Positions 1 to 64,000 of a DNA stretch of 64,000 nucleotides are shown here, in pieces. Origin of the DNA: an uncultured Metabacillus sp. (GTDB lineage: Bacteria > Bacillota > Bacilli > Bacillales > Bacillaceae); NCBI RefSeq assembly GCF_947503125.1, contig NZ_CANNCR010000023.1, forward strand, positions 1-64,000. The letters run 5' to 3'. The stretch's first letter is position 1. Every line of letters begins with the position of its first letter. The notes beneath the pieces were generated by a model. That model saw only the letters and a program-made list of their open reading frames with translations, ran no database searches and was not told where the DNA came from. The position numbers and the translations under genes were made by a program.

Positions 1-42
1 CTAAGGGTTGATATACTTATTTCTCTATCAGTCTGCTAGCCC

Positions 43-441
43 TTAATTTTTTTGTCCAGCTAAGTGTAACCTATCCAATGCTTTAAATATTATTGATTCA
101 CTAACCCAATCGTTATCTTGTCCTATTTTATAATTTTCATCTTCATCTTTTATTAACAAGACAGCTTTTTGCTTATCAAGATCTTTTACCGGGTTTGTAG
201 TAATTAAATTTTCTCTTACAAATGGCTCTAATTCATAATTATCAAGTATCCATGAAATTGATTTTTTTAGAATTTCATCTAAATCATCTTTTCGTTCCCT
301 TCCTTTTTCTGGATGAATTTCTAGTACTCTTTTCCAAAGCCTTCTGTTCATTAAATCATCCATAGTATCAGCGTCTATTTTACTAATTTCTTCAAGCTCT
401 TCTTTAATTAAGTTTAAAAATTTCTCATCAGAAAGTTCCAA
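43..441 (-). CDS. Hypothetical acidic protein, possibly N-terminally truncated
   Basis: I do not recognise this protein. It is about 132 residues, rich in Glu, Asp and Lys, with no signal peptide or membrane segment, and looks helical and cytosolic. The only start in frame is a TTG at 441 with no convincing ribosome binding site. The same frame stays open upstream to about 480 and reads like coding sequence (residues such as FESPEELRNRYLELSDE), so the original start was probably further up and has been lost. Its small acidic character resembles immunity proteins of polymorphic toxin systems, but that is only an impression. The convergent fragment next to it (481-648) may be a related remnant. 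Confidence 0.5.
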   Translation of the reverse strand: MELSDEKFLNLIKEELEEISKIDADTMDDLMNRRLWKRVLEIHPEKGRERKDDLDEILKKSISWILDNYELEPFVRENLITTNPVKDLDKQKAVLLIKDEDENYKIGQDNDWVSESIIFKALDRLHLAGQKN

Positions 442-480
442 ATACCTATTTCTTAATTCTTCAGGACTTTCAAACCTTAA

Positions 481-648
481 AAAATTTTAAACTTTGAAGA
501 TGGGTTCCGAAGGAATTGTAGGGGAGGTTTGTCGAAGTTTTCTTTTAATGGTGTTGGTAAGGCTACAATTAAAGACAATAAAAATCCTAAGGATTTAGAA
601 TATACTGGAACGACAAAGGTTAATTGGAGAATTAAGAGATATTACTAG
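481..648 (+). pseudogene. Unassigned ORF fragment
   Basis: One frame is open from about 481 to a TAG at 646-648 without a usable start codon. The last 40 codons are Lys/Asn/Gly rich and end in WRIKRYY, which reads like the C-terminal end of a real protein. I cannot assign a family. It lies head-to-head with the start-less minus-strand ORF at 43-441, so this stretch looks like a junction between two broken genes. The remaining bases up to 791 hold no feature I can support. Confidence 0.25.
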
Positions 649-791
649 ACGGGTTTATAGAATCGGTATATTTGATACCTTGGGTACTGACCGGGGGCAT
701 TTATAATATATTCTTTAGTTAGAGTTGATTTGTGAATCCATTATTTTTCATCGGAATAAAAGTAAAGCCATTTTTTAAAGGAGTGAAACCC

Positions 792-1532
792 ATGAACTTC
801 CCAACAATCAGTACTGAAAAATTATTAAAAAGATTAGAACCCCCAACTTCCAAAATCCAAATGGTCTTAGATACTGATACAATTAATGAGGTAGACGATC
901 AATTTGCGATTGTGTAGGCATTACAATCCGCAGAAAAGCTGGATGTAGAAGCCATCTATGCTGCTCCTTTTCACAATGATAAATCATCTGGCTCAGAAGA
1001 CCGGATGAAAAAAGCTATGTTGAGATCCTGAATATTGAATGTCACTCCAGAAGGCTTCGTTTATAAAGGGTCTACATACTATTTAAGTGATTTAAATCAG
1101 CCCCAGATTAATGAAGCAACATTAGATTTAGTTAAGAGAGCCATGGAGGCTGATGAAGACGATCCATTATTTGTGTTAGCCATTGGTGCGATTACAAATA
1201 TGCCCTCAGCTATTTTAATCGAACCAAAAATCATCGAAAAAATCGTTGTTGTATGGCTTAGTGGTAATGCGCTGCATTTGCCGGATATAGCTGAATTTAA
1301 CTTAAAGCAAGACGTTTTAGCTGCTCGATTGATTTTTGATTGTGGCGTACCGTTTGTTCAAATCCCTTATATGGGCGTAACCTCCCATCTACATACGACA
1401 CTGCTTGAAATTAATCAATATGTAAGAGGTCAGGGTAGAATTGGAAATTTCCTCGCTGAACGATTTGAAGGGTATCATGATGATCATTTTGCCTATTCCA
1501 AAGTAATCCTTGGTTCTAGATTATGCAACTAG
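792..1532 (+). pseudogene. Inosine-uridine preferring nucleoside hydrolase, broken
   Basis: The N-terminus contains the family calcium-binding signature in the form VLDTDTINEVDDQFAI (around residues 27-42), the DxDxxxxxDD loop of purine/pyrimidine nucleoside hydrolases that cleave ribonucleosides to base and ribose. An in-frame TAG at 915-917 interrupts it where the family continues with an Ala-Leu segment. The frame is then lost and regained around 1010-1040: a segment reading KSYVEILN is in another frame before VTPEGFVYKGS resumes. The second half keeps the central domain (FVLAIGAITNMPSAIL) up to AYSKVI, after which the family C-terminus is missing. Start ATG at 792 follows AAAGGAG at 776-782. 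Certainly non-functional. Confidence 0.85.
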
Positions 1533-1886
1533 AATTGAAAACTACCGAATCAAAAATTTATCTATACAAATGAATACAGGACAAAGGACACTTTTAATAA
1601 ACAATGGATCTGAATCTAAGAGTATAGATTTTTAGAGCTTGTTAAAAAAACCTTCATATGTATTTAAGGAGATCTTAAGTTACGTTTAATCAGATTCTTG
1701 AAAATATAACTCAAGAGATGAAAAAACTCTTGGGATATATTTGTATTCAATATTATATATTAAACATCGGTATAGAGGAAATACGAAATAAACTGTTTTC
1801 AAACCTATTTAAAAAGACCAAGGAATTGGATTGTCAACACTAAACTAGACAATTATAAGTTGTTAGCTTATATTCAATCGGACTAG
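1533..1886. other. Intergenic remnant region
   Basis: No gene is supported here. A frame running from about 1512 to a stop at 1633-1635 reads VLDYATRIENYRIKNLS and then INNGSESKSIDF. It may be a fragment fused to the broken hydrolase, but it does not match that family's C-terminus. The rest up to 1886 is AT-rich with a short inverted repeat (CAAGAG/CTCTTG near 1711-1732). Confidence 0.3.
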
Positions 1887-2738
1887 TTACTCCCCAATAA
1901 AATCATACAAATAACCCCTATTCTCTCTCCGTACCTCCACCAACAACATAGCATATACCACTCGGTAAAAATATCCCTCAAATGTAGAGTGAATTCGATT
2001 CATTTTTTTCGCAAAAACAGTTTGTTTAAATGCATCAATAACAGTGTCAATGACATCATCTAAAAAACGCTGAAGGTTCAGTTTATGATAGGCAATTAAC
2101 ACTCGTTTCCAAAGCTTATAGATATCCATGGCACTGAAAAAAGGCTTAGCAGCTTGGACAAAATCCTTGTGAACAGATTCAGGTAGAAAGCTTGTATCTA
2201 AATGTTGGATGTCGATAGAATCAATCATATTTAACTCTGAATCATTATTGGGATGATAATCCACGCCATTTTCCGTATTACTTACGTAAGAAGGTTTTGT
2301 TTTATTCTCACAGAGTGAACTTTGCTTATTCTCTGTTTTAATAGGTGTGACAGGTGGCGTGACATCGTGGGGTGACATATTATTTTTTAATTGATCAATC
2401 GATTGAAATGGCTGGATGATCAAGAGATTTACTCCCTGCTTGCCGTTCATTCTAGCAGTTGGAATTTTTTTGATGATCCCAAGACTTTCAAGCTTTTTCA
2501 TCGCGCGAATAACCGTTCTTCTGCTTATCTCGATTGCATCAGCAATTGTGTCGTATTTGGCAAAGGATACTCCAATAACCTTCACAGAATGTCTCCATAT
2601 AAAGGTTAAAACATTTAATGTACTATCTGATAGGGATGATTTGTGCAAATATAAAAAGCCTCGAACCGCTTGATCCATTTCTTCAATTGTAGAGAAAGAT
2701 TGATAAGATTGAATGTTCTCATATGTAAACTTTTCCAT
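1887..2738 (-). CDS. Helix-turn-helix domain protein
   Basis: A 283-residue cytosolic protein. Residues about 60-95 form a winged-helix-like HTH (DTIADAIEISRRTVIRAMKKLESLGIIKK is its core, positions about 63-91), the type found in plasmid replication initiators and in MarR/GntR-like regulators. A polar linker (about 125-170) follows, then a helical C-terminal half rich in aromatic and basic residues. Similar proteins of unassigned role are common in Bacillaceae chromosomes and plasmids. Start ATG at 2738 is preceded by AAGGGGAG at ideal spacing. It is monocistronic, with no obvious partner on either side. A DNA-binding role is inferred from the HTH only. Confidence 0.75.
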   Translation of the reverse strand: MEKFTYENIQSYQSFSTIEEMDQAVRGFLYLHKSSLSDSTLNVLTFIWRHSVKVIGVSFAKYDTIADAIEISRRTVIRAMKKLESLGIIKKIPTARMNGKQGVNLLIIQPFQSIDQLKNNMSPHDVTPPVTPIKTENKQSSLCENKTKPSYVSNTENGVDYHPNNDSELNMIDSIDIQHLDTSFLPESVHKDFVQAAKPFFSAMDIYKLWKRVLIAYHKLNLQRFLDDVIDTVIDAFKQTVFAKKMNRIHSTFEGYFYRVVYAMLLVEVRRENRGYLYDFIGE

Positions 2739-2954
2739 TATGAACTCCCCTTAAAAAGTATTCTTTCACCTTCTATATACATTTTTAAGGGAGGTAGAGT
2801 AGCGTCCTTTTAAAATTTTTTTATAAAATAATTCTTTTAATAGCTTATGAACGATATGAAAAATTTGATTGCTATAATCATATGTTCACAATACTAATTC
2901 ACTAAAAGATTTATTAAAGTAAAAGAAACAATACTTATTAATGAGGTAGACAAA

Positions 2955-3317
2955 ATGTCATACATTTTTTGTACCATAAACGATATTACATTAGAAAACA
3001 ACTTAGCCATGGCCTTCTTTGATAAATTTCCTGTTACGAACGGTCATCTGCTTATTATTCCTAAACGTCATGTAGAACACTACTTTGATTTAACATCAGA
3101 AGAAAAGCAAGCAATGGATGATTTACTTCTTCAAGGAAAGGAGTTATTAGACCATCAATTTAATCCCGATGGTTATAATATAGGAATTAATAATGGGGAA
3201 GCAGCAGGACAAACAATCTTCCATGTTCATGTCCATTTAATCCCGCGTTATAAAGGAGATATGAAGGAGCCACGTGGTGGAGTAAGAGGTGTTATTCCAG
3301 AAAAAAGAATGTATTAA
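2955..3317 (+). CDS. HIT family hydrolase
   Basis: A 120-residue histidine-triad protein. The catalytic motif HVHVHLIPR is at about residues 90-98, with the substrate-binding NNGEAAGQTIFH just before it. These enzymes hydrolyse dinucleoside polyphosphates or AMP-lysine/AMP-NH2-type nucleotides in the cytosol. The length matches bacterial Hit proteins. ATG at 2955 follows GAGGTAG at 2943-2949. The MazG-like pyrophosphohydrolase starts 13 nt downstream, so the two are probably co-transcribed as a nucleotide clean-up pair. Confidence 0.92.
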   Translation: MSYIFCTINDITLENNLAMAFFDKFPVTNGHLLIIPKRHVEHYFDLTSEEKQAMDDLLLQGKELLDHQFNPDGYNIGINNGEAAGQTIFHVHVHLIPRYKGDMKEPRGGVRGVIPEKRMY

Positions 3318-3330
3318 GGGAGAAATCTAA

Positions 3331-3657
3331 ATGCCAGTTTACAATAAGCTTGTGCGAGATAAAATACCAGAAATCATCGAGAAAACAGGAAAGAAATATA
3401 AGACAAAGATTTTATCAAATGAAGAATACATAAAAGAACTGCATGCAAAAGGCTTTGAAGAACTTAAGGAGTATGTTGAAGCCAAGGATAAAGAGAGCTC
3501 ACTTGAAGAGCTTGCGGATGTTTTAGAAATAATCCATGCGTTGGCAGAGTTTCATGGCTCTTCAATCAATGAAATCGAAGAAATCAGGAGAAACAAAGCT
3601 GATGCACGCGGGGGATTTAGAGAAAAAATTTATTTAGTAGAGGTTGAGGATGAGTAA
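3331..3657 (+). CDS. MazG-like nucleoside triphosphate pyrophosphohydrolase
   Basis: A 108-residue all-alpha protein starting PVYNKLVRDKIPEII, the hallmark of small phosphoribosyl-ATP pyrophosphohydrolase-like house-cleaning enzymes. The EELKEYVE...EELADVLEIIHAL segment (about 47-72) supplies the acidic ExxE and ExxD metal ligands. The family hydrolyses NTPs, often non-canonical ones, to NMP and PPi; the substrate here cannot be told. It is placed 13 nt after the HIT gene with AAGGGAG in the gap, suggesting a two-gene operon. Confidence 0.88.
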   Translation: MPVYNKLVRDKIPEIIEKTGKKYKTKILSNEEYIKELHAKGFEELKEYVEAKDKESSLEELADVLEIIHALAEFHGSSINEIEEIRRNKADARGGFREKIYLVEVEDE

Positions 3658-4001
3658 GGTAGAAATAATTACGAGTCAATTAGTTTCCCATATAGTTGAT
3701 AAAATTAACAAGGCTTCAACCATTTGTATTTTAACTTCGTTCGTTATTTGATTGGCAGATTCTTCTTAATGTGATAATATAAATACGAATATTTGTTCTG
3801 TATAGTGGCAAATATAAAAGAATATTGACGGAAAGTTTCCTTGAGCAGACAAGAAATTACTGTAATCATAAACAACTTTGCAGAAAATTTGTATGAGAAA
3901 TACAATCACACCAAATGTTCTGAACGGTCGGTAAGATTGTTTGACTTTCCAAAGAAATTACATTTAGAACAGCCATTTCGCAAATTGAAAGGAGAAAGAA
4001 T
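3658..4001. other. Intergenic region, no supported gene
   Basis: No terminator or RNA is recognisable. A TTG-initiated frame of about 54 codons runs from 3841 to 4005, but it lacks a ribosome binding site and resembles nothing. A short minus-strand frame near 3660-3745 is equally unsupported. AAAGGAG at 3988-3994 is the ribosome binding site of the following transporter fragment. Confidence 0.3.
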
Positions 4002-4977
4002 TTGAAAAATCAAAATGAAGCGACTCTAAACGGAGGGACATTTGGAAGCAAAGCTAACTTTTTGTTGGTCATGATCATGATTCTAGGTGTGTTTGTAGCC
4101 ATTTTGAATGAAACATTGCTTAACGTAGCATTGCCGATTGCTTTCAACCATAGGTTTCGGGGGGATTCTGTATGGATTCAGCAGTTCCGGTGAAGGACAC
4201 GGGGGTTGGTCGAGCAATGAAGTCTTGGTTTCAATTGCAATTGGCGTTGTTTCTTTAATTCTGTTTACTTGGAGACAATTGACGATTTCACAACCCTTGC
4301 TAGATTTAAGAACATTTAAATACAACATTTTTAGAATGTCAACGTTGATCATGATGATTGTCATGATGGCGATGTTTTCTGCCATGATGCTGCTGCCAAT
4401 TTTCCTTCAGAATGCGCTAGGTTACAGTCCGTTGCAGGCAGGTTTGATCATGCTGCCAGGCGGTATTGTCATGGGGATCATGTCACCAATCACCGGTCGT
4501 TTATTTGATAAATTTGGGGCCAAGTGGCTGTCGCTTATCGGATTAGGGTTAATCGCGAATACGCTATGGCAATTTGCCTCTATTACATTGTCAACTCCAT
4601 ACAGCATGATTATGATTTTCAATACACTTCTCATGCTGGGGATTTCAATGGTCATGATGCCGATCATGACAAACGCTTTGAACGAATTGCCGCCTCCGTT
4701 ATATCCACATGGAACGGCTATTATCAGTACGCTTCAGCAGGTTGCTGGTGCTGTAGGGACAGCATTGCTTGTATCCATCATGACCAATGGTACTTCTCGA
4801 TTTTTGGAAAATACGGTGATGAAGGAAGATGAGTCTACTTTACAAATCCTAGCGATAATCTCTGGAATGAAGAGCGCGTTCTTGCTTGCATTTGGACTAG
4901 TAGCTATCGCATGGATCGTTTCCATATTTATAAAGCGGGCCGTTCCTCAAGAAATCCATTCGAAAACTACGAACTGA
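4002..4977 (+). pseudogene. DHA2-type multidrug MFS transporter, internal deletion
   Basis: The 5' part (TTG at 4002, ribosome binding site AAAGGAG) encodes the N-terminal tail and TM1 of a 14-TM drug:H+ antiporter of the LmrB/EmrB type, ending at NETLLNVALPI. The next homologous stretch starts in another frame at about 4140 with STIGFGGILYGFSS and runs through the C-terminal half (TM8-14) to TGA at 4975-4977. Motif C-like and TM10-12 segments are intact (LIMLPGGIVMGIMSPITGRL). About 170 residues between the two parts are missing, so a deletion plus frame change inactivated the gene. The downstream ORF alone could not form a working transporter. Confidence 0.85.
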
Positions 4978-5318
4978 CAAAGAGTTAACTCATTGTCAGT
5001 GTAGCTTGAAGACAGTTCGTACCTTCATTGGAAAATAGCTGCATAGGATCATGATCCCTTGTGCATCCAAAAGTTGTTTTAGCAGCCTTGAGTAAAGACA
5101 TTGAGAAAATTCACAAACAATGGGTGGCGTCAGGTATTCCAGAAAAGGGAGTGTTAAATTTGGGGTTGAATTTTAGTGGTTTACCTATAGATCAAAGACG
5201 AATTATAATCTGAATATCCTGTTTAACGAATAATCATGAGATGATGGAGTATCTATGCCTTTCATTCAATTGTCCAACCTTCTGCATTAAACGGTGTCTA
5301 TTTCCTATAGAATCATAT
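4978..5318. other. Intergenic region with possible gene remnant
   Basis: A frame at about 5062-5212 reads VHPKVVLAALSKDIEKIHKQ and then WVASGIPEKGVLNLGLNFSG before a TGA. It has coding character but no ribosome binding site and no recognisable family, so it is probably a 3' gene remnant. Nothing else is seen. Confidence 0.25.
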
Positions 5319-5366
5319 AAAAAGTCCTTTTTCAGTATGAAAGTAACCACTAAAAAAGGACTTTTC
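5319..5366. terminator. Bidirectional Rho-independent terminator
   Basis: An inverted repeat of about 17 bp (AAAAAGTCCTTTTTCAGT paired with ACTAAAAAAGGACTTTT) with a 12-nt loop. Both arms are A/T-flanked, so it can stop transcripts from either side. It insulates the ABC operon that starts at 5423. Confidence 0.8.
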
Positions 5367-5422
5367 CCTATTTTCGGAGTATTCTTATAAGTATAGTTAT
5401 CGCAAAGGATTGGGGATTAGAT

Positions 5423-7150
5423 ATGGGGAATTTTACGAAGTACATAAAAAAATACTGGAAGCCGTTTAGCGTTGCGGTATTCTTTCTTACGCTGGAGGCT
5501 GTTTGTGATTTACTCCAGCCTACGATTATGGCCAAAATCGTGGATATTGGAGTCGTGAATAGGGATTTAGATTATGTATTAAAAATGGGAGCTGTAATGC
5601 TTGGAGTTACTTTACTGGGTGCAGGTGCCGCCTCAACAAGAAGCATCCTGGCAAGCATCACCTCTCAAAATTTTGGTACAGAGCTGCGTTTTGATCTTTT
5701 TCAAAAAATTCAACATCTCTCCTTTAAACATATCAACCGCTATGATCGAGCCTCATTGATTACGAGATTAACGAACGATGTGACACAGGTGCAAATGTTT
5801 GTCAATGGTCTTATGCGGTTATTTGCAAAAGCTCCTTTATTAGCAATCGGCGGTTTAATCATGGCGACCATGTTGGATATCCATTTATCAGTTGTGTTGG
5901 CTGTTGTTGTACCAATGGTTGCGCTGTTAATAATCGTCAATATGAGAATTAGCTTACCTCTCTTTACAAAAGTCCAAAATGCCCTGGATAAAGTAAATGG
6001 CGTGATGAGGGAGTATTTATCTGGTGTTCGGGTCGTAAAGGCATTCAATCGTTTTGATTATGAGATTGAAAAATTTGCTGGATTCAATGAAGACTTTCAA
6101 GATAAATCGATTGCAGCCACTCGAGTGATCGCTACTTTTTCTCCGATGATTATGCTCGTCATGAATTTAGGGATTGTTGTCGTCCTTTGGTATGGGGGAT
6201 TCGGGGTTGAAGCGGGAACAGTCCAGGTTGGAAATGTTATTGCTTTCACCAACTACATGACGCAAATTCTTTTTTCTTTAATGATCATTTCGATGGTTTT
6301 CAACATGTATGTACGAGCAAAAACGTCGGCCAACAGAATTGGTGAAGTATTAGCTGAGGAAGATGATATGGCATGGAATCATGAGTTGATCCCTTCCACT
6401 AAAAGGGGTGGACGAATTGATTTTAACAATGTGTCCTTTTCCTATGAAGGAGCATCTGGGGAACCTGTTCTTAAAAACATTACATTTAGCTGTATGCCAG
6501 GAGAAACGGTTGGCATTATCGGCTCGACAGGATCAGGAAAAAGCAGTCTTATTGGGCTCATTCCACGCTTTTACGGTATCACAACAGGTACCATTACGAT
6601 AAATGGTGAAGATATCAGCAACATAAATCCGAAAGCTTTAAGGGAGATGGTCGCGATTGTTCCGCAGAAAGCAACTTTATTTACCGGGACGATCATCGAA
6701 AATATGCGCTGGGGTAGAGAAGATGCTTCCTTGGATGAAATTGAATTAGCTGCAAAAATAGCGGATGCTCACGGGTTTATCACCGACTCTCCAGAAGGAT
6801 ATGAAACAAGAATCAGCCAAGGCGGGGTTAATTTCTCAGGCGGTCAGAAACAGAGACTATCGATTGCCAGAGCGCTGGTAAAGAAGCCTGAAATCTTAAT
6901 CCTGGACGATAGTACAAGTGCAGTGGATGTTGCAACAGAAGCACGGATCAAGGAATCGTTGAAAAAGTATGCACAAGGACTCACCTGTCTTCTCATTGCC
7001 CAGCGGATTTCATCAGTCGTGGATGCTGACCGAATTATTGTCTTAGATGATGGAGAAATAGTCGGCAATGGGAAGCATACTGATTTACTAAATAGCTGCC
7101 CTACCTATCAAGAAATTTATCAGTCACAGTTCGGCAAGGTGGTGCTGTGA
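5423..7150 (+). CDS. yfiB: Heterodimeric ABC exporter, degenerate-site subunit (YfiB-like)
   Basis: A 575-residue half-transporter: six TM segments (about 15-300), then a nucleotide-binding domain. Walker A is GSTGSGKSS (about 370), the signature is FSGGQKQRLS and Walker B is ILILDDSTSAVD. The catalytic Glu after Walker B is Asp and the H-loop His is Gln (LLIAQRISS). These changes mark the non-catalytic half of asymmetric exporters such as BmrCD or TM287/288. It overlaps the next gene by 4 nt (GTGA), which has complementary features, so they should form one membrane heterodimer exporting drugs or lipid-like substrates. Size and order match B. subtilis YfiB/YfiC; the symbol rests on this. Confidence 0.85.
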   Translation: MGNFTKYIKKYWKPFSVAVFFLTLEAVCDLLQPTIMAKIVDIGVVNRDLDYVLKMGAVMLGVTLLGAGAASTRSILASITSQNFGTELRFDLFQKIQHLSFKHINRYDRASLITRLTNDVTQVQMFVNGLMRLFAKAPLLAIGGLIMATMLDIHLSVVLAVVVPMVALLIIVNMRISLPLFTKVQNALDKVNGVMREYLSGVRVVKAFNRFDYEIEKFAGFNEDFQDKSIAATRVIATFSPMIMLVMNLGIVVVLWYGGFGVEAGTVQVGNVIAFTNYMTQILFSLMIISMVFNMYVRAKTSANRIGEVLAEEDDMAWNHELIPSTKRGGRIDFNNVSFSYEGASGEPVLKNITFSCMPGETVGIIGSTGSGKSSLIGLIPRFYGITTGTITINGEDISNINPKALREMVAIVPQKATLFTGTIIENMRWGREDASLDEIELAAKIADAHGFITDSPEGYETRISQGGVNFSGGQKQRLSIARALVKKPEILILDDSTSAVDVATEARIKESLKKYAQGLTCLLIAQRISSVVDADRIIVLDDGEIVGNGKHTDLLNSCPTYQEIYQSQFGKVVL

Positions 7151-9015
7151 GATTGGAAGAGAAAACGAATCAAGAGCAAAAAGTCACCAACGTCCCGCCA
7201 ATACCAGGCCGCCCGGTTGGCGGAGGTGCTGCCCGTTTCGGGGGACAGATTGTCAAACCAAAGGATTTTATGAGGACGATTAAACGGCTTTGGTCTTATT
7301 TTGGAAAAGAAAGAAAACTCTTAGCCATTGTATTCATTTTTGTTTTATTCGATTCTGCTCTTGTCCTGTCGGCACCTTACCTAATCGGAAAAGCAGTTGA
7401 TGCCATGTCATTAGGTGAAACCGTTAACTTTGAATTACTCCATATTACGATTATGACACTTGCAATCGCTTATCTCTCAAATGCACTGCTGAATTTTTCA
7501 CAAGGCTGGATGATGGCCGGTGTTGCCCAACGGATTGTAAAGAGAATAAGAAGTCATTTATTTAAGAAGCTGCAAAAACTTCCCGTGTCATTTTTTGATT
7601 CTCGTACACATGGAGAGATGATGAGCAGGCTGACGAATGATATTGATAACGTAAGTAATTCCATATCACAGTCAACAACGCAATTGATGTCCGGTTCCAT
7701 TGTCATTACCGGGTCGCTGATTATGATGATTGCGTTAAGTCCAATCTTAACCTTAGCCAGCCTAGTGACTGTACCTTTGGTCTTTTCGCTTACAAGAACG
7801 ATCGCAAGAAAAACCAGGGTGCTGTTTCGAAATCAGCAGAAGGAATTGGGAACGCTAAATGGGCAAATTGAAGAAACGATTTCTGGTTTAGAGGTCGTAA
7901 AAGCCTTTAATTATGAAGAAAAGGCCATTGCCGAATTTCAAGAAGTCAATACAAGACTGTGTAAAGTGGGAACAAGGGCACAAATATGGGCAGGCTTTTT
8001 GATGCCAATTATGAATGTCATTAATAACCTTGGTTTTACGATCGTGGCGGTTGTAGGCGGCTATTTAGCTGTTGAAAACATGATTACGATTGGGGTCATT
8101 GCAAGCTTCATCACGTACTCACGTCAATTTGTAAGACCATTAAATGAACTAGCGAATATCTTTAATATCCTACAGTCAGGGGTTGCCGGGGCAGAAAGAG
8201 TATTCGAAATCCTTGATGGCGAGGAGGAATCTGTGGATCAGTCAGATGCGATTCCGCTCGTAAATCCTAAAGGAATCGTTGAATTTAAGAATGTTAGCTT
8301 TGGTTACCGCAATGATGTCCCTATCTTAAAAAATGTCAGCTTTACCTCAGCTGCTGGTAGCAGTACAGCGCTAATCGGACCAACCGGAGCAGGTAAAACA
8401 ACGATTGTCAACCTGCTGACAAGATTTTATGATGTGACGGATGGTCAAATCTTCATTGATGGACGAGACATCCGGGAATATACAAGAGATAGTCTGAGAA
8501 CATGCTTTGGGATCGTTCTTCAGGACACGTATTTGTTTTCTGGAACCATTATGGAAAATATTAAATATAGTAAACCTGATGCAACGGATGAAGAAGTACA
8601 TGCAGCAGCACGTATGGCCAATGCCGATTTATTTATCAATCGTTTATCGAACGGGTATGAGACAAAGCTATCTGAAAATGGCGGGAATCTTAGTCACGGG
8701 CAAAAACAATTATTAGCTATCGCCAGGGTGATTCTCAGCAAACCATCCTTGCTTATTCTTGATGAAGCAACGAGCAGTATCGACACCCGTACTGAGTTAC
8801 AGATACAAGATGCACTGGCGAAGGTGATGGAAGATCGAACGAGCTTTATCATTGCCCACAGACTCAATACCATTCGTGATGTGGATACGATTATGGTCAT
8901 TCAAAACGGAAAAATTGCAGAAAAAGGGAACCATGATGAACTCATGGCTCAACATGGTATCTATTATCAGATGATTTCTAATCAATATAAATCACTACAG
9001 GAAGTTGAAAATTAG
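7147..9015 (+). CDS. yfiC: Heterodimeric ABC exporter, catalytic subunit (YfiC-like)
   Basis: 622 residues, GTG start overlapping the stop of the upstream subunit. After a Gly/Pro-rich N-terminal tail there are six TM segments (about 55-335) and an NBD with Walker A GPTGAGKTT, Walker B LLILDEATSSID with the catalytic Glu, and the H-loop His (FIIAHRLNT). Its signature is LSHGQKQLL, altered from LSGGQ. In the heterodimer the competent ATP site is therefore formed by this subunit's Walker motifs and YfiB's signature, and the other site is degenerate. This is the expected arrangement for an asymmetric multidrug exporter. Substrate unknown. Confidence 0.87.
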   Translation: MRLEEKTNQEQKVTNVPPIPGRPVGGGAARFGGQIVKPKDFMRTIKRLWSYFGKERKLLAIVFIFVLFDSALVLSAPYLIGKAVDAMSLGETVNFELLHITIMTLAIAYLSNALLNFSQGWMMAGVAQRIVKRIRSHLFKKLQKLPVSFFDSRTHGEMMSRLTNDIDNVSNSISQSTTQLMSGSIVITGSLIMMIALSPILTLASLVTVPLVFSLTRTIARKTRVLFRNQQKELGTLNGQIEETISGLEVVKAFNYEEKAIAEFQEVNTRLCKVGTRAQIWAGFLMPIMNVINNLGFTIVAVVGGYLAVENMITIGVIASFITYSRQFVRPLNELANIFNILQSGVAGAERVFEILDGEEESVDQSDAIPLVNPKGIVEFKNVSFGYRNDVPILKNVSFTSAAGSSTALIGPTGAGKTTIVNLLTRFYDVTDGQIFIDGRDIREYTRDSLRTCFGIVLQDTYLFSGTIMENIKYSKPDATDEEVHAAARMANADLFINRLSNGYETKLSENGGNLSHGQKQLLAIARVILSKPSLLILDEATSSIDTRTELQIQDALAKVMEDRTSFIIAHRLNTIRDVDTIMVIQNGKIAEKGNHDELMAQHGIYYQMISNQYKSLQEVEN

Positions 9016-9022
9016 TAAAGCC

Positions 9023-9069
9023 TAGCCCTAGGGCATTGTTGTTATGAAGTCCTGGGGCTAAGCATTTTT
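9023..9069 (+). terminator. Terminator of the ABC exporter operon
   Basis: A 10-bp stem TAGCCCTAGG / CCTGGGGCTA with an 18-nt loop, followed by AGCATTTTT, starts 8 nt after the yfiC stop. Confidence 0.8.
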
Positions 9070-9166
9070 CCAGCAACTTTATTTTTTAGGATCGGATTTA
9101 AAAAGTACATTTGGCTATAAGATATATAGGTAGGATTAAATTTGCCATCTCATAAGAATGAATTCC

Positions 9167-9195
9167 AAAAGATCGTCATTAACGGCGATCTTTTT
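9167..9195 (+). terminator. Second Rho-independent terminator
   Basis: AAAAGATCG pairs with CGATCTTTTT across a 10-nt loop and ends in a T-run. No gene lies between it and the terminator at 9023-9069, so a gene may have been lost here, or it backs up the first one. Confidence 0.65.
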
Positions 9196-9310
9196 CTTTG
9201 TCACTGTTTCAGCTAATCGAGTTAAAAGGTAAAGCACGTTAGAACCCAATTTATCGGATAATATTTTATGAATAGGTAAAAAATAGTCCTAAGAAAAGGA
9301 GGGATTGCGA

Positions 9311-9700
9311 ATGTCAATGAAAAAGTGGTTATCAGGCTTGTTCGTATTGCTTGCGATGATTGTGGTTGTGACAGCTCCGGGCTCACACGTCGTTTTTGCC
9401 GAATCCAGTGCTGTAACACAGCCTAGTGAGACGGTGAAAGCGATTGAGGTCGAGTTGAACGATGATTACTTTCAACCGAAAGTCATCACTATTCCAACTG
9501 GAAGAGCGACAACGTTGATATTGAAAAACAAAGGTAAGAAAGAACACACCTTCACAGTGGAAAAGCTCAGAATTGACGCAGAAGTCCAGCCGGGGAAAGA
9601 AAAAACGATTACCGTGAAGCCGCAAAATCCCGGTACATATGAACTAATATGTCGGTACCATGTCCAGGAAGGAATGGTTGGAAAAGTTATCGTCAAATAA
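9311..9700 (+). CDS. Exported cupredoxin-domain protein
   Basis: 129 residues. An N-terminal signal peptide (KKWLSGLFVLLAMIVVVTA, cleavage probably after VFA at about 30) is followed by a single cupredoxin-like beta-sandwich. Candidate type-1 copper ligands are His in KEHTFTVEK and Cys, His and Met in LICRYHVQEGM, the H...C-x-x-H-x-x-x-x-M spacing of plastocyanin/azurin-like sites. It probably works outside the membrane as a copper-binding or electron-transfer protein. The ATG at 9311 is chosen over a TTG at 9305 because AAGGAGGG at 9296-9303 fits only the ATG. It is followed by a terminator. Confidence 0.88.
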   Translation: MSMKKWLSGLFVLLAMIVVVTAPGSHVVFAESSAVTQPSETVKAIEVELNDDYFQPKVITIPTGRATTLILKNKGKKEHTFTVEKLRIDAEVQPGKEKTITVKPQNPGTYELICRYHVQEGMVGKVIVK

Positions 9701-9701
9701 C

Positions 9702-9729
9702 AAGCAGGGCAATCATGCCTTGCTTTTTT
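9702..9729 (+). terminator. Terminator of the cupredoxin gene
   Basis: A hairpin AAGCAGGGCA / TGCCTTGCTT with a 4-nt loop, followed by a T-run, begins 2 nt after the stop codon. Confidence 0.85.
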
Positions 9730-9775
9730 ATAATACCAGAATTTATATATTTTCTTAATATAGCTTGCGTTTCTG

Positions 9776-9902
9776 AATCTAGCTTCAGGCCCCATCGGCT
9801 CTAGGGTCTAGTCAAACAGGATTTGAAGGTAAAGAACACCTTCTATTCCTGTTCGCTTTATGCTTGTCGCCGATAGCCGATAGGCAGGCGCCTTGCGCTT
9901 TT
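9776..9902 (-). repeat. Dispersed structured repeat, copy A
   Basis: On the minus strand it begins AAAAGCGCAAGGCGCC and ends in a GCCTGAAGCTAGA-like tail. It shares its ends and a central GAATAGAAGGTGTNCTTTACC core with copy B at 16170-16287. The central hairpin (9815-9853) has outer arms AACAGGA / TCCTGTT, whereas copy B uses different but still complementary arms. The compensatory changes indicate selection on RNA or DNA structure. Such elements are scattered in Bacillaceae genomes; I know no established function. Confidence 0.7.
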
Positions 9903-9982
9903 TAACAGCAACGTTTAAACCAACGTACTTACTCAATAAATTTGCAGCATATTCACATATCGAAATGATAGATCTAAATAAG

Positions 9983-10008
9983 AAAAAAACCACTCAAAGT
10001 GGTTTTTT
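9983..10008 (-). terminator. Terminator for the small minus-strand gene
   Basis: AAAAACCACT / AGTGGTTTTT with a 3-nt loop, T-rich on the minus strand. It overlaps the stop codon of the gene at 10007-10165. Confidence 0.85.
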
Positions 10009-10165
10009 AATCGCGCATGGCTCCGGCCTCTCGGGAAGTCATTGCACCTTGTCCCGCGCTTATATCTTTCTGAATGTCTTGTTTTACTTTTTGTGGATCA
10101 GTTCCGGAAAATTCTGGTTTCAAATTAGAAGTCACATTCCCTTTTGCCTGTTGATTCTGTTTCAT
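10007..10165 (-). CDS. Small hydrophilic protein, possibly spore-associated
   Basis: A 52-residue polar protein starting MKQNQQAKGN and ending SREAGAMRD. It is rich in Gln, Lys, Gly and Ser and contains no Cys. The ATG at 10165 is set by AAGGAGGACTTGT directly upstream; an upstream TTG would swallow this ribosome binding site. The composition (PEFSGTDPQKVKQDIQKD) recalls small acid-soluble spore proteins, but I cannot place it in a named family. It is monocistronic, with a strong terminator overlapping the stop. Confidence 0.75.
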   Translation of the reverse strand: MKQNQQAKGNVTSNLKPEFSGTDPQKVKQDIQKDISAGQGAMTSREAGAMRD

Positions 10166-10252
10166 ACAAGTCCTCCTTACTTTATTATTTAACAATCTTA
10201 TTGTTTACAAAAGAACCTGTTATATCCCAAGGATTTGAGCGAATTTTATTTT

Positions 10253-10284
10253 GGAGCAACAAAGTGAGATAAACACGTTGCTCC
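10253..10284. other. Isolated inverted repeat
   Basis: A perfect 8-bp inverted repeat GGAGCAAC / GTTGCTCC with a 16-nt loop, without a T-run. It lies in the 240-nt gap between the small minus-strand gene and the LysE gene. It could be an operator or a decayed terminator. Confidence 0.4.
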
Positions 10285-10435
10285 TATAAAGATATATCTC
10301 ATTTTGATACAAAGATAGCTCCATCTTTCCACTCAGCATGGTATGTATCGTATAAGGCAAATCGCTGCTAAGATTAAATAGTCAGGAATGCCCGTAGTGT
10401 AAAGAATGAAATCAGCTACTTAATCTTAAAAATGC

Positions 10436-11059
10436 TCACTTTTGACTAAAGGCGATTTTTAATCCAATTATTGCGAACAGAGACCCTTGAATAATGTTAA
10501 TTTTCCTGGATAATGATGGATTTTTACGTAGGAAGGAACCTACTTTTCCGGCAAAAATACTGATTAAAAGAAAAATAACTAACGCCTGAACTAGAAAGAT
10601 CATTCCATAGACAAGCATTTGGATGGAAGCATGACCATTTTCATGATTGATAAACTGCGGAAAGAATGCCAGGAAAAACAAGGAAAGCTTTGGATTTAAT
10701 AGATTCATGATGATTCCTTTTTTATATAATGATTTGTAGTCTAAAGAAGTCTCAGTGTTAAGGTTAAAGCTTGAGCCTTTTTCTTTAAAAGATTTAAAGG
10801 CTAAAAATAACAAATATGCTGCTCCTGCATATTTTACGACTGTGAATGCTAAGGCTGATTGATAAATGATGGCTGTAACTCCAATTGTCGCAGCAGTAAT
10901 ATGAACGATTAATCCTGTGCAAAGTCCGAGTGACGTAAAAATCCCAGCATTTTTCCCTTTTGATATACTCTGTGCCAAGGTGAACAAGTTATCTGGCCCA
11001 GGCATAAGGGTAAGAACGATTGCTGCACCTAAAAAAGATATGACAGATAGAAAATCCAC
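10436..11059 (-). CDS. LysE family amino-acid exporter
   Basis: 207 residues, six TM segments, with the LysE/RhtB signature MPGPDNLFTLAQS at about 18-30 and a second amphipathic segment NLLNPKLSLFFLAFFPQF (about 130-147). The family exports amino acids or homoserine lactone-like compounds from the cytoplasm. The start is taken as GTG at 11059, because GGGAGG sits 7 nt upstream; the longer ORF that begins at 11074 would include the ribosome binding site itself. It is divergent from the bce module. Confidence 0.85.
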   Translation of the reverse strand: MDFLSVISFLGAAIVLTLMPGPDNLFTLAQSISKGKNAGIFTSLGLCTGLIVHITAATIGVTAIIYQSALAFTVVKYAGAAYLLFLAFKSFKEKGSSFNLNTETSLDYKSLYKKGIIMNLLNPKLSLFFLAFFPQFINHENGHASIQMLVYGMIFLVQALVIFLLISIFAGKVGSFLRKNPSLSRKINIIQGSLFAIIGLKIAFSQK

Positions 11060-11223
11060 ATTTATTCCTCCCACAATTATTTTTGTTCATTTTAACACAG
11101 CCCAAAGTGGTTTATATATCATAAAACTATATAAATACTTTGTTTAAGAATAGAGCAGGAATCTCTTCATCTTTGTGACGTTTCATTTACTAATTAAATA
11201 TTTAGATGATCTCTTACATTTAC

Positions 11224-11239
11224 CTTACAGTCATGTAAG
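11224..11239. promoter_or_regulatory. BceR-type operator
   Basis: A perfect inverted repeat CTTACA-GTCA-TGTAAG, matching the TnACA-N4-TGTnA pattern known for BceR-like regulators. A further half site (CTTACA) lies 11 bp to the left at 11213. It ends 14 bp before a -35 box, the position expected for an activator. Confidence 0.75.
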
Positions 11240-11253
11240 CTTAACTATCTCTT

Positions 11254-11282
11254 TTGAATTCACCTCCATACTATGGCATAAT
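11254..11282 (+). promoter_or_regulatory. Predicted sigma-A promoter of the bce module
   Basis: TTGAAT and CATAAT separated by 17 bp, 25 nt before the bceR start codon. The operator lies just upstream. No such operator is seen in the gap before bceA, so the whole module is probably read from here. Confidence 0.6.
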
Positions 11283-11307
11283 TTTCTAGAGACAAAGGAG
11301 TGAGAGG

Positions 11308-11997
11308 ATGCAAACAGTGTTAATTATTGAGGATGATCCGAAAATTGCGGAGCATCTGCAATCCTTTATAGAAAAATACGGCTACAAAGCCACAATCGTA
11401 GAACATTTCGATCACATTATGGACGAGTTTCATCAACAAAAACCAGACCTGGTTCTGTTAGATATCAATCTCCCTAGCTTTGATGGCTATTACTGGTGCA
11501 GGCAAATCCGGAAGGAATCGATTTGTCCGGTTATTTTTATTTCGGCACGGGTGGGGGAGATGGACCAGGTGATGGCGCTTGAGAATGGCGGTGATGATTT
11601 TATCACAAAGCCGTTTCATCCTGAAATTGTGATGGCGAAAATTCGCAGTCAGCTTCGTCGTGCTTACGGGGAATATGCAGCACAAGCCCAGGAACGAATT
11701 TTAGAAGTAGAGGGGTTAAAGCTATTTCCGGAAAGACTGGAATTGAGCTTTCGAGATCAAACCGTTCAGCTGTCAAAAAAAGAAGCCGATATTATCGACA
11801 GTTTACTAGAACGCTATCCTCGTGTGGCCGGTCGTGAAGATCTGCTGGAAAAGCTCTGGGATGAACAAGTCTATGTCGATGAAAATACGTTAAATGTGAA
11901 TATTACGCGAGTTCGGAAAAAAATTGAAGCAGTTGGGATTACAGGTGCGGTCGAAACCGTGCGGGGTGTGGGCTATCGTTTGAATGTGACATGGTGA
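11308..11997 (+). CDS. bceR: BceR-like response regulator
   Basis: 229 residues. An N-terminal receiver domain (acidic pocket EDD at about 8-10, phospho-acceptor Asp in LLDINLPSFDG at about 53, Lys in FITKPFHPE) is followed by an OmpR-type winged helix (about 130-229). It is the cytosolic partner of the BceS-like kinase encoded next, and should activate the permease genes when antimicrobial peptides are sensed. The stop codon is followed by the kinase start 15 nt later. A TnACA-N4-TGTnA operator upstream of its own promoter suggests autoregulation. Confidence 0.9.
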   Translation: MQTVLIIEDDPKIAEHLQSFIEKYGYKATIVEHFDHIMDEFHQQKPDLVLLDINLPSFDGYYWCRQIRKESICPVIFISARVGEMDQVMALENGGDDFITKPFHPEIVMAKIRSQLRRAYGEYAAQAQERILEVEGLKLFPERLELSFRDQTVQLSKKEADIIDSLLERYPRVAGREDLLEKLWDEQVYVDENTLNVNITRVRKKIEAVGITGAVETVRGVGYRLNVTW

Positions 11998-12011
11998 AGG
12001 GGAGGAGAGAC

Positions 12012-13013
12012 ATGAAGTTATTTTTTAAAGAGCATGCATTGTTAATTGCCGTGCAAATCGTCCAATTTTTTGTGATTCTTGGCATCTATTGGCTTGATGG
12101 CTATCGTCATCTCCTACCAGCCCTCTATGCGATCTTTCTCGGCCTTTTCTTCCTCACCGGTTACCTTGTTTACCACTATTTCAGTCGTCGTCAGTTTTAT
12201 CAGAGGCTGACTAACTCACTTGATTCCCTTGACGACTCCTTCCAAACAACTGAACCAGCTCCGATATCGGAAGGGCTTGATCAGCTATTAAAGGATCAGT
12301 ACAAGCTTTATCAAACAAAAATTAAAGCGTTGGAATCAAGGCAGGAGGAGCATTTAAAGTTTATGGATCAATGGGTGCACCAGATGAAAACACCGCTTTC
12401 TGTCATTGAGCTGATTGCGCAAAACTTGGATGAACCCGATTCATCAAGTATTCGTGAAGAGACGGATCGGATAAAAACAAACTTAAATACCGTTCTCTAT
12501 ATGGCAAGGCTGCGGACCATCGAACAGGATTTTCATATTAAGCCTGTAAATTTGTCGAAAATGGTCAATGATGTCAATGGGGAAAACAAACGGCTCTATA
12601 TCCGCAACAAGGTGTACCCGCATCTCCTCCAGCAAAAACCGGATATTATCGTTGAGACGGATGAGAAATGGCTGTTTTTTATTCTTTCACAGCTGCTCAA
12701 TAATGCAGTTAAGTATTCGATAGGCAGAAGTAATAAGATCGACATTTCCATTTGCGAAAAAGCGGGAGAGGCTGTTTTAGAGGTAAAGGACTATGGCGTT
12801 GGGATCCCGGAAGCGGACAAGCGCCGTGTCTTTGACCCGTTTTACACGGGGGAAAATGGACGGAAATTCAGAGAATCAACCGGTATGGGGCTCTATTTAA
12901 CGAAGGAGGCATGCGATCACCTTGGTCATCGCATCGAGCTTGAATCAAAGGTAGGAGAAGGTTCAACCTTTCGCATCATTTTCGGAACAACACAAAACCT
13001 TACAACGATGTAA
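12012..13013 (+). CDS. bceS: BceS-like intramembrane-sensing histidine kinase
   Basis: 333 residues with two N-terminal TM helices (about 8-30 and 35-57) joined by only a few residues, the intramembrane-sensing layout of BceS kinases, which take their signal from the ABC permease. DHp: phospho-His in WVHQMKTPLSV. ATPase: N box LLNNAVKYS, G1 DYGVGIP, G2 GMGLYLT. The ATG at 12012 is preceded by GGGGAGGAGAG; an upstream ATG at 11991 lies inside the bceR 3' end and is less likely. Confidence 0.9.
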   Translation: MKLFFKEHALLIAVQIVQFFVILGIYWLDGYRHLLPALYAIFLGLFFLTGYLVYHYFSRRQFYQRLTNSLDSLDDSFQTTEPAPISEGLDQLLKDQYKLYQTKIKALESRQEEHLKFMDQWVHQMKTPLSVIELIAQNLDEPDSSSIREETDRIKTNLNTVLYMARLRTIEQDFHIKPVNLSKMVNDVNGENKRLYIRNKVYPHLLQQKPDIIVETDEKWLFFILSQLLNNAVKYSIGRSNKIDISICEKAGEAVLEVKDYGVGIPEADKRRVFDPFYTGENGRKFRESTGMGLYLTKEACDHLGHRIELESKVGEGSTFRIIFGTTQNLTTM

Positions 13014-13099
13014 GGAAAGTGAAAGTTTAATCGATTTTTTGCAGATTACATAAAAGATATACTGATCACAAGTCAATGAAATGGAAAGGAGAACTTGTG

Positions 13100-13864
13100 A
13101 TGCTAAACGTGAAGCAAGTCAGCAAGATTTATGAAGGAAAAATCGCCTATCGGGCGTTAACAGATATCGATTTAACGATTGAAGCAGGGGAATTTGTCGG
13201 AATCATGGGTCCATCCGGAAGCGGGAAAACCACTCTGCTAAACATGATTGCCACAATTGATGAACCGACAACAGGCGAAATCCTCATCAATGGCAGTAAT
13301 CCTCACAGATTAAAAAAGGAGGAGTTAGCCAAATTTCGTCGCCGTGAATTAGGCTTTGTTTTTCAGGACTTTAATTTGCTTCATACCTTAACAGTAGAAG
13401 AAAATATTGTCCTTCCCTTAACATTGGACGGGAAAAAAGTGAAGGAAATGAAGGAAAAGGCCAATGAAATTGCCGAAAAATTAGGGATTACCGGGATTAT
13501 GAAAAAACGGATCTTTGAAATATCTGGCGGACAAGCGCAAAGAGCCGCTGTTGCCAGAGCAATGATTCATTCCCCGAAGCTGTTACTAGCGGATGAACCA
13601 ACGGGAAATCTTGACTCCAAGGCTTCAAAGGATGTCATGGAAATGCTTGAATCCATTAACAAACATGAGAAGACCACGATGATGCTCGTGACACATGACC
13701 CGTTGGCAGCAAGCTATTGTCATCGCGTCGTCTTTATTCGTGATGGAAAATTCTATTCCGAGATTCACCGCGGTGATCATCGCCAAGCCTTTTTCCAAAA
13801 GATCATTGATACACTTTCTTTATTGGGAGGGGATGCACATGACCTTTCGCCAATTCGCGTTTAA
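13100..13864 (+). CDS. bceA: BceA-like ABC transporter ATPase
   Basis: 254 residues. Walker A GPSGSGKTT (about 40-48), Q-loop FQDFNLLHTLTVEENI, signature ISGGQAQRAAVARAM, Walker B LLLADEPTGNLD, switch His in VTHDPLAASYCHRV. The LTV and YCHRV segments are typical of the peptide-detoxification (MacB/BceA) class. The ATG at 13100 has AAAGGAG about 9 nt upstream. The 3' end overlaps the permease start by 26 nt, so translation is probably coupled. Confidence 0.9.
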   Translation: MLNVKQVSKIYEGKIAYRALTDIDLTIEAGEFVGIMGPSGSGKTTLLNMIATIDEPTTGEILINGSNPHRLKKEELAKFRRRELGFVFQDFNLLHTLTVEENIVLPLTLDGKKVKEMKEKANEIAEKLGITGIMKKRIFEISGGQAQRAAVARAMIHSPKLLLADEPTGNLDSKASKDVMEMLESINKHEKTTMMLVTHDPLAASYCHRVVFIRDGKFYSEIHRGDHRQAFFQKIIDTLSLLGGDAHDLSPIRV

Positions 13865-15701
13865 TAACGTCATCCGTAATAAACGGTTATATGCCGCCTA
13901 CTTTCTCAGCAGCCTATTTACCGTCATGGTCTTTTTTACCTTCTCGATTTTTGCCAATCATCCTGTCTTGAACGGGAAGGATATGAGCTCAAGCGTAACA
14001 CTAGGAATGAATACAGCAGCAGGGATTATCTATGTGTTTTCCTTCTTTTTCGTCCTCTATTCGATGAGCTCTTTTTTACAGTCCCGGAAAAAAGAGTTTG
14101 GTTTGTTGATGATTCAAGGGATGTCGATGAAACAGATCAGGTTAATGGTGTTTTTAGAAAATATGCTCATTGGATTTTTCGCCACAATTGGCGGGATATT
14201 CCTTGGCGTTGTGTTTGCAAAGGCGATTTTGCTGTTAGCGGAAAATGTCCTAATTATTGAAAGTGCACTGCCTTTTTATTTTCCGACGCAAGCCATCATC
14301 ATCACCTTTGTATCTTTTATCATTTTATTTTTCTTTATTTCCTTATTTGTTACGTATGTTTTGCGTAGTAAAAAGCTGATTGAATTAATTAAAGCAAACA
14401 AAATCTCAAAGGGTGAGCCTAAGGCGAATCTATTTTTAACGCTGGCAGCCGTTCTTTTATTAGGTGCAGGATATGTGGTTGCCTTACTTGTAGAAGGACT
14501 GATGGTTGTCGCGGCAATGGTGCCTGTGATTATCGTTGTTAGTATTGGAACCTATTTGTTGTTTACGCAATTAAGTGTGTTTATCATTAGACGGTTAAAG
14601 AAGAAGGAACAGGTTTTTTGGTTTAAAACGAATATGCTCTTGTTTTCCGATTTAGCGTTTCGGATGAAGGATAATGCGCGGACATTTTTCATGGTCGCGA
14701 TGGTGTCAACGGTTGCGTTTTGTGCCATTGGTTCGTTATTTGGCTTTCAAACCGTCTTAACATCAAGCATTAAAAATGTGAATGCTACTACGTTTTCCTA
14801 TGAAACATCTGAAGAAAACGAAGAACAAAATGTTGCGTTTATCAACCAAACATTAAAAGAAGAACAGATTGAAACAAAATCTGAGCATACGGACTTACGC
14901 TACTATAAAATTGGCAAGGATGCCATCCTGATTTCCAATCAATCCGATTTTAATCGCTTTGCCACACTCATTGGTGAGGATACGATTGATGTAAAAGTTG
15001 GAGAAGTATTGGTGGTGGAATTTGAAGGCACAAACTTTGGTCAAACAACGGAACTGCTCAATGAAACAATCAAACTGACTTCAGGTGTAACCTTGAAACC
15101 TGATGAAGTTATTTATTCAAAAGCATTACCAGCAACAGATTCATATTATATTGTGTCAGATGAAGATTTTTATAAGCTTCCTAAACCAGTGGATCAACTA
15201 AGCTATTATGCATGGCAGGCAACAGATGGCGAAGAGGGTGTCATGGCTGCCTCCGAAAAGCTATACGAGAAATTACCAAGATATGAAATCATGTCTGTAG
15301 AATATGAACTATACGAAATCATGAAAGGGTACGGACCGATTTTATTTGTCGGACTATTTATCGGGATTGTCTTTTTCGTATCAGCCGGCAGCTTCCTTTA
15401 CTTCCGACTTTACATGGATTTGGATGAGGATAAACAAAAATTCAAGTCGATTTCAAAAATGGGGCTCACTGATAAAGAGCTGAAAAAAGTCATAAACAGA
15501 CAGACGATGATTTTATTTTTCGCGCCAATAATCGTTGCTCTTATCCACGGAGCTGTAGCTCTTACTGCATTATCGAATCTGTTTTATTTTAACCTATTTA
15601 AGGAATCCGTTATTGTTCTAAGTGTTTTCTTAGCGATCCAGGTTGTTTACTTCTTCATAGTCCGCTTTTTCTATACGAAGCAGATTAAGGCATCAATTTA
15701 A
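13839..15701 (+). CDS. bceB: BceB-like ABC transporter permease
   Basis: 620 residues, ten predicted TM segments, with an FtsX-like arrangement and a large extracellular domain of about 200 residues between TM7 and TM8 (about 315-500). This is the sensor and resistance component for cell-wall-active peptides such as bacitracin or lantibiotics; the exact peptide cannot be read from sequence. The ATG at 13839 is preferred to the ATG at 13833, because GGGAGG at 13825-13830 is 8 nt from the former and only 2 nt from the latter. A strong terminator follows 22 nt after the stop. Confidence 0.9.
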   Translation: MTFRQFAFNNVIRNKRLYAAYFLSSLFTVMVFFTFSIFANHPVLNGKDMSSSVTLGMNTAAGIIYVFSFFFVLYSMSSFLQSRKKEFGLLMIQGMSMKQIRLMVFLENMLIGFFATIGGIFLGVVFAKAILLLAENVLIIESALPFYFPTQAIIITFVSFIILFFFISLFVTYVLRSKKLIELIKANKISKGEPKANLFLTLAAVLLLGAGYVVALLVEGLMVVAAMVPVIIVVSIGTYLLFTQLSVFIIRRLKKKEQVFWFKTNMLLFSDLAFRMKDNARTFFMVAMVSTVAFCAIGSLFGFQTVLTSSIKNVNATTFSYETSEENEEQNVAFINQTLKEEQIETKSEHTDLRYYKIGKDAILISNQSDFNRFATLIGEDTIDVKVGEVLVVEFEGTNFGQTTELLNETIKLTSGVTLKPDEVIYSKALPATDSYYIVSDEDFYKLPKPVDQLSYYAWQATDGEEGVMAASEKLYEKLPRYEIMSVEYELYEIMKGYGPILFVGLFIGIVFFVSAGSFLYFRLYMDLDEDKQKFKSISKMGLTDKELKKVINRQTMILFFAPIIVALIHGAVALTALSNLFYFNLFKESVIVLSVFLAIQVVYFFIVRFFYTKQIKASI

Positions 15702-15723
15702 AGGAATGACAGACTAAATGAGA

Positions 15724-15749
15724 GGGTCAGACAAACGTCTGACCTTTTT
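15724..15749 (+). terminator. Terminator of the bce module
   Basis: A perfect 8-bp GC-rich stem GGTCAGAC / GTCTGACC with a 4-nt loop, followed by five T. Confidence 0.9.
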
Positions 15750-15936
15750 CTTTAAAAATCAGTTATATAAAGTGCTAGTACAAAAAAAGAATTCACTCTC
15801 TACCTAATCTGTTAAAAATGGGCTCGAATTTAGGCGTTTTAAACAAGCAGTATGCTTTTTAGACGGGCTCAAAATATTTCTAAACGTATATACTATATCG
15901 TCTAAGACTTTTACAAACGAAAGGAAGAGGTTTCGA

Positions 15937-16155
15937 ATGTACGGTTTCGAAAATAACGCTCCGCATGTGGGCGGTGCTATGGCAAACGCACCACATGTTG
16001 GTGGTATGGCAAATGCTCCCCACCCTGTAATGACTAGTTATGTAGCTCCGGCTTATGGATATTGTGCTCCTAGTTATGGTAATACGTTTGTGCTTGTTGT
16101 CGTGTTGTTTATCTTATTGATTATCATTGGCGCATCATTCTACGGAAAATGCTAA
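15937..16155 (+). CDS. YjcZ family sporulation protein
   Basis: 72 residues. The C-terminal hydrophobic segment FVLVVVLFILLIIIGASFY (about 50-68) is the YjcZ-family signature: a single TM helix with the conserved IGASF end. The N-terminal half holds a threefold repeat of NAPHVGG / NAPHP with Tyr-rich sequence. Members are small sporulation-stage proteins of unclear role. The ATG at 15937 follows GAAAGGAAGAGG. It is monocistronic, and a dispersed repeat follows within 15 nt. Confidence 0.85.
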   Translation: MYGFENNAPHVGGAMANAPHVGGMANAPHPVMTSYVAPAYGYCAPSYGNTFVLVVVLFILLIIIGASFYGKC

Positions 16156-16169
16156 CCAAATAATAAGAA

Positions 16170-16287
16170 AAGCGCAAGCGCCTTGATCAGCCTAGGGCAA
16201 ATAAGACGCTCATGAATAGAAGGTGTACTTTACCTTCAATTCATGAGTGGCTTATGACCTCGAGGGGCTAGGCGCTGGAGCTAGACA
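16170..16287 (+). repeat. Dispersed structured repeat, copy B
   Basis: Starts AGCGCAAGCGCCTTG and ends GGCGCTGGAGCTAGACA. A central hairpin at 16209-16247 has arms CTCATGAAT / ATTCATGAG around GAAGGTGTACTTTACCTTC. It has the same architecture as copy A (9776-9902), with outer stem bases changed on both sides so that pairing is kept. Confidence 0.75.
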
Positions 16288-16321
16288 CTAAAACTATGTT
16301 AAAACTTTATACTTACCTTCT

Positions 16322-16349
16322 AAAAAGGCACTGTATAGGTGCCTTTTTT
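16322..16349. terminator. Bidirectional terminator
   Basis: AAAAAGGCAC / GTGCCTTTTTT with a 7-nt loop, between the YjcZ gene and the convergent cell-wall hydrolase. Confidence 0.88.
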
Positions 16350-16383
16350 ATATTGAAAGGATAAACACTTAGCTACATATGTA

Positions 16384-17001
16384 TTAATTTTTAAATACAT
16401 GCTGACCAATTTCAACTGTTGTCTCTCTTGAATCGAGCCAACGATTTTCTGCAATATCAGGATTGTAAAAGAATAATGAATCTTGAGCGATATGTCTCAT
16501 GTTTGAGAGCGCTGCTTTTACCGCTTGGATGGATTCGGTATCAGCCGGTTTATTGATTTCACCATTTGCCACAGGCTGAAATTGACCCGGCTGGTAAATC
16601 ACTTCTTTTATCGTATCAGGAAATTTAGGGCTCTCGACTCTATTTAAAACGACATTCGCCACCGCCACCTTCCCTTTGAAAGGCTCTGATTGTGCCTCGG
16701 CTCTAACAATTCTCGCTAATAAATCAAGATCTGCATGTGAGAAATTTAGTTTGCTGGAGCGAATTTCCCCGCGGCTTGGTACTGCAGGGCGTTTGCCTTT
16801 ATTTGTACGGATATCTTGTCCAACGTAAATTAAATCAAGATCCTTCACTTGCGGATTTGCCTTCGCTAATTCCTTTAATGAGAGACCATGTTCTCGAGCG
16901 ATTTTTGACATCGTATCACCTTTTTCTACCGTATAAGCAAAAGTAGGTTCAGCGAAAAAAAGAGTTGCTAGTAATGTTAGGAAAAATACTAGTTTTTTCA
17001 A
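16384..17001 (-). CDS. ykvT: LysM and SleB-type cell wall hydrolase (YkvT-like)
   Basis: 205 residues: a signal peptide (KKLVFFLTLLATLFFAEPTFA), a single LysM domain (about 23-66, YTVEKGDTMSKIAREHGLS) that binds peptidoglycan, and a C-terminal hydrolase_2 domain (about 85-205). That domain carries the proposed catalytic Glu in RIVRAEAQSEP and the VAVANVVLNRV segment. This is the architecture of B. subtilis YkvT and the catalytic half of SleB, a lytic transglycosylase on spore cortex. The ATG is preceded by AGGAGGACAAATTTTG on the coding strand. It probably acts outside the membrane in sporulation or germination. Confidence 0.87.
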   Translation of the reverse strand: MKKLVFFLTLLATLFFAEPTFAYTVEKGDTMSKIAREHGLSLKELAKANPQVKDLDLIYVGQDIRTNKGKRPAVPSRGEIRSSKLNFSHADLDLLARIVRAEAQSEPFKGKVAVANVVLNRVESPKFPDTIKEVIYQPGQFQPVANGEINKPADTESIQAVKAALSNMRHIAQDSLFFYNPDIAENRWLDSRETTVEIGQHVFKN

Positions 17002-17479
17002 AATTTGTCCTCCTAGTGATTATCGTATTTTGAATCTCTATTTAATCCCTATGAACAAAAACGAGAGAATAGTGTTACAAGTTTTTTACATAGTCATTAC
17101 ATGAGATTTAATGGGGAAAATTGGTATTTTAAAGGAAGAAGAAAGGTTGAGAGTACGAAGATGCTTAAATATGAACCTATTACAAATCATTTATTAATTT
17201 TTTGTCAAAAAGAACGTAAGTGACTCAGTTTTTGAGGTGAGTGGTTTGAAATATGAGGGTATGGTTTAATTCTTGGTAAGTGGTTCAAAAAATTCGATAC
17301 ATGGTTCAATTCTCGAGAAGAGTGGTTCAATACCCGATTCAATTCTAGAAGAGTAGTTCACCCTGAGACTAATGAGGATAAAAAAACAGTTCCGTTTCCC
17401 TTGAACAACAATTTACAAGCTCAAGTGAAGATCCAGAAGAATATACATACATGAAACAATAGAACGGAGTGAACAAACG
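17002..17479. other. Intergenic region with degenerate short tandem repeats
   Basis: A run of about six units from 17240 to 17361, each beginning TGGTTC or TGGTTT, spaced mostly 19-21 bp, with an AATTCTCGAGAAGAG-like second half in the better units. It is not translated in any convincing frame. The remainder is AT-rich, and GGAGTGA at 17466-17472 is the ribosome binding site of the next gene. Confidence 0.55.
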
Positions 17480-18940
17480 ATGTCATCCAAGCGATCTCCT
17501 ATCTACATTAAGCATATTCTTGAGCCTGGCTACAGGTTTACAAAAAAGCATTTTCTATCCTATATGATCGAAATCAATATAGCGCATGCTTTCATGCTGG
17601 CCCATACAAAGATATTACGGGAACAGGATGCAATGACAATCATTCAAGCGAACCAACAGCTATTAATAACCGGGTTTAATAAGGATTATGACCCGGCATA
17701 TGAAGATTTGTTTTTTATGATCGAAGCGGAGCTGAAAAAGGAAATAGGTGAAGAGCTGGTTGGCAATATGCATATTGCCTTTAGCCGGAATGATATGGAT
17801 GCAACCATGTACCGAATGGTATGGCGTGAAAGGCTTGTCGATTGGATGATTCTAGTTACCAACTTGAAAAAGCTCCTTCATAACCTTGCGAAGGAGCATG
17901 AACTGACGGTGATGCCGGCCTATACCCATAATCAGCAGGCCCAGCCAACGACATTTGCTCATTACATTTTGGCGATAGACAAACATTTAGAAAGAGACCT
18001 CGATCGAGGACTTGCTTTATTAACTCGAATCAATCAATCTCCTATGGGAGCTGCGGCTTTAGGAACGACTGGCTTTCCAATTGACCGTGATTTAATCGCA
18101 AAAACATTAGCATTTGCAAAGCCTCTTGATAATTCCTATGATTCTATCAGCGCTGCAGATTACATGCTTGAAATCGCCAGCACCTTATCCATCTTTTTAA
18201 GCACCTTATCTCGTTTTGTCTATGACCTTCTATTTCTTACAACAAATGAGGTGGACGCAATCATCATTGATGAAAGCCTGGTCCAAACCTCAAGCATCAT
18301 GCCGCAAAAACGAAATCCTTCTTCATTAGAACATACCAGATCTCTGATCAGCAGGACCATTGGGGAGTTACAATCTACTTCTATGATGACCCATAGTGTG
18401 CCATTTGGTGATATCGTGGATATCGGTGACGATATTCAACCAATCATCGAAAAAGGCTATTCTCATTCAGTTCAAATTGTCGAATTACTAATTGAAATCC
18501 TCAGTAACATGACAATAAGAAAGGACAAATTATTTAAGCGATGCCAAGAAGGCTTTTCTACTGCCACCGAACTTGCAGATGTCTTAGTCAGAGACTGCAA
18601 GCTTTCGTTTCGACAAGCACACCAGCTTGTTCAAGTTTATGTAAAAAGCTTAGCCAATTCCGGAAAACACCTGCAGGATGGAAATGCAGAGCAGCTTAAG
18701 AAAATCGCGAAAAAAAGATTTTCGCTTGAACCACGGTTAACAGAAGAGCAGTATAAAAAGGCAATCGATCCTTATCAATTTATTCTTGTCCGTTCTGTTC
18801 TGGGAGGTCCTAATCCGAAAGAAACGGAGAGACAGCGGATCCAATCTGCCCAGCGAGTAGAAGCTTTCATACGTGAGTTAAATGAAGCGAAGAATACATT
18901 TAGAAGCTATAAAGATGAATTGAGAAATAGAATAATCTAA
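17480..18940 (+). CDS. Argininosuccinate lyase-like protein
   Basis: 486 residues of the fumarase/aspartase superfamily, closest in layout to ArgH. The signature loop with the catalytic Ser is SSIMPQKRNPSSLEH (about 276-290), and the upstream motifs SRNDMDATMYR and TYTHNQQAQPTTFAHY-like carry substrate residues. The family cleaves argininosuccinate to arginine and fumarate. It stands alone, without argG or other arginine genes, and is somewhat longer than housekeeping ArgH (about 460). It could be a paralogue acting on a different amino-acid-fumarate or similar adduct. ATG with GGAGTGA at 8-nt spacing. Confidence 0.8.
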   Translation: MSSKRSPIYIKHILEPGYRFTKKHFLSYMIEINIAHAFMLAHTKILREQDAMTIIQANQQLLITGFNKDYDPAYEDLFFMIEAELKKEIGEELVGNMHIAFSRNDMDATMYRMVWRERLVDWMILVTNLKKLLHNLAKEHELTVMPAYTHNQQAQPTTFAHYILAIDKHLERDLDRGLALLTRINQSPMGAAALGTTGFPIDRDLIAKTLAFAKPLDNSYDSISAADYMLEIASTLSIFLSTLSRFVYDLLFLTTNEVDAIIIDESLVQTSSIMPQKRNPSSLEHTRSLISRTIGELQSTSMMTHSVPFGDIVDIGDDIQPIIEKGYSHSVQIVELLIEILSNMTIRKDKLFKRCQEGFSTATELADVLVRDCKLSFRQAHQLVQVYVKSLANSGKHLQDGNAEQLKKIAKKRFSLEPRLTEEQYKKAIDPYQFILVRSVLGGPNPKETERQRIQSAQRVEAFIRELNEAKNTFRSYKDELRNRII

Positions 18941-18972
18941 TGCCTATCATTGATTGAAATCGGAAAAAATAA

Positions 18973-19009
18973 GGGAAATCCTATATCCAAGGGTTTCCCA
19001 TTCCTTTTC
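18973..19009 (+). terminator. Terminator of the lyase gene
   Basis: A stem GGGAAATCC / GGGTTTCCC (9 pairs, one G-T) with a 9-nt loop, followed by ATTCCTTTT. Confidence 0.6.
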
Positions 19010-19035
19010 CTCCCTAACTAAATAGCACTATTTTA

Positions 19036-19539
19036 TTAAAATGGGGGATTTTCCACACCTAAATGAAGCCAATCTTCTTTTGGTGGTCCATAAACGCCAA
19101 AAGGTTTGAGTCCAGCTTGACGGATTAGAACGGTAGCCTGCCCGCGGTGATGAACAATATGCTTAATGAGTCCCATTAAAATTTGCGCATTCGTTTCTTC
19201 CCGGCCAAATGCCGTTTGCACTTTCTTCAAAGATTCGTCTGTCCATTGTTCTTCTATGACTTGGGCTGCATGAGAACTTACATTTTGAAAGGTTTCAGCT
19301 ATTTCTTTTGCTGAAGCTGGAACATCCTCTGCATGTTCTACTTCATCTATTTTTAAACCGAAATGAGCTAAATATTCTGGAATACTTGTTGTTAAATGCC
19401 AGACAATTCTTCCTAAACTACGTCCTTCTGGATAAACACTTTGTTTTAATGAATAATCAGTCAAACCTTCCAAAACCTTTTGCGTTAACATTGCTTCTCG
19501 ATTCCATTCTCTAATAAAGTCCGCAATCGTAATATACAT
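19036..19539 (-). CDS. DinB family protein
   Basis: 167 residues forming a four-helix bundle of the DinB/YfiT type. Putative metal-binding His residues are in GRIVWHLTTS (about 48), LIKHIVHHRGQATVLIRQ (about 127-144). Members bind divalent metals, and some act as bacillithiol or mycothiol S-transferases. The ATG at 19539 is chosen because TATGGAGG lies 8 nt upstream; the longer ORF that starts at 19560 would include that ribosome binding site. Confidence 0.85.
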   Translation of the reverse strand: MYITIADFIREWNREAMLTQKVLEGLTDYSLKQSVYPEGRSLGRIVWHLTTSIPEYLAHFGLKIDEVEHAEDVPASAKEIAETFQNVSSHAAQVIEEQWTDESLKKVQTAFGREETNAQILMGLIKHIVHHRGQATVLIRQAGLKPFGVYGPPKEDWLHLGVENPPF

Positions 19540-19762
19540 AGGCAATACCTCCATACTCAATATTTTTATTGGTATTTTCTCTCAGAAACAAAATTATAAA
19601 ACATTTGTTCGCATTTTTCAAATTTCTTTCGAACTAATTTTCGGTTTTCTAATCTTGCGTTTCTTTCATTTTTCTTAGGGGAAAATTGAAAAGACTGGTA
19701 ACCGGTGCGAAATAACATGTTAAAATTCTATTAATGATTAAAGAATGAAAAGAGGAATAGGG

Positions 19763-20307
19763 TTGAGGGTAGATCCAAAAGAGATAATTATTCATAACTT
19801 AGCTATATAATTAGATCTGCAGAAGAAAAGGACGCAAAAAACCTATCTGAGGTTAGATTACAGATCGATAGTGAAACAGCACATTTAGATAGGGAAAGGG
19901 GTGAGGCATACATCGATGAAGTAGGCTTTAAACAACTCATAAAAGAGGATTCAGAACAAATCCATAACCCGTTTCTAGTCGCTGTAGTGAATGGAAATAT
20001 TGCCGGTTTTTCTAGATGTGAAGGTAACTTATTAAAAAGAACCGCTCATAAAGTAGAATTTGGCGTGTGTGTTTTGAAAGATTATTGGGGTTATGGAATC
20101 GGGAAACACTTATTGAAAAAATCGATTGAATGGGCAGATGCCAATCATATTAAGAAAATAACCTTAAATGTGATTGAAACCAACGTAAGAGCGGTTGAAC
20201 TTTATAAAAAATTCGGCTTTGAAGTAGAAGGAATTCTAAAAAAGGACAAAGTTTTATCAGACGGTAATTACTATCATTCGATTGTAATGGGTAGGTTTGC
20301 CGAATGA
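19763..20307 (+). pseudogene. GNAT acetyltransferase with an N-terminal frameshift
   Basis: From about 19811 onward a complete GNAT domain is encoded (IIRSAEEKDAKNLSEVRLQ through acetyl-CoA loop motif VLKDYWGYGIGKHLL to YKKFGFEVEGILKK). Its start (TTG at 19763, after AGAGGAATAGGG) is in another frame: RVDPKEIIIHNLAI followed by a TAA. One base appears to be missing near 19806-19812. If this is real, only an internal GTG at 19987 remains, which would lose half of the fold. It may instead be a sequencing error. Confidence 0.75.
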
Positions 20308-20331
20308 TAATTGAAGGTAAAGGTGATACTC

Positions 20332-20796
20332 ATGAATTGTTTACCTGTATTCCATCAAATTGAAGTAGCTGTTAAAACAGTTTTGGAAATTATAGACACG
20401 TTAGAGGAAGACGATTTACAAAAAAGACCCACACCTAATAAGCATTCGATCGGGGAGCTTTTAGAACATATTGCCATAATTTGCGAAGCGGATTGGCGTA
20501 TATCAAACGAAGCAACCCAGGAAGAAATGGAGTATTTTTATTCAACCGTTTCCTATAAAACGATCGATTCGATAAAACATGGTTTACTTACAAACTTTGA
20601 ATCACTAAAAAATCATTATCTGACCTTACCAGAGGAAGTGCTTCTTTCTAAAGCGACTTCCTATTGGGGATTGACTTATACAAGATACGAATGGTTATTA
20701 GAGATAGTAGCTCATATGTATCATCATCGAGGACAATTACATGCTATGCTTGTTCACTGCTGCAATAAAGACCTTAAAATCCTCATGTTTGAATAA
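20332..20796 (+). CDS. DinB family protein
   Basis: 154 residues, DinB-like four-helix bundle. His residues at SIGELLEHIAIICEADWR and at LLEIVAHMYHHRGQLHAML fit the conserved metal triad. It lies 24 nt after the broken GNAT gene on the same strand. Start ATG at 20332 with AAAGGTGA upstream; a TTG at 20311 has no ribosome binding site. It is a second, distinct DinB paralogue within 1.3 kb. Confidence 0.83.
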   Translation: MNCLPVFHQIEVAVKTVLEIIDTLEEDDLQKRPTPNKHSIGELLEHIAIICEADWRISNEATQEEMEYFYSTVSYKTIDSIKHGLLTNFESLKNHYLTLPEEVLLSKATSYWGLTYTRYEWLLEIVAHMYHHRGQLHAMLVHCCNKDLKILMFE

Positions 20797-21034
20797 ATTT
20801 TCTGCAGCTGCCACGCACCTTTAAAAGCAAAGTGCGTTGATAATTCAAAAAAGCATAATAATCCTGCATAAACAAGCAAAAGCGACAAACGCTTGATACT
20901 TACTTCTTAAAATTTGCTTTATGTTAATTAGCTTTTTACTCTAAGGTCTATTTCACCTAAAAATGTCTTATAGTCGAATAAAACTAAGATTTTATAGTAA
21001 AATATTGGTAACCTTATTTAGAGTAGGAGGTTAG

Positions 21035-21145
21035 TTGATTTTTTTAATACTTTTTGGTTTCATTATACTTATTTTTTCGTTATTTTCTATTGAACGTAGT
21101 TTACGGAAAACAATTGAACGAAATGAAGAGATAATAGATTTATAG
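21035..21145 (+). CDS. Small single-pass membrane protein
   Basis: A 36-residue product: an N-terminal TM helix (FLILFGFIILIFSLF) followed by a charged helix ERSLRKTIERNEEIIDL. The TTG start has AGGAGG 4 nt upstream. Similar tiny proteins of unknown role are common in Bacillaceae. An in-frame TAG at 21143 may have cut a slightly longer original, since the frame continues KKIYDK to a second stop. Confidence 0.55.
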   Translation: MIFLILFGFIILIFSLFSIERSLRKTIERNEEIIDL

Positions 21146-21335
21146 AAAAAAATATATGATAAATAATACCTCAATAAGCAGCATAATAGAACTTCAATCG
21201 AATCAATACCCTGGACTTTCAAAAGATTTTATTACTGTCGGAAAAGGGCTTCCAAAAAGATCCTTTTTCATTCTGATAAAGTAATTTTTACTAATAGCTA
21301 AAAAGTATAATTGTGAAAACGAGGTGTTTATATCA

Positions 21336-22094
21336 TTGGTAATGTTAAATCATGATTCTCAATACATTAGGGCTGTCTATCTTAAAAGAGAGCAAATTTC
21401 ATCTTATGATCATTTTCCGCTAAATCTTCCAGTCATTCGGAACTTTCAAGAATTAAAGCTTCATCCTAGTGTTACCTATATTATTGGTGAAAATGGAATG
21501 GGAAAGTCAACTTTACTTGAGGGTATTGCGATTGCTTTAGGATTTAATCCAGAAGGAGGCACGTTAAACTTTCATTTTTCTAGTTATGACTCTCACTCGA
21601 ATTTAGACGAATACCTCGGTTTAGTAAAGGGAGTCAATAGAGCGAAGGATCATTTTTTCTTTCGAGCTGAAACTTTTTATAATGTAGCAACAAATATTGA
21701 GGATTTAGATAAAGAACCAATGTCTGGCCGTAGGATTATTGATTCCTTTGGAGGAAAATCACTACACGAACAATCTCATGGTGAATCTTTTTTTGCAGCA
21801 TTTATCGAACGTTTTCAAGGTAATGGTTTATACATCTTAGATGAGCCAGAAGCAGCCTTGTCCCCATTAAGACAAATGTCGATGCTGGCTAGAATCAATG
21901 AGCTTGTTCAACAAGGGTCTCAGTTTATCATTTCTACTCATTCACCGATCATTATGGCTTACCCAAATGCTAAAATTATTCAACTCACAGAAGCTGGAAT
22001 GCGTGAATCAACATTGGAAGACACGAATCATTATTCGATTATGAAACAGTTTTTTGAAGATAAAGATCGGTTACTGCACCATCTTTTCCGATAA
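21336..22094 (+). CDS. AAA family ATPase (ABC-like, RecF/COG3910 type)
   Basis: About 252 residues. Walker A GENGMGKSTL (near 49-58), an ABC-like signature region LHEQSHGESFF, Walker B GLYILDEPEAALS, and switch His in ISTHSPIIM. This is the compact SMC/ABC-type fold of predicted ATPases often linked to DNA repair or phage defence, but no partner nuclease is present. The role is unknown. Several close starts exist (GTG 21324, TTG 21336, ATG 21342); GAGGTG at 21322-21327 fits the TTG best. Confidence 0.8.
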   Translation: MVMLNHDSQYIRAVYLKREQISSYDHFPLNLPVIRNFQELKLHPSVTYIIGENGMGKSTLLEGIAIALGFNPEGGTLNFHFSSYDSHSNLDEYLGLVKGVNRAKDHFFFRAETFYNVATNIEDLDKEPMSGRRIIDSFGGKSLHEQSHGESFFAAFIERFQGNGLYILDEPEAALSPLRQMSMLARINELVQQGSQFIISTHSPIIMAYPNAKIIQLTEAGMRESTLEDTNHYSIMKQFFEDKDRLLHHLFR

Positions 22095-22238
22095 AGTGTG
22101 ACTTATCTTAAACGTACGGGAATCTTTCTTCAAGCGTGAATATCCACCAAAATGGGATGGAACGCGTGTTTTTTATAATATTACCATTCGGTTGCATGCT
22201 ACGATTCCTTTTTCATGCAACCACACAGTTGCTTATAT

Positions 22239-22268
22239 TTGACAAGCAACCGCAGAGTTGCTTATACT
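22239..22268 (+). promoter_or_regulatory. Predicted promoter of the ArsR/VOC pair
   Basis: TTGACA and TATACT with an 18-bp spacer. The sequence AGTTGCTTATA occurs twice: just upstream of the -35 (22227-22237) and overlapping the spacer and -10 (22257-22267). GGTTGCATG / CATGCAACC inverted arms lie just left, at about 22191-22222. These are likely operators for the ArsR-type regulator. Confidence 0.6.
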
Positions 22269-22274
22269 CGATAT

Positions 22275-22553
22275 ATGAATTGGGACAAAGACGCTATATT
22301 CAAAGCACTTGGCGACTCAACTCGACGGCTAATATTAGACGAACTTTCCGAACGCAACGAGCAGACGTTATATGAACTTACGGTACGTCTTATTACGAAG
22401 CACGACCTTTCCATTACCCGACAGGCGATAGCTAAACATCTTGCTGTTCTAGAAGATGCAGGGCTCGTAAAATCAAAAAGAAAGGGAAAATATCGAGTAG
22501 TTACATTTAACAACGAACCACTTAAAAATTTGCTAAAAGGATGGATAGAATAA
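22275..22553 (+). CDS. ArsR family transcriptional regulator
   Basis: 92 residues, winged helix. The start MNWDKDAIFKALGDSTRR followed by the recognition segment ITRQAIAKHLAVLEDAGLV is typical of the ArsR subgroup paired with VOC or SRPBCC proteins in Bacillus. No metal-binding Cys is present, so it is not a classical metal sensor. The ATG lies 7 nt after the -10 box and has no Shine-Dalgarno sequence, so the mRNA is probably leaderless. It should repress itself and the VOC gene 98 nt downstream. Confidence 0.85.
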   Translation: MNWDKDAIFKALGDSTRRLILDELSERNEQTLYELTVRLITKHDLSITRQAIAKHLAVLEDAGLVKSKRKGKYRVVTFNNEPLKNLLKGWIE

Positions 22554-22651
22554 TTCATTTAAAAACTTCTGACGAATGTATGGTTTTTTCTGCTTGGAGC
22601 CAGATGTTTGCAGAGCACCACTGTGGTAAATAATAAAGGAGGCAAAACATT

Positions 22652-23035
22652 ATGAAAATCATTGTTACCAGTCTATTCGTACAAGACCAAGACAAGGCAC
22701 TGGAATTTTATTCAGAAAAGCTGGGATTTGTAAAAAAGCATGACGTTCCCATGGGGAAATTTAGGTGGATTACGCTTGTTTCTCCCGATGATCATGACGG
22801 TACCGAGCTTTTACTCGAACCGAATGATCATCCTGCTGCAAAGGAGTATCAAAAGAAGATATTTGCCGACGGCATCCCTGCAACAATGTTTGGCGTTGCA
22901 GATGTTCGCGAAGAGTACAAGCGATTACTGGAAAAAGGCGTGAAGTTTACAATGGAACCGACAGAAATGGGCGAAATCACCTTGGCTGTTTTCGACGATA
23001 CATGCGGCAACCTTATTCAGATCGTTCAGAAGTAA
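22652..23035 (+). CDS. VOC family protein (glyoxalase/bleomycin resistance fold)
   Basis: 127 residues with two beta-alpha-beta-beta-beta modules. LFVQDQDKALEFYSEKLGF opens the first and VFDDTCGNLIQIV closes the second, carrying a typical metal-site Glu/Gln position. Such proteins sequester or modify electrophiles and antibiotics; the substrate is unknown. Ribosome binding site AAAGGAGG. Pairing with the ArsR gene upstream is a recurrent Bacillus arrangement. Confidence 0.87.
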   Translation: MKIIVTSLFVQDQDKALEFYSEKLGFVKKHDVPMGKFRWITLVSPDDHDGTELLLEPNDHPAAKEYQKKIFADGIPATMFGVADVREEYKRLLEKGVKFTMEPTEMGEITLAVFDDTCGNLIQIVQK

Positions 23036-23377
23036 CTTCATGTTGAAGTTATCTATTTCTTAACAACTTTATTGGTAAGTTTTAAATTTGGGAAGTGTTT
23101 TTATCAAAATTTAAACCACTTTATGTTAACCCTGTCCTAACTTTTAGGACGGGGTTATGCATTTTTAGTGCCCAAAAATAAATGAAATTGTATCCCATCA
23201 AATGTAACATTGTGAATAAGTTTACTTAAACATAGCGGGTGCAAGAGCAGCAGAATATAATAGGTTACTGCGGCAGCCTTATTTCTATATCGTTCTTTAA
23301 CTAACGAATATTTTAATAAGGATGCTAAAGATTTATAATAAAGGAAATTCTTTTATTGCAAGAAATGAGGATAAAAA
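23036..23377. other. Intergenic region upstream of crcB
   Basis: It contains the terminator at 23128-23166. The 200 nt before crcB were checked for a fluoride riboswitch; no match to the conserved core was seen. Confidence 0.4.
23128..23166 (+). terminator. Terminator of the ArsR/VOC pair
   Basis: AACCCTGTCCTAA pairs with TTAGGACGGGGTT around a 3-4 nt loop, followed by ATGCATTTTT. Confidence 0.8.
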
Positions 23378-23752
23378 ATGATTTATTTTTTGGTTGGTAT
23401 TGCAGGGGCACTTGGCGCAATTCTTAGATATTTAATTGGGTTAATGTTTTTTACAAATTCTTTATTCCCATTAGCTACTTTAAGCATTAATTTAATTGGA
23501 AGTTTTTTATTAGCTTGGCTCACTACCAATTTATTTAGGAGGCTTTCCTTTTCTAGTGTAGTAAAAACTGCTATCGGAACAGGCTTTGTCGGTTCCTTTA
23601 CAACGTTCTCAACAGTAAGTGTTGAAACAGTAGAGTTATTTAAAAATGAGAGTTTTCTAATAGGAATCCTTTACGTTCTTGTCAATATTATTGGAGGAAT
23701 TTTGATGAGTCGATTAGGTTTCAAACTTAATGTGGGGGAACAACAGGTATGA
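23378..23752 (+). CDS. crcB1: Fluoride channel subunit CrcB/Fluc 1
   Basis: 124 residues, four TM helices. It contains the family motifs GAILRYLIG (about 11-19), [13 protein letters not shown] with the conserved Asn, and [13 protein letters not shown], whose Phe residues line the fluoride pore. It encodes a fluoride-specific channel subunit of the plasma membrane. It overlaps the next gene by 4 nt (ATGA). Two adjacent crcB genes typically give an inverted heterodimer with dual topology split between subunits. Confidence 0.92.
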
Positions 23753-24117
23753 TGCTGCTGCATATATTGTTGGTTGCAATTGGAGGCTTTTTTGGTGCAA
23801 TAGCACGTTTTTCTATTAGCGAAATATTAAATAATAAACCTGCATCCAGAATTCCCTTGGGTACTCTCACTGTGAATTTATCCGGTGCATTTCTGTTAGG
23901 TTTCATCACAGGCGTAAAAGCTGATGCAATGCTTGGACTGTTATTTGGGACAGGTTTTATTGGAGCTTTTACCACTTTTTCTACGCTTAAATTTGAAATG
24001 ATAAAGTTGTACTTAAATAAGTATAAAAAAGAATTTTTATTTTATACAGTGATCACTTATGGTGGTGGTCTTATCCTTGCTTATCTTGGATACACAATAG
24101 GTGTGATTTTTGCTTAA
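23749..24117 (+). CDS. crcB2: Fluoride channel subunit CrcB/Fluc 2
   Basis: 122 residues, four TM helices, motifs [24 protein letters not shown] and [15 protein letters not shown]. It pairs with the overlapping crcB1 to form the fluoride exporter. The translation start overlaps the crcB1 stop, so expression is coupled. No terminator is obvious before the convergent aminotransferase remnant. Confidence 0.92.
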
Positions 24118-24157
24118 AAATCTAAATTTTAAAACCTTGTTCCGTTAACAGTGCAGT

Positions 24158-24690
24158 TTAGTGGATTAGGCACTGCAATATTAGATGAGAAAAAACCAAC
24201 CCATTTTGTCTGCGGCGTTTTACGGGCATTACAGCACCAGTTGGATTATGAAACGTAGGGTCGGTATAAATGATTTTAGGTTTATACTTATCACACAAAT
24301 TCTGAAGTAAATACACTCTCATCCCATCGCTGTCAACAGGAACGGAAAGTATTGTAACACCTCTCCCACGAAACACATCAATAGCTCCTGGATAAGTGGG
24401 AGCTTCCATAACTACTACATCACCTGGTCCAACAAAAGTACGAGCAATTAGGTAAATTCCTTGTAGTGAACCACTTGTAACTAAAATTTGATCAGTGGAA
24501 GTTGGCCGTCTATCGATTGTAAATACTCAACCATTGCCTGCCTAAGCGCTTTATCACCTTGAATCTCTCCATACTGTGAGAGAACTCTCGGATTTTCAGC
24601 AAGCATTTTATGAATCTCTTGCTCTAAATATCGATTAGGTAGAAGTCCAGGATCAATCATATTTGATGGAAAACTAGATATAAAGCACAT
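24158..24690 (-). pseudogene. MocR/GntR-type PLP aminotransferase remnant
   Basis: Two frames together encode the middle of a fold-type I aminotransferase as fused in MocR regulators. The first reads NMIDPGLLPNRYLEQEI and SQYGEIQGDKALRQAMVEYL up to about 24490. The second, after a frameshift, reads DQILVTSGSLQGIYLIAR, GDVVVMEAPTYPG and YTDPTFHNPTGAVMP. The N-terminal HTH domain and the C-terminal part with the PLP lysine are both missing. It is a dead fragment. Confidence 0.82.
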
Positions 24691-24781
24691 TTATACTAAA
24701 AATAGGATGGTATACGTAGTGCTTATCAAGTCACAGCTGATATCATAAAGTTAGTGTTAATGATTATTTTAGAGGTGACTA

Positions 24782-24976
24782 ATGATGGACTTCAGAGATG
24801 AAGCAAAAAGGTGCTATGAACAATCAATGAGAGATTACGGTCTTTCTGAACAGACAATTAAAGTTGCTTTGTGGGCCTTTGATACAGGTTTCTCGGTAGG
24901 TATGGTAAATGAAGCAAATCGAAAAGAACAGATTGAAATGCTAAAAAAGCTTCTTATTCAAAGTGTGATCCATTAA
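24782..24976 (+). CDS. Hypothetical small protein
   Basis: 64 residues, helical and cytosolic, starting MMDFRDEAKRCYEQSM and ending in a Lys/Leu-rich helix. No family is recognised. GAGGTG lies 4 nt before the ATG at 24782 and 7 nt before a second ATG at 24785, so either start is possible. It is monocistronic. Confidence 0.5.
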   Translation: MMDFRDEAKRCYEQSMRDYGLSEQTIKVALWAFDTGFSVGMVNEANRKEQIEMLKKLLIQSVIH

Positions 24977-25432
24977 AGATTAACATTGGATTCAATTCAA
25001 TCATACTCCGTTTTTTAATGTAAAAACAGCTTTCATTTAGAGTCATTTTAAACTAGATATGATCATTTATGATAAACGATCAATTTAGCAAATTAGTTTT
25101 ATAAATTTATATTCCGGATTCATTTTAATAGGGTAAGGGAGAAACAGAATACATGTTATCACTTACCTCAACACTATACAGAAATGTTAACGAAAAAAGC
25201 ACTTTAGTTGAATAATGAAAAATTTATTTATACATGAAAAATCATGTTACAGAAGAAAAACCCCTTTAGATACGGTTAAATGGTTCCATTTTGAGGTGAA
25301 TATTCAAAATAACGAATAAAAATGCACCCGAAATGGATGATGAAATGGCAAACAAATAACCATAAAAATAAGATTCGTCTTAATTCACAAGACAAACCTT
25401 TATTTAACTAAAGCAGTTTAGCTGTAGATTAC
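24977..25432. other. Intergenic region, no supported gene
   Basis: AT-rich. It contains an imperfect palindrome GATCATTTAT / ATAAACGATC near 25062-25082 and a 20-codon ATG frame at 25154 without properly spaced ribosome binding site. CCCTTTAGATACGGTT at 25262-25277 recurs almost exactly at 26545-26561. Confidence 0.35.
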
Positions 25433-26098
25433 TTAACCAGATTTTGTTCCAATAACAACTGTTGCATCCATTTCTTCATCTCTAACTATTTTGGCAATTA
25501 GTCCAGCTTTAACAAAGATTTCAAAGGTTTTTGCACCCTGCAGTTCGCTCGTCTCTATCAATAGATGCCCCCCAGAAACAAGCCATTGGAGAGCCTCTTC
25601 CGCTATCATACGATGAAGGTCTAGTCCATCCTTTCCTCCGTCAAGTGCCACTTTGGGTTCATATAAACGTGACTCTCGGGGAAGGAGTTTTACTGAGTCA
25701 GTAGGAACGTAAGGTGCGTTAGCCACTATGATGTTCACTTTACCTCTCAATGAATGGGGCAATGCATCATATACGTCACCTTGATAAACGTGACCACCAA
25801 TCTTAATTATGTTATGGGAAGCACATCGTACAGCAACGGGGTCAATATCAACGGAGTGCAATGAAATCTTTTTAAGATCGGTTACTATTGCAGCACCAAC
25901 AGCACCAGACCCGCAACATAAATCCAAAACAATATCATATGGGCGGGTTAAAACTTTTGCTTGCTGAACCAGAAACTCCGTACGTCGACGTGGTATAAAA
26001 ACTCCCCGTTCGACTTCTATTCGTAGACCACAAAACTTTGTAAACCCAAGCACGTATTCAAGAGGTAAACCACATATTCGTTTTTCTACCATATTCAT
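25433..26098 (-). CDS. PrmC/HemK-like N5-glutamine methyltransferase, start uncertain
   Basis: A class I SAM methyltransferase: motif I DLCCGSGAVGAA, acidic residue in SVDIDPVAV, and a catalytic NAPYVP in place of NPPY, as in the subgroup annotated putative protein N5-glutamine methyltransferase. The ATG at 26098 has a weak GAGGAA nearby. Coding similarity continues upstream in frame to about 26205 (ENSIIKRLRSEGCVFAEEE), but no start codon exists there before a stop, so the original N-terminus was probably lost and the remaining gene may be inactive. Housekeeping prmC is normally next to prfA, which is absent here. Confidence 0.7.
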   Translation of the reverse strand: MNMVEKRICGLPLEYVLGFTKFCGLRIEVERGVFIPRRRTEFLVQQAKVLTRPYDIVLDLCCGSGAVGAAIVTDLKKISLHSVDIDPVAVRCASHNIIKIGGHVYQGDVYDALPHSLRGKVNIIVANAPYVPTDSVKLLPRESRLYEPKVALDGGKDGLDLHRMIAEEALQWLVSGGHLLIETSELQGAKTFEIFVKAGLIAKIVRDEEMDATVVIGTKSG

Positions 26099-26578
26099 TA
26101 GTTCCTCTATACTTCTAGCCTCAGAGGTAAGTAACTGTGTTTCTTCTTCAGCGAAGACACAACCCTCGCTCCGTAGTCTCTTAATTATGCTGTTTTCAGT
26201 TTTCTTATCTAAAAATAAATTATTTTTCTGTCCTATTTATCTCACCGCTTCTTTAATCACAAGTTATTTATCTTTTTTATTCTAGAAATAATATAAATGT
26301 CCTTCTTCTACTAAATAGTGATTAATTAACTCTTCATAATTTTATGATTTTTTGAAGTTTTCGGGATTCCTTTTATCTAACTGACAATCCTTTTTGTTAG
26401 TACAATACCTATTGTTGTAGTGAAAAAGGGGTGTCATTTTCCGATCTAAGAAAAAGCAAACCACACTGATTACAAGAAAAAATGACGTGCCATTTCGCAC
26501 GTCATTTTTTATGTCATTTAGTCAATATGCACCCTTAAACGGAACCCTTTAAGATACGGTTGAAGAGGTTTTTAAATC
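26099..26578. other. Intergenic region
   Basis: The first 110 nt hold the lost N-terminus of the methyltransferase. The strong terminator at 26477-26510 follows, then CCCTTTAAGATACGGTT at 26545-26561, near-copy of 25262-25277. No gene is seen. Confidence 0.4.
26477..26510. terminator. Strong bidirectional terminator
   Basis: A perfect 14-bp stem AAAAAATGACGTGC / GCACGTCATTTTTT with a 6-nt loop. Confidence 0.9.
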
Positions 26579-27454
26579 TTATTTTTTCTCGATGATAACG
26601 AATAAAACACCTATGAGAATTAGGGTAGAGCCAAGCCAAAACATGACACCTATGCTCTCTCCTAGAATAAGCCATCCAAGTACTGTTCCAACCACGGGTT
26701 GAAAGAAGAAAAATATCCCTCCACTTGAGGCGTTAAGCATTTGTAATCCACGATTCCAAAGCAGGAATCCACCTGCTGTTGAGACAATTCCCAAATACAA
26801 GAGTCCTCCCCAAATGGTCGGGTGAGTCAGCTGGGAGATATCAATTGCGTGTAACCGCGGCAAAACAAAAGGGGTCAACACGATTAGGGCTACCAGAATG
26901 GAATAGGTCGTTACGACAATTTGAGAATAATCACTCGGCATACGCTTTACAAGGATAGACATGAGTGCCCATGTTAAAGCAGCAATAAACAGTGAAATAC
27001 CACCAAGTTTACTGGACAAATCCAAATTCCCAACTCCAACAATAAGGAAAACCCCGAGTGTCGCTAAACAAACAGATAGTCCCTTTTTTAACGTCAACTG
27101 TTCTTTAAGGAGTAAGCGGGCAAAAATAACCATAAATGCTGGTGTTGAAGAAGTTATCATGGCTCCCATTTGTGCTGAGGATAGCATCGTGCCAGCTTCC
27201 TGAGCAACAATTGAAATGGCGTTACCAATAACTCCAATGGCTATGATTAGTAAGAAATAACGTTTCTCGATTCGCCATTTTTGTCGTGTTATAAAGCCAA
27301 TAACGAGAAGAGCGACAATAGCCACTACATATCGAATCCACACAAGTTCCAGTGGAGGTATGACCGATACTACAATTTTAACAACAACGTACATGCCGCC
27401 CCAAATACTGGAAGCTAAAATTAAATATATTGAACCTAATAAGGTATTTTTCAT
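26579..27454 (-). CDS. EamA/DMT family transporter
   Basis: 291 residues, ten TM helices in two EamA repeats (about 5-140 and 150-288). Characteristic are the start SIYLILASSIWGGMYVVVK, the AGTMLSSAQMGAMITSSTPAF segment, and GGFLLWNRGLQMLNAS in the second repeat. It belongs to the drug/metabolite transporter superfamily; probable metabolite or amine exporter, substrate unknown. The ATG at 27454 follows GGAGGG with 7-8 nt spacing. The gene is monocistronic apart from a possible short upstream ORF. Confidence 0.87.
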   Translation of the reverse strand: MKNTLLGSIYLILASSIWGGMYVVVKIVVSVIPPLELVWIRYVVAIVALLVIGFITRQKWRIEKRYFLLIIAIGVIGNAISIVAQEAGTMLSSAQMGAMITSSTPAFMVIFARLLLKEQLTLKKGLSVCLATLGVFLIVGVGNLDLSSKLGGISLFIAALTWALMSILVKRMPSDYSQIVVTTYSILVALIVLTPFVLPRLHAIDISQLTHPTIWGGLLYLGIVSTAGGFLLWNRGLQMLNASSGGIFFFFQPVVGTVLGWLILGESIGVMFWLGSTLILIGVLFVIIEKK

Positions 27455-27525
27455 TTCTTGTACCCTCCGTCTTTTATTTAGGTCGAAAATGCCCCTAACG
27501 GAGAGATGTAGACACCTTCACTCCA

Positions 27526-27582
27526 TTAAGAGCAGAAGAGTGCTACTGGTACATCGTTTTCAAATAATGGAGTCCAATACAT
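27526..27582 (-). CDS. Possible short upstream ORF (18 codons)
   Basis: ATG at 27582 follows AGAGGTGAATTAAT and the frame encodes an 18-residue peptide beginning MYWTPLFEND, ending in Cys-Ser, 72 nt before the EamA start on the same strand. It may be a leader peptide or the start of a decayed gene. Only the ribosome binding site supports it. Confidence 0.3.
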   Translation of the reverse strand: MYWTPLFENDVPVALFCS

Positions 27583-27974
27583 ATTAATTCACCTCTAGTC
27601 TAATCTAACTAAAATTATTATAGTTTAAGAAATAATTATTTACCATATTAAATTTATATACAAACCCATATGGTTTATTAGCTTGGAGAAGCATTTCAAA
27701 ACGGGCAAAGAAATTAAAATTTCCAGACTTTGAGTAAACTCTAAATAATATTCTTTCTTTAAGTCACAAAGGAAAAACAAAGATAATGGACGAGGTTATA
27801 TTGACATATTTTATTGGATAAGATTTTATGAAAGAAAAGTCAATAAAAGTTAACAGAGACGATTACAATGTCCGAATTTACTCGGATGAAAATAAATTTA
27901 CATAAACTTGACAAAAGTACGATATCGTATTAAATTAAAAGCAGGAAAATTATTCAAGTACATTGGAGACAAAT
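27583..27974. other. Intergenic region with the MarR promoter
   Basis: AT-rich sequence without genes. The MarR promoter and palindrome lie at 27908-27936. Confidence 0.4.
27908..27936 (+). promoter_or_regulatory. Promoter with palindromic operator in the spacer
   Basis: TTGACA and TAAATT with a 17-bp spacer. A perfect 12-bp palindrome TACGATATCGTA (27918-27929) fills the spacer. This is where an autorepressing MarR protein would block RNA polymerase. Confidence 0.75.
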
Positions 27975-28451
27975 ATGAATCAATTATTATCTCTCTTTCT
28001 GCAAAATTGGATGAAACCATTGCTCATTGATCAAGAGATTAATGAAATTACGAAGAAAGTGACACGATCCGAATTGATTGCACTCATTATGTTAAAGCAA
28101 AGAGGAGAAGCAACAATGTCTCAGTTAGCGTCCGATATGGGACTTCAAAAAAGTACGCTCACAAATATCAGACAGCGCTTAACAAAGCGTGGACTGATTC
28201 ACCACTATCGTGATGCAAATGATCAACGTATCATATGGATCAAGTTAACTACAGATGGTGAAGAGCTCGCGGACCGCGTCCTTGATACGATGAAACGTGT
28301 GCTTCAAAAAATAAAAGATGCTCTCACCTCGGAGGAACTGGAGCAACTAATTGTTTTGCTGCTTAAAGTAGCAAAGGTGGTTCAAACAACAGAGCAGCAA
28401 CAGAAAGAAGAGCATACTACATTTAAGCGCATTAAAATCGAAGATGAGTAA
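27975..28451 (+). CDS. MarR family transcriptional regulator
   Basis: 158 residues, winged helix: MSQLASDMGLQKSTLTNIRQ (about 51-70) is the HTH and YRDANDQRIIWIKLT the wing. It is probably an autorepressor acting on the palindrome in its promoter. The neighbouring EamA transporter, 520 nt away in divergent orientation, is a possible second target. Start ATG at 27975 with TTGGAGA 7 nt upstream rather than the TTG at 27963. The 3' end overlaps a convergent small ORF by 20 nt. Confidence 0.85.
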   Translation: MNQLLSLFLQNWMKPLLIDQEINEITKKVTRSELIALIMLKQRGEATMSQLASDMGLQKSTLTNIRQRLTKRGLIHHYRDANDQRIIWIKLTTDGEELADRVLDTMKRVLQKIKDALTSEELEQLIVLLLKVAKVVQTTEQQQKEEHTTFKRIKIEDE

Positions 28452-28578
28452 CTTGGGATTCTCTCCAGGTTAATCGTTTCGGCATAAAGAATATGTAAAT
28501 TAAAGAGATAATGCCTAAAGTAATTGGAAACCATATACCTTTTGCAGACAAATCTAAATTTTGTATGAAATTTCCCAT
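28432..28578 (-). CDS. Small membrane protein, probably a truncated gene
   Basis: A 48-residue product with one TM helix (IWFPITLGIISLIYIFFM) followed by PKRLTWRESQ, a junction seen in longer multi-spanning sporulation-type membrane proteins of Bacillus. ATG at 28578 follows AAAGGAGACACATC, so translation is likely. The frame ends inside the 3' end of the MarR gene. This suggests the rest of the gene was replaced when the MarR gene came in. Confidence 0.55.
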   Translation of the reverse strand: MGNFIQNLDLSAKGIWFPITLGIISLIYIFFMPKRLTWRESQVTHLRF

Positions 28579-28686
28579 GATGTGTCTCCTTTAAGAGTGT
28601 TTATCGAAATCTAATATATAATTACTATTATTTGTTAATTTATAAGTATATATGCCTATAAGCCGTGAATAAAATAAGTGAAAAAC

Positions 28687-28723
28687 AAAATGGGAAAAGA
28701 GTTTTTAGCTCTTTTCCCATTTT
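28687..28723. terminator. Bidirectional terminator
   Basis: A perfect 15-bp stem AAAATGGGAAAAGAG / CTCTTTTCCCATTTT with a 7-nt loop. Confidence 0.9.
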
Positions 28724-28812
28724 GAAGATCCTTTTTAATGCCAATAACCCTCGCATTAAGTTACCTAGATTTGTATTTGATATTCATTTTAGTGATGTTA
28801 AGTTAAGATGAT

Positions 28813-29112
28813 TTGCAGCCACCTCTTTCATCAGATGTTTATATAACTGATTCCACAACACCACCATTTTCAGACAAACTAGCAATGTTTCATATGGCAT
28901 TATTAACTTCAGCAGGATTAGGGAACTACTCAACAGCCGCAGCATCAAGTCAAAGAAATGACCTCATGCTAAATTATGAACGTCTATCGCTTGAAATCGC
29001 TTTATATGCGAAAGATGGTGCTGATATTATGATTCAAAATGTGTGGTTAGAGCAACCGCCTGGAACGTTAGATAAAGAGCAATTAACAAAAACTAAGAAC
29101 CAAAATAGTTAA
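28813..29112 (+). pseudogene. DUF3231 family protein, C-terminal fragment
   Basis: About 99 residues matching the C-terminal ferritin-like half of DUF3231 proteins: TDSTTPPFSDKLAMFHMALL, GLGNYSTAAASSQRND and EIALYAKDGADIMI. Full-length members are roughly 170 or 340 residues. Here the N-terminal helices are missing and no ribosome binding site precedes the TTG at 28813. It is most likely a gene fragment. Confidence 0.75.
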
Positions 29113-29275
29113 ATTTTATTCGAAAGGAAGTGATGGGGAAGTTTAATAAATAAGGATTAAGCGACAATAAATTTTAGCATGTATTAAAGAAGGCGCGTTA
29201 TATAGGAACGTGTCTTTTATTGAATAAATATCTATTTTAATGTATAATTATGCAAAAAAGAGGTGGGAAGTACAT

Positions 29276-29884
29276 ATGCAACTTATACCTGAATCTTCAG
29301 ACATGACCGATTATTTAAAGGAGTTGGATGTGGTTGACTATTCACATTCCATAATTCAAAAAAAGGTTGATGAAATCTTTGGCAACGAACTTTCAGAAAT
29401 AGAAAAGGTTAAAGCAGCTTTTGAGTTTGTACGAGATAATGTATCGCACTCTTGGGATATTCAAAGCAAAAGAGTTACTTGTAAAGCATCAGAGGTCCTT
29501 AAATATCGAGAAGGTATTTGTTATGCAAAATCTAATTTGTTAGCAGCACTATTAAGATCGGTAGGAATCCCAACAGGTTTTTGTTATCAACGGCTAATGA
29601 TTTTTGACACTCCAGATGAAGGTTATTCTCTACATGCATTAAACGGAGTCTTTCTAAAGTCATTAAATCGTTGGATTCGTTTAGATGCTCGTGGAAATAA
29701 ACCGGGAGTACAAGCAGAATTTTCAATAAACGAAGAAATTCTTGCATTTCCAATTAGAGAAGAGGTAGATGAAAAAGATTATCCTATCATATATACAACC
29801 CCTAACCCAAAGACTATCACTGCTTTAGAAGCAAATACGGATGCAATCGAAATGTACATACACCATTTACCAGATGCTTTATAA
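29276..29884 (+). CDS. Transglutaminase-like domain protein
   Basis: 202 residues with a papain-like transglutaminase core. The catalytic triad is visible as Cys in REGICYAKSNLL (about 80), His in GYSLHALNGV and Asp in WIRLDARGNK. No signal peptide, so it acts in the cytosol; probably a cysteine protease or amidase-like enzyme rather than a crosslinker. Start ATG at 29276 follows GAGGTGGG with 8-nt spacing, in preference to the ATG at 29240. Confidence 0.85.
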   Translation: MQLIPESSDMTDYLKELDVVDYSHSIIQKKVDEIFGNELSEIEKVKAAFEFVRDNVSHSWDIQSKRVTCKASEVLKYREGICYAKSNLLAALLRSVGIPTGFCYQRLMIFDTPDEGYSLHALNGVFLKSLNRWIRLDARGNKPGVQAEFSINEEILAFPIREEVDEKDYPIIYTTPNPKTITALEANTDAIEMYIHHLPDAL

Positions 29885-30081
29885 ATTATTAATTACCTAT
29901 CTTAGGTCAAAGTAACTTTTCAGCAGCCCATATATCATGCTCTTTAATCAGTTATAATGCAGGATAGTGTTAAATGACCTATTTAGAAATCACTAGATTG
30001 CAATTACGAGATTGGAAAGAAACAGACTGAGTGCCATTAAGTCAACTAAATGCAGATGAATAGCGAGGGAGGAAAAGATGG

Positions 30082-30612
30082 ATGTTTTACGATTTACAAG
30101 GTGAAGCAAATATGTCACCAATTGTGGGAATATTATATTCCGCTGTGAAGGAAAATAGCCAACGACTACAATTAATCACTGATGGCATGTCTCAAGAAGA
30201 AATAGATTACAAGGGTCCAAATAACAAGTTTAATAGTACAGCTCAGTTAATACAACATATCATGTACGTAGACCTTAATTGGATTTATCGGATCAAAGGA
30301 CAGCCACTTCCTGATTCTCTAAAAGAGCAATATGGCCCCATGATAGATGCAAACAATAGGCTTCCGATGGTCAAAGGGAAGTCTTTGCTCACACTTATAA
30401 CTGACTATGAAGGTGTAATAAAATTGTTGGAAGATACATGTACACAATTAACAGATGCTGATCTAGACAAAGTTGTCACTTTTGGACATGAAAACGAAAA
30501 GCAAGCAACCATTCGATGGGGCATATGGCATATGGCTGACCATAATCGCTATCATCAGGCTCATATCAATCAGCTTAGAAAGTGGTATAAGGAAAATTCT
30601 CTTTCAAATTAA
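30082..30612 (+). CDS. DinB family protein
   Basis: 176 residues, four-helix DinB fold. LIQHIMYVDLNWIYR and IWHMADHNRYHQAHINQLRK hold the three expected metal His residues. GGGAGG lies 9 nt before the ATG. It is the third DinB paralogue in the window and the most complete of them. Probably a metal-dependent thiol transferase-type protein, substrate unknown. Confidence 0.85.
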   Translation: MFYDLQGEANMSPIVGILYSAVKENSQRLQLITDGMSQEEIDYKGPNNKFNSTAQLIQHIMYVDLNWIYRIKGQPLPDSLKEQYGPMIDANNRLPMVKGKSLLTLITDYEGVIKLLEDTCTQLTDADLDKVVTFGHENEKQATIRWGIWHMADHNRYHQAHINQLRKWYKENSLSN

Positions 30613-30751
30613 ATGTAGAAAATACGTAAATGAATGCTGACGATACCCCTAAACATAACTGGTGCTTACCTAACAGAGTTTGGTTGCTACAATGAAGCCC
30701 CTTGTACATCACAAAAGTAAATTTGGGGCTGGTTCGTTAAACAAGAAAAAT

Positions 30752-30779
30752 AAAAAGCATTCTATATTGATTGCTTTTT
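30752..30779 (-). terminator. Terminator overlapping the yczE 3' end
   Basis: AAAAAGCA / TGCTTTTT with a 12-nt loop that contains the yczE stop codon, followed on the minus strand by ATTTTTCTTG. Confidence 0.7.
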
Positions 30780-31406
30780 ATTTTTATCATAATTTACTAA
30801 TGTACTAGAGTTTGTTAAAAAGCGGTCCAATACTTTTTCAGTAATTGGCATAAAGTAATTAAGGATTAGCCCACCTAAACAAACGGTTAATAACGTTCCA
30901 ACGCCAATTGGTCCATTTAAAATCAAGGCCATGATCAAGAATATGAGGTAAATGAATGTTCTCGAAAAAAATATATTCGTTCTCGTTAATTCCTTTATGA
31001 TTAATGTTAATCGGTCAACTGGAATCGGTGCAAAGTTTGTTTGTAAATATGTTGCAGTTCCTACTCCTATAAAAACTAAGCCGATTCCAAAACAAACAAC
31101 TTTGCTGTACCATAGTTCAGGTGTTATAAAAAAGTGCAATAAAAAAAGCCACATATCAATACCAATACCCGTTATAAATGCTGTTAATAACCCCAAAACT
31201 TCTGGTTTTTGTCTTATTAATAACGAATTACAACAAATCAATAGTAAAGCTATTATGATTTCCCAGCTTCCTACAGTAAGCCCCACATTTAAGGATAGTC
31301 CTACCAAAAGTGCATCAAAAGGTGAAGTTCCAAGGTCAGATTGTATCGTAAAAGAAATACCAAGGGTTAAAATTAAAATTCCTAATACATAAAAAACATA
31401 TTTCAC
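30762..31406 (-). CDS. yczE: YczE/YitT-like integral membrane protein
   Basis: 214 residues, five or six TM segments, starting YVFYVLGILILTLGISFTIQ with the characteristic SDLGTSPFDALLVGLS just after TM1 and FAPIPVDRLTLIIKELT later. The family is the YczE/YyaS/YitT group of membrane proteins with unknown transport role; in B. subtilis YczE affects lipopeptide production post-transcriptionally. It follows the GNAT gene on the same strand after 20 nt and may be co-transcribed with it. Confidence 0.82.
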   Translation of the reverse strand: MKYVFYVLGILILTLGISFTIQSDLGTSPFDALLVGLSLNVGLTVGSWEIIIALLLICCNSLLIRQKPEVLGLLTAFITGIGIDMWLFLLHFFITPELWYSKVVCFGIGLVFIGVGTATYLQTNFAPIPVDRLTLIIKELTRTNIFFSRTFIYLIFLIMALILNGPIGVGTLLTVCLGGLILNYFMPITEKVLDRFLTNSSTLVNYDKNKKQSI

Positions 31407-31426
31407 TTCACTCGACCTCTTTATTA

Positions 31427-31867
31427 TTATTTTCTAGACAATTCTTTGAGCATTAAAATGTGTGGGATACCATCCTCCATAAAGATATTAGATGCAATAC
31501 GATAACCAAGTTTTTTATAAAAACCTTTTGCCTGTGTTTGTCCATGTAATTTAACCTGTGAGGCTCCCCGTTCTTCCGCAATTTCTTCCAAGGCTTTTAT
31601 AATAATTTTTCCAAGACCAAATTTTCGGTAAGATTCGAGAATGCAGATTCTTTCCAATTTGCCTACTCCATCAATAAACCTTATTTTTCCCGTTCCGACT
31701 GGTTGTTCATTGTAATGGACTAATATATGTTCGCAAAGTCCATTCAGTGTATCAAATTGATCAAATTCATCTTCTAGTGGTACACCTTGTTCTTTTACAA
31801 ATACTTCTTTTCTTATAGCAAATGCTACCCTTAAATCTTCATCGATCGTTACTCTTTTTACTTTCAT
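31427..31867 (-). CDS. GNAT acetyltransferase (YjcF/ElaA-like)
   Basis: 146 residues. Begins KRVTIDEDLRVAFAIRKEVF and FVKEQGVPLEDEFDQFD, the signature of this GNAT subgroup; the acetyl-CoA loop is SYRKFGLGKIIIKAL and the C-terminal motif is GFYKKLGY. Substrate unknown. The ATG at 31867 follows AAAAGGACTG; the longer ORF to 31930 would run into the operator palindrome. It is divergent from the MarR gene at 31993, and both starts face shared palindromes. Confidence 0.85.
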   Translation of the reverse strand: MKVKRVTIDEDLRVAFAIRKEVFVKEQGVPLEDEFDQFDTLNGLCEHILVHYNEQPVGTGKIRFIDGVGKLERICILESYRKFGLGKIIIKALEEIAEERGASQVKLHGQTQAKGFYKKLGYRIASNIFMEDGIPHILMLKELSRK

Positions 31868-31901
31868 TTTTATCAGTCCTTTTAAATAAAATTGCTTATC
31901 A

Positions 31902-31925
31902 TTTTTGTTGCAAATGCAACAAAAA
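31902..31925. promoter_or_regulatory. MarR operator 1
   Basis: A perfect palindrome with 11-bp arms (TTTTTGTTGCA / TGCAACAAAAA) and an AA centre. Confidence 0.75.
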
Positions 31926-31950
31926 TACAATATATTAAATTTAACCTAAC

Positions 31951-31973
31951 TTTATTGCATTTACAACAAAAAT
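31951..31973. promoter_or_regulatory. MarR operator 2
   Basis: A near-copy of operator 1 (TTGCATTTACAACAAAAAT), imperfect on the left arm, ending 19 nt before the marR start codon. Confidence 0.65.
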
Positions 31974-31992
31974 ATGTAAAAAGGAGTTAAAT

Positions 31993-32983
<991 letters not shown>

Positions 32984-33122
32984 CTTTTTTGAAAGCACAG
33001 CGGTAACATGTCAATCCCCTAAAATTAGAAATACTTTATAGTACCTGAAATTATAGCGTTTGTAACCATAACGTTTTAAATTGTCAAAATCCTGACACTA
33101 TCACTATTAGGAGATGATTTTA

Positions 33123-33674
33123 ATGAAAAGAATTCCAGTTAAAATGGTGAGAAAAGATTTGTTGGATATTCCTGAATATTCGCTTCCAACTGGATTTCGA
33201 ATAAGGTTATTTGAAAAAGGTGACGAACAAAATTGGGCTAAGGTTGAAGCTAGTGTAAATGAATTTAAAAACGAGAAAGATGCATTAGATCACTTCCTTA
33301 AAGAATTTGGACCATATATTAATGAGATGTCCATGCGGTGTGTTTTCATTGAGAATAAAAATGGTGAAGTGATTGGAACAACAACAGCATGGTATGGCGA
33401 CTTAAATAACGATGGAGAAATATGGGGAAGAATCCACTGGGTAGGTGTTGCTCCAGAATATCAAGGGTCAAAACTTTCAAAGCCTTTACTTAGTGCTGCT
33501 ATGAATATTTTGACCAATTACCATTCAAAAGCCTATCTTACGTCTCAAACTACAAGCTATAAAGCGATCAATATGTACTTAAACTATGGATTTGAACCTT
33601 TAATTACAGGTCCTAGCTGTTATGAAGCTTGGACCTTATTAGAAAATAGTTTAAACCGAAAAATATTAAAGTAG
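33123..33674 (+). CDS. GNAT acetyltransferase
   Basis: 183 residues. Core motifs are IHWVGVAPEYQGSKLSKPLL (acetyl-CoA loop, with QGSKLS in place of QGKGLG) and TSYKAINMYLNYGFEP. The N-terminal PEYSLPTGFRIRLFEKGDE is shared by a Bacillus GNAT subgroup of unknown substrate. The start is the ATG at 33123, 9 nt after TTAGGAG; an ATG at 33114 would lie directly on the ribosome binding site. Confidence 0.82.
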   Translation: MKRIPVKMVRKDLLDIPEYSLPTGFRIRLFEKGDEQNWAKVEASVNEFKNEKDALDHFLKEFGPYINEMSMRCVFIENKNGEVIGTTTAWYGDLNNDGEIWGRIHWVGVAPEYQGSKLSKPLLSAAMNILTNYHSKAYLTSQTTSYKAINMYLNYGFEPLITGPSCYEAWTLLENSLNRKILK

Positions 33675-33759
33675 CTTTAAATGAAAGTTTGTCCGTTAAA
33701 AGTAGATAATCCTATAGTAAAATAAATATAAAATTCATATTGATTATAGGGAGAGAACG

Positions 33760-34257
33760 ATGGAGATAAGACTTTTAAATCCACTAGATGCAAAGAACTA
33801 TCTTGATCTACGGTTAGAAGCTTTACAAAATAGCCCTGAAGCATTTTCTTCTAGCTATGAAGAGGAGAAAGATCATCCTGTAGAAAAATACGAAATCAGG
33901 TTTCGATCTCAAGACTCGTTTACCTTCGGTGCGTTTGAAAATGAAAAACTTTTTGGTGCAGTTACGTTGGTAAAAGAAAAGAAGCTTAAGCTGAAACATA
34001 GAGCGAATATCTTTGCTATGTACGTTTCTCCTGATAAACGCGGCATGGGTGCTGGAAAGTGTTTAATGCAGGAGGCAATTAAAAAGGCAAAAGAAATGGT
34101 AGAAATTGAGCAAATTTATTTAACTGTGATGTCCACTAATCATTCAGCAAAAAGACTTTATTCTTCTTTAGGGTTTGAAATTTTTGGAACAGATAAAAGA
34201 GCAATAAAATTAAATGATACATATTTTAATGAAGATTTAATGGTTTTATTTCTTTAG
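33760..34257 (+). CDS. GNAT acetyltransferase
   Basis: 165 residues. Starts MEIRLLNPLDAKNYLDLRLE, has acetyl-CoA loop YVSPDKRGMGAGKCLMQEA and motif B AKRLYSSLGFEIFG. GGGAGAG precedes the ATG. Probable small-molecule or protein N-acetyltransferase. It is in the same direction as the GNAT and Sel1 genes around it, but the 85-nt and 47-nt gaps make an operon uncertain. Confidence 0.85.
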   Translation: MEIRLLNPLDAKNYLDLRLEALQNSPEAFSSSYEEEKDHPVEKYEIRFRSQDSFTFGAFENEKLFGAVTLVKEKKLKLKHRANIFAMYVSPDKRGMGAGKCLMQEAIKKAKEMVEIEQIYLTVMSTNHSAKRLYSSLGFEIFGTDKRAIKLNDTYFNEDLMVLFL

Positions 34258-34304
34258 AAGATGCCTAAAAAATTGTATAAACAACAACGTTAGGAGGAGA
34301 GCAT

Positions 34305-34814
34305 ATGAGTCAAAATGAAAAGGATTGTAGTTTTACAGAACAAAATACCCAAATAATCGATTTTAATGAAAAAAAATCAAAGATTAATGTTGATGAAGGA
34401 ATTAAATGGTTACGCGCAGCCATTCAATCAGGGGACATAGGTGCTATGAATGAGATGGCATATCTGTTGTTAACAGGAAAAGTAGTCAAGCAAGATGTTG
34501 AAGAAGGAGAAAAATGGCTTAGAAGGTCTGCTGAAATGGGTGATCGATGGGCTATGATGGAATTAGGCTACCGGCTGCTTGTTGGAGAAGATCTCAAGAA
34601 AGATGCTGTAGAAGGAGAAAAATGGCTTAGAAAGTCAGCTGAATTAGAATATCCAACTGCAATGAGAATACTAGGTTATCGATTATTAGCAGGACGAGAA
34701 TTAGGGCAAAATATAGAAGAAGGGGAAAAGTGGTTACGGAAAGCTGCTGAAGCAGGGGAAGCTATTGCGATGAGAGAATGGGGAAAATACTTAATAAATG
34801 GGTTCATTAAGTAA
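34305..34814 (+). CDS. Sel1-like repeat protein
   Basis: 169 residues made of about four Sel1/TPR-like helical repeats (about 35-165), each carrying the EEGEKWLRKSAE pattern followed by AMxxLGYRLL. Adjacent repeats are highly alike, suggesting recent internal duplication. No signal peptide; it is likely a cytosolic protein-protein adaptor. Ribosome binding site TAGGAGGAG. No secretion or defence partner is adjacent. Confidence 0.85.
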   Translation: MSQNEKDCSFTEQNTQIIDFNEKKSKINVDEGIKWLRAAIQSGDIGAMNEMAYLLLTGKVVKQDVEEGEKWLRRSAEMGDRWAMMELGYRLLVGEDLKKDAVEGEKWLRKSAELEYPTAMRILGYRLLAGRELGQNIEEGEKWLRKAAEAGEAIAMREWGKYLINGFIK

Positions 34815-35143
34815 CTTAATGAACAATCATTTAAAATAAAAAAGCCATTATAAACTATCTAATTGTTCCGAAAGGGCACTTTCCAGGATCAGGATAGACG
34901 CTCATTTACTCCAACGTCAACCAAATGAAAGTGGTTACAATAAACTGAGTTTACCATTAACAACTAAAGTATTTTCGAAAGACGATTTTGCTGCATGAAA
35001 ACATTCTATAGAGGCTGTGCCAAAAGTGTAAAATTTTCTGGCATGCCTCTTACCTATATGATCCTCTATTTTTTCTGCTTGTTGTTCTTTTAAACATATT
35101 TAACAATTAATAAGGAGTATACCAAAAGTAATAAAAGCTAATT
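34815..35143. other. Intergenic region with an IS-end-like inverted repeat
   Basis: It contains the short inverted repeat at 35010-35050. No gene is recognisable. Confidence 0.4.
35010..35050. repeat. Short element resembling an IS terminal repeat
   Basis: AGAGGCTGTGCCA and TGGCATGCCTCT form imperfect terminal inverted repeats around 16 nt. GAGGCTGTCCCAAAAGT-like ends are typical of IS1182-group elements, so this may be a solo end or a minimal non-autonomous remnant. It could also be only a hairpin. Confidence 0.35.
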
Positions 35144-35578
35144 TCATTTTTTTCTCATGGACGATTCGTTAAATTTTTTTAACAGCTCTCCGAAACTTTC
35201 ACATTCCTCATCAGACCATTCGTTTAGAACTTCTGTTAATCGATCCAATCGAGCTTGCTTATTTTCCAATAATACCTTTGTTCCCGAATCTGTAATCTGA
35301 TAAAAATAAGCTCTTCCATCTGTTGGGTCTGGAACTTTGATCACATATCCTTTTTGCTCGAGGGCTGCAGCTTGCCTGCTTACAGTAGATATATCCAATT
35401 GAAATTCATCGGCCAAAAATTTAACTCCTGAAGAACCATCAATGTAAAGTTGATGTAATAAAAGATAGGCAGATCGGTCCAATGGCCAATTTTTTTTATC
35501 CGAGGTAATCGTTGTGAGACGGCGAACCAAGACGGCCATTTCCAGCTCTATTGTTTCCAGTGAATGTTGATTATTCAT
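35144..35578 (-). CDS. MarR family transcriptional regulator
   Basis: 144 residues. HTH VKFLADEFQLDISTVSRQAA (about 57-76), wing VPDPTDGRAYFYQIT. Divergent from the MFS transporter at 35950, with paired palindromes in between. It therefore probably represses itself and the efflux gene until an inducer binds. The ATG is preceded by AAGGTGG. Confidence 0.87.
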   Translation of the reverse strand: MNNQHSLETIELEMAVLVRRLTTITSDKKNWPLDRSAYLLLHQLYIDGSSGVKFLADEFQLDISTVSRQAAALEQKGYVIKVPDPTDGRAYFYQITDSGTKVLLENKQARLDRLTEVLNEWSDEECESFGELLKKFNESSMRKK

Positions 35579-35949
35579 TTCTTTACCACCTTAAAATTGC
35601 TCTCTATATTCATGATAACCTACTATATTCGATTGTCAATTTAGTTACGTTTCACATTGAATTTTACAACCATATAGTTGTATGATACAATTAAATGGTT
35701 GTATCATACAATTACTTTCGCTTTGTTTTTTACAGAAATAATCGTCATCTAACTAAAAAATAGTCTATACCGTAACCACTATTCTGAGCCAAGGTTATAA
35801 AGAGGTCCTGTACACTCTGGCATTGAAAAATTTTGGGCAACCGTTTCATTGCGTAATGACAGAAATGGAATTATTTACGAATTAAGTGATTGTAATCATT
35901 GGAATCGAATCGATTCTCAGAAAAATAGATTTATAAAGGAGAGAAATAA
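35579..35949. other. Divergent regulatory region
   Basis: It holds the paired operators at 35678-35711. A frame at about 35810-35940 (HSGIEKFWATVSLRND, ELSDCNHWN) has coding character without a start and may be a gene remnant. AAAGGAGAG at 35936-35944 serves the MFS gene. Confidence 0.4.
35678..35711. promoter_or_regulatory. Paired MarR operators
   Basis: TTGTATGATACAA (35678-35690) and TTGTATCATACAA (35699-35711). Each is a perfect palindrome around one base, and their centres are 21 bp apart (two helical turns). A third, weaker ACAAC/GTTGT dyad overlaps on the left. Confidence 0.8.
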
Positions 35950-37194
35950 ATGTCATCAACTACTCAAAACGCTTCAACTTTTATAAGCAAGACAAAACCA
36001 TCGATTCCTGAAGAAGGAGGTCTTCTTCAGCAGCCAAAGGCAGTATGGGCAGTCTTTTTCGCTTGCATTATTGCTTTTATGGGGCTTGGCCTCGTGGATC
36101 CAATTTTGCATGCCATTGCTGAGCAATTAGATGCAACACATACACAAGTAACCCTGCTTTTTACCAGCTATAATGCTGTCATGGCGGTTGCGATGTTAAT
36201 AACCGGCATGATTTCTTCTAGAATTGGAATTAAATGGACTTTGCTTGCTGGTATTGTCATTATTGCGATATTTTCAGCACTTGGGGGATTTTCAAGCGAC
36301 ATCTGGTCACTTGTTGGGCTTCGTGGTGGATGGGGTCTTGGAAACGCACTGTTCGTTGCTACGGCTTTGGCAGCTATCGTATCTCTTTCAACTAGTGGAA
36401 CCGCTCAAGCGATTATTTTGTATGAGGCAGCAATAGGACTAGGAATTTCCGTTGGACCATTGCTTGGCGGCTGGTTGGGAGCCATGTCATGGAGAGGTCC
36501 GTTTCTAGGTGTTGCGACATTAATGGTTATTGCCTTTATTGGACTTTACATTCTTATGCCTAAATCTTCCGTTGGAAAATCGGTAAAATCGAAAACATCT
36601 CTAATGGATCCGTTCAGGGCATTAAAACACCGTTCTCTTTTGGTTTTTGGGATTGCAGCTGCTTTATATAACTTTGGATTTTTTACTTTATTGGCTTACG
36701 CTCCCTTCGTTATGGGATTAGATGAGCATGGTTTAGGATTTGTGTTCCTTGGTTGGGGGATTTTACTAGCCGTGACCTCTGTTTTCATGGCACCAAAGCT
36801 CGGGGAATGGTTTGGAACAATAAAATCGATGAGTCTTATGTTGATCTTATTTGCTGTACTCTTAGGCGCAATGGGGATTTGGACCTCGACACAATGGGTG
36901 GTTATTGCTTCGGTCATTCTCGCTGGTGCATTATTAGGAAATAACAATACGTTAATTACGACTGCCGTTATGAATGCTGCACCTGTCGAACGATCTACAG
37001 CATCTGCTGCTTACAGTTTCCTTCGTTTCATTGGTGGAGCAATTGCCCCATTTACGGCAGGTAAACTTGCTGAAATATACAACCCAAGTGTACCTTTCAT
37101 TGTTGGTGCAGTGTTCGTACTTATTTCAGTAGTCTTTATTTGGGTCAATTATAAGCATGTTCAACATGTTGATCATATAGAATCCGCTCATTAA
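35950..37194 (+). CDS. MFS drug efflux transporter
   Basis: 414 residues, twelve TM helices with a 30-residue polar N-terminus. Motif A-like sequence is TGMISSRIGIKWTLL between TM2 and TM3, and motif C-like AAIGLGISVGPLLGGWLG is in TM5, marking a drug:proton antiporter of the DHA1 type. Divergent from its probable MarR repressor. AAAGGAG lies 5-7 nt before the ATG. Confidence 0.87.
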   Translation: MSSTTQNASTFISKTKPSIPEEGGLLQQPKAVWAVFFACIIAFMGLGLVDPILHAIAEQLDATHTQVTLLFTSYNAVMAVAMLITGMISSRIGIKWTLLAGIVIIAIFSALGGFSSDIWSLVGLRGGWGLGNALFVATALAAIVSLSTSGTAQAIILYEAAIGLGISVGPLLGGWLGAMSWRGPFLGVATLMVIAFIGLYILMPKSSVGKSVKSKTSLMDPFRALKHRSLLVFGIAAALYNFGFFTLLAYAPFVMGLDEHGLGFVFLGWGILLAVTSVFMAPKLGEWFGTIKSMSLMLILFAVLLGAMGIWTSTQWVVIASVILAGALLGNNNTLITTAVMNAAPVERSTASAAYSFLRFIGGAIAPFTAGKLAEIYNPSVPFIVGAVFVLISVVFIWVNYKHVQHVDHIESAH

Positions 37195-37549
37195 TAGAAG
37201 GGGGGATCTGGCGAATGGCAGATCCTCTTGTATCATATATGAACCACTTAAGAGTTAAAACGTGACACCTTAGCTGATTGGTATTTAAGATTAGAATACC
37301 TGTTCCACCTCGTGCTAAATTGAGAGGAATACCTGCCTTAACTAAAACATGGAAGAACAGATAGGATGGTAACATCTAAGCACTTTTCAAAAATAGCAAC
37401 GAATTGCTTAACACCGAAAATTGAATGATTTGACGATCCCTAAAACGACTTGATAATATAAAAGAACAACATCAGGTTTTAGTGACAGTTTAATTAGCAA
37501 ATCGCTATGATTCATGAAAATTAGAAAGACCTAGAATAGGTGGCTATAA
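37195..37549. other. Intergenic region, terminator plus remnant
   Basis: After the terminator, a minus-strand frame (about 37260-37375) reads FHVLVKAGIPLNLARGG, which may be a fragment of a membrane-protein gene. It has no start and no recognisable family. Confidence 0.3.
37204..37230 (+). terminator. Terminator of the MFS gene
   Basis: GGATCTG / CAGATCC with an 8-nt loop, followed by TCTTGTAT. Confidence 0.6.
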
Positions 37550-37987
37550 ATGGAAGCAAATCAATCAAATCAACTGATCTCAAGCTGGTTATCATTTACA
37601 CACATCCAAGCAAAAATTACGGATCAATTAGAAACGATCCTTCAAGAAAAGCATCAATTATCGGTAAAGGAATTTTATGTGCTATTATTTTTATCAGAGG
37701 TTCCTGAGAAAAAATTAAAGCTGCAGCAGCTGCAAACAATGGTTGGCTTAAGTCAAAGTGCCATGTCGCGCCTTGTCAGCAGATTTGAAGCAAAGGGCTG
37801 TGGTGCCTTAAAACGCCATCATTGTGTAGACGACCGCAGAGCAATTTATACCTCCTTGACAAAAGAAGGGGAGGAAAAGCTAAAAAAAGCGCTCGTTACA
37901 TTTCAAGAAACACTTGAACAGGCGTTTGCTGATGAAGACATTCAGGCAGAACTAAAGGGCATTATTATGCGTCATATTCAACAATAA
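37550..37987 (+). CDS. MarR family transcriptional regulator
   Basis: 145 residues. HTH LQTMVGLSQSAMSRLVSRFE (about 63-82) and wing KRHHCVDDRRAIYTSLT. It contains two Cys in the wing region (GCGALKRHHCVDD), as in thiol-reactive MarR proteins, and sits directly upstream of the NADPH dehydrogenase gene namA. It could therefore sense electrophiles and control namA. GGTGGC lies before the ATG. Confidence 0.85.
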   Translation: MEANQSNQLISSWLSFTHIQAKITDQLETILQEKHQLSVKEFYVLLFLSEVPEKKLKLQQLQTMVGLSQSAMSRLVSRFEAKGCGALKRHHCVDDRRAIYTSLTKEGEEKLKKALVTFQETLEQAFADEDIQAELKGIIMRHIQQ

Positions 37988-38059
37988 GGGATATCTTTAT
38001 ATCCCATTTTTGTTAAGTAATGCATTTCATTTGACGATGTGATTTCCCATATGCTAATT

Positions 38060-38077
38060 TGTATGCATGCACATACA
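38060..38077 (+). promoter_or_regulatory. Candidate operator upstream of namA
   Basis: An inverted repeat TGTATG-CATGCA-CATACA about 100 nt before namA and 70 nt after the marR stop. Confidence 0.5.
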
Positions 38078-38176
38078 TTTACAACCTGAAGTTTCTTTTT
38101 CCTAGGCTGACAGAATTGTGAATGAAAACCTTCAAAATGTGCTCATTACAATGCAATGAAAAAAGGAGTTTTATTC

Positions 38177-39208
38177 ATGGAACATTTATTTAGCCCTTAT
38201 ACGCTTAAAGGTTTAGAATTAAAAAATCGCGTCGTGATGCCGCCAATGTGTCAGTACTCTGTCACCAATAAAGATGGGATTGCCACAGATTGGCATTACG
38301 TCCATTATGTAAGTCGCGCCATTGGAGGTGCAGGTTTAATAATTATCGAAATGACGGATGTTGAACCTGATGGCCGTATTTCCGATTATGATTTAGGCTT
38401 ATGGTCAGATGAGCAAATCCCGGCTTTAAAACGAATTGTCGATGCTTGTCATGAGCATGGAGCGAAAGTGGGGATCCAAATTGCGCACGCCGGCCGAAAA
38501 GCAGAAGATGCTGAAGTCCCAGTGGCACCATCGGCAATTCCTTTTGATAAAAACTCAAAAACACCGAGAGAGCTTTCCACAGATGAAGTAAAAGAAATGG
38601 TCGAAAAATTCCGTTTAGCTATCCGTCGCGCCGTAAAAGCAGGGGTGGATGTGATCGAGCTCCATGGTGCACATGGCTACTTGATTCACCAATTCCATTC
38701 AGCTTATACAAATAAACGAACAGATGAGTACGGAAAAGAGCGAACAAAATTTGGCGTGGAAATCATCGAAGCAGCAAAAAGTGAAATGCCTGGTGACATG
38801 CCGTTAATTATGCGTATTTCTGCAAGAGAATATGTAGAAGGCGGATATGGCATTGAAGAAAGCATTGAGTTTTCTAAAGTGTATCAAAAAGCAGGCGTCG
38901 ATATGTTTCATGTCAGTGCTGGCGGAGAAGGGCAGATTGCGGCTGCCGGTAAACCAGGTACACATGTTGCCTACCAAGTGCCACTAGCAAGAGCCATTAA
39001 GCAAGAACTAAACATCCCAGTCATTGCCGTTGGACGACTTGATGAACCAGCGCTCGCGAACTCAGTCATTGGAAATGAAGAGGCTGATTTAGTTGCAGTC
39101 GGAAGAGGGATGTTACGAAATCCGTACTGGACATTGGAAGCTGCAACCGTCCTGCTTAAAGAAACAGAATTGCCAAAGCAATATCTTCCAGGATTCCCAA
39201 GAAGATAA
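38177..39208 (+). CDS. namA: NADPH dehydrogenase NamA (old yellow enzyme, YqjM-like)
   Basis: 343 residues, a flavin TIM barrel. Diagnostic segments: PPMCQYSV with the redox-tuning Cys near residue 26, the substrate His pair in ELHGAHGYLIHQFHS (about 160-175), and FMN-binding VGRGMLRNPYWTLEA. It reduces activated C=C bonds of electrophilic enones and nitro compounds with NADPH, in the cytosol. ATG at 38177 follows AAAAAAGGAG; the upstream ATG at 38156 would place this ribosome binding site inside the gene. Probably regulated by the MarR protein encoded upstream. Confidence 0.93.
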   Translation: MEHLFSPYTLKGLELKNRVVMPPMCQYSVTNKDGIATDWHYVHYVSRAIGGAGLIIIEMTDVEPDGRISDYDLGLWSDEQIPALKRIVDACHEHGAKVGIQIAHAGRKAEDAEVPVAPSAIPFDKNSKTPRELSTDEVKEMVEKFRLAIRRAVKAGVDVIELHGAHGYLIHQFHSAYTNKRTDEYGKERTKFGVEIIEAAKSEMPGDMPLIMRISAREYVEGGYGIEESIEFSKVYQKAGVDMFHVSAGGEGQIAAAGKPGTHVAYQVPLARAIKQELNIPVIAVGRLDEPALANSVIGNEEADLVAVGRGMLRNPYWTLEAATVLLKETELPKQYLPGFPRR

Positions 39209-39223
39209 TTTTGACTAAACAAT

Positions 39224-39255
39224 AAGAACGAGTGTCTTTTTTGACACTGGTTCTT
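39224..39255 (+). terminator. Hairpin after namA
   Basis: AAGAAC-AGTGTC pairs with GACACT-GTTCTT around a T6 loop. The downstream tail is only weakly T-rich. Confidence 0.55.
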
Positions 39256-39378
39256 GATTAAAAAGATAAACTATACATTAGTTATGGTTTATCTTTTAAC
39301 CGGTTAAACCTATAATAGATGAAGAGTTATGTAGTTTACTAGAAAATGTCTGTATGGACAGAAAGGCGAGAAAAAACG

Positions 39379-40590
39379 GTGACAAATTTAACAGGAGCGA
39401 AACGAATACAACTTGCGTTACTTTTAGGATCACTTGGACTTTTAGGTCCATTTACGATCGACACGTATTTGCCATCATTTCCTACCATTGTAGAAGATTA
39501 TCATACGAATGCTTCACTGGTTCAAATTAGTTTAACGTCATGTCTTTTAGGACTTGGGTTAGGACAATTATTTATTGGACCAATGAGTGATGTTCAAGGG
39601 CGGCGTAAGCCATTGCTCATTTTCCTTACCTTATATTTATTAGCATCATTAACATGTGCTATTGCACCTAATATTTATTTCTTTATCGCTTCTCGTTTTG
39701 TGCAAGGTTTTGCGGCAGCCGGAGGACTTGTCATTTCTCGAGCGATTGTTCGAGATGTTTATAGCGGCAGGGAGCTTACAAAGTTTTTTTCTTTATTAAT
39801 GTTAGTCGGAAATCTTGGGCCGATTGTGGCACCAATCGCTGGAGCTGGAATCCTTGCTTTTGGAGATTGGACCTGGGTGTTTATCGTTTTAAGCTGCATT
39901 GGTCTTGTGCTATTATTGACCGTTGTATGGAAGCTTGAAGAAACATTGCCACAGGAGAACCGGATACCAAGCAACCTTCCACAAGTTGTCAAGAATTTTG
40001 GAACCCTGTTAAAGGATCGTCAATTTGCAGGCTACACACTGACACAAGCGTTTATTGTAGCGGGTATTTTTGCTTACGTATCAGGTATTTCGTTTGTGTA
40101 TCAAAATATTTACGGTGTTTCGCCACAAGGATTTAGTTTATTATTTGGCGTAAATGGGATTGCGTTAATTATCGGCAGCCAAGCAGTTGGCCGTCTTTCT
40201 GATGTTATCTCCGAAAAAAACTTTTTAAAAATTGGTTTGATAATGGCTAATACATCTGCAGCCTTATTGCTTGTTGCCATTTTTCTAAAAGCACCACTGT
40301 TCTTGTTTGCGATTCCGGTCTTCTTTTTCGTAGGTTCGATTTCGATAATTTCGACAACATCGTTTTCATTAGCAATGGAAACACAAGGACATATTGCCGG
40401 AAGCGCCTCTGCACTTCTTGGGGTATTGCCATTTTTCTTTGGCTCCTTAACCGCTCCACTTGTCGGCTTAGCAGGAGAATATTCAGCAGTGCCAATGGGC
40501 ATTATTATCTTTTTATCAAGCCTATTTGCTTTCTTATCTTATTACGGATTAGTCCGCAAACCTTCTATACGAGTACATGCGACAAGATAA
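39379..40590 (+). CDS. Bcr/CflA family MFS drug efflux transporter
   Basis: 403 residues, twelve TM helices. The Bcr/CflA hallmarks are GPFTIDTYLPSFPTI after TM1, IGPMSDVQGRRKPLLIFLTL (motif A) and QGFAAAGGLVISRAIVRD in TM4-5. It exports drugs such as bicyclomycin-like compounds or chloramphenicol, specificity unknown. GTG at 39379 is preferred because GAAAGGCGAG precedes it; the ATG at 39346 has no ribosome binding site. Confidence 0.86.
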   Translation: MTNLTGAKRIQLALLLGSLGLLGPFTIDTYLPSFPTIVEDYHTNASLVQISLTSCLLGLGLGQLFIGPMSDVQGRRKPLLIFLTLYLLASLTCAIAPNIYFFIASRFVQGFAAAGGLVISRAIVRDVYSGRELTKFFSLLMLVGNLGPIVAPIAGAGILAFGDWTWVFIVLSCIGLVLLLTVVWKLEETLPQENRIPSNLPQVVKNFGTLLKDRQFAGYTLTQAFIVAGIFAYVSGISFVYQNIYGVSPQGFSLLFGVNGIALIIGSQAVGRLSDVISEKNFLKIGLIMANTSAALLLVAIFLKAPLFLFAIPVFFFVGSISIISTTSFSLAMETQGHIAGSASALLGVLPFFFGSLTAPLVGLAGEYSAVPMGIIIFLSSLFAFLSYYGLVRKPSIRVHATR

Positions 40591-40710
40591 AGAAAGTAAT
40601 TTACTAACCATATTAATAACAATTTAACCTTACTAGTATGAAACCAACTAATAAAATATATATTAGTATGGTTAGATTGTTTATCATATTAATAAAAGGA
40701 GACATGCAAA

Positions 40711-41535
40711 ATGAATTATGTAACCTTGAACAATGGATTAAAAATGCCGCAGCTTGGATTTGGAGTATGGCAGGTTCCTGATGAGGGGGCTACCGCTGCA
40801 GTTAAAAAGGCAATTGAGGTTGGCTACACATCAATCGACACAGCGATGATCTATCAAAACGAAGCTGGTGTAGGAAAAGCAATTAAAGAATCCTCTGTTC
40901 CACGCGAGCAATTATTCATTACAACAAAGGTGTGGAATAGTGACCAAGGCTATGACAATACATTGCGTGCTTTCGATGAAAGCTTGGAGAGATTAGGTCT
41001 GGATTATGTGGATCTTTATTTAATTCACTGGCCAACACCACAATTTGATGAGTATGTTGATACATATAAAGCATTAGAAAAGCTTTACCATGATGGCCGT
41101 GTGAAAGCAATCGGCGTTTGCAACTTTGAAATTGAGCATTTAGAGCGTCTCTTAAAGGAATGTGAAGTCGTTCCTGTCTTAAACCAAGTTGAGTGCCATC
41201 CATACCTTGCACAATCGGAATTAAAAGAATTCTGCGCAAAACATAATATCTTTGTTGAAGCGTGGAGTCCTCTTGATCAAGGCGGAGAAGTGCTGCAGGA
41301 CGAAGTGATTAAAAAGATTGCTGCATCACACAGCAAAACACCGGCACAGGTTGTATTACGCTGGCATTTACAAAACAATACAATTGTTATTCCGAAATCT
41401 GTCACACCATCAAGAATTGAAGAAAACTTCAATGTTTTTGATTTCGAACTAACGGCAGATGAAATGGCGGAAATTAACCAAATCAACCGTGACCGCCGTA
41501 AAGGTCCGCATCCAAATGATATGAATGTTCGTTAA
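40711..41535 (+). CDS. Aldo/keto reductase (YvgN-like)
   Basis: 274 residues, TIM barrel. The catalytic tetrad is visible: Asp and Tyr in SIDTAMIYQNEAGVG (about 44-58), Lys in TTKVWNSDQGY, His in LYLIHWPTP. The NADPH-binding segment IPKSVTPSRIEENF is near 230. It reduces aldehydes such as methylglyoxal; AAAAGGAG sits 9 nt before the ATG. The 120-nt upstream gap holds an ACTAATA / TATTAGT dyad that may be an operator. Confidence 0.92.
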   Translation: MNYVTLNNGLKMPQLGFGVWQVPDEGATAAVKKAIEVGYTSIDTAMIYQNEAGVGKAIKESSVPREQLFITTKVWNSDQGYDNTLRAFDESLERLGLDYVDLYLIHWPTPQFDEYVDTYKALEKLYHDGRVKAIGVCNFEIEHLERLLKECEVVPVLNQVECHPYLAQSELKEFCAKHNIFVEAWSPLDQGGEVLQDEVIKKIAASHSKTPAQVVLRWHLQNNTIVIPKSVTPSRIEENFNVFDFELTADEMAEINQINRDRRKGPHPNDMNVR

Positions 41536-41543
41536 AACCTCGC

Positions 41544-41577
41544 CCAGCCTCGCTGTCACAGCAGGCTGGTTTTTTTA
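41544..41577 (+). terminator. Terminator of the aldo/keto reductase gene
   Basis: CCAGCCT-GCTG pairs with CAGC-AGGCTGG around a 3-nt loop, followed by seven T. Confidence 0.93.
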
Positions 41578-41646
41578 TACGTTAAGAAAAGAAATTTGCA
41601 GCGCAGGAGAAAATTCGACGTAGTGGCAAATTTTAAGAATTAAGTA

Positions 41647-41702
41647 TAAGTGCAACTAGGCAGTCGCACTGCGCCTAAAGGCTTGGCGCCAGCCAAGTTT
41701 TC
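41647..41702. repeat. GC-rich dispersed repeat-like segment
   Basis: A locally GC-rich stretch in an AT-rich gap, with internal complementarity (GGCAGTCGCACTGCGCC and CTTGGCGCCAGCCAAG). It resembles the ends of the dispersed repeats at 9776 and 16170 but lacks their central hairpin. Confidence 0.4.
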
Positions 41703-41768
41703 TTTAACGTATTAAGGACATTAAAAGACTATTGTTTTCAAAAATTGGATATGGTATAGTAACACCGT

Positions 41769-41779
41769 AACTTATTAAA
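41769..41779. promoter_or_regulatory. Candidate ROK regulator half-operator
   Basis: AACTTATTAAA, 37 nt before the start codon. The same 11-mer, in inverted repeat, lies just downstream of the gene at 42870-42898. Confidence 0.55.
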
Positions 41780-41816
41780 CTCCTTTAAAAAGTTTATTTT
41801 TTAGGTGGTGAAGCTA

Positions 41817-42851
41817 GTGAATAAGCTATTGGCTACTCCAAAATCCATGAAGAAGGTGATCCTTCGTGGTATTCGTACAACTCTTCTAAAAGTTGGGAGT
41901 GCAACAAAAGTTGAACTCAGCGATACATTAGGAATTAGTTTCCCGACGATAAGTAAGTTCCTGGCACAGATGGAGAAGGACGGGGAAATTATGTTAGTCG
42001 GTTTAGATGATTCAAGTGGTGGAAGAAGAGCAAAAAGATATACATATAATCCTGAGCATATGTTAGGTCTGGCAATCTTTTTAGAAAGAACAGAGACGAA
42101 TTATACCATTTTTAATTGTGCGGGAGAAGTAAAAGAACAAGGAAAAGCGCCGAGTGTATTAATAGATGATGGTTTACATTTATTAACTGCGTGTATTGAA
42201 AACATAATATCTAGCTACCCAAAAATCAGTTCGATCGCAATTGGGGTTCCTGGCTCGGTTGAAAATGGCAGGATATTTTATATACCAGGATACGAGCAAT
42301 TTCAAAATTTTGATGTAAAAGGATACTATGAGGACCATTTTTCTATACCTGTCGTTGTAGAAAATGATATGAATGCTGCTGTTCTTGGATATTACAATAA
42401 TAAAGGAATAAAAGACAAACAATCCCTTATCTATTTGTATTCAGGTCAAAATGGTCCAGGTGCAGGAATCATGATAAATGGAGATGTTGTACGAGGAAGT
42501 ACTTTTTTCTCAGGAGAGGTTTCATTCGTCCCGCAGTATAATGACCAAAATTTTCGGCAAGCATTAGAAAACGGAAGTGGTTCAAGAAAAGGAACGCTCC
42601 GTGAGGATAATGAGATTGATGCAATTAGCAGATTAGTTGCCGCGTTTACAGCGATCATTAACCCTCATACCATTATTTTTTGTCATGATGAAGTAGAAAA
42701 AGCAATATTAGACAAAATTAAGATATGCAGTTCAAAATATATTCCTTCAGAACATCTCCCAGCGCTTGCAATGAGTGACTGGAAACAAGACTATTTAATT
42801 GGACTGCAAAGTCTGTGCCTTGACCTCATGCTCGATGGAATAAACAATTAA
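41817..42851 (+). CDS. ROK family transcriptional regulator
   Basis: 344 residues. An N-terminal winged HTH (about 12-65; TKVELSDTLGISFPTISKFL) is followed by a ROK/actin-like ATPase-fold domain with SSIAIGVPGSVENG, VVVENDMNAAVLGYY and GPGAGIMINGDVVRG. The zinc-binding CxCGxxGC motif of typical ROK proteins is absent; at the expected place the sequence is PQYNDQNFRQAL, so sugar kinase activity is unlikely. It probably controls the downstream MFS transporter. GTG at 41817 follows AGGTGGTGA. Confidence 0.85.
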   Translation: MNKLLATPKSMKKVILRGIRTTLLKVGSATKVELSDTLGISFPTISKFLAQMEKDGEIMLVGLDDSSGGRRAKRYTYNPEHMLGLAIFLERTETNYTIFNCAGEVKEQGKAPSVLIDDGLHLLTACIENIISSYPKISSIAIGVPGSVENGRIFYIPGYEQFQNFDVKGYYEDHFSIPVVVENDMNAAVLGYYNNKGIKDKQSLIYLYSGQNGPGAGIMINGDVVRGSTFFSGEVSFVPQYNDQNFRQALENGSGSRKGTLREDNEIDAISRLVAAFTAIINPHTIIFCHDEVEKAILDKIKICSSKYIPSEHLPALAMSDWKQDYLIGLQSLCLDLMLDGINN

Positions 42852-42869
42852 TCTGTTTGAAATACTAGT

Positions 42870-42898
42870 AACTTATTAAATAAAAAATTTAATAAGTT
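42870..42898. promoter_or_regulatory. ROK operator, perfect inverted repeat
   Basis: AACTTATTAAAT / ATTTAATAAGTT with an A5 spacer between the ROK and MFS genes. A related AACTTTAATAAGTT lies at 42921-42934. Confidence 0.7.
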
Positions 42899-42958
42899 TT
42901 TATTTCTATACTTTTTAAACAACTTTAATAAGTTCAATTACAAAGGAGGGATCTCAAG

Positions 42959-42997
42959 ATGGAAGCTGCTTTATTAAAATGGATTTCAAAGTTTTGA
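42959..42997 (+). CDS. Short ORF (12 codons) before the MFS gene
   Basis: AAAGGAGGG lies 7 nt before an ATG that opens a 12-residue frame (MEAALLKWISKF). The ribosome binding site is as good as any in the window. Either it is a leader peptide or the 5' end of a gene whose body was deleted. Confidence 0.35.
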   Translation: MEAALLKWISKF

Positions 42998-43032
42998 ACT
43001 AGACTACAAACGAATGAAAGGTGAGGTTTCAT

Positions 43033-44265
43033 ATGACAACATTTCTATTAATCATCATTTATTTGGCTTTTATCAGCTTAGGATTACCTGATTCATTGCT
43101 GGGGGCAGCGTGGCCGGTGATGCAATCGGACTATGGGGCTCCACTCGAGACTGCTGGATTCCTTTTTATGACAATTGCAGGTGGGACAATTATCTCTAGT
43201 TTAGCCAGCGGAAAGATTCTTAAACGGTTCGGCACTGGCAACGTCACATTTGTCAGCGTCCTAATGACTGCTGCTGCATTGCTGGGATTTCACTTTGCTC
43301 CTTCAATCATTTGGTTAATTATTTGTGCCATCCCACTCGGATTAGGGGCAGGAGCTGTTGATGCAGGATTAAACGATTATGTTGCTACACATTATAAGGC
43401 ACATCATATGAGTTGGTTACATTGTTTTTGGGGAGTGGGAGCTACTTTAGGTCCTATCATAATGGCTCAGTTTATTTCAGAGGGAAATTCTTGGAGAAAT
43501 GGGTATTTTGTTATTTCTGGCATTCAGTTTGCGTTAGTTGTAATCCTTCTCTTCACTTTGCCTTTATGGAACAGAGTGACCAAAAACAGCAATCTTACTC
43601 TAACTGAAGAAACAGAAGATTCAAAAGGTGTAATAAATGCTGAAGATGCTGAAGATGTAAAACCTTTACAAATTAAAGGAGTTAAACTTGCTCTTGCATC
43701 CTTCTTGTTTTATTGCGGGGTTGAAGCAACAATGGGCCTTTGGGGAAGCAGCTTCTTGGTAAATGTCAAAGGATTAAGTGCGGCAACTGCAGCTGGGTGG
43801 GTTTCCTTTTATTACGCAGGCATAACAATTGGTCGATTTATAACAGGCTTTATTACCTTTAAAATGACGAACCGTACTCTTATTCAGCTCGGACAAATAA
43901 TAGCATTAATTGGTGCCGTTATTCTAATTTTACCATTGCCGTCCATTTTCTCACTTATAGGTTTTATTATTGTTGGACTAGGATTAGCGCCGATATTTCC
44001 GTGTATGTTGCATGAAACGCCAACACGTTTTGGGAAAAAACATTCTCAGACAATCATGGGCTATCAAATGGCAATTGCTTATACTGGCACTACATTCATG
44101 CCGCCTCTTCTTGGTTTCATTGCAACTCATTCAACAATAGGAATCTTCCCATTTTGTATTGTTGTTTTTGTAGCAGCAATGCTCCTAAGTTCTCAAAAAT
44201 TAAATAGTTTACTGACAAAAAAGGCTGTATTCAAAAGGAAAGATTCAATCTCAGCAGTACTTTAA
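43033..44265 (+). CDS. MFS transporter (sugar/FucP-like group)
   Basis: 410 residues, twelve TM helices. Starts TTFLLIIIYLAFISLGLPDSLLGAAWPVM, the pattern of MFS proteins of the sugar-transporter FucP/YfkF-like branch, and contains HHMSWLHCFWGVGATLGPI in TM5. The central loop is acidic (about 195-215). Given the ROK regulator upstream, a carbohydrate or sugar-derivative substrate is the best guess. ATG at 43033 follows GGTGAGG; the GTG at 43021 would use that as coding sequence. Confidence 0.83.
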   Translation: MTTFLLIIIYLAFISLGLPDSLLGAAWPVMQSDYGAPLETAGFLFMTIAGGTIISSLASGKILKRFGTGNVTFVSVLMTAAALLGFHFAPSIIWLIICAIPLGLGAGAVDAGLNDYVATHYKAHHMSWLHCFWGVGATLGPIIMAQFISEGNSWRNGYFVISGIQFALVVILLFTLPLWNRVTKNSNLTLTEETEDSKGVINAEDAEDVKPLQIKGVKLALASFLFYCGVEATMGLWGSSFLVNVKGLSAATAAGWVSFYYAGITIGRFITGFITFKMTNRTLIQLGQIIALIGAVILILPLPSIFSLIGFIIVGLGLAPIFPCMLHETPTRFGKKHSQTIMGYQMAIAYTGTTFMPPLLGFIATHSTIGIFPFCIVVFVAAMLLSSQKLNSLLTKKAVFKRKDSISAVL

Positions 44266-44489
44266 TCAAATACGGGGTTAAATTTATCAGGCTTCGTTTT
44301 TAGTTTTATCATAAAAAACAAAACTCTTTAAATTTACTAATCATCTATTGATATTATTTTAATTGCTTATGACGAAAAAGAAGCGGCCATGTAAATTTTG
44401 TCTTATTCACCAATAATATGTTGAAATATCTTACATAACACTTTATTATATAATCTATCGAATTTAATAAATCTAACAAAGCAATAAAT

Positions 44490-44656
44490 TAAGATGCCAA
44501 GTTGGCTTAATAGGGAATCTGGTGAAATTCCGGAACTGTCCCCGCAACTGTAAGTGTTGACGAAATAAGTTATACCACTGTATAACCATCTTAAATTGGT
44601 GGTTATATGGGAAGGGCTTAAAGTAGATTGAAACACAAGTCAGGAGACCTGTCTTA
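44490..44656 (+). ncRNA. Cobalamin riboswitch aptamer 1
   Basis: It contains the AdoCbl-riboswitch core in order: GGGAATCTGGTGAAATTCC, GGAACTGTCCCCGCAACTGTAA, and the B12 box AGTCAGGAGACCTG (44639-44652). P1 can form from TAAGA at 44490 and TCTTA at 44652. It is followed 92 nt later by a terminator, so the expected mechanism is transcription attenuation when cobalamin is abundant. Confidence 0.93.
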
Positions 44657-44696
44657 GTTTATAAATTTCAGTTTCTTCGGGAGGTGAGAAGGTGAA

Positions 44697-44714
44697 ATGA
44701 TTGCAACCAAATAG
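44697..44714 (+). other. Five-codon mini-ORF inside the riboswitch expression platform
   Basis: ATG ATT GCA ACC AAA TAG follows GGGAGGTGAGAAGGTGAA. The GGGAGG segment is partly complementary to TTCATTTTACTTTTCTCC at 44731-44748, so this stretch may be part of the switching helix rather than a translated ORF. Confidence 0.3.
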
Positions 44715-44747
44715 ATTTTTTTGGTATGCCTTCATTTTACTTTTCTC

Positions 44748-44777
44748 CGCTCAGTTGAACCTGAGCGTTTTTTTTTT
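44748..44777 (+). terminator. Terminator of riboswitch 1
   Basis: CGCTCAG / CTGAGCG with a 6-nt loop and ten T. Confidence 0.92.
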
Positions 44778-44842
44778 GAATAATTAAAGTGGACATATTA
44801 TTCATAGCAATCAAATACATTTAAGATGAACAATTAAATATT

Positions 44843-45016
44843 TTAAAAGATTAGGTGTACTTCAACCTTTTGTTGAACATAAGAGGGAAGTCGGTGAAAT
44901 TCCGACACGGTACCCGCCACTGTAATGGTGAGCTTTATTACAAAATAGTCACTGATTTATATTGGGAAGACGTAATAAAGCAATGAACCTTAGTCAGGAG
45001 ACCTGCCTTTTCTTTT
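44843..45016 (+). ncRNA. Cobalamin riboswitch aptamer 2
   Basis: A second complete aptamer: GGGAAGTCGGTGAAATTCCG, ACACGGTACCCGCCACTGTAA, and B12 box AGTCAGGAGACCTGCC (44992-45007). It starts only about 65 nt after the terminator of the first switch and has different peripheral stems, so it is not a recent exact duplication. Confidence 0.93.
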
Positions 45017-45084
45017 TAACTGATACCTACGGGGATATAGGTGGATGTGTATTAGAAAATGCTATATTCATAGCATTATTTTTT

Positions 45085-45118
45085 AGTGCACCTCTATCTA
45101 TATAGGGGTGCACTTTTA
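45085..45118 (+). terminator. Terminator of riboswitch 2
   Basis: A 13-bp stem AGTGCACCTCTAT / ATAGGGGTGCACT with a 4-nt loop, followed by TTTTATTTAG. ATATAGGTGGATGTG at 45035-45049 resembles the 3' arm and could form the alternative helix. Confidence 0.88.
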
Positions 45119-45295
45119 TTTAGTTTTTAAGTTTTGGAAAGTTTTCTGTTCATTTTCTTTTGTAAGGTGTTCACTTATCTTGGTAAGTCTCTTTGGTGGA
45201 TTTGAGGTCTAACTTTTTTTGAGCTGATTCACAAACTTTTTACTTCTTTAAACAGTTAATAAAGTCTAAATATTTAATAGATTGGAAGTGTTCAG

Positions 45296-45679
45296 ATGAC
45301 AACTTGGAATTTAACCGAAACAATGCATCACGTATTAATATGCAACGGAAGCAGCTGTATGAGAAAAGGTGGCGAGGAAGTTACACAGGCAATTAGAGAA
45401 GAGATTACAGCCTTAGATTTGGACAATAGAATTCATACAACTCGAACGAGATGTAACGGGAGATGTAAAGATGCTTGTGTAGTTGTAGTCTATCCAGAAG
45501 GAGTATGGTACAAAGCTGGTACTCCTGAATTAGCAAAAGAAATTGTCCAAGGGCATCTGGTTGATGGAAAAGTCATAGAAGATAGTGTGATTTACACATA
45601 TGAACATGAGCATTTTGTAGCACCTGAACATTCAAAGTCGATCGTCGGTATAGATAAACCACAAAAAAGCAAAGTGTAA
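45296..45679 (+). CDS. cbiW: CbiW, (2Fe-2S) ferredoxin-like protein
   Basis: 127 residues with a thioredoxin-like [2Fe-2S] ferredoxin fold. The cluster Cys are in VLICNGSSCMRKGGEE (about 14-19) and TRCNGRCKDACVVVVYPEG (about 54-62). It is the first gene of the cobalamin operon, in the same place as cbiW of the B. megaterium cobI operon, and probably supplies electrons to a ring-contraction or reduction step. The function is not proven. The stop TAA overlaps the ribosome binding site of cbiH60. Confidence 0.85.
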   Translation: MTTWNLTETMHHVLICNGSSCMRKGGEEVTQAIREEITALDLDNRIHTTRTRCNGRCKDACVVVVYPEGVWYKAGTPELAKEIVQGHLVDGKVIEDSVIYTYEHEHFVAPEHSKSIVGIDKPQKSKV

Positions 45680-45691
45680 GGAGGAAATGCA

Positions 45692-47338
45692 TTGTTAGGA
45701 AAGTTACTTGTTATCGGTTTTGGCCCAGGAAGCTTTGAGCATATGACGAAAAGGGCTCAAGATGCCATACAAGAGAGCGATTGTATTATTGGTTACAAAA
45801 CCTACGTAGAATTGATTAAAGATTTATTAATAGATCAAGAGATTATTAGTACAGGGATGTCTGAAGAAGTGAGCCGTGCCCAAGCAGCCGTTCATCTAGC
45901 AGAAGAAGGAAAAACGGTAGCAGTTATTTCGAGCGGAGATGCTGGGGTATATGGAATGGCTGGACTTGTATACGAGGTGCTGATTGAAAAAGGCTGGAAA
46001 GAAGCAACAGGTGTTAGTGTTGAAGTCATTCCAGGTGTTTCAGCTATTAACTCCTGCGCTTCCTTGTTAGGGGCACCGATTATGCATGATGCTTGTACGA
46101 TAAGCTTAAGTGATCATTTAACCCCATGGGATTTAATCGAAAAAAGGATAGATGCAGCGGCACAAGCTGATTTTGTTATCACCCTTTACAATCCTAAGAG
46201 CGGAAGGCGTACAAGACAAATTCAAGAAGCACAACGAATTCTCTTAAACTACAGATCACCCGCGACTCCGGTTGGTCTTGTAAAAAGTGCATACCGTGAT
46301 CGACAACATATTGTCATCACAGATCTTAAACATATGCTAGATCACGACATCGGCATGCTTACAACTGTTGTTATCGGTAATTCAACAACTTTTTTATATG
46401 ACAATAAAATGATCACGCCTCGTGGTTATCAACGAAAATATACATTGAATTCAACTGAGCAACGATTAAAGCCTCATGAACGACTTAGACACGAAAACGA
46501 GCCTTGGGCGCTCCATAAAGGGAAAAATGATATGGTACAGCAGCCCAAAAAATGGAAAGAAAAAAACCCTGAGAGAAGCTCATTACAAATCGCTCTAGAG
46601 GCACTTCAAAAAGTGGAGAAGAATTTCGACAAATCCACGAACAATAAGCAAATTCAACAAAAACAAGTGGTAGTTAATAACCCTATTACATCCATTTTTG
46701 AATTAGCTGTAAGCCCTGGAATTGCCAATAAAAAGTTTACTCCAAAGCAAATGATGATACTTGCAGAGGTTGTTGGAGACGAAGGCTCAATGGAGTATAC
46801 ACCACACCATCAAATCATACTTAGAATTCCAACAAGTAATCCTGACTTAATCACAAAGAAACTAGATGATGTTGGGTTTCTATTAGAACCTATCGGTGAT
46901 GTGTTTCAACTAAAAGCATGTGATTTTTGTGAGGGTGAAAAAAAGGATTCGATTCCATATGCTGAAGAGCTTCATGAAAAACTAAGCGGTCTTGATTTGC
47001 CAAAAGAATTAAAGGTAGGATTTAACGGCTGTGGTATGGCATGTTTTGGAGCTGTTAATGAAGACATTGGCATTATCTTTCGAAAAGGGAAATTTGATTT
47101 ATTTTTAGGTGCGAAAACAGTTGGGAGAACCGCTCATCCAGGTCTGCCTGTTGCAGAAGGAATTGAACCTGAGAAAATTGTCGAAGTAATCGAAAAAATT
47201 GTCTATGAATACAAAGAAAAAGGCCATCCAAATGAGCGATTTTTTAAATACTTTAAGCGAGTAGGGAATGTACAAGGCTATACATATAAAGACATGGCAC
47301 CAAAGATAGAAATAGAACCAGCTCCATGTGGAGATTAA
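45692..47338 (+). CDS. cbiH60: CbiH60, C17-methyltransferase fused to an Fe-S domain
   Basis: 548 residues. Domain 1 (about 1-245) is the SAM-dependent ring-contraction C17-methyltransferase: VIGFGPGSFEHMT, AVISSGDAGVYGMAGL, VIPGVSAINSCASLLGAPIM. A linker follows, and then a nitrite/sulfite reductase-like half domain (about 335-545) with cluster Cys in LKACDFCEG and FNGCGMACFGAV. Bacillus CbiH60 binds a 4Fe-4S centre and converts cobalt-factor III to cobalt-precorrin 4. TTG start at 45692 with AAGGAGG 6 nt upstream. Confidence 0.93.
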   Translation: MLGKLLVIGFGPGSFEHMTKRAQDAIQESDCIIGYKTYVELIKDLLIDQEIISTGMSEEVSRAQAAVHLAEEGKTVAVISSGDAGVYGMAGLVYEVLIEKGWKEATGVSVEVIPGVSAINSCASLLGAPIMHDACTISLSDHLTPWDLIEKRIDAAAQADFVITLYNPKSGRRTRQIQEAQRILLNYRSPATPVGLVKSAYRDRQHIVITDLKHMLDHDIGMLTTVVIGNSTTFLYDNKMITPRGYQRKYTLNSTEQRLKPHERLRHENEPWALHKGKNDMVQQPKKWKEKNPERSSLQIALEALQKVEKNFDKSTNNKQIQQKQVVVNNPITSIFELAVSPGIANKKFTPKQMMILAEVVGDEGSMEYTPHHQIILRIPTSNPDLITKKLDDVGFLLEPIGDVFQLKACDFCEGEKKDSIPYAEELHEKLSGLDLPKELKVGFNGCGMACFGAVNEDIGIIFRKGKFDLFLGAKTVGRTAHPGLPVAEGIEPEKIVEVIEKIVYEYKEKGHPNERFFKYFKRVGNVQGYTYKDMAPKIEIEPAPCGD

Positions 47339-47357
47339 AAGGATAGGGGAGAATCTT

Positions 47358-48251
47358 ATGAAAGCCATTTTACTAGTTGGTCATGGAAGTCGAGATCCAG
47401 AAGGAAACGAGCAGGTAAGACAAACAATTGAAGAACTAAAGCCACAGCTTGATTCAGAGCTTTTAGTGGAAACCTGTTTTCTAGAGTTTGAAAGACCAGC
47501 CATTGACCAAGGTATTCAAACATGTGTAGAAAAAGGAGCAACAAGTGTTTTTGTTATCCCTCTCATGCTTCTTGCAGCAGGTCATTCAAAAATTCATATT
47601 CCAGCAGCTATTGATGAGGCAAAGGAAAAATATCCTCATGTTTCATTTACCTATGGAAGACCGTTTGGCATTCATGAAGAAACAATAGAAATTTGCAAAA
47701 GCCGCTTAGAAGATGTTGGCGAACAAATAAATGAAGAGGATCCTAATACTTCTGTCATCTTATTAGGTCGAGGTGGAAGTGATCCTGATGCGAACAGTGA
47801 TTTGTATAAAATCACTCGACTATTATGGGAAAAACTCAACTACAAATTCGTAGAACCTGCTTTTATGGGGGTAACAGATCCATTAGTTAAAGAAGGCGTT
47901 GAACGCTGTGTCAAATTAGGTGCAAAGAAAATTGTCATCTTACCTTATTTTCTTTTTACGGGAATCTTAATCAAACGTCTTGAAAACATGATTCTAGAGT
48001 TTGAGCAAGAGCATCCAGATGTTGAGTTTAAACTTGCAGGCTATTTTGGCTTTCATTCTCGGCTGAAGACCATCATAAAAGATCGTATAGAAGAGGCATT
48101 ACAAGGTGAAGTAAAAATGAACTGTGACACATGTGTTTATCGAATTGGAGCAATGGAACATATTGATCATCACCACCATCATCACGATCACGACCATGAT
48201 CATGTACATCATCACCACCATCATCATGAACATGAGGTTCAAAAAGGATGA
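47358..48251 (+). CDS. cbiX: Sirohydrochlorin cobaltochelatase CbiX with His-rich tail
   Basis: 297 residues: two tandem CbiX/chelatase domains (about 1-125 and 130-255; LLVGHGSRDPEGN with active His, LLAAGHSKIHIP, and LLGRGGSDPDAN in the second). Then comes the MxCxxC motif MNCDTC, which in B. megaterium CbiX ligates a 4Fe-4S centre, and a C-terminal tail with about 20 His (about 268-292), a probable cobalt store. It inserts Co2+ into sirohydrochlorin. ATG at 47358 follows GGGGAG. It overlaps cbiJ by 4 nt (ATGA). Confidence 0.95.
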   Translation: MKAILLVGHGSRDPEGNEQVRQTIEELKPQLDSELLVETCFLEFERPAIDQGIQTCVEKGATSVFVIPLMLLAAGHSKIHIPAAIDEAKEKYPHVSFTYGRPFGIHEETIEICKSRLEDVGEQINEEDPNTSVILLGRGGSDPDANSDLYKITRLLWEKLNYKFVEPAFMGVTDPLVKEGVERCVKLGAKKIVILPYFLFTGILIKRLENMILEFEQEHPDVEFKLAGYFGFHSRLKTIIKDRIEEALQGEVKMNCDTCVYRIGAMEHIDHHHHHHDHDHDHVHHHHHHHEHEVQKG

Positions 48252-49030
48252 TTCTCTTTTTAGCTGGTACAAGTGATGCTAGAGCTTTAGCGCTAACAAT
48301 AAAAGATTCAGGTTATGAGGTCCTCACAACAGTTGTAACAGAAAATGCCGGAAAAGAAATGAAAAAGACAGGATTAAATGTTTTGGTCGGAAGACTAACG
48401 AATGAGGATTTTGTGAAAATCATCCAAGAACAAGGCTTTAAAGCAGTGGTTGATGCAAGTCACCCTTTCGCTGAAGAAGCAAGCAAAAATGCTCTTTTAA
48501 GTGCGAAAGAAGCAGGAGTTCCTTATATCCGATATGAACGTGAGTCAAAGTTATATGAACATAAGGGAATTACAACGGTTGACACTTATGAAGATGCGGC
48601 AGAAGCAGCTGCTGAAAGAAGAGGAGTTATTATGCTCACAACAGGCAGCAAGACATTAGAAATATTCACGAGTCGATTGTTAAACCAACCAGATACCAGA
48701 GTGATTGCTCGAATGCTTCCAAGAAAGGACAATATGGAAAAATGCGAAAAGCTCGGTTTTCCTCAAAAAAATATTGTCGCCATTCAGGGTCCCTTCTCTA
48801 AGGAATTTAACTCTGCCTTATACAAGCAGTACGGAGTGACAACGATGATCACAAAAGAAAGCGGGAAGGCAGGCTCTGTTGATGAGAAATTGGAAGCTGC
48901 GCTTGAGCTTGGCATTGAAACGATCATGATTAAAAGACCGAAGATTCAATACGGAAATGTATATTCAGATTTTCAAAGTGTACTTGCTCATATTAATGGG
49001 TTATTTAAAACAAAAACTGTTGAAGGATGA
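48248..49030 (+). CDS. cbiJ: Cobalt-precorrin-6A reductase CbiJ
   Basis: 260 residues, CobK/CbiJ family: LAGTSDARALALTIKDSG at the N-terminus (NADPH-binding loop), VVDASHPFAEEASKNAL (about 74-90), IMLTTGSKTLEIF and TMITKESGKAGSVDEKLEAA near the end. It reduces the corrin macrocycle of cobalt-precorrin 6A with NAD(P)H. It is translationally coupled to cbiX. A 183-nt gap, the largest in the biosynthetic part of the operon, follows it. Confidence 0.93.
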   Translation: MILFLAGTSDARALALTIKDSGYEVLTTVVTENAGKEMKKTGLNVLVGRLTNEDFVKIIQEQGFKAVVDASHPFAEEASKNALLSAKEAGVPYIRYERESKLYEHKGITTVDTYEDAAEAAAERRGVIMLTTGSKTLEIFTSRLLNQPDTRVIARMLPRKDNMEKCEKLGFPQKNIVAIQGPFSKEFNSALYKQYGVTTMITKESGKAGSVDEKLEAALELGIETIMIKRPKIQYGNVYSDFQSVLAHINGLFKTKTVEG

Positions 49031-49213
49031 TTGGAACGGATATGCCCCTTATGTGGATGAGGTGGAACAGGTGAGACCTCCTCTGGCATATCACCAAGGA
49101 TGTTCACCGCCCGCTTACGGAAAGCGAGCTTCCTAGAGTGGATATCAATATTTCGAAATAATGCTTAAATAGAAACCAAAAAAGCTTATAGAAATGAAAT
49201 GGAGGAATAGAAA
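49031..49213. repeat. Dispersed repeat inside the cobalamin operon
   Basis: GTTCACCGCCCGCTTACGGA, then AAGCGAGCTTCCTAGAGTGG and ATATCAAT (about 49093-49149) belong to a repeat I know from many Bacillus intergenic regions (CGCCCGC...GGAAAGCGAGC...CTGGAGCGGAAATCAA). It separates cbiJ and cbiC, which otherwise would be adjacent. AATGGAGG at its right edge is the cbiC ribosome binding site. No terminator is seen. Confidence 0.6.
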
Positions 49214-49861
49214 ATGGACTTTAAAACAGAATTTAAACCACTAACTGTCCAACCTCAAGAAATTGAGGGTATCAGCTTTAACATGATTGATTCAGAGTTT
49301 GGTGAACATAGTTATACACCAGAACAGTATAAAGTTGTTCAACGTGTTGTTCACGCTTCTGCTGATTTTGAATTAGGTCATAGTATGTTGTTCCATGACA
49401 AAGCTGTTCAAGCGGGAATCGAAGCTATCCGTAAAGGCGAACAGGTATATGCTGATGTTCAAATGATTTTAGGCGGCGTAAGCAAAGGAAGAATTGAAAA
49501 GCATGGGGGAGGTGTCCATGTTTTTATTTCAGATCCCGACGTTATGGAAGAAGCAAAACGCTTAAATACGACACGAGCCATTATTTCTGTCAGAAAAGCA
49601 ATTAAACAATTTGATGGTGGTATCTATGCCATTGGTAATGCACCAACGGCTCTACTTGAATTGATTCGGTTAATTAAGGAAGGGGAGGCAAAGCCAAGTT
49701 TAGTGATTGGTTTACCGGTTGGATTTGTATCAGCACCAGAATCAAAGGAAGAATTAGCAAAATTAGATGTCCCATTCATTACGAATGTAGGCAGAAAAGG
49801 CGGTAGTACGGTAACGGTTGCTGCATTAAATGCAATCTCTTTATTAGCTGATAAGGATTAA
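49214..49861 (+). CDS. cbiC: Cobalt-precorrin-8 methylmutase CbiC
   Basis: 215 residues, precorrin-8X methylmutase fold. VVQRVVHASADFELGHSMLF (about 38-57) holds the catalytic His; DVQMILGGVSKGRIEKHG and AIGNAPTALLEL are conserved. It moves the methyl group from C11 to C12 to give cobyrinate. GGAGG lies 8 nt before ATG. cbiD starts 3 nt after its stop. Confidence 0.95.
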   Translation: MDFKTEFKPLTVQPQEIEGISFNMIDSEFGEHSYTPEQYKVVQRVVHASADFELGHSMLFHDKAVQAGIEAIRKGEQVYADVQMILGGVSKGRIEKHGGGVHVFISDPDVMEEAKRLNTTRAIISVRKAIKQFDGGIYAIGNAPTALLELIRLIKEGEAKPSLVIGLPVGFVSAPESKEELAKLDVPFITNVGRKGGSTVTVAALNAISLLADKD

Positions 49862-49864
49862 CCA

Positions 49865-50983
49865 ATGGACGGAAAAGAAAAAAAGAAGGACAAAAAGGAA
49901 ATGCGTACCGGCTATACAACTGGTGCATGTGCTACAGCAACAACAAAGGCAGCTCTAATGGCACTTATTACGGGTGAACCCCAAACGGAAAGTACGATCT
50001 TTCTACCAGTTGGAAAATTTGCAACATTTGAAATGGAGAGCTGTGTGATTGACAGTGAATATGCTGAAGCGGAAACAATTAAGGATGCTGGTGATGATCC
50101 AGATGCTACCCATGGAGCTCTGATTAAATCAACTGTTTCGTGGAGTAATAAGCCCGGTATAACACTTGATGGGGGAATTGGGGTAGGACGTGTAACAAAG
50201 GAAGGGCTTCCGGTTCCCGTTGGGGAAGCAGCGATTAATCCAGTGCCACGAAAAATGATTCTTGAAACGGCCGAAGAAGTTCTTACATCACACAATATAT
50301 CCAGAGGTATTACCATCATCATTTCCGTCCCTGATGGGGAAAAATTGGCAGAAAAAACATTAAATAAACGTCTCGGGATTATTGGCGGTATTTCCATTTT
50401 AGGAACAAGAGGAACCGTCATTCCATTTTCAACTTCGGCTTACATGGCAAGTATTGTTCAAGCAATTAGTGTAGCAAGAGCAAGTCAATGTGAGCATGTC
50501 GTAATTACAACTGGTGGACGAAGTGAGAAATACGCTATCCAGCAATATCCGGAGCTTCCCGAAGAAGCTTTTATCGAAATGGGCGACTTTGTTGGTTTTA
50601 CACTAAAACAATGCAAAAAGCAAGGGATTAAAAAAGTCTCTCTCGTTGGTATGATGGGGAAATTTTCAAAGGTCGCGCAAGGGGTCATGATGGTTCATTC
50701 CAAAAGTGCTCCTGTCGATTTCAATTTTCTTGCAAGAGTAGCAGTTGAAGCAGGAGTAACCGATGATGAACTTCTTGAAACGATTAAACAAGCTAATACC
50801 GCATCCCAAGTTGGCGATTTAATGGTAGAGAACGGGTTCAACAACTTTTTCACCCTTCTATGTACCTATTGTTGCTTATCAGGGTTAAAGGAAGTAAATG
50901 GTGGTATATCGATTGAAACAAGCTTGTACACAATGAAGGGTACATTGCTTGGAAAGGCAGGGAAGCATGAAGGAAACAATTAA
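49865..50983 (+). CDS. cbiD: Cobalt-precorrin-5B C1-methyltransferase CbiD
   Basis: 372 residues. The family signature [17 protein letters not shown] is at about 16-32, preceded by a very Lys-rich N-terminus; [12 protein letters not shown] and [20 protein letters not shown] are also typical. It methylates C1 of cobalt-precorrin 5B with SAM. ATG at 49865 uses AAGGA at the cbiC end; an internal ATG at 49901 is less well spaced. The 3' end overlaps cbiET by 17 nt. Confidence 0.94.
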
Positions 50984-52178
50984 GGTGATTGGAATAGGAG
51001 ATGATGGTAAGAAGAGTCTTCTTCCAGTCTATGAAAAGTGGATTTATGAGAGTGAAATACTAGTAGGTGGAGAGAGACAAATATCTTTCTTTCAAGATTA
51101 TTGTGGTGAGAAGGTAGTCATAAAAGGCGGACTTTCCTCACTCGTTACGTTTCTAGAAAAAGAGGAGGAACGAAACATTGTTGTCCTCGCATCAGGAGAC
51201 CCATTATTTTATGGAATTGGCAGCTATCTTGCTAAAAGACTAAATGTAGAGATTTATCCCTACTTAAGTTCCTTGCAGCAAGCTTTTGCAAAAATGAATG
51301 AAAGCTGGCAAGACGTATACATCGTTAGTGTACACGGAAGAAACATGAAAGGACTTGCTCAACGTATTAATGGCAGAGAAAAAGTAGCTCTTCTTACGGA
51401 TACTGAAAACAGTCCTTCGGTTATTGCCCGTTATTTACGGTCATTTTTCATGAATGAATATAAAGCATTTGTTGCAGAAAATCTAGGTGGTGACAATGAA
51501 CGATATGCTTTCTACGAATTAGAGGAAATGGAACATTTAGAGTTTTCACCTTTAAACATTGTTATTTTAAAAAAGATAACAGATAGCAAAACATGGTCAT
51601 TCGGAATCGATGATGAAGAATTTCATCAAAGAAAGCCTGAAAAAGGACTGCTAACGAAAAAAGAGATCCGAACTCTTAGTCTAAGTGAAATGAAGTTAAA
51701 TCAAAAAAGTATTGTTTGGGATATAGGTACCTGTACCGGTTCAGTAGCTATTGAGGCTTGCTTAATCGCCAATGAGGGGCAAGTCTATGCAATTGAAAAA
51801 AATGATCATGATTTAGAAAATTGTCGTCTAAACATGCAGAAATTTAGAACAGATTTTACCGTCGTTCAAGGGAAAGCTCCTGATAAATTAGATGAATTTC
51901 CAGATCCCGATGCTATCTTTATCGGTGGAACAGCAGGAGGGGTGCAGGAAATTTTATCCGTTTGTTGTTCTCGTTTAAGAAAAAACGGAAGAATCGTTTT
52001 AAATGCCATCACGATCGAGAATTTATCACAAGCTGTTGAGGCCTTTAAACGAAACGGTTTTGAAGTAAGCATTACCCTCGCACAAGTGTCGAGAAGTAAG
52101 CCAATTTTAAACCTTACTCGATTTGATGCTTTGAATCCAATTTATATTATCGCTGCTCACCGTAAGGAGGGAGAATAA
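50967..52178 (+). CDS. cbiET: CbiET, fused C5-methyltransferase and C15-methyltransferase/decarboxylase
   Basis: 403 residues. CbiE domain (about 1-205): [17 protein letters not shown] and [17 protein letters not shown], a tetrapyrrole methylase. CbiT domain (about 215-403): [19 protein letters not shown] (SAM motif I) and [15 protein letters not shown]. It methylates C5 and C15 and decarboxylates the acetate side chain at C12 of cobalt-precorrin 7. The fusion matches B. megaterium CbiET and aerobic CobL. The ATG at 50967 lies inside the cbiD 3' end. Confidence 0.94.
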
Positions 52179-52182
52179 AAGA

Positions 52183-52884
52183 ATGGTAGGAACATTATAC
52201 GGATTAGGTGTAGGACCAGGAGATCCTGAGCTTTTAACAGTAAAAGCTTTTCGTAAATTAAAAGAAGCTCCTGTCATAGCCTATCCAAAAAAGAGAAAGG
52301 GCAGTAAAAGCTACGCCCAACGAATTATTGATGTTTACATAACACCAGGCGAAAAAGAAATGTTAGGGCTCGTCTTTCCAATGACAAAGGACCCCGTCAT
52401 CCTTGAACGAGAGTGGTCCAACACGGTCGAGCTTGTTTGGGAGAAGCTGAAAACTGGAAAGGATGTAGCGTTTGTAACAGAAGGTGATCCACTTCTTTAC
52501 AGTACCTTTATCCATATGATGAATCTTGTAAAAGAGCGCTACCCAGAAGTGAACATTCAAACAGTTCCTGGGATTTCATCTATAAATGGAGCAGCATCAA
52601 GACTTGGTATTGCTTTGGCTGAAGGTGATGATCACGTTGCCATCATTCCTGCACGAAATGATTATGAAACAATGAAAAAAGCAATTGTAGAAAATGACTG
52701 TGTCATCTTTATCAAAGTGGCTAAAGTCATGGATCTTATGCTACGTATTCTTCGTGAGTTAAATTTAGTAGAAAAAGCATCTGTTGTGACAAAAGTAACG
52801 TCTGATGAAGAAATCATCTGGGATATCAGTGAATTAGACCGGGCAGAACTCGAATATTTGACATTAATGGTGGTGAGAAAATAG
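52183..52884 (+). CDS. cbiL: Cobalt-precorrin-2 C20-methyltransferase CbiL
   Basis: 233 residues, class III SAM methyltransferase: GLGVGPGDPELLTVKAFRKL at the N-terminus, VAFVTEGDPLLYSTFIHMM (about 90-108), VPGISSINGAASRLGIAL. It methylates C20 of cobalt-precorrin 2. AAGGAGGG sits near the end of cbiET, 12 nt before the ATG. It overlaps cbiF by 1 nt. Confidence 0.95.
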   Translation: MVGTLYGLGVGPGDPELLTVKAFRKLKEAPVIAYPKKRKGSKSYAQRIIDVYITPGEKEMLGLVFPMTKDPVILEREWSNTVELVWEKLKTGKDVAFVTEGDPLLYSTFIHMMNLVKERYPEVNIQTVPGISSINGAASRLGIALAEGDDHVAIIPARNDYETMKKAIVENDCVIFIKVAKVMDLMLRILRELNLVEKASVVTKVTSDEEIIWDISELDRAELEYLTLMVVRK

Positions 52885-53657
52885 TGAAGATTACAATCAT
52901 AGGAGCTGGCCCTGGAGATCCAGATTTAATTACCGTAAAAGGCCTAAAGCTTCTTCGGGAGGCGGACGTCGTATTATATGCTGATTCATTAGTTAGCACG
53001 GAGCTTATTGAACGAGCAAAACCAGATGCAGAAGTCATAAAAACAGCTGGCATGCATTTAGAGGAAATGGTCGAAGTAATGGTTGATCGAGTACAAGCAG
53101 GTAAAAAGGTCATTCGCGTTCATACTGGAGACCCGGCTGTATACGGGGCCATTATGGAACAGATCGCCATCTTAAACAAAAAAGACATTTCAGTAGAAAT
53201 TATTCCTGGTGTTAGCTCTGTTTTTGCATCCGCAGCTGCCTTAGGGGCAGAACTAACAATTCCGGACCTGACGCAAACCGTTATTCTCACTCGTGCCGAG
53301 GGAAGAACACCTGTTCCAGAAGCAGAGAAATTAAAAGATCTTGCTAAACATAACTGTACGATCGCTTTATTTTTAAGTGCCACACTGACAAAAAAAATAG
53401 TAAAAGAGTTTCTGGATGCGGGCTGGAGTAAGGATACTCCTGTTGGTGTTGTGTACAAAGCATCATGGCCTGATCAAAAAATTGTAAGATCAACACTTGA
53501 ACATCTTGATGAAGATATGCGCAAGAACGGTATTCGTAAACAAGCCATGATCTTAGCTGGGTGGGCACTTGACAAGGATATTCATCAAAAGGAGTTTAAA
53601 TCAAAGCTTTACGATAAGACTTTCACTCATGGCTATCGAAAAGGAGTGAAAGAATGA
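52884..53657 (+). CDS. cbiF: Cobalt-precorrin-4 C11-methyltransferase CbiF
   Basis: 257 residues: IIGAGPGDPDLITVKGLKLL, VIRVHTGDPAVYGAIMEQI, IIPGVSSVFASAAALGAELT, and VYKASWPDQKIVRSTLE. It methylates C11 in the anaerobic pathway. GTG start, overlapping the last base of the cbiL stop; 4-nt ATGA overlap with cbiG. Confidence 0.95.
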   Translation: MKITIIGAGPGDPDLITVKGLKLLREADVVLYADSLVSTELIERAKPDAEVIKTAGMHLEEMVEVMVDRVQAGKKVIRVHTGDPAVYGAIMEQIAILNKKDISVEIIPGVSSVFASAAALGAELTIPDLTQTVILTRAEGRTPVPEAEKLKDLAKHNCTIALFLSATLTKKIVKEFLDAGWSKDTPVGVVYKASWPDQKIVRSTLEHLDEDMRKNGIRKQAMILAGWALDKDIHQKEFKSKLYDKTFTHGYRKGVKE

Positions 53658-54778
53658 CACTTGTTTTAGAAGAAGGAAAAAACGTCGAACTAAAACAAAC
53701 TGGTACATATGCCATTGTCGCGATCACAAAGCATGGTGTAGTGCTAGCTCGAAATCTTCATGCAAATTTCCATCAAACCGACTTGTTTTACATGAGCAAG
53801 TTTGAAAAGGGCGATGAGGTTGAACAAAACATTACCCTTTTTGAAGGAAATGTCCGTATGCTGCTTCCAACTCTATTTAAAAAGTATAAAGGCATCATTA
53901 TGATTATTTCGTTAGGTGCCGTCGTACGCATGATCGCACCAATTTTAAAAGATAAAAAAACAGATCCAGCTGTTGTTGTCATTGATGATAAAGGACAGCA
54001 TGTGATAAGTGTTTTATCTGGCCACTTAGGTGGAGCGAATGAACTTACAAGGGAAGTAGCTGAATTACTTCACGCAACTCCGGTTATTACAACTGCATCA
54101 GATGTACAAAAAACAATCCCTGTTGATTTATTTGGCAGCCGATTTGGTTGGGTGTGGGAAAGTGCAGAAAAGTTAACACCAGTTAGTGCTTCTGTTGTAA
54201 ATGAAGAGCACGTCGCCATTATCCAAGAATCGGGTGAAAAGAACTGGTGGATGCATGATAAAGCATTACCTGGGAATCTAAAAATCTATCAAACAATTGA
54301 AGATGCAATTGATGCAAAGCCTAAAGCAGCACTAGTTGTCACACATCGACATTTAACAGATGAGGAGAAAGTGATCCTCCAAAACGGTGTGCTTTACCGA
54401 CCAAAAGTCATTGTACTAGGGATTGGTTGTAATAGAGGAACATCTAGTGAAGAAATTGAGCAAGTCATTCATACCACATTAGAGGAATTACAATTTTCCG
54501 TTAAAAGTGTTAAAGCGATTTGTTCCATCGATTTAAAAAAAGACGAAGCGGGAATTATTGAGGTTGCTCAAAAACATCAATGGGAGTTCAGCTGCTACAC
54601 TGTTGAAGAGTTGAATTCTATACAAATTGAGCTTCCGTCTGAAACGGTCTATAAATTTACAGGTGCTTATGGAGTAAGTGAGCCTGCTGCCCGCTTATAC
54701 AGTGGAGCACATACTCTTGCCCTCACAAAGAAAAAGTCAGGAAATGTAACGATATCTGTTGCCGTTATTCCTTATTAA
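53654..54778 (+). CDS. cbiG: Cobalt-precorrin-5A hydrolase CbiG
   Basis: 374 residues. N-terminal domain with LISLGAVVRMIAPIL-like (IMIISLGAVVRMIAPI, about 88-103) and VISVLSGHLGGANELTREVA; a central region; C-terminal CbiG domain VLGIGCNRGTSSEEIEQVIH. It opens the delta-lactone of cobalt-precorrin 5A and releases acetaldehyde, a step specific for the early-cobalt route. Its presence with CbiD and CbiX shows that the operon encodes the anaerobic branch. Confidence 0.94.
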   Translation: MTLVLEEGKNVELKQTGTYAIVAITKHGVVLARNLHANFHQTDLFYMSKFEKGDEVEQNITLFEGNVRMLLPTLFKKYKGIIMIISLGAVVRMIAPILKDKKTDPAVVVIDDKGQHVISVLSGHLGGANELTREVAELLHATPVITTASDVQKTIPVDLFGSRFGWVWESAEKLTPVSASVVNEEHVAIIQESGEKNWWMHDKALPGNLKIYQTIEDAIDAKPKAALVVTHRHLTDEEKVILQNGVLYRPKVIVLGIGCNRGTSSEEIEQVIHTTLEELQFSVKSVKAICSIDLKKDEAGIIEVAQKHQWEFSCYTVEELNSIQIELPSETVYKFTGAYGVSEPAARLYSGAHTLALTKKKSGNVTISVAVIPY

Positions 54779-54793
54779 AGAGGTGAATGTTAG

Positions 54794-56167
54794 GTGACTA
54801 ATCGAAGAATCGTCATTGCCGGCACCGGCAGTGGTGTTGGAAAAACAACCTTAACCATTGGATTAATGTCAGCATTAAGAAAAAAAGGGTTAACGGTTCA
54901 AGGTTTTAAATGTGGACCGGATTATATTGATCCTTCTTATCATACAGCAGTGACAAGCCGTGTATCTAGGAATCTTGATAGCTGGATGCTTACAAAAGAG
55001 AATGTACTCGAAATCTTTACACGAGGGAGCGAAGGAGCCGATATCTCTATTATTGAAGGTGTAATGGGGTTTTATGATGGAAAAGATCCAAGAACAAATA
55101 CAGGGAGTACAGCTGAAATTAGCATGATGATCGAAAGCCCTGTTTTACTTGTCGTGAACTGTGTAAGTATGGCTCGAAGCGCAGCAGCGATTGTAAAAGG
55201 ATTTCAGGTGCTTTCAAAAGGACCCAACATCGTTGGGGTTATTGCTAATAAAGTAGGAAGCGAAGGTCACTTTAATCTTGTTAAAACAGCAATTGAGCAA
55301 GAATGTGATGTACCTGTTATTGGTTATTTAAAGCGGGAAATGGATATTGAAATACCTGAAAGACATTTAGGACTTATTCCTTCTATAGAAAGAGGAGAAT
55401 TAGATCCATTTTTTGATCATTTAGGTGAACTAATTTTAGAAACAGTAGATATCGATCAACTACTGAAACTATCACAAGCTGATCCAATTGTTACAAAGGT
55501 AAGCACTTCTTTATTTCAAAGGAAAAAGGAATCATCCATCAAAATTGCTGTAGCAAAAGATGCCGCCTTTAACTTCTATTACCCTGAAAATCTAGAAATG
55601 TTAGAGGCTTACGGGGCGGAGATTGTATATTTTTCACCCCTCGAGAATGATCCATTACCAGATAACATCGATGGCCTTTATATCGGTGGAGGATTTCCAG
55701 AAGAATTTGCCAAAGAGCTCTCCGATAATAATGACGCAAAGCTATCAATTAAACAAGCCATTGAGAAGGGCTTACCGACCCTTGCTGAATGTGGCGGATT
55801 TATGTATTTAACAGACTCTATTGAAACAACAGACCACACTCGCCATGAGATGGTAGGAATCATTTCAGGCGAAGTAAAGATGCACACGAAGAGAGTCGCG
55901 TTGGGCTATCGAGAAATTAAGGGCCGGAAGGGTAATTTTCTCATAAATGAGCAGCAAAAAGCAAAAGGACATGAATTTCATTATTCTACCTTTTCACCAA
56001 AAGAAGAAGTTCATCATGCTTACGAAACAAAAGGAATGAGAGGAATAAAGCTTGAAGGCTGCTTAAAGCACAATGTTGTGGCAGGGTATACTCACATTCA
56101 TTTCGCCTCATGTCCGGAATTAGTGGAAAAGTGGATCGCGTACTGTAAGGAAATCAAAGAACATTGA
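54794..56167 (+). CDS. cbiA: Cobyrinate a,c-diamide synthase CbiA
   Basis: 457 residues: an N-terminal P-loop synthetase domain (AGTGSGVGKTTLTIGLMSAL, about 7-26) and a C-terminal class I glutamine amidotransferase domain (about 250-455) with catalytic Cys in LAECGGFMYL and His in THIHFASCPE. It uses ATP and Gln to amidate side chains a and c of cobyrinate. GTG start at 54794 after AGAGGTGAATGTTAG. A hairpin at 56169-56198 follows directly after its stop. Confidence 0.95.
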   Translation: MTNRRIVIAGTGSGVGKTTLTIGLMSALRKKGLTVQGFKCGPDYIDPSYHTAVTSRVSRNLDSWMLTKENVLEIFTRGSEGADISIIEGVMGFYDGKDPRTNTGSTAEISMMIESPVLLVVNCVSMARSAAAIVKGFQVLSKGPNIVGVIANKVGSEGHFNLVKTAIEQECDVPVIGYLKREMDIEIPERHLGLIPSIERGELDPFFDHLGELILETVDIDQLLKLSQADPIVTKVSTSLFQRKKESSIKIAVAKDAAFNFYYPENLEMLEAYGAEIVYFSPLENDPLPDNIDGLYIGGGFPEEFAKELSDNNDAKLSIKQAIEKGLPTLAECGGFMYLTDSIETTDHTRHEMVGIISGEVKMHTKRVALGYREIKGRKGNFLINEQQKAKGHEFHYSTFSPKEEVHHAYETKGMRGIKLEGCLKHNVVAGYTHIHFASCPELVEKWIAYCKEIKEH

Positions 56168-56168
56168 T

Positions 56169-56198
56169 GCTGATTGAAATGCCGACATTTCAATCAGC
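56169..56198 (+). other. Intra-operon hairpin
   Basis: A perfect 13-bp stem GCTGATTGAAATG / CATTTCAATCAGC with a CCGA loop, starting 1 nt after the cbiA stop and with no T-run. It may stabilise or process the mRNA between cbiA and cysG(A). Confidence 0.7.
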
Positions 56199-56239
56199 AG
56201 GGGATTCGAATAAGAAATAACGAGAAGAGAGGGATGTTT

Positions 56240-57034
56240 TTGACTAAAGGCAACGTTTATTTGGTAGGTGCTGGACCAGGGGACCCTAAATTAATTACCG
56301 TCTATGGCTTAGAATGTATCCAAAAAGCGGACGTCATTTTATACGATCGATTGGTCAATAAAGAATTATTAAACCATGCAAAATCGGAGACAGAGCTTAT
56401 TTTTTGTGGAAAGCTTCCCGGAAAACACGAATTAATTCAAGAGCAAATCAATGCCCTTATGGTCGAAAAGGCACTTGAAGGCAAAATCATTACTCGTTTA
56501 AAAGGTGGAGATCCTTGTGTATTCGGTCGAGTTGGGGAAGAAGCGGAAGTCCTAGCTGAGCATGAGATAACATTTGAAATTGTTCCTGGGATTACATCAG
56601 GTATTGCCGCACCTGCATATGCGGGTATCACCGTCACACACCGAGATTACGCTTCATCATTTGCCATTGTAACAGGACATGGTCGTGCTGATAAACAACA
56701 AGATCACATCAATTGGTCTGCTCTTGCCCAAGGCATAGATACGATTGCCTTTTATATGGGTGTAGGAAATTTAGATTACATATGTAAAAAACTCATTGAG
56801 AATGGCAAAAGAGCAGAAACCCCAGTTGCCCTTATCAATTGGGGAACAACTGAAAAGCAAAAAACACTAATTGGGACATTAACGACAATTGAACAGCTAG
56901 TGAAACAAACTGGCCTTAAACACCCATCCATGATTATCGTAGGTGAAGTGGTGAACCTGCGTCAAAAGATACAATGGTTTGAAGAGATAAAATTAGATCA
57001 TAAAAAGGAGGAAAAGCATGTCAATCATCAGTGA
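56240..57034 (+). CDS. cobA: Uroporphyrinogen III C-methyltransferase CysG(A)/CobA
   Basis: 264 residues, SUMT family: VYLVGAGPGDPKLITVYGLE, RLKGGDPCVFGRVGEEAEVL, GITSGIAAPAYAGITVTHRD, and VALINWGTTEKQKTLIGTL. It makes precorrin-2 from uroporphyrinogen III with two SAM, and so feeds the pathway. It lacks the dehydrogenase/ferrochelatase half of E. coli CysG. TTG at 56240 has AGAGAGGG 6 nt upstream; the ATG at 56234 abuts the ribosome binding site. It overlaps cbiY by 17 nt. Confidence 0.92.
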   Translation: MTKGNVYLVGAGPGDPKLITVYGLECIQKADVILYDRLVNKELLNHAKSETELIFCGKLPGKHELIQEQINALMVEKALEGKIITRLKGGDPCVFGRVGEEAEVLAEHEITFEIVPGITSGIAAPAYAGITVTHRDYASSFAIVTGHGRADKQQDHINWSALAQGIDTIAFYMGVGNLDYICKKLIENGKRAETPVALINWGTTEKQKTLIGTLTTIEQLVKQTGLKHPSMIIVGEVVNLRQKIQWFEEIKLDHKKEEKHVNHQ

Positions 57035-57587
57035 ACTAGAAAGCCGTCGAGCGATACGTGACTACCGCGATCAAGAAGTAGAAGATGAAAAAATTAAACG
57101 CCTACTTGAGGTCGCAACTTGGGCGCCAAATGATCGAATGAGAGAGCCTTGGAGCTTCTATATCATAAAGGGAGAAGCTAAAAAACGATATGAAGCTCTA
57201 GCAAAAGCCTATTTAGAAGAACGATTTCTAACAAAACCAGATTTAGTGAACAGTTCAATAAAAGTTTTAACAAGTACACCTGTTCATATTGTTGTGACCT
57301 CTGATATTGTCCCTGGAGATGAAGAGGCAACAAGGGATAATGATTATGCTGTTTGCTGTGCCATTCATTCTATGTGGCTAGCAGCAAAGGAGTTAGAGCT
57401 GGGGTTTGTTTGGCGAACTAGAGGTGTAGGGCTTGTTCATGATGAACGTTTACATCAATTTATTGGCTCCCCAGAAAACAAGAAAGTCATTGGAAATATT
57501 TTTATCGGTTATCCTGATAAAGAATCACTTCAAAACATGAAACCTTCAAAGCGAACGTCGTTTGAAGAAAAAACAACGTGGTTATAA
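57018..57587 (+). CDS. cbiY: CbiY, nitroreductase family protein
   Basis: 189 residues, FMN-dependent nitroreductase fold: ELESRRAIRDYRDQEVEDEK, EVATWAPNDRMREPWSFYII (about 34-53) and AICSMWLAAKELELG-like AIHSMWLAAKELELGFVW. It sits after cysG(A) as cbiY does in B. megaterium. Its exact task is unknown; an iron/cobalt or flavin reduction role linked to the corrin pathway or to BluB is plausible. AAAGGAGG precedes the ATG. Confidence 0.82.
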   Translation: MSIISELESRRAIRDYRDQEVEDEKIKRLLEVATWAPNDRMREPWSFYIIKGEAKKRYEALAKAYLEERFLTKPDLVNSSIKVLTSTPVHIVVTSDIVPGDEEATRDNDYAVCCAIHSMWLAAKELELGFVWRTRGVGLVHDERLHQFIGSPENKKVIGNIFIGYPDKESLQNMKPSKRTSFEEKTTWL

Positions 57588-57691
57588 ACCATTTTCTAAG
57601 ACAATGGCAAAGCATTTGAATGGAATCAAAGAAACTCAATCGAACTCCTTTTTATCTAAGGCAAACGCTTGATTTAGGGGTGTTAAATTTC

Positions 57692-58336
57692 ATGTTTTCT
57701 AATAAAGAAAGAGAAGCCATTTATAAGGTTATCGAGACGAGAAGAGATATTCGTAGTTTTAAAACAGATCCTGTTCCTATGGAGGCTGTTGATCGAATCC
57801 TGGCAGCAGCGCACCATGCTCCTTCGGTTGGGTTTATGCAACCATGGAACTTTATTTTAATTGAAGCAAATGAAGTAAAAGAGAAATTAGCTTGGGCTGC
57901 TGATAAAGAAAGAAGAGCACTATCTATTCATTACGAAAATGATGAGCGTGCATCCAAGTTTTTATCCCTAAAGATAGAAGGATTAAAAGAAGCACCCATT
58001 ACTATTTGTGTAACATGTGATCCTACTAGAGGTGGTTCACATGTATTAGGACGAAATTCCATTCCAGAAACCGACATAATGTCAACAGCCTGCGCCATTC
58101 AAAATATGTGGTTAGCTTCTTGTGTGGAAGGGTTAGCAATGGGATGGGTCAGCTTTTATAAAAAATCTGATGTACGTGATATTTTAAGTATTCCACCACA
58201 TATTGATCCTGTTGCTTTGATTTCAATAGGATACACAGATGTATATCCTAAAGCACCTCTTTTGGAAACAGCAAACTGGGAAAAAAGAAGGTCTCTTCAA
58301 AATTTAATTTTTAAAGACATGTGGGAAAATAAATAG
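57692..58336 (+). CDS. bluB: 5,6-dimethylbenzimidazole synthase BluB
   Basis: 214 residues, nitroreductase-related. BluB features: ETRRDIRSFKTDPVP with the Arg/Asp pair, AAHHAPSVGFMQPWNFILI (about 49-67), PETDIMSTACAIQNMWLASC and EGLAMGWVSFYKKSDVRDIL. It uses O2 to fragment FMNH2 into DMB, the lower ligand of B12. ATG at 57692 follows AGGGGTG; an ATG at 57620 has no ribosome binding site. The B. megaterium operon as described has btuR here instead. Confidence 0.92.
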   Translation: MFSNKEREAIYKVIETRRDIRSFKTDPVPMEAVDRILAAAHHAPSVGFMQPWNFILIEANEVKEKLAWAADKERRALSIHYENDERASKFLSLKIEGLKEAPITICVTCDPTRGGSHVLGRNSIPETDIMSTACAIQNMWLASCVEGLAMGWVSFYKKSDVRDILSIPPHIDPVALISIGYTDVYPKAPLLETANWEKRRSLQNLIFKDMWENK

Positions 58337-58487
58337 TCAAAAGAAGCAATTTAAGGGACAGTCCCCACTACAAATAATTTCCATATTTCTGAGTGGGGAC
58401 AGGCATTTAGAAGACATCCTCTATAAAAACATAGCTAGATGATAGATTTGATCATGGACATTTTTTTTAACTTTTGGAGGAATGAAA
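58337..58487. repeat. Spacer with a GTCCCCACT inverted repeat
   Basis: GTCCCCACT (58361-58369) and AGTGGGGAC (58392-58400) form a 9-bp stem inside a GGGACAGTCCCC...GTGGGGACAGGC block that looks like a dispersed Bacillus repeat. No T-run follows, so read-through into cbiM is likely. GGAGG at 58475-58479 is the cbiM ribosome binding site. Confidence 0.55.
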
Positions 58488-59246
58488 ATGAAAAGAAAAG
58501 GGAAATGGGCTTTACTCATTACCGTGTTAGGTTTAACAGGTTTCTTTTGGACAAATTCTTATGAAAAGGCCTACGCGATGCATATAATGGAAGGGTTTTT
58601 ACCCTTCGGCTGGGCTGTATTTTGGTGGGTGATCACTCTGCCTTTTATTATTTTTGGATTAAGAAGCATACAAAAAAAACTGAAGGAGTATCCTGAAATG
58701 AAAACAATGCTCGGCCTTTCTGGAGCGTTTGCGTTTGTTTTATCCGCGTTAAAAATTCCTTCTGTGACAGGCAGTTGTTCACATCCAACTGGTGTGGGGT
58801 TAGGAACGATTTTATTCGGACCAACAGCGATGAGTGTACTTGGTACAATCGTTTTACTATTTCAATCTTTGTTATTAGCACATGGCGGTTTAACGACATT
58901 AGGAGCAAATGCTTTTTCAATGGCCGTTGTAGGCCCGTTTATTGCTTATGCTATCTTTAAAGTAGGTCGTAAATTAAATATGTCGTTTGCTGTTTCTGTT
59001 TTTCTAGCAGCAATGTTAGGAGATCTCGGTACATATATCATGACATCTATTCAGTTATCTCTTGCTTTTCCAGCCGAAGTAGGTGGTTTCTTAGCTTCCT
59101 TTGCCAAATTTGTAAGTATTTTCGGACTAACACAAATACCTTTGGCCATTAGTGAAGGCTTATTGACCGTTATCGTAATGAACTTACTTTTAAAATACAA
59201 TCAATCTGAACTACATCTTATAAATAATGTGAAGGAGGCTAGCTAA
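58488..59246 (+). CDS. cbiM: Cobalt ECF transporter substrate-binding subunit CbiM
   Basis: 252 residues. A cleavable N-terminal segment ends AYA, leaving [17 protein letters not shown] as mature N-terminus; the His there coordinates Co2+ in CbiM. About seven TM helices; [20 protein letters not shown] is the conserved metal-selective loop. Start at the second ATG (58488), 8 nt from GGAGG. It imports cobalt together with CbiNQO. Confidence 0.94.
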
Positions 59247-59248
59247 TC

Positions 59249-59527
59249 ATGAAAAATATCGTCTTGTTTTTAATTGTTATTTTATTGGCGATCATTCCTC
59301 TTTTCCTCCAAGGTGATGCAGAATTTGGTGGGGCAGATGGTAAAGCAGAAGAAATGATCGGCGAGTTGGCCCCTTCATATGAACCTTGGTTCAAGTCTAT
59401 TTGGGAACCGCCAAGCGGTGAAATAGAAAGTTTAATATTCTCTTTACAAGCCGCTATTGGTGCTGCTTTTATTGGTTATGTTATTGGATTTGGCCGAGCT
59501 AGAAAAAAATACTCATCTAAGGAATAA
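59249..59527 (+). CDS. cbiN: Cobalt transporter accessory subunit CbiN
   Basis: 92 residues, two TM helices (about 4-20 and 65-85) joined by an extracytoplasmic loop FGGADGKAEEMIGELAPSYE, PWFKSIWEPPSGEIESLI, which inserts into CbiM to load the metal. It starts 2 nt after cbiM with GAAGGAGG upstream. Confidence 0.94.
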   Translation: MKNIVLFLIVILLAIIPLFLQGDAEFGGADGKAEEMIGELAPSYEPWFKSIWEPPSGEIESLIFSLQAAIGAAFIGYVIGFGRARKKYSSKE

Positions 59528-59536
59528 GCCTGAACC

Positions 59537-60313
59537 ATGCTGAAAATCGATGATTACGCCTATTCTAATAGATTGAAACATGTTCACCCAGCTGAAAAGG
59601 TTGGATTCGTTATGACCTTCTTAATGTTTACCATCATTACCAAAAATGTAGTTATAGCGATGATTACATTTTCCGTGATGAGTTTAAGCATCGTTTTTGC
59701 AGCCAAAATTCCATTCTCACAATATTTGAAGCTGTTACTATTGCCATCTATTTTTCTCTTTACAAGCATTGCTGCCATTTTAGTTTCAATTGCACCAGTA
59801 TATCAAGTGAACGTTGACACGATATGGTTTTTTACTATCAAGTCATGGCAAATTTATATAAGTGTAGCAAATATAAATCAAGCCTACCAACTTTTGGTTA
59901 CGATTATAGGAAGTGTAAGCTGCTTGTACTTTCTTATCTTAACAACACCATTACATCAATTGATATGGGTATTACGTAGACTGAAACTTCCAGTACTTTT
60001 TATTGAATTAGTTGGTCTAACATACCGGTTTATCTTTGTGTTGCTAAATAAAATGCACGAAATTCATTTGGCACAATCTAGTAGACTAGGTTACCAAAAT
60101 CACCGATTGTGGATCTCATCGATCGCGCACCTAATTGTAAGTCTTTTTCTCAAATCGATCCAATCTGCCAAAGAATTGCAGATTGCCATTGATAGTCGTG
60201 GTGGGGATATGAAATTGTATGAGGTTGAACTTAGCTTGTCTTACAATCGATATCGCTGTGCTGGTATCCTAGTCTCAATCATAGGTCTCTTCATCCTTAC
60301 CTTAAACACATAA
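59537..60313 (+). CDS. cbiQ: Cobalt ECF transporter T-component CbiQ
   Basis: 258 residues, five or six TM helices. HPAEKVGFVMTFLMFTII near the N-terminus and the cytoplasmic coupling helix with AIDSRGGD (about 220-227) are characteristic of EcfT/CbiQ. It connects CbiM to the ATPase CbiO. It starts 9 nt after cbiN; the ribosome binding site is weak (AAGGAATAAG). Confidence 0.93.
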   Translation: MLKIDDYAYSNRLKHVHPAEKVGFVMTFLMFTIITKNVVIAMITFSVMSLSIVFAAKIPFSQYLKLLLLPSIFLFTSIAAILVSIAPVYQVNVDTIWFFTIKSWQIYISVANINQAYQLLVTIIGSVSCLYFLILTTPLHQLIWVLRRLKLPVLFIELVGLTYRFIFVLLNKMHEIHLAQSSRLGYQNHRLWISSIAHLIVSLFLKSIQSAKELQIAIDSRGGDMKLYEVELSLSYNRYRCAGILVSIIGLFILTLNT

Positions 60314-60339
60314 ATCTATAATGGAAAGGAGGCCGACGT

Positions 60340-61185
60340 GTGACGTCTACATTTTTCACTTTTAAAAATGTTTCATATCAATATCCAGATGGAACAATAG
60401 CATTAAACGATATTACTTTTTCAATTGAACGAGGAAAGAAAATTGCCTTAATTGGAAACAACGGTGCGGGAAAGTCCACTTTATTTTTACTACTTAATGG
60501 GATTTTGAAACCTTCTAGTGGAAGCATTACATTTAAAGGAAAAAAATTGTCTTACACTCGTAAAGAAATAAAGATGCTTCGTCAACAAGTTGGCATTGTA
60601 TTTCAAAATCCCGACTCACAGCTTTTCTCTTCAAGTGTGTATGAAGATATTAAATTTGGTCCTAAAAATTTAGGATTGTCAACTGAACAAATAAGCCAAA
60701 TCGTTCAAGAAGTAATGGAACTAACAGAGACAGAGTCCTTAAAAGACAAGCCACCACATTTTCTTAGTATTGGTCAAAAAAAGAGGGTATCCATTGCAGG
60801 AATTATGGCCATGAATCCTGATTTAATGGTATTAGATGAGCCAACAGCTGGGCTAGATCCGTATTACTCGCATAAGATAATGGAATTACTAGCTACATAC
60901 CATCATGAAAACCGGACCGTTATTCTCTCAACTCATAATGTTGACCTTGCCTATGAATGGGCTGACGAAGTGATCATCTTACATAACGGGGAAATTATTT
61001 CAAGAGGAGCTCCGTTTGACGTTTTTCAAGAGAAAGCAGCTATTAAGAAATACCATTTAGAGCAACCATGGGTAATAGAAGTCTACAATAAATTAATGGG
61101 AGTTTCAGGTATTTTAGAGTCAAAGTTACCGACATCAAAAAGAGAATTATTTGAATTAATGGATGATATATTTCTAAATAAGTAA
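60340..61185 (+). CDS. cbiO: Cobalt ECF transporter ATPase CbiO
   Basis: 281 residues. Walker A IGNNGAGKSTLF (about 37-48), Q-loop VFQNPDSQLFSSSVYEDI, signature LSIGQKKRVSIAGI, Walker B LMVLDEPTAGLDP, switch His in STHNVDLAYEW. GTG start after AAAGGAGG. Last gene of the operon; a strong terminator follows 34 nt after the stop. Confidence 0.94.
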   Translation: MTSTFFTFKNVSYQYPDGTIALNDITFSIERGKKIALIGNNGAGKSTLFLLLNGILKPSSGSITFKGKKLSYTRKEIKMLRQQVGIVFQNPDSQLFSSSVYEDIKFGPKNLGLSTEQISQIVQEVMELTETESLKDKPPHFLSIGQKKRVSIAGIMAMNPDLMVLDEPTAGLDPYYSHKIMELLATYHHENRTVILSTHNVDLAYEWADEVIILHNGEIISRGAPFDVFQEKAAIKKYHLEQPWVIEVYNKLMGVSGILESKLPTSKRELFELMDDIFLNK

Positions 61186-61219
61186 AGTGATCAAAGGGTA
61201 GGATATTTGAACGAAGTAG

Positions 61220-61252
61220 AAAAAACATTGGGTTCCCATCCCAATGTTTTTT
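61220..61252. terminator. Bidirectional terminator ending the cobalamin operon
   Basis: AAAAAACATTGGG / CCCAATGTTTTTT, 13 bp, with a 7-nt loop. It also ends the convergent LysE gene. Confidence 0.92.
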
Positions 61253-61874
61253 AATGTGGTTTATCTAATGCTAACTTTATTCCAAAGCCAATTAAGACGA
61301 GACCTGTTGCTTTTTCCATGATCCTTTGTACTTTTGGAGACATTAGCCATTTACGTAAATAGTTTATGAAAAAGACGTAAAGAAAAAACCAAGTAATCGA
61401 TAGAATCGTATAAATAATCCCCATTAAAATAAGCTGTCCTGTTGCATTTTCTCCTGCTTTTACAAATTGGGGTAAAAAGGTTAAGAAGAACATAGCCACC
61501 TTAGGATTAAGTATATTTGAAAAGAGACCTTGTTTAAACGCTGACTTTTTCATTTCTGAATGATTTAGATGTTCAACAGCAGATGCTTTCTTTTTATTCC
61601 TAGAGATTAATGAAGACAAGCCCAGGTAAATCAAGTAAATGGCTCCTGCATATTTCACGATTTCAAATGCAACTGCAGACTGCATCAATATAGCTGAAAG
61701 CCCAAAAGCAGCTGCAAAGGTATGCACTAGAGAGCCAGTTGTTATACCCAAACCCATTTTATATCCATCTTTTCTTCCGTCTGAAATGGTCCTCTTTGTA
61801 ATCAGTGCTGTGTCGATACCTGGACTCATGACAACAAATAATGAAAGGATTAAAAATGTAAAGAAATCATTCAT
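61251..61874 (-). CDS. LysE family exporter
   Basis: 207 residues, six TM helices; VVMSPGIDTALITKRTISDG is the LysE-type N-terminal motif, and FSNILNPKVAMFFLTFLPQF the second. It exports an amino acid or derivative. ATG at 61874 has GGGAG/GGAG upstream; the longer ORF to 61931 has none. Divergent from the XRE-cupin gene, whose product is its likely regulator. Confidence 0.86.
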   Translation of the reverse strand: MNDFFTFLILSLFVVMSPGIDTALITKRTISDGRKDGYKMGLGITTGSLVHTFAAAFGLSAILMQSAVAFEIVKYAGAIYLIYLGLSSLISRNKKKASAVEHLNHSEMKKSAFKQGLFSNILNPKVAMFFLTFLPQFVKAGENATGQLILMGIIYTILSITWFFLYVFFINYLRKWLMSPKVQRIMEKATGLVLIGFGIKLALDKPH

Positions 61875-61986
61875 TTTCTCCACTCCCTTAATGACTTGCA
61901 AAATGCAGTCTGATAAAATATGATTTAACAAATATTAAATGTAGTTTAACACATGTTACACCATTTGTGTTTATTTTAAATTAATA

Positions 61987-62007
61987 AAATTAAATTGTAT
62001 TTAATTT
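61987..62007. promoter_or_regulatory. Candidate operator of the XRE-cupin regulator
   Basis: A perfect 9-bp inverted repeat AAATTAAAT-TGT-ATTTAATTT in the divergent gap, 23 nt before the regulator's start codon. Confidence 0.6.
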
Positions 62008-62029
62008 AATCTTTACGAGGAGTATGGTG

Positions 62030-62575
62030 ATGGAAAATATCAATATTGGCAAAAAAGTTGAGAAATACAGAAAAGCAAAAGGGTTAAGCAGTAGAGAATT
62101 AGCGAAAATAGCCGAAATAACCCCTTCCATGCTAAGTCAAATTGAACGAGGGTTGGCAAATCCTTCAATTCAAACTCTAAAGGTTTTAGCTAATGCGCTT
62201 GATGTTCCAACCTTTAGTTTTTTACTCGAAGAAACGAATACAGAAGATTTAGTTGTTAGGTCAAATGAACGTAAAAAAATGGTTGTTGAAAACCTTTCGT
62301 ATGAGTTATTATCACCCGATTTTACCGGCACATTGGCAACAGCGATTATGAATGTTCCTCCTGATACGTCTTCGTCAGAGAAACTTTTGGAACACAAAGG
62401 AGAAGAAGTTGCTTTTGTATTAAAGGGGAAAATTAAAGTGTACTTAAATGATGAAGAATACATATTAGAAGCTGGTGATAGTGTTAAAATACCAGCTTAT
62501 ATGAAACATAAATGGGAAAATCTTTTTAAGGAAGAGGCTGTCATCCTTTTTTCGGTGACTCCACCTGCTTTTTAG
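62030..62575 (+). CDS. XRE family regulator with cupin domain
   Basis: 181 residues: HTH_3 at about 7-62 (SSRELAKIAEITPSMLSQIE), then a cupin_2 beta-barrel (about 105-180) with GEEVAFVLKGKIKVYL and LEAGDSVKIPAYMKHKW. Such regulators (PuuR/SutR-like) sense small metabolites through the cupin and often control amino acid or polyamine genes. ATG at 62030 follows GAGGAG with 7-nt spacing. It is divergent from the LysE gene. Confidence 0.87.
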   Translation: MENINIGKKVEKYRKAKGLSSRELAKIAEITPSMLSQIERGLANPSIQTLKVLANALDVPTFSFLLEETNTEDLVVRSNERKKMVVENLSYELLSPDFTGTLATAIMNVPPDTSSSEKLLEHKGEEVAFVLKGKIKVYLNDEEYILEAGDSVKIPAYMKHKWENLFKEEAVILFSVTPPAF

Positions 62576-62807
62576 TATCAGAATGGTACTTTTTTAACTT
62601 AAGTGTAACTGAGAAGCCTTTTTTGCAACACTTTTACATTTTTACTTAAGAACGATTAATTAGTAAGAAAACATCAAAATCATTAAGATCTGCGAAACTG
62701 ATGAAAAAAACTTAAATAGGTAAATGTTAAAGTTATTCATAAAACTGATTCTTTATATGTAAAATTAAGTAAATAGCTTTCCGTCATACATTGAGGGGGA
62801 TTCTAAA

Positions 62808-63776
62808 TTGGAAACCAGAACAATTGTAGATGTACCAGGAATCGAAGTGGGACATGCCCAGAACGAAGCTGCACTAACTGGCTGTACGGTTGTACTTGCT
62901 AAAGATGGTGCTGTGGGTGGGGTTGATGTGCGTGGTTCAGCCCCGGGGACCCGTGAAACAGATCTTCTTCATCCTGTAAACTTAGTTGATCGTGTACATG
63001 CAATTTGCTTAACTGGAGGAAGTGCATTTGGTCTTGCAGCTGCTGATGGCGTGATGAATTATTTAGAAGAGAAGCGAATCGGGCTAAATACAGGATTCGG
63101 AATTGTTCCCATTGTACCCGCTGCTGCGCTGTATGATTTGTCGCTTGGAGATTCTTCCGTGCGCCCGGATGCAAAAATGGGATTCGATGCGGTAAGTAAA
63201 GCTAACAAGCATAAAGTAGAGGAAGGAAATGTGGGTGCAGGCTGCGGAGCGTCTGTCGGTAAACTATGTGGGTTTGACTGTGCGATGAAAAGCGGACTTG
63301 GAACAGCTTCGCGGATACTACAGAATGGGTTGATCATTGGAGCGATTGTAGCAGTGAACGCGGTAGGCGAAGTACGCGATCCGCTTACGAATGAAGTGCT
63401 GGCAGGTGTACGAGATGAGAACGGTGCCATCCGGAAAATCGAGCATTTCCTAATAAAGCAAGTATTTTCTCCAATTCCTACTGGTACGAATACGACCATC
63501 GCAGTAGTTGCAAGCAACGCGATCTTGACGAAGTCCCAGGTGAATAAAGTCGCTCAAATGAGCCACAATGGGTTAGCACGCACGATTTATCCGGTTCACA
63601 CTATGAACGACGGGGATACGATATTTTCCTTGGCTACGGGAGAAGTCAAAGTCCCAGTTGATGTGGTTGGTACACTCAGTGCCGATGTTTTGACTGAAGC
63701 AGTCGTCCGTGCGATACGGGCTGCCAGAGGTGCGGGTGGATTGCCAGCCTATAGTGATATAAAACAACAGGGGTAA
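62808..63776 (+). CDS. P1 family (DmpA-like) aminopeptidase
   Basis: 322 residues, P1-family N-terminal-nucleophile hydrolase. VGHAQNEAALTGCTVVLAKD and LTGGSAFGLAAADGVM belong to the alpha part; GTNTTIAVVASNAILTK (about 224-240) contains the predicted self-cleavage site, with Thr as nucleophile. The family contains D-aminopeptidases and beta-peptidyl aminopeptidases; the substrate is not predictable. TTG start with GAGGGGGA upstream. Base composition in its second half is clearly more GC-rich than neighbouring genes, a possible sign of transfer. Confidence 0.88.
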   Translation: METRTIVDVPGIEVGHAQNEAALTGCTVVLAKDGAVGGVDVRGSAPGTRETDLLHPVNLVDRVHAICLTGGSAFGLAAADGVMNYLEEKRIGLNTGFGIVPIVPAAALYDLSLGDSSVRPDAKMGFDAVSKANKHKVEEGNVGAGCGASVGKLCGFDCAMKSGLGTASRILQNGLIIGAIVAVNAVGEVRDPLTNEVLAGVRDENGAIRKIEHFLIKQVFSPIPTGTNTTIAVVASNAILTKSQVNKVAQMSHNGLARTIYPVHTMNDGDTIFSLATGEVKVPVDVVGTLSADVLTEAVVRAIRAARGAGGLPAYSDIKQQG

Positions 63777-63825
63777 CGCAAAGTTAACCGTAAGCTAAAA
63801 ATTATATGTGATCAAGTAACTTATG

Positions 63826-63858
63826 ACGCCAAACCCCTGATAAAAGGTTGGCGTTTTT
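63826..63858 (+). terminator. Terminator of the P1 peptidase gene
   Basis: ACGCCAA / TTGGCGT with a loop of about 15 nt, followed by TTTTT. Confidence 0.8.
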
Positions 63859-64000
63859 ACGTGTTTCATAGAGTTGACTGCGATGATAACAAGTTCATAG
63901 AAAAAACACTATAGACATCGATATTCATTGCTGGTTTACTATTTTGAACAATTTATATAGATAGAAGACCCCTTTAAGTTGTTCTTGGTTACGTTTATTT

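Follow-up and report, generated by a model that had tools for sequence, protein, structure and literature searches.

Two cobalamin riboswitches of separate lineages stand in series before the cbiW operon in Metabacillus, an arrangement frequent in Bacillaceae

Why should the leader of a cobalamin operon hold two cobalamin riboswitches one behind the other, and is the pair a duplicate of one switch or a composite of two? The question is raised by a 64,000-nucleotide stretch of DNA from an uncultured Metabacillus sp. (contig NZ_CANNCR010000023.1; hereafter the window), in which every feature discussed below lies on the + strand. A preliminary description had reported two complete aptamers with B12 boxes, and both were recovered as end-to-end matches to the Rfam model RF00174 (positions 1-189 of 189): the first (RS1) at 44475-44670 with 115.7 bits (E = 1.4e-29) and the second (RS2) at 44836-45024 with 115.6 bits (E = 1.6e-29), against a gathering cut-off of 31.5 bits. 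They are the sole Rfam matches at gathering scores across the whole 64 kb window, the source genome holding six RF00174 matches in total, and the same B12 box, AGUCAGGAGACCUG, is present in each. Their Rfam ends are 165 nt apart rather than the roughly 190 nt first proposed. Between the end of the upstream transporter gene at 44265 and the start of cbiW at 45296, no + strand open reading frame of at least 60 amino acids is listed, in agreement with the earlier view that no gene separates the two. A kissing loop between L5 and L13 plays a role in cobalamin riboswitches, and the complementarity CCCG/CGGG is found in both aptamers, as judged from sequence and duplex energy. In RS1, L13 (CGGG, 44678-44681) is complementary to L5 (CCCG, 44541-44544), with -6.9 kcal/mol for the duplex of these short stretches; in RS2, P13/L13 (CCUA-CGGGGAUA-UAGG, 45026-45041) places L13 (CGGG, 45030-45033) opposite L5 (CCCG, 44913-44916), with -7.6 kcal/mol. 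The P13 pairs of RS2 are kept in all 7 aligned relatives, in which the sequence is almost invariant, so that this is hardly a test. By score and L5-L13 complementarity, both elements are assigned to the RF00174 cobalamin riboswitches and are predicted to bind a corrinoid.

The operon behind them begins with a 2Fe-2S ferredoxin-like gene (45296-45679), an open reading frame which we take to be cbiW, as in the Priestia megaterium cobI operon, and continues with cbiH, a cbiX-like gene, cbiJ, cbiC, cbiD and cbiET (45692-52178). The NCBIfam matches exceed the curated cut-off for cobJ/cbiH, precorrin-6A reductase (cbiJ), cbiD and CbiE/CbiT, and fall below it for the chelatase (cbiX), precorrin-8X methylmutase (cbiC) and the 2Fe-2S ferredoxin family of cbiW. 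By these matches the genes belong to the anaerobic B12 pathway. The CbiX-like protein has a histidine-rich C-terminal tail (48150-48251). The window also has about 144 nt extra between terminator 2 and cbiW (45118-45270), the distance from aptamer 2 to cbiW being 271 nt as against 125-127 nt in five relatives (L007, L089, L092, L094 and L095); this gap is longer in L008, L097 and L011 as well. A dispersed repeat was considered for the extra 144 nt and rejected, the only match in its own genome being itself. A plasmid search returned 26 records with partial similarity, covering 13-15% of the query among the matches listed.

Each aptamer is followed by an expression platform of its own. A simple terminator scan of 43800-46000 found three sites, compared with a mean of 1.1 in shuffled sequences, the third lying inside aptamer 2; the other two, with stems at 44748-44767 and 45085-45114, bear out the claim of a separate terminator for each aptamer. 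Terminator 1 (44748-44777) has a 7 bp stem (CGCTCAG/CTGAGCG) followed by 10 T, and at -10.1 kcal/mol it is weak, the third weakest among 41 tandem loci; in L094 and L008 the same element has 10 bp and -16.4 kcal/mol. Terminator 2 (45085-45120), of the GCACCTCTA..TAGAGGTGC family, has a 13 bp stem of -19.4 kcal/mol and a T-rich tail. In our folding models RS2 is a classical attenuator, its L13 matching L5 and its P13 3' strand continuing into a long predicted antiterminator (45035-45102), which engages 12 of the 13 paired nucleotides in the 5' arm of terminator 2. The competing structure is clear in RS2 and weak in the RS1 of the window, for which folding gives a long hairpin as putative antiterminator (44681-44752). 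There, the nascent fold pairs GAG (44681-44683) with CUC (44750-44752) of the terminator 1 5' arm, a contest of 3 bp. UGAG at 44685-44688 is likewise complementary to CUCA at 44750-44753; a leader of nrdA in the genus (L128) sets UGAG against CUCA of the terminator arm in its minimum free energy fold, and by analogy the same pairing may form in the window. The modelled plan of RS1 would thus be similar to that of RS2, and it is clear in the relatives of RS1. In the full-length minimum free energy fold of the window, terminator 1 forms without any ligand term. Because of this fold, the 3 bp contest and the 7 bp stem, RS1 of the window may be leaky or hard to relieve.

Across loci, an antiterminator competes for no less than half of the terminator 5' arm in 33 of 40 RS1 and 37 of 41 RS2 platforms, counts that include the window RS1, for which the automatic finder chose a wrong hairpin (as it probably did for the RS2 of L063 and for L076); the values given above for the window come from separate folding. 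Over all loci, the terminator state is favoured by a median of 7.5 kcal/mol for RS1 and 7.4 kcal/mol for RS2, and relief would therefore have to be kinetic. When antiterminator and terminator strands were swapped between loci, clear covariation was not found among 40 RS1 and 40 RS2 platforms: the strands are well conserved, and a locus's own pairing was the stronger in 18 of 40 and 27 of 40, respectively.

The arrangement is not peculiar to this genome. In 12 of 21 genomes of the genus (its own included), a pair of RF00174 matches lies at most 1 kb apart on the same strand, and no other such pair was found among the 111 matches listed. A close cbiW (at least 189 bits) lies directly downstream of the tandem in the same 12 genomes, 12 of 12; of the remaining nine, four have weaker cbiW matches (at most 124 bits) and five have none. 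Among named cbiW loci (the best 80 of 267, sharing 6 loci with the genus set), two aptamers stand upstream in 35, one in 39 and none in 6; L071, counted as single, may have lost a first aptamer from view because the locus starts at a contig end. All 35 named tandems are from Bacillaceae, in which they make up 35 of the 49 loci among these best 80, while a single aptamer precedes cbiW in 13 of 13 Anoxybacillaceae and 3 of 3 Fictibacillaceae loci and in 13 of the 15 from Paenibacillaceae, the other two having none. The tandem is thus frequent at the cbiW operon, especially in Bacillaceae. Elsewhere in the sample, two loci of Halalkalibacter oceani (L081 and L082) carry a c-di-GMP-II riboswitch (4288-4372) about 0.9 kb downstream of cbiW, and no cobalamin riboswitch was found in the 6.4 kb examined there. 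In an Ammoniphilus sp. (L036), a cobalamin riboswitch lies just downstream of cbiW (3425-3622), with none upstream in the stretch examined.

We propose that one transcript runs through two complete AdoCbl OFF switches in series and that the pair is composite rather than duplicated, a reading to which we give a probability of roughly 0.7, tempered by the greater stability of the terminator state and by a promoter-like site between the switches of the relative L010. Transcription would start at a sigma-A-like promoter, P1 (TTGAAA-17-TATTAT, 44421-44449), which lies 25 nt before aptamer 1 and whose score of 10.2 was equalled by 4% of 100 dinucleotide shuffles. The transcript would meet RS1 and then RS2, both of which we infer to be AdoCbl OFF switches. 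With ligand bound, L5 would dock on L13, P13 would be held, the antiterminator would be blocked and the intrinsic terminator would form; without ligand, the antiterminator would capture the 5' arm of the terminator and the polymerase would continue. It would reach cbiW only after passing both switches, and since expression would be the product of two read-through fractions, the leak would be multiplied. For two equal and independent OFF switches, this series arithmetic narrows the ligand range between 90% and 10% expression from 81-fold to 40-fold. Two aptamers of the same class with no open reading frame between them, each with its own platform, match in these respects what has been called a pseudo-cooperative tandem, and pseudo-cooperative action with lower leak is the most likely function of the pair, consistent with the steeper or less leaky repression suggested in the preliminary description.

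That the pair is composite emerges from the trees. In a tree of 144 aptamers (40 first, 41 second and 39 single aptamers of cbiW loci, and 24 from other operons; a first aptamer truncated at a contig end was omitted, and six genus loci duplicating named records were entered once), the first and second aptamers fall apart. Placing RS1 and RS2 of the window as sisters is rejected (p = 9e-44), as is a single clade of all tandem aptamers (p = 1.5e-55); by sequence, the two do not appear as each other's nearest kin, as a local tandem duplicate would. A tree of 204 rows also takes in the remaining aptamers of the genus, 84 of 87, those omitted scoring 43-48 bits in G016 and G017 and 118 bits in G020. 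Here RS1 and RS2 lie on opposite sides of a split with support 100/99, which strongly supports the preliminary description in that they are not a recent duplication. The RS1 side (74 rows) contains the first aptamers with one exception (39 of 40), the full set of 21 NrdA-labelled aptamers, 10 cbiW switches that stand alone, three of cbiH and one labelled BtuF; on the RS2 side (130 rows) are the second aptamers without exception (41), the remaining 29 singles, and those of metE, cobO, btuF and others. The gene labels come from tblastn searches with six reference proteins taken from these genomes (by Pfam name the ribonucleotide reductase large and small chains, cobalamin-independent methionine synthase, CobO, a periplasmic binding protein and a tetrapyrrole methylase) together with the CbiW of the window; 25 of the 84 genus aptamers have no label, eight of these for short downstream sequence. 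The 21 NrdA aptamers, all those sampled in the genus, form one clade (94/90). RS2 groups with the switches that stand alone before cbiW in Anoxybacillaceae and Paenibacillaceae, the branch of RS2 and single cbiW switches comprising 69 rows with support 99/89 in the smaller tree and a like group having 83/43 in the larger. The split is mirrored by one base next to L5, which is A or U in 70 of 73 rows on the RS1 side (the other three unmatched; L139 set aside) and C in 129 of the 130 others; in the window it is A44546 in RS1 (CGC-A-ACUG) and C44918 in RS2 (CGC-C-ACUG).

The platforms, as far as their sequences can tell, agree with the aptamer lineages. Leaders of nrdA typically start their platform with UUUCUUCGGGGACUGAGAAGAUGAAACGAU and RS1 with UUUCUUCGGGAGGUGAGAAGGUGAAAUGAU, so that the P13/antiterminator start looks much the same in both. 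The AUCCGCUCA..GAGCGG terminator type of RS1 relatives is found in the nrdA leaders L128 and L136, two of the seven examined, and not in the other five. The nrdA-leader riboswitch of the genus thus shares with RS1 its aptamer lineage and this platform start, to which L128 and L136 add the terminator type; unlike RS1, it stands alone, before ribonucleotide reductase genes. The platform of RS2, in turn, opens with ACCUACGGGGAUAUAGGU, which resembles the ACCUACGCGAAAUAGG of the metE type, and has the same GCACCUCUA..UAGAGGUGC terminator as the lone cbiW switch of Anoxybacillaceae. We take RS2 to be, most probably, the switch native to the operon, and RS1 an nrdA-leader-type module probably added in front of it; since the tree is unrooted, the transfer may also have run the other way, from cbiW to nrdA. 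A single clade for all RS1-type aptamers before cbiW (39 RS1 and 10 single) is not rejected (p = 0.0585), and a clade of RS1 without those 10 singles is (p = 0.00084), but this grouping omits kin of RS1; RS1 may have been recruited before cbiW once or twice.

It is tempting to speculate that switches from two lineages also respond differently. RS1, as nrdA-type, and RS2, as cbi-type, might differ in affinity or corrinoid preference, and the pair would then act as a gate with two thresholds or two effectors. Apart from the well-supported split between the lineages, the marker base next to L5, P13/L13 and the terminators all differ between the two; relatives of RS1 serve nrdA and the metE aptamers fall on the side of RS2; and corrinoid selectivity varies among cobalamin riboswitches, according to the accessible text of PMC9600662. 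Against this, both match the same class from end to end, and no tie links the marker base to ligand choice. We hold this gate as a tentative possibility. Its evolutionary form, a composite two-threshold sensor built from an nrdA-type lineage and the operon's own, whose second switch was recruited, kept across many genera and halved in some, is conceivable to the same limited degree.

The series reading also depends on a single transcript, as the preliminary description assumed when it stated that a polymerase must pass both switches. Here, the distribution of promoters is informative. In a scan weighted by sigma-A consensus strengths, with 100 shuffles per locus, 18 of 40 tandem loci have a sigma-A-like site before aptamer 1 at p <= 0.05, with TTGAAA in 12 of them, as against 2 of 41 (L010 and L025) between the switches, the number expected by chance. 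Between the switches of the window, the best such site does not outscore shuffles (p = 0.19) and shares sequence with terminator 1. Moreover, the distance from the terminator 1 stem to aptamer 2, measured on hairpins, is 2-21 nt in 10 of 41 loci, too short to leave room for an internal promoter. In the window it is 68 nt, for which reason a weak internal promoter is possible there. Passage through both switches is thus favoured over the tandem loci as a set, and it is likely, if less firmly so, in the window itself, given these 68 nt, the conserved spacer block described below and the site found in L010.

If a promoter in the spacer started most of the cbiW mRNA, RS2 alone would govern the operon and RS1 would just trim the read-in from P1. 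A block of the spacer just before aptamer 2 (44785-44832; TGGACATAT ... TAATACGTTAAGATGAG type) is conserved among close relatives, with a mean pairwise identity of 0.73 over 7 loci, compared with 0.55 for the preceding 32 nt and with a similar value, 0.76, for the 40 nt that precede cbiW. It has a TGGACA-17-TAATAC-like spacing and could be a promoter. In Metabacillus bambusae (L008), where the gap between the switches is 516 nt, the block still adjoins aptamer 2, and a further member of the genus, L010, carries TTGATA-17-TATCAT in the stretch between its two switches (shuffle p = 0.02). Set against the chance-level count over all loci, the poor site of the window and the loci without room, these points leave such a second transcript unlikely, and an internal sigma-A promoter was rejected as a general feature. 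By eye, the enlarged spacer of L008 (2003-2520) contains two apparent copies of a repeat-like element, and a similar element lies behind its terminator 2. A candidate outer helix in which the spacer block would pair with the strand that follows P13 of RS2 (7 pairs by RNAalifold) was also considered as an explanation of the block; it has one compensatory change, in the window, and one broken pair in each of 2 of the 7 sequences. It was discarded as generally no better than shuffled upstream sequences (median p = 0.425; p <= 0.05 in 2 of 41 loci).

A single transcript through two switches in series remains our preferred reading, and the losses seen at other loci can be set beside it. In Priestia megaterium CH447_14T (L019), an intact RS1-type aptamer is followed by a decayed second one (2740-2920) with the B12-box remnant AGUUUAGGAGACCAGCC, and 2600-3010 gives no RF00174 match at E <= 1; in P. 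aryabhattai (L033) both switches are present. An RS1-type switch stands alone at 10 cbiW loci. That one switch is enough and the other a relic kept by chance on its way out would suit these loci and the weak terminator 1 of the window, and is nevertheless the most doubtful of the readings considered, since in the 35 named tandems uncut first aptamers (101.8-127.5 bits) and second aptamers (81.5-129.8 bits) score in ranges similar to that of single ones (97.5-135.6 bits), and each of the 12 genomes of the genus that have a close cbiW keeps both switches despite changes in spacers and peripheral stems. The exception among the first aptamers comes from Bacillus sp. V5-8f (L027, 2240-2861), where the tree places both aptamers with the second type and terminator 1 is of the GCACCCC type; this first aptamer is likely a local duplicate or replacement.

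How does the pair compare with what is known? The source cited for tandem AdoCbl riboswitches as reference 25 of PMC9481103 is probably Sudarsan 2006. Tandem AdoCbl riboswitches with separate platforms, termed pseudo-cooperative, appear in the accessible text of PMC9481103 (Table 1 and 26 doublets) and also in that of PMC2258182. The former share with the window two AdoCbl-class aptamers in one 5' leader, own terminators and no gene between, and the present loci may be among them; unlike for the window pair, mixed ancestry is not mentioned in the part of that article available. According to a 2007 survey, under 1% of UTRs carry multiple TPP or AdoCbl aptamers (PMC2258182, accessible part), and an article on contiguous riboswitches lists cobalamin among the classes with characterised contiguous copies (PMC12452182, accessible part). 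Cobalamin tandems are indeed less known than those of glycine, as had been stated, though the kind is already published. The example in the accessible text of PMC12452182 has a cobalamin riboswitch and then two SAM riboswitches before hom, whereas the window has a cobalamin pair before cbiW. Similarly, the tandem TPP riboswitches of tenA in Bacillus anthracis (Welz and Breaker 2007, as cited in the accessible text of PMC12121620 and PMC9481103) form a same-class series in which each member is able to terminate, with a ligand that differs from the presumed corrinoid of the window. The SAM-I/AdoCbl tandem of metE in Bacillus clausii, as described in the available part of PMC9481103, places two OFF switches in series, one of them cobalamin, like the window; unlike the window, it joins two ligand classes in a NOR gate.

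A further known system is the cobalamin riboswitch of the P. megaterium cobI operon, which belongs to the same operon as that of the window and whose intact aptamer in CH447_14T is of the RS1 type. That operon is B12-sensitive at the nM level, and its leader is described as one riboswitch with a terminator (both from the accessible text of PMC8390425); in CH447_14T there is a decayed second. In the open-licence PMC text searched, no description was found of a tandem at cbiW, of its frequency in Bacillaceae or of its mixed ancestry. Tandem AdoCbl riboswitches are thus a published kind, to which the present work adds the frequency at cbiW, the separate lineages and the half-decayed P. megaterium relative.

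Homotypic tandems are usually explained as a steepening of the response. A tandem of mixed lineage, with natural single and half-decayed relatives at the same operon, lends itself to comparisons that ask what is gained by a second switch. This is relevant to B12 production strains, such as P. megaterium, for which cobalamin riboswitches have been called the major engineering bottleneck (PMC8390425, accessible text).
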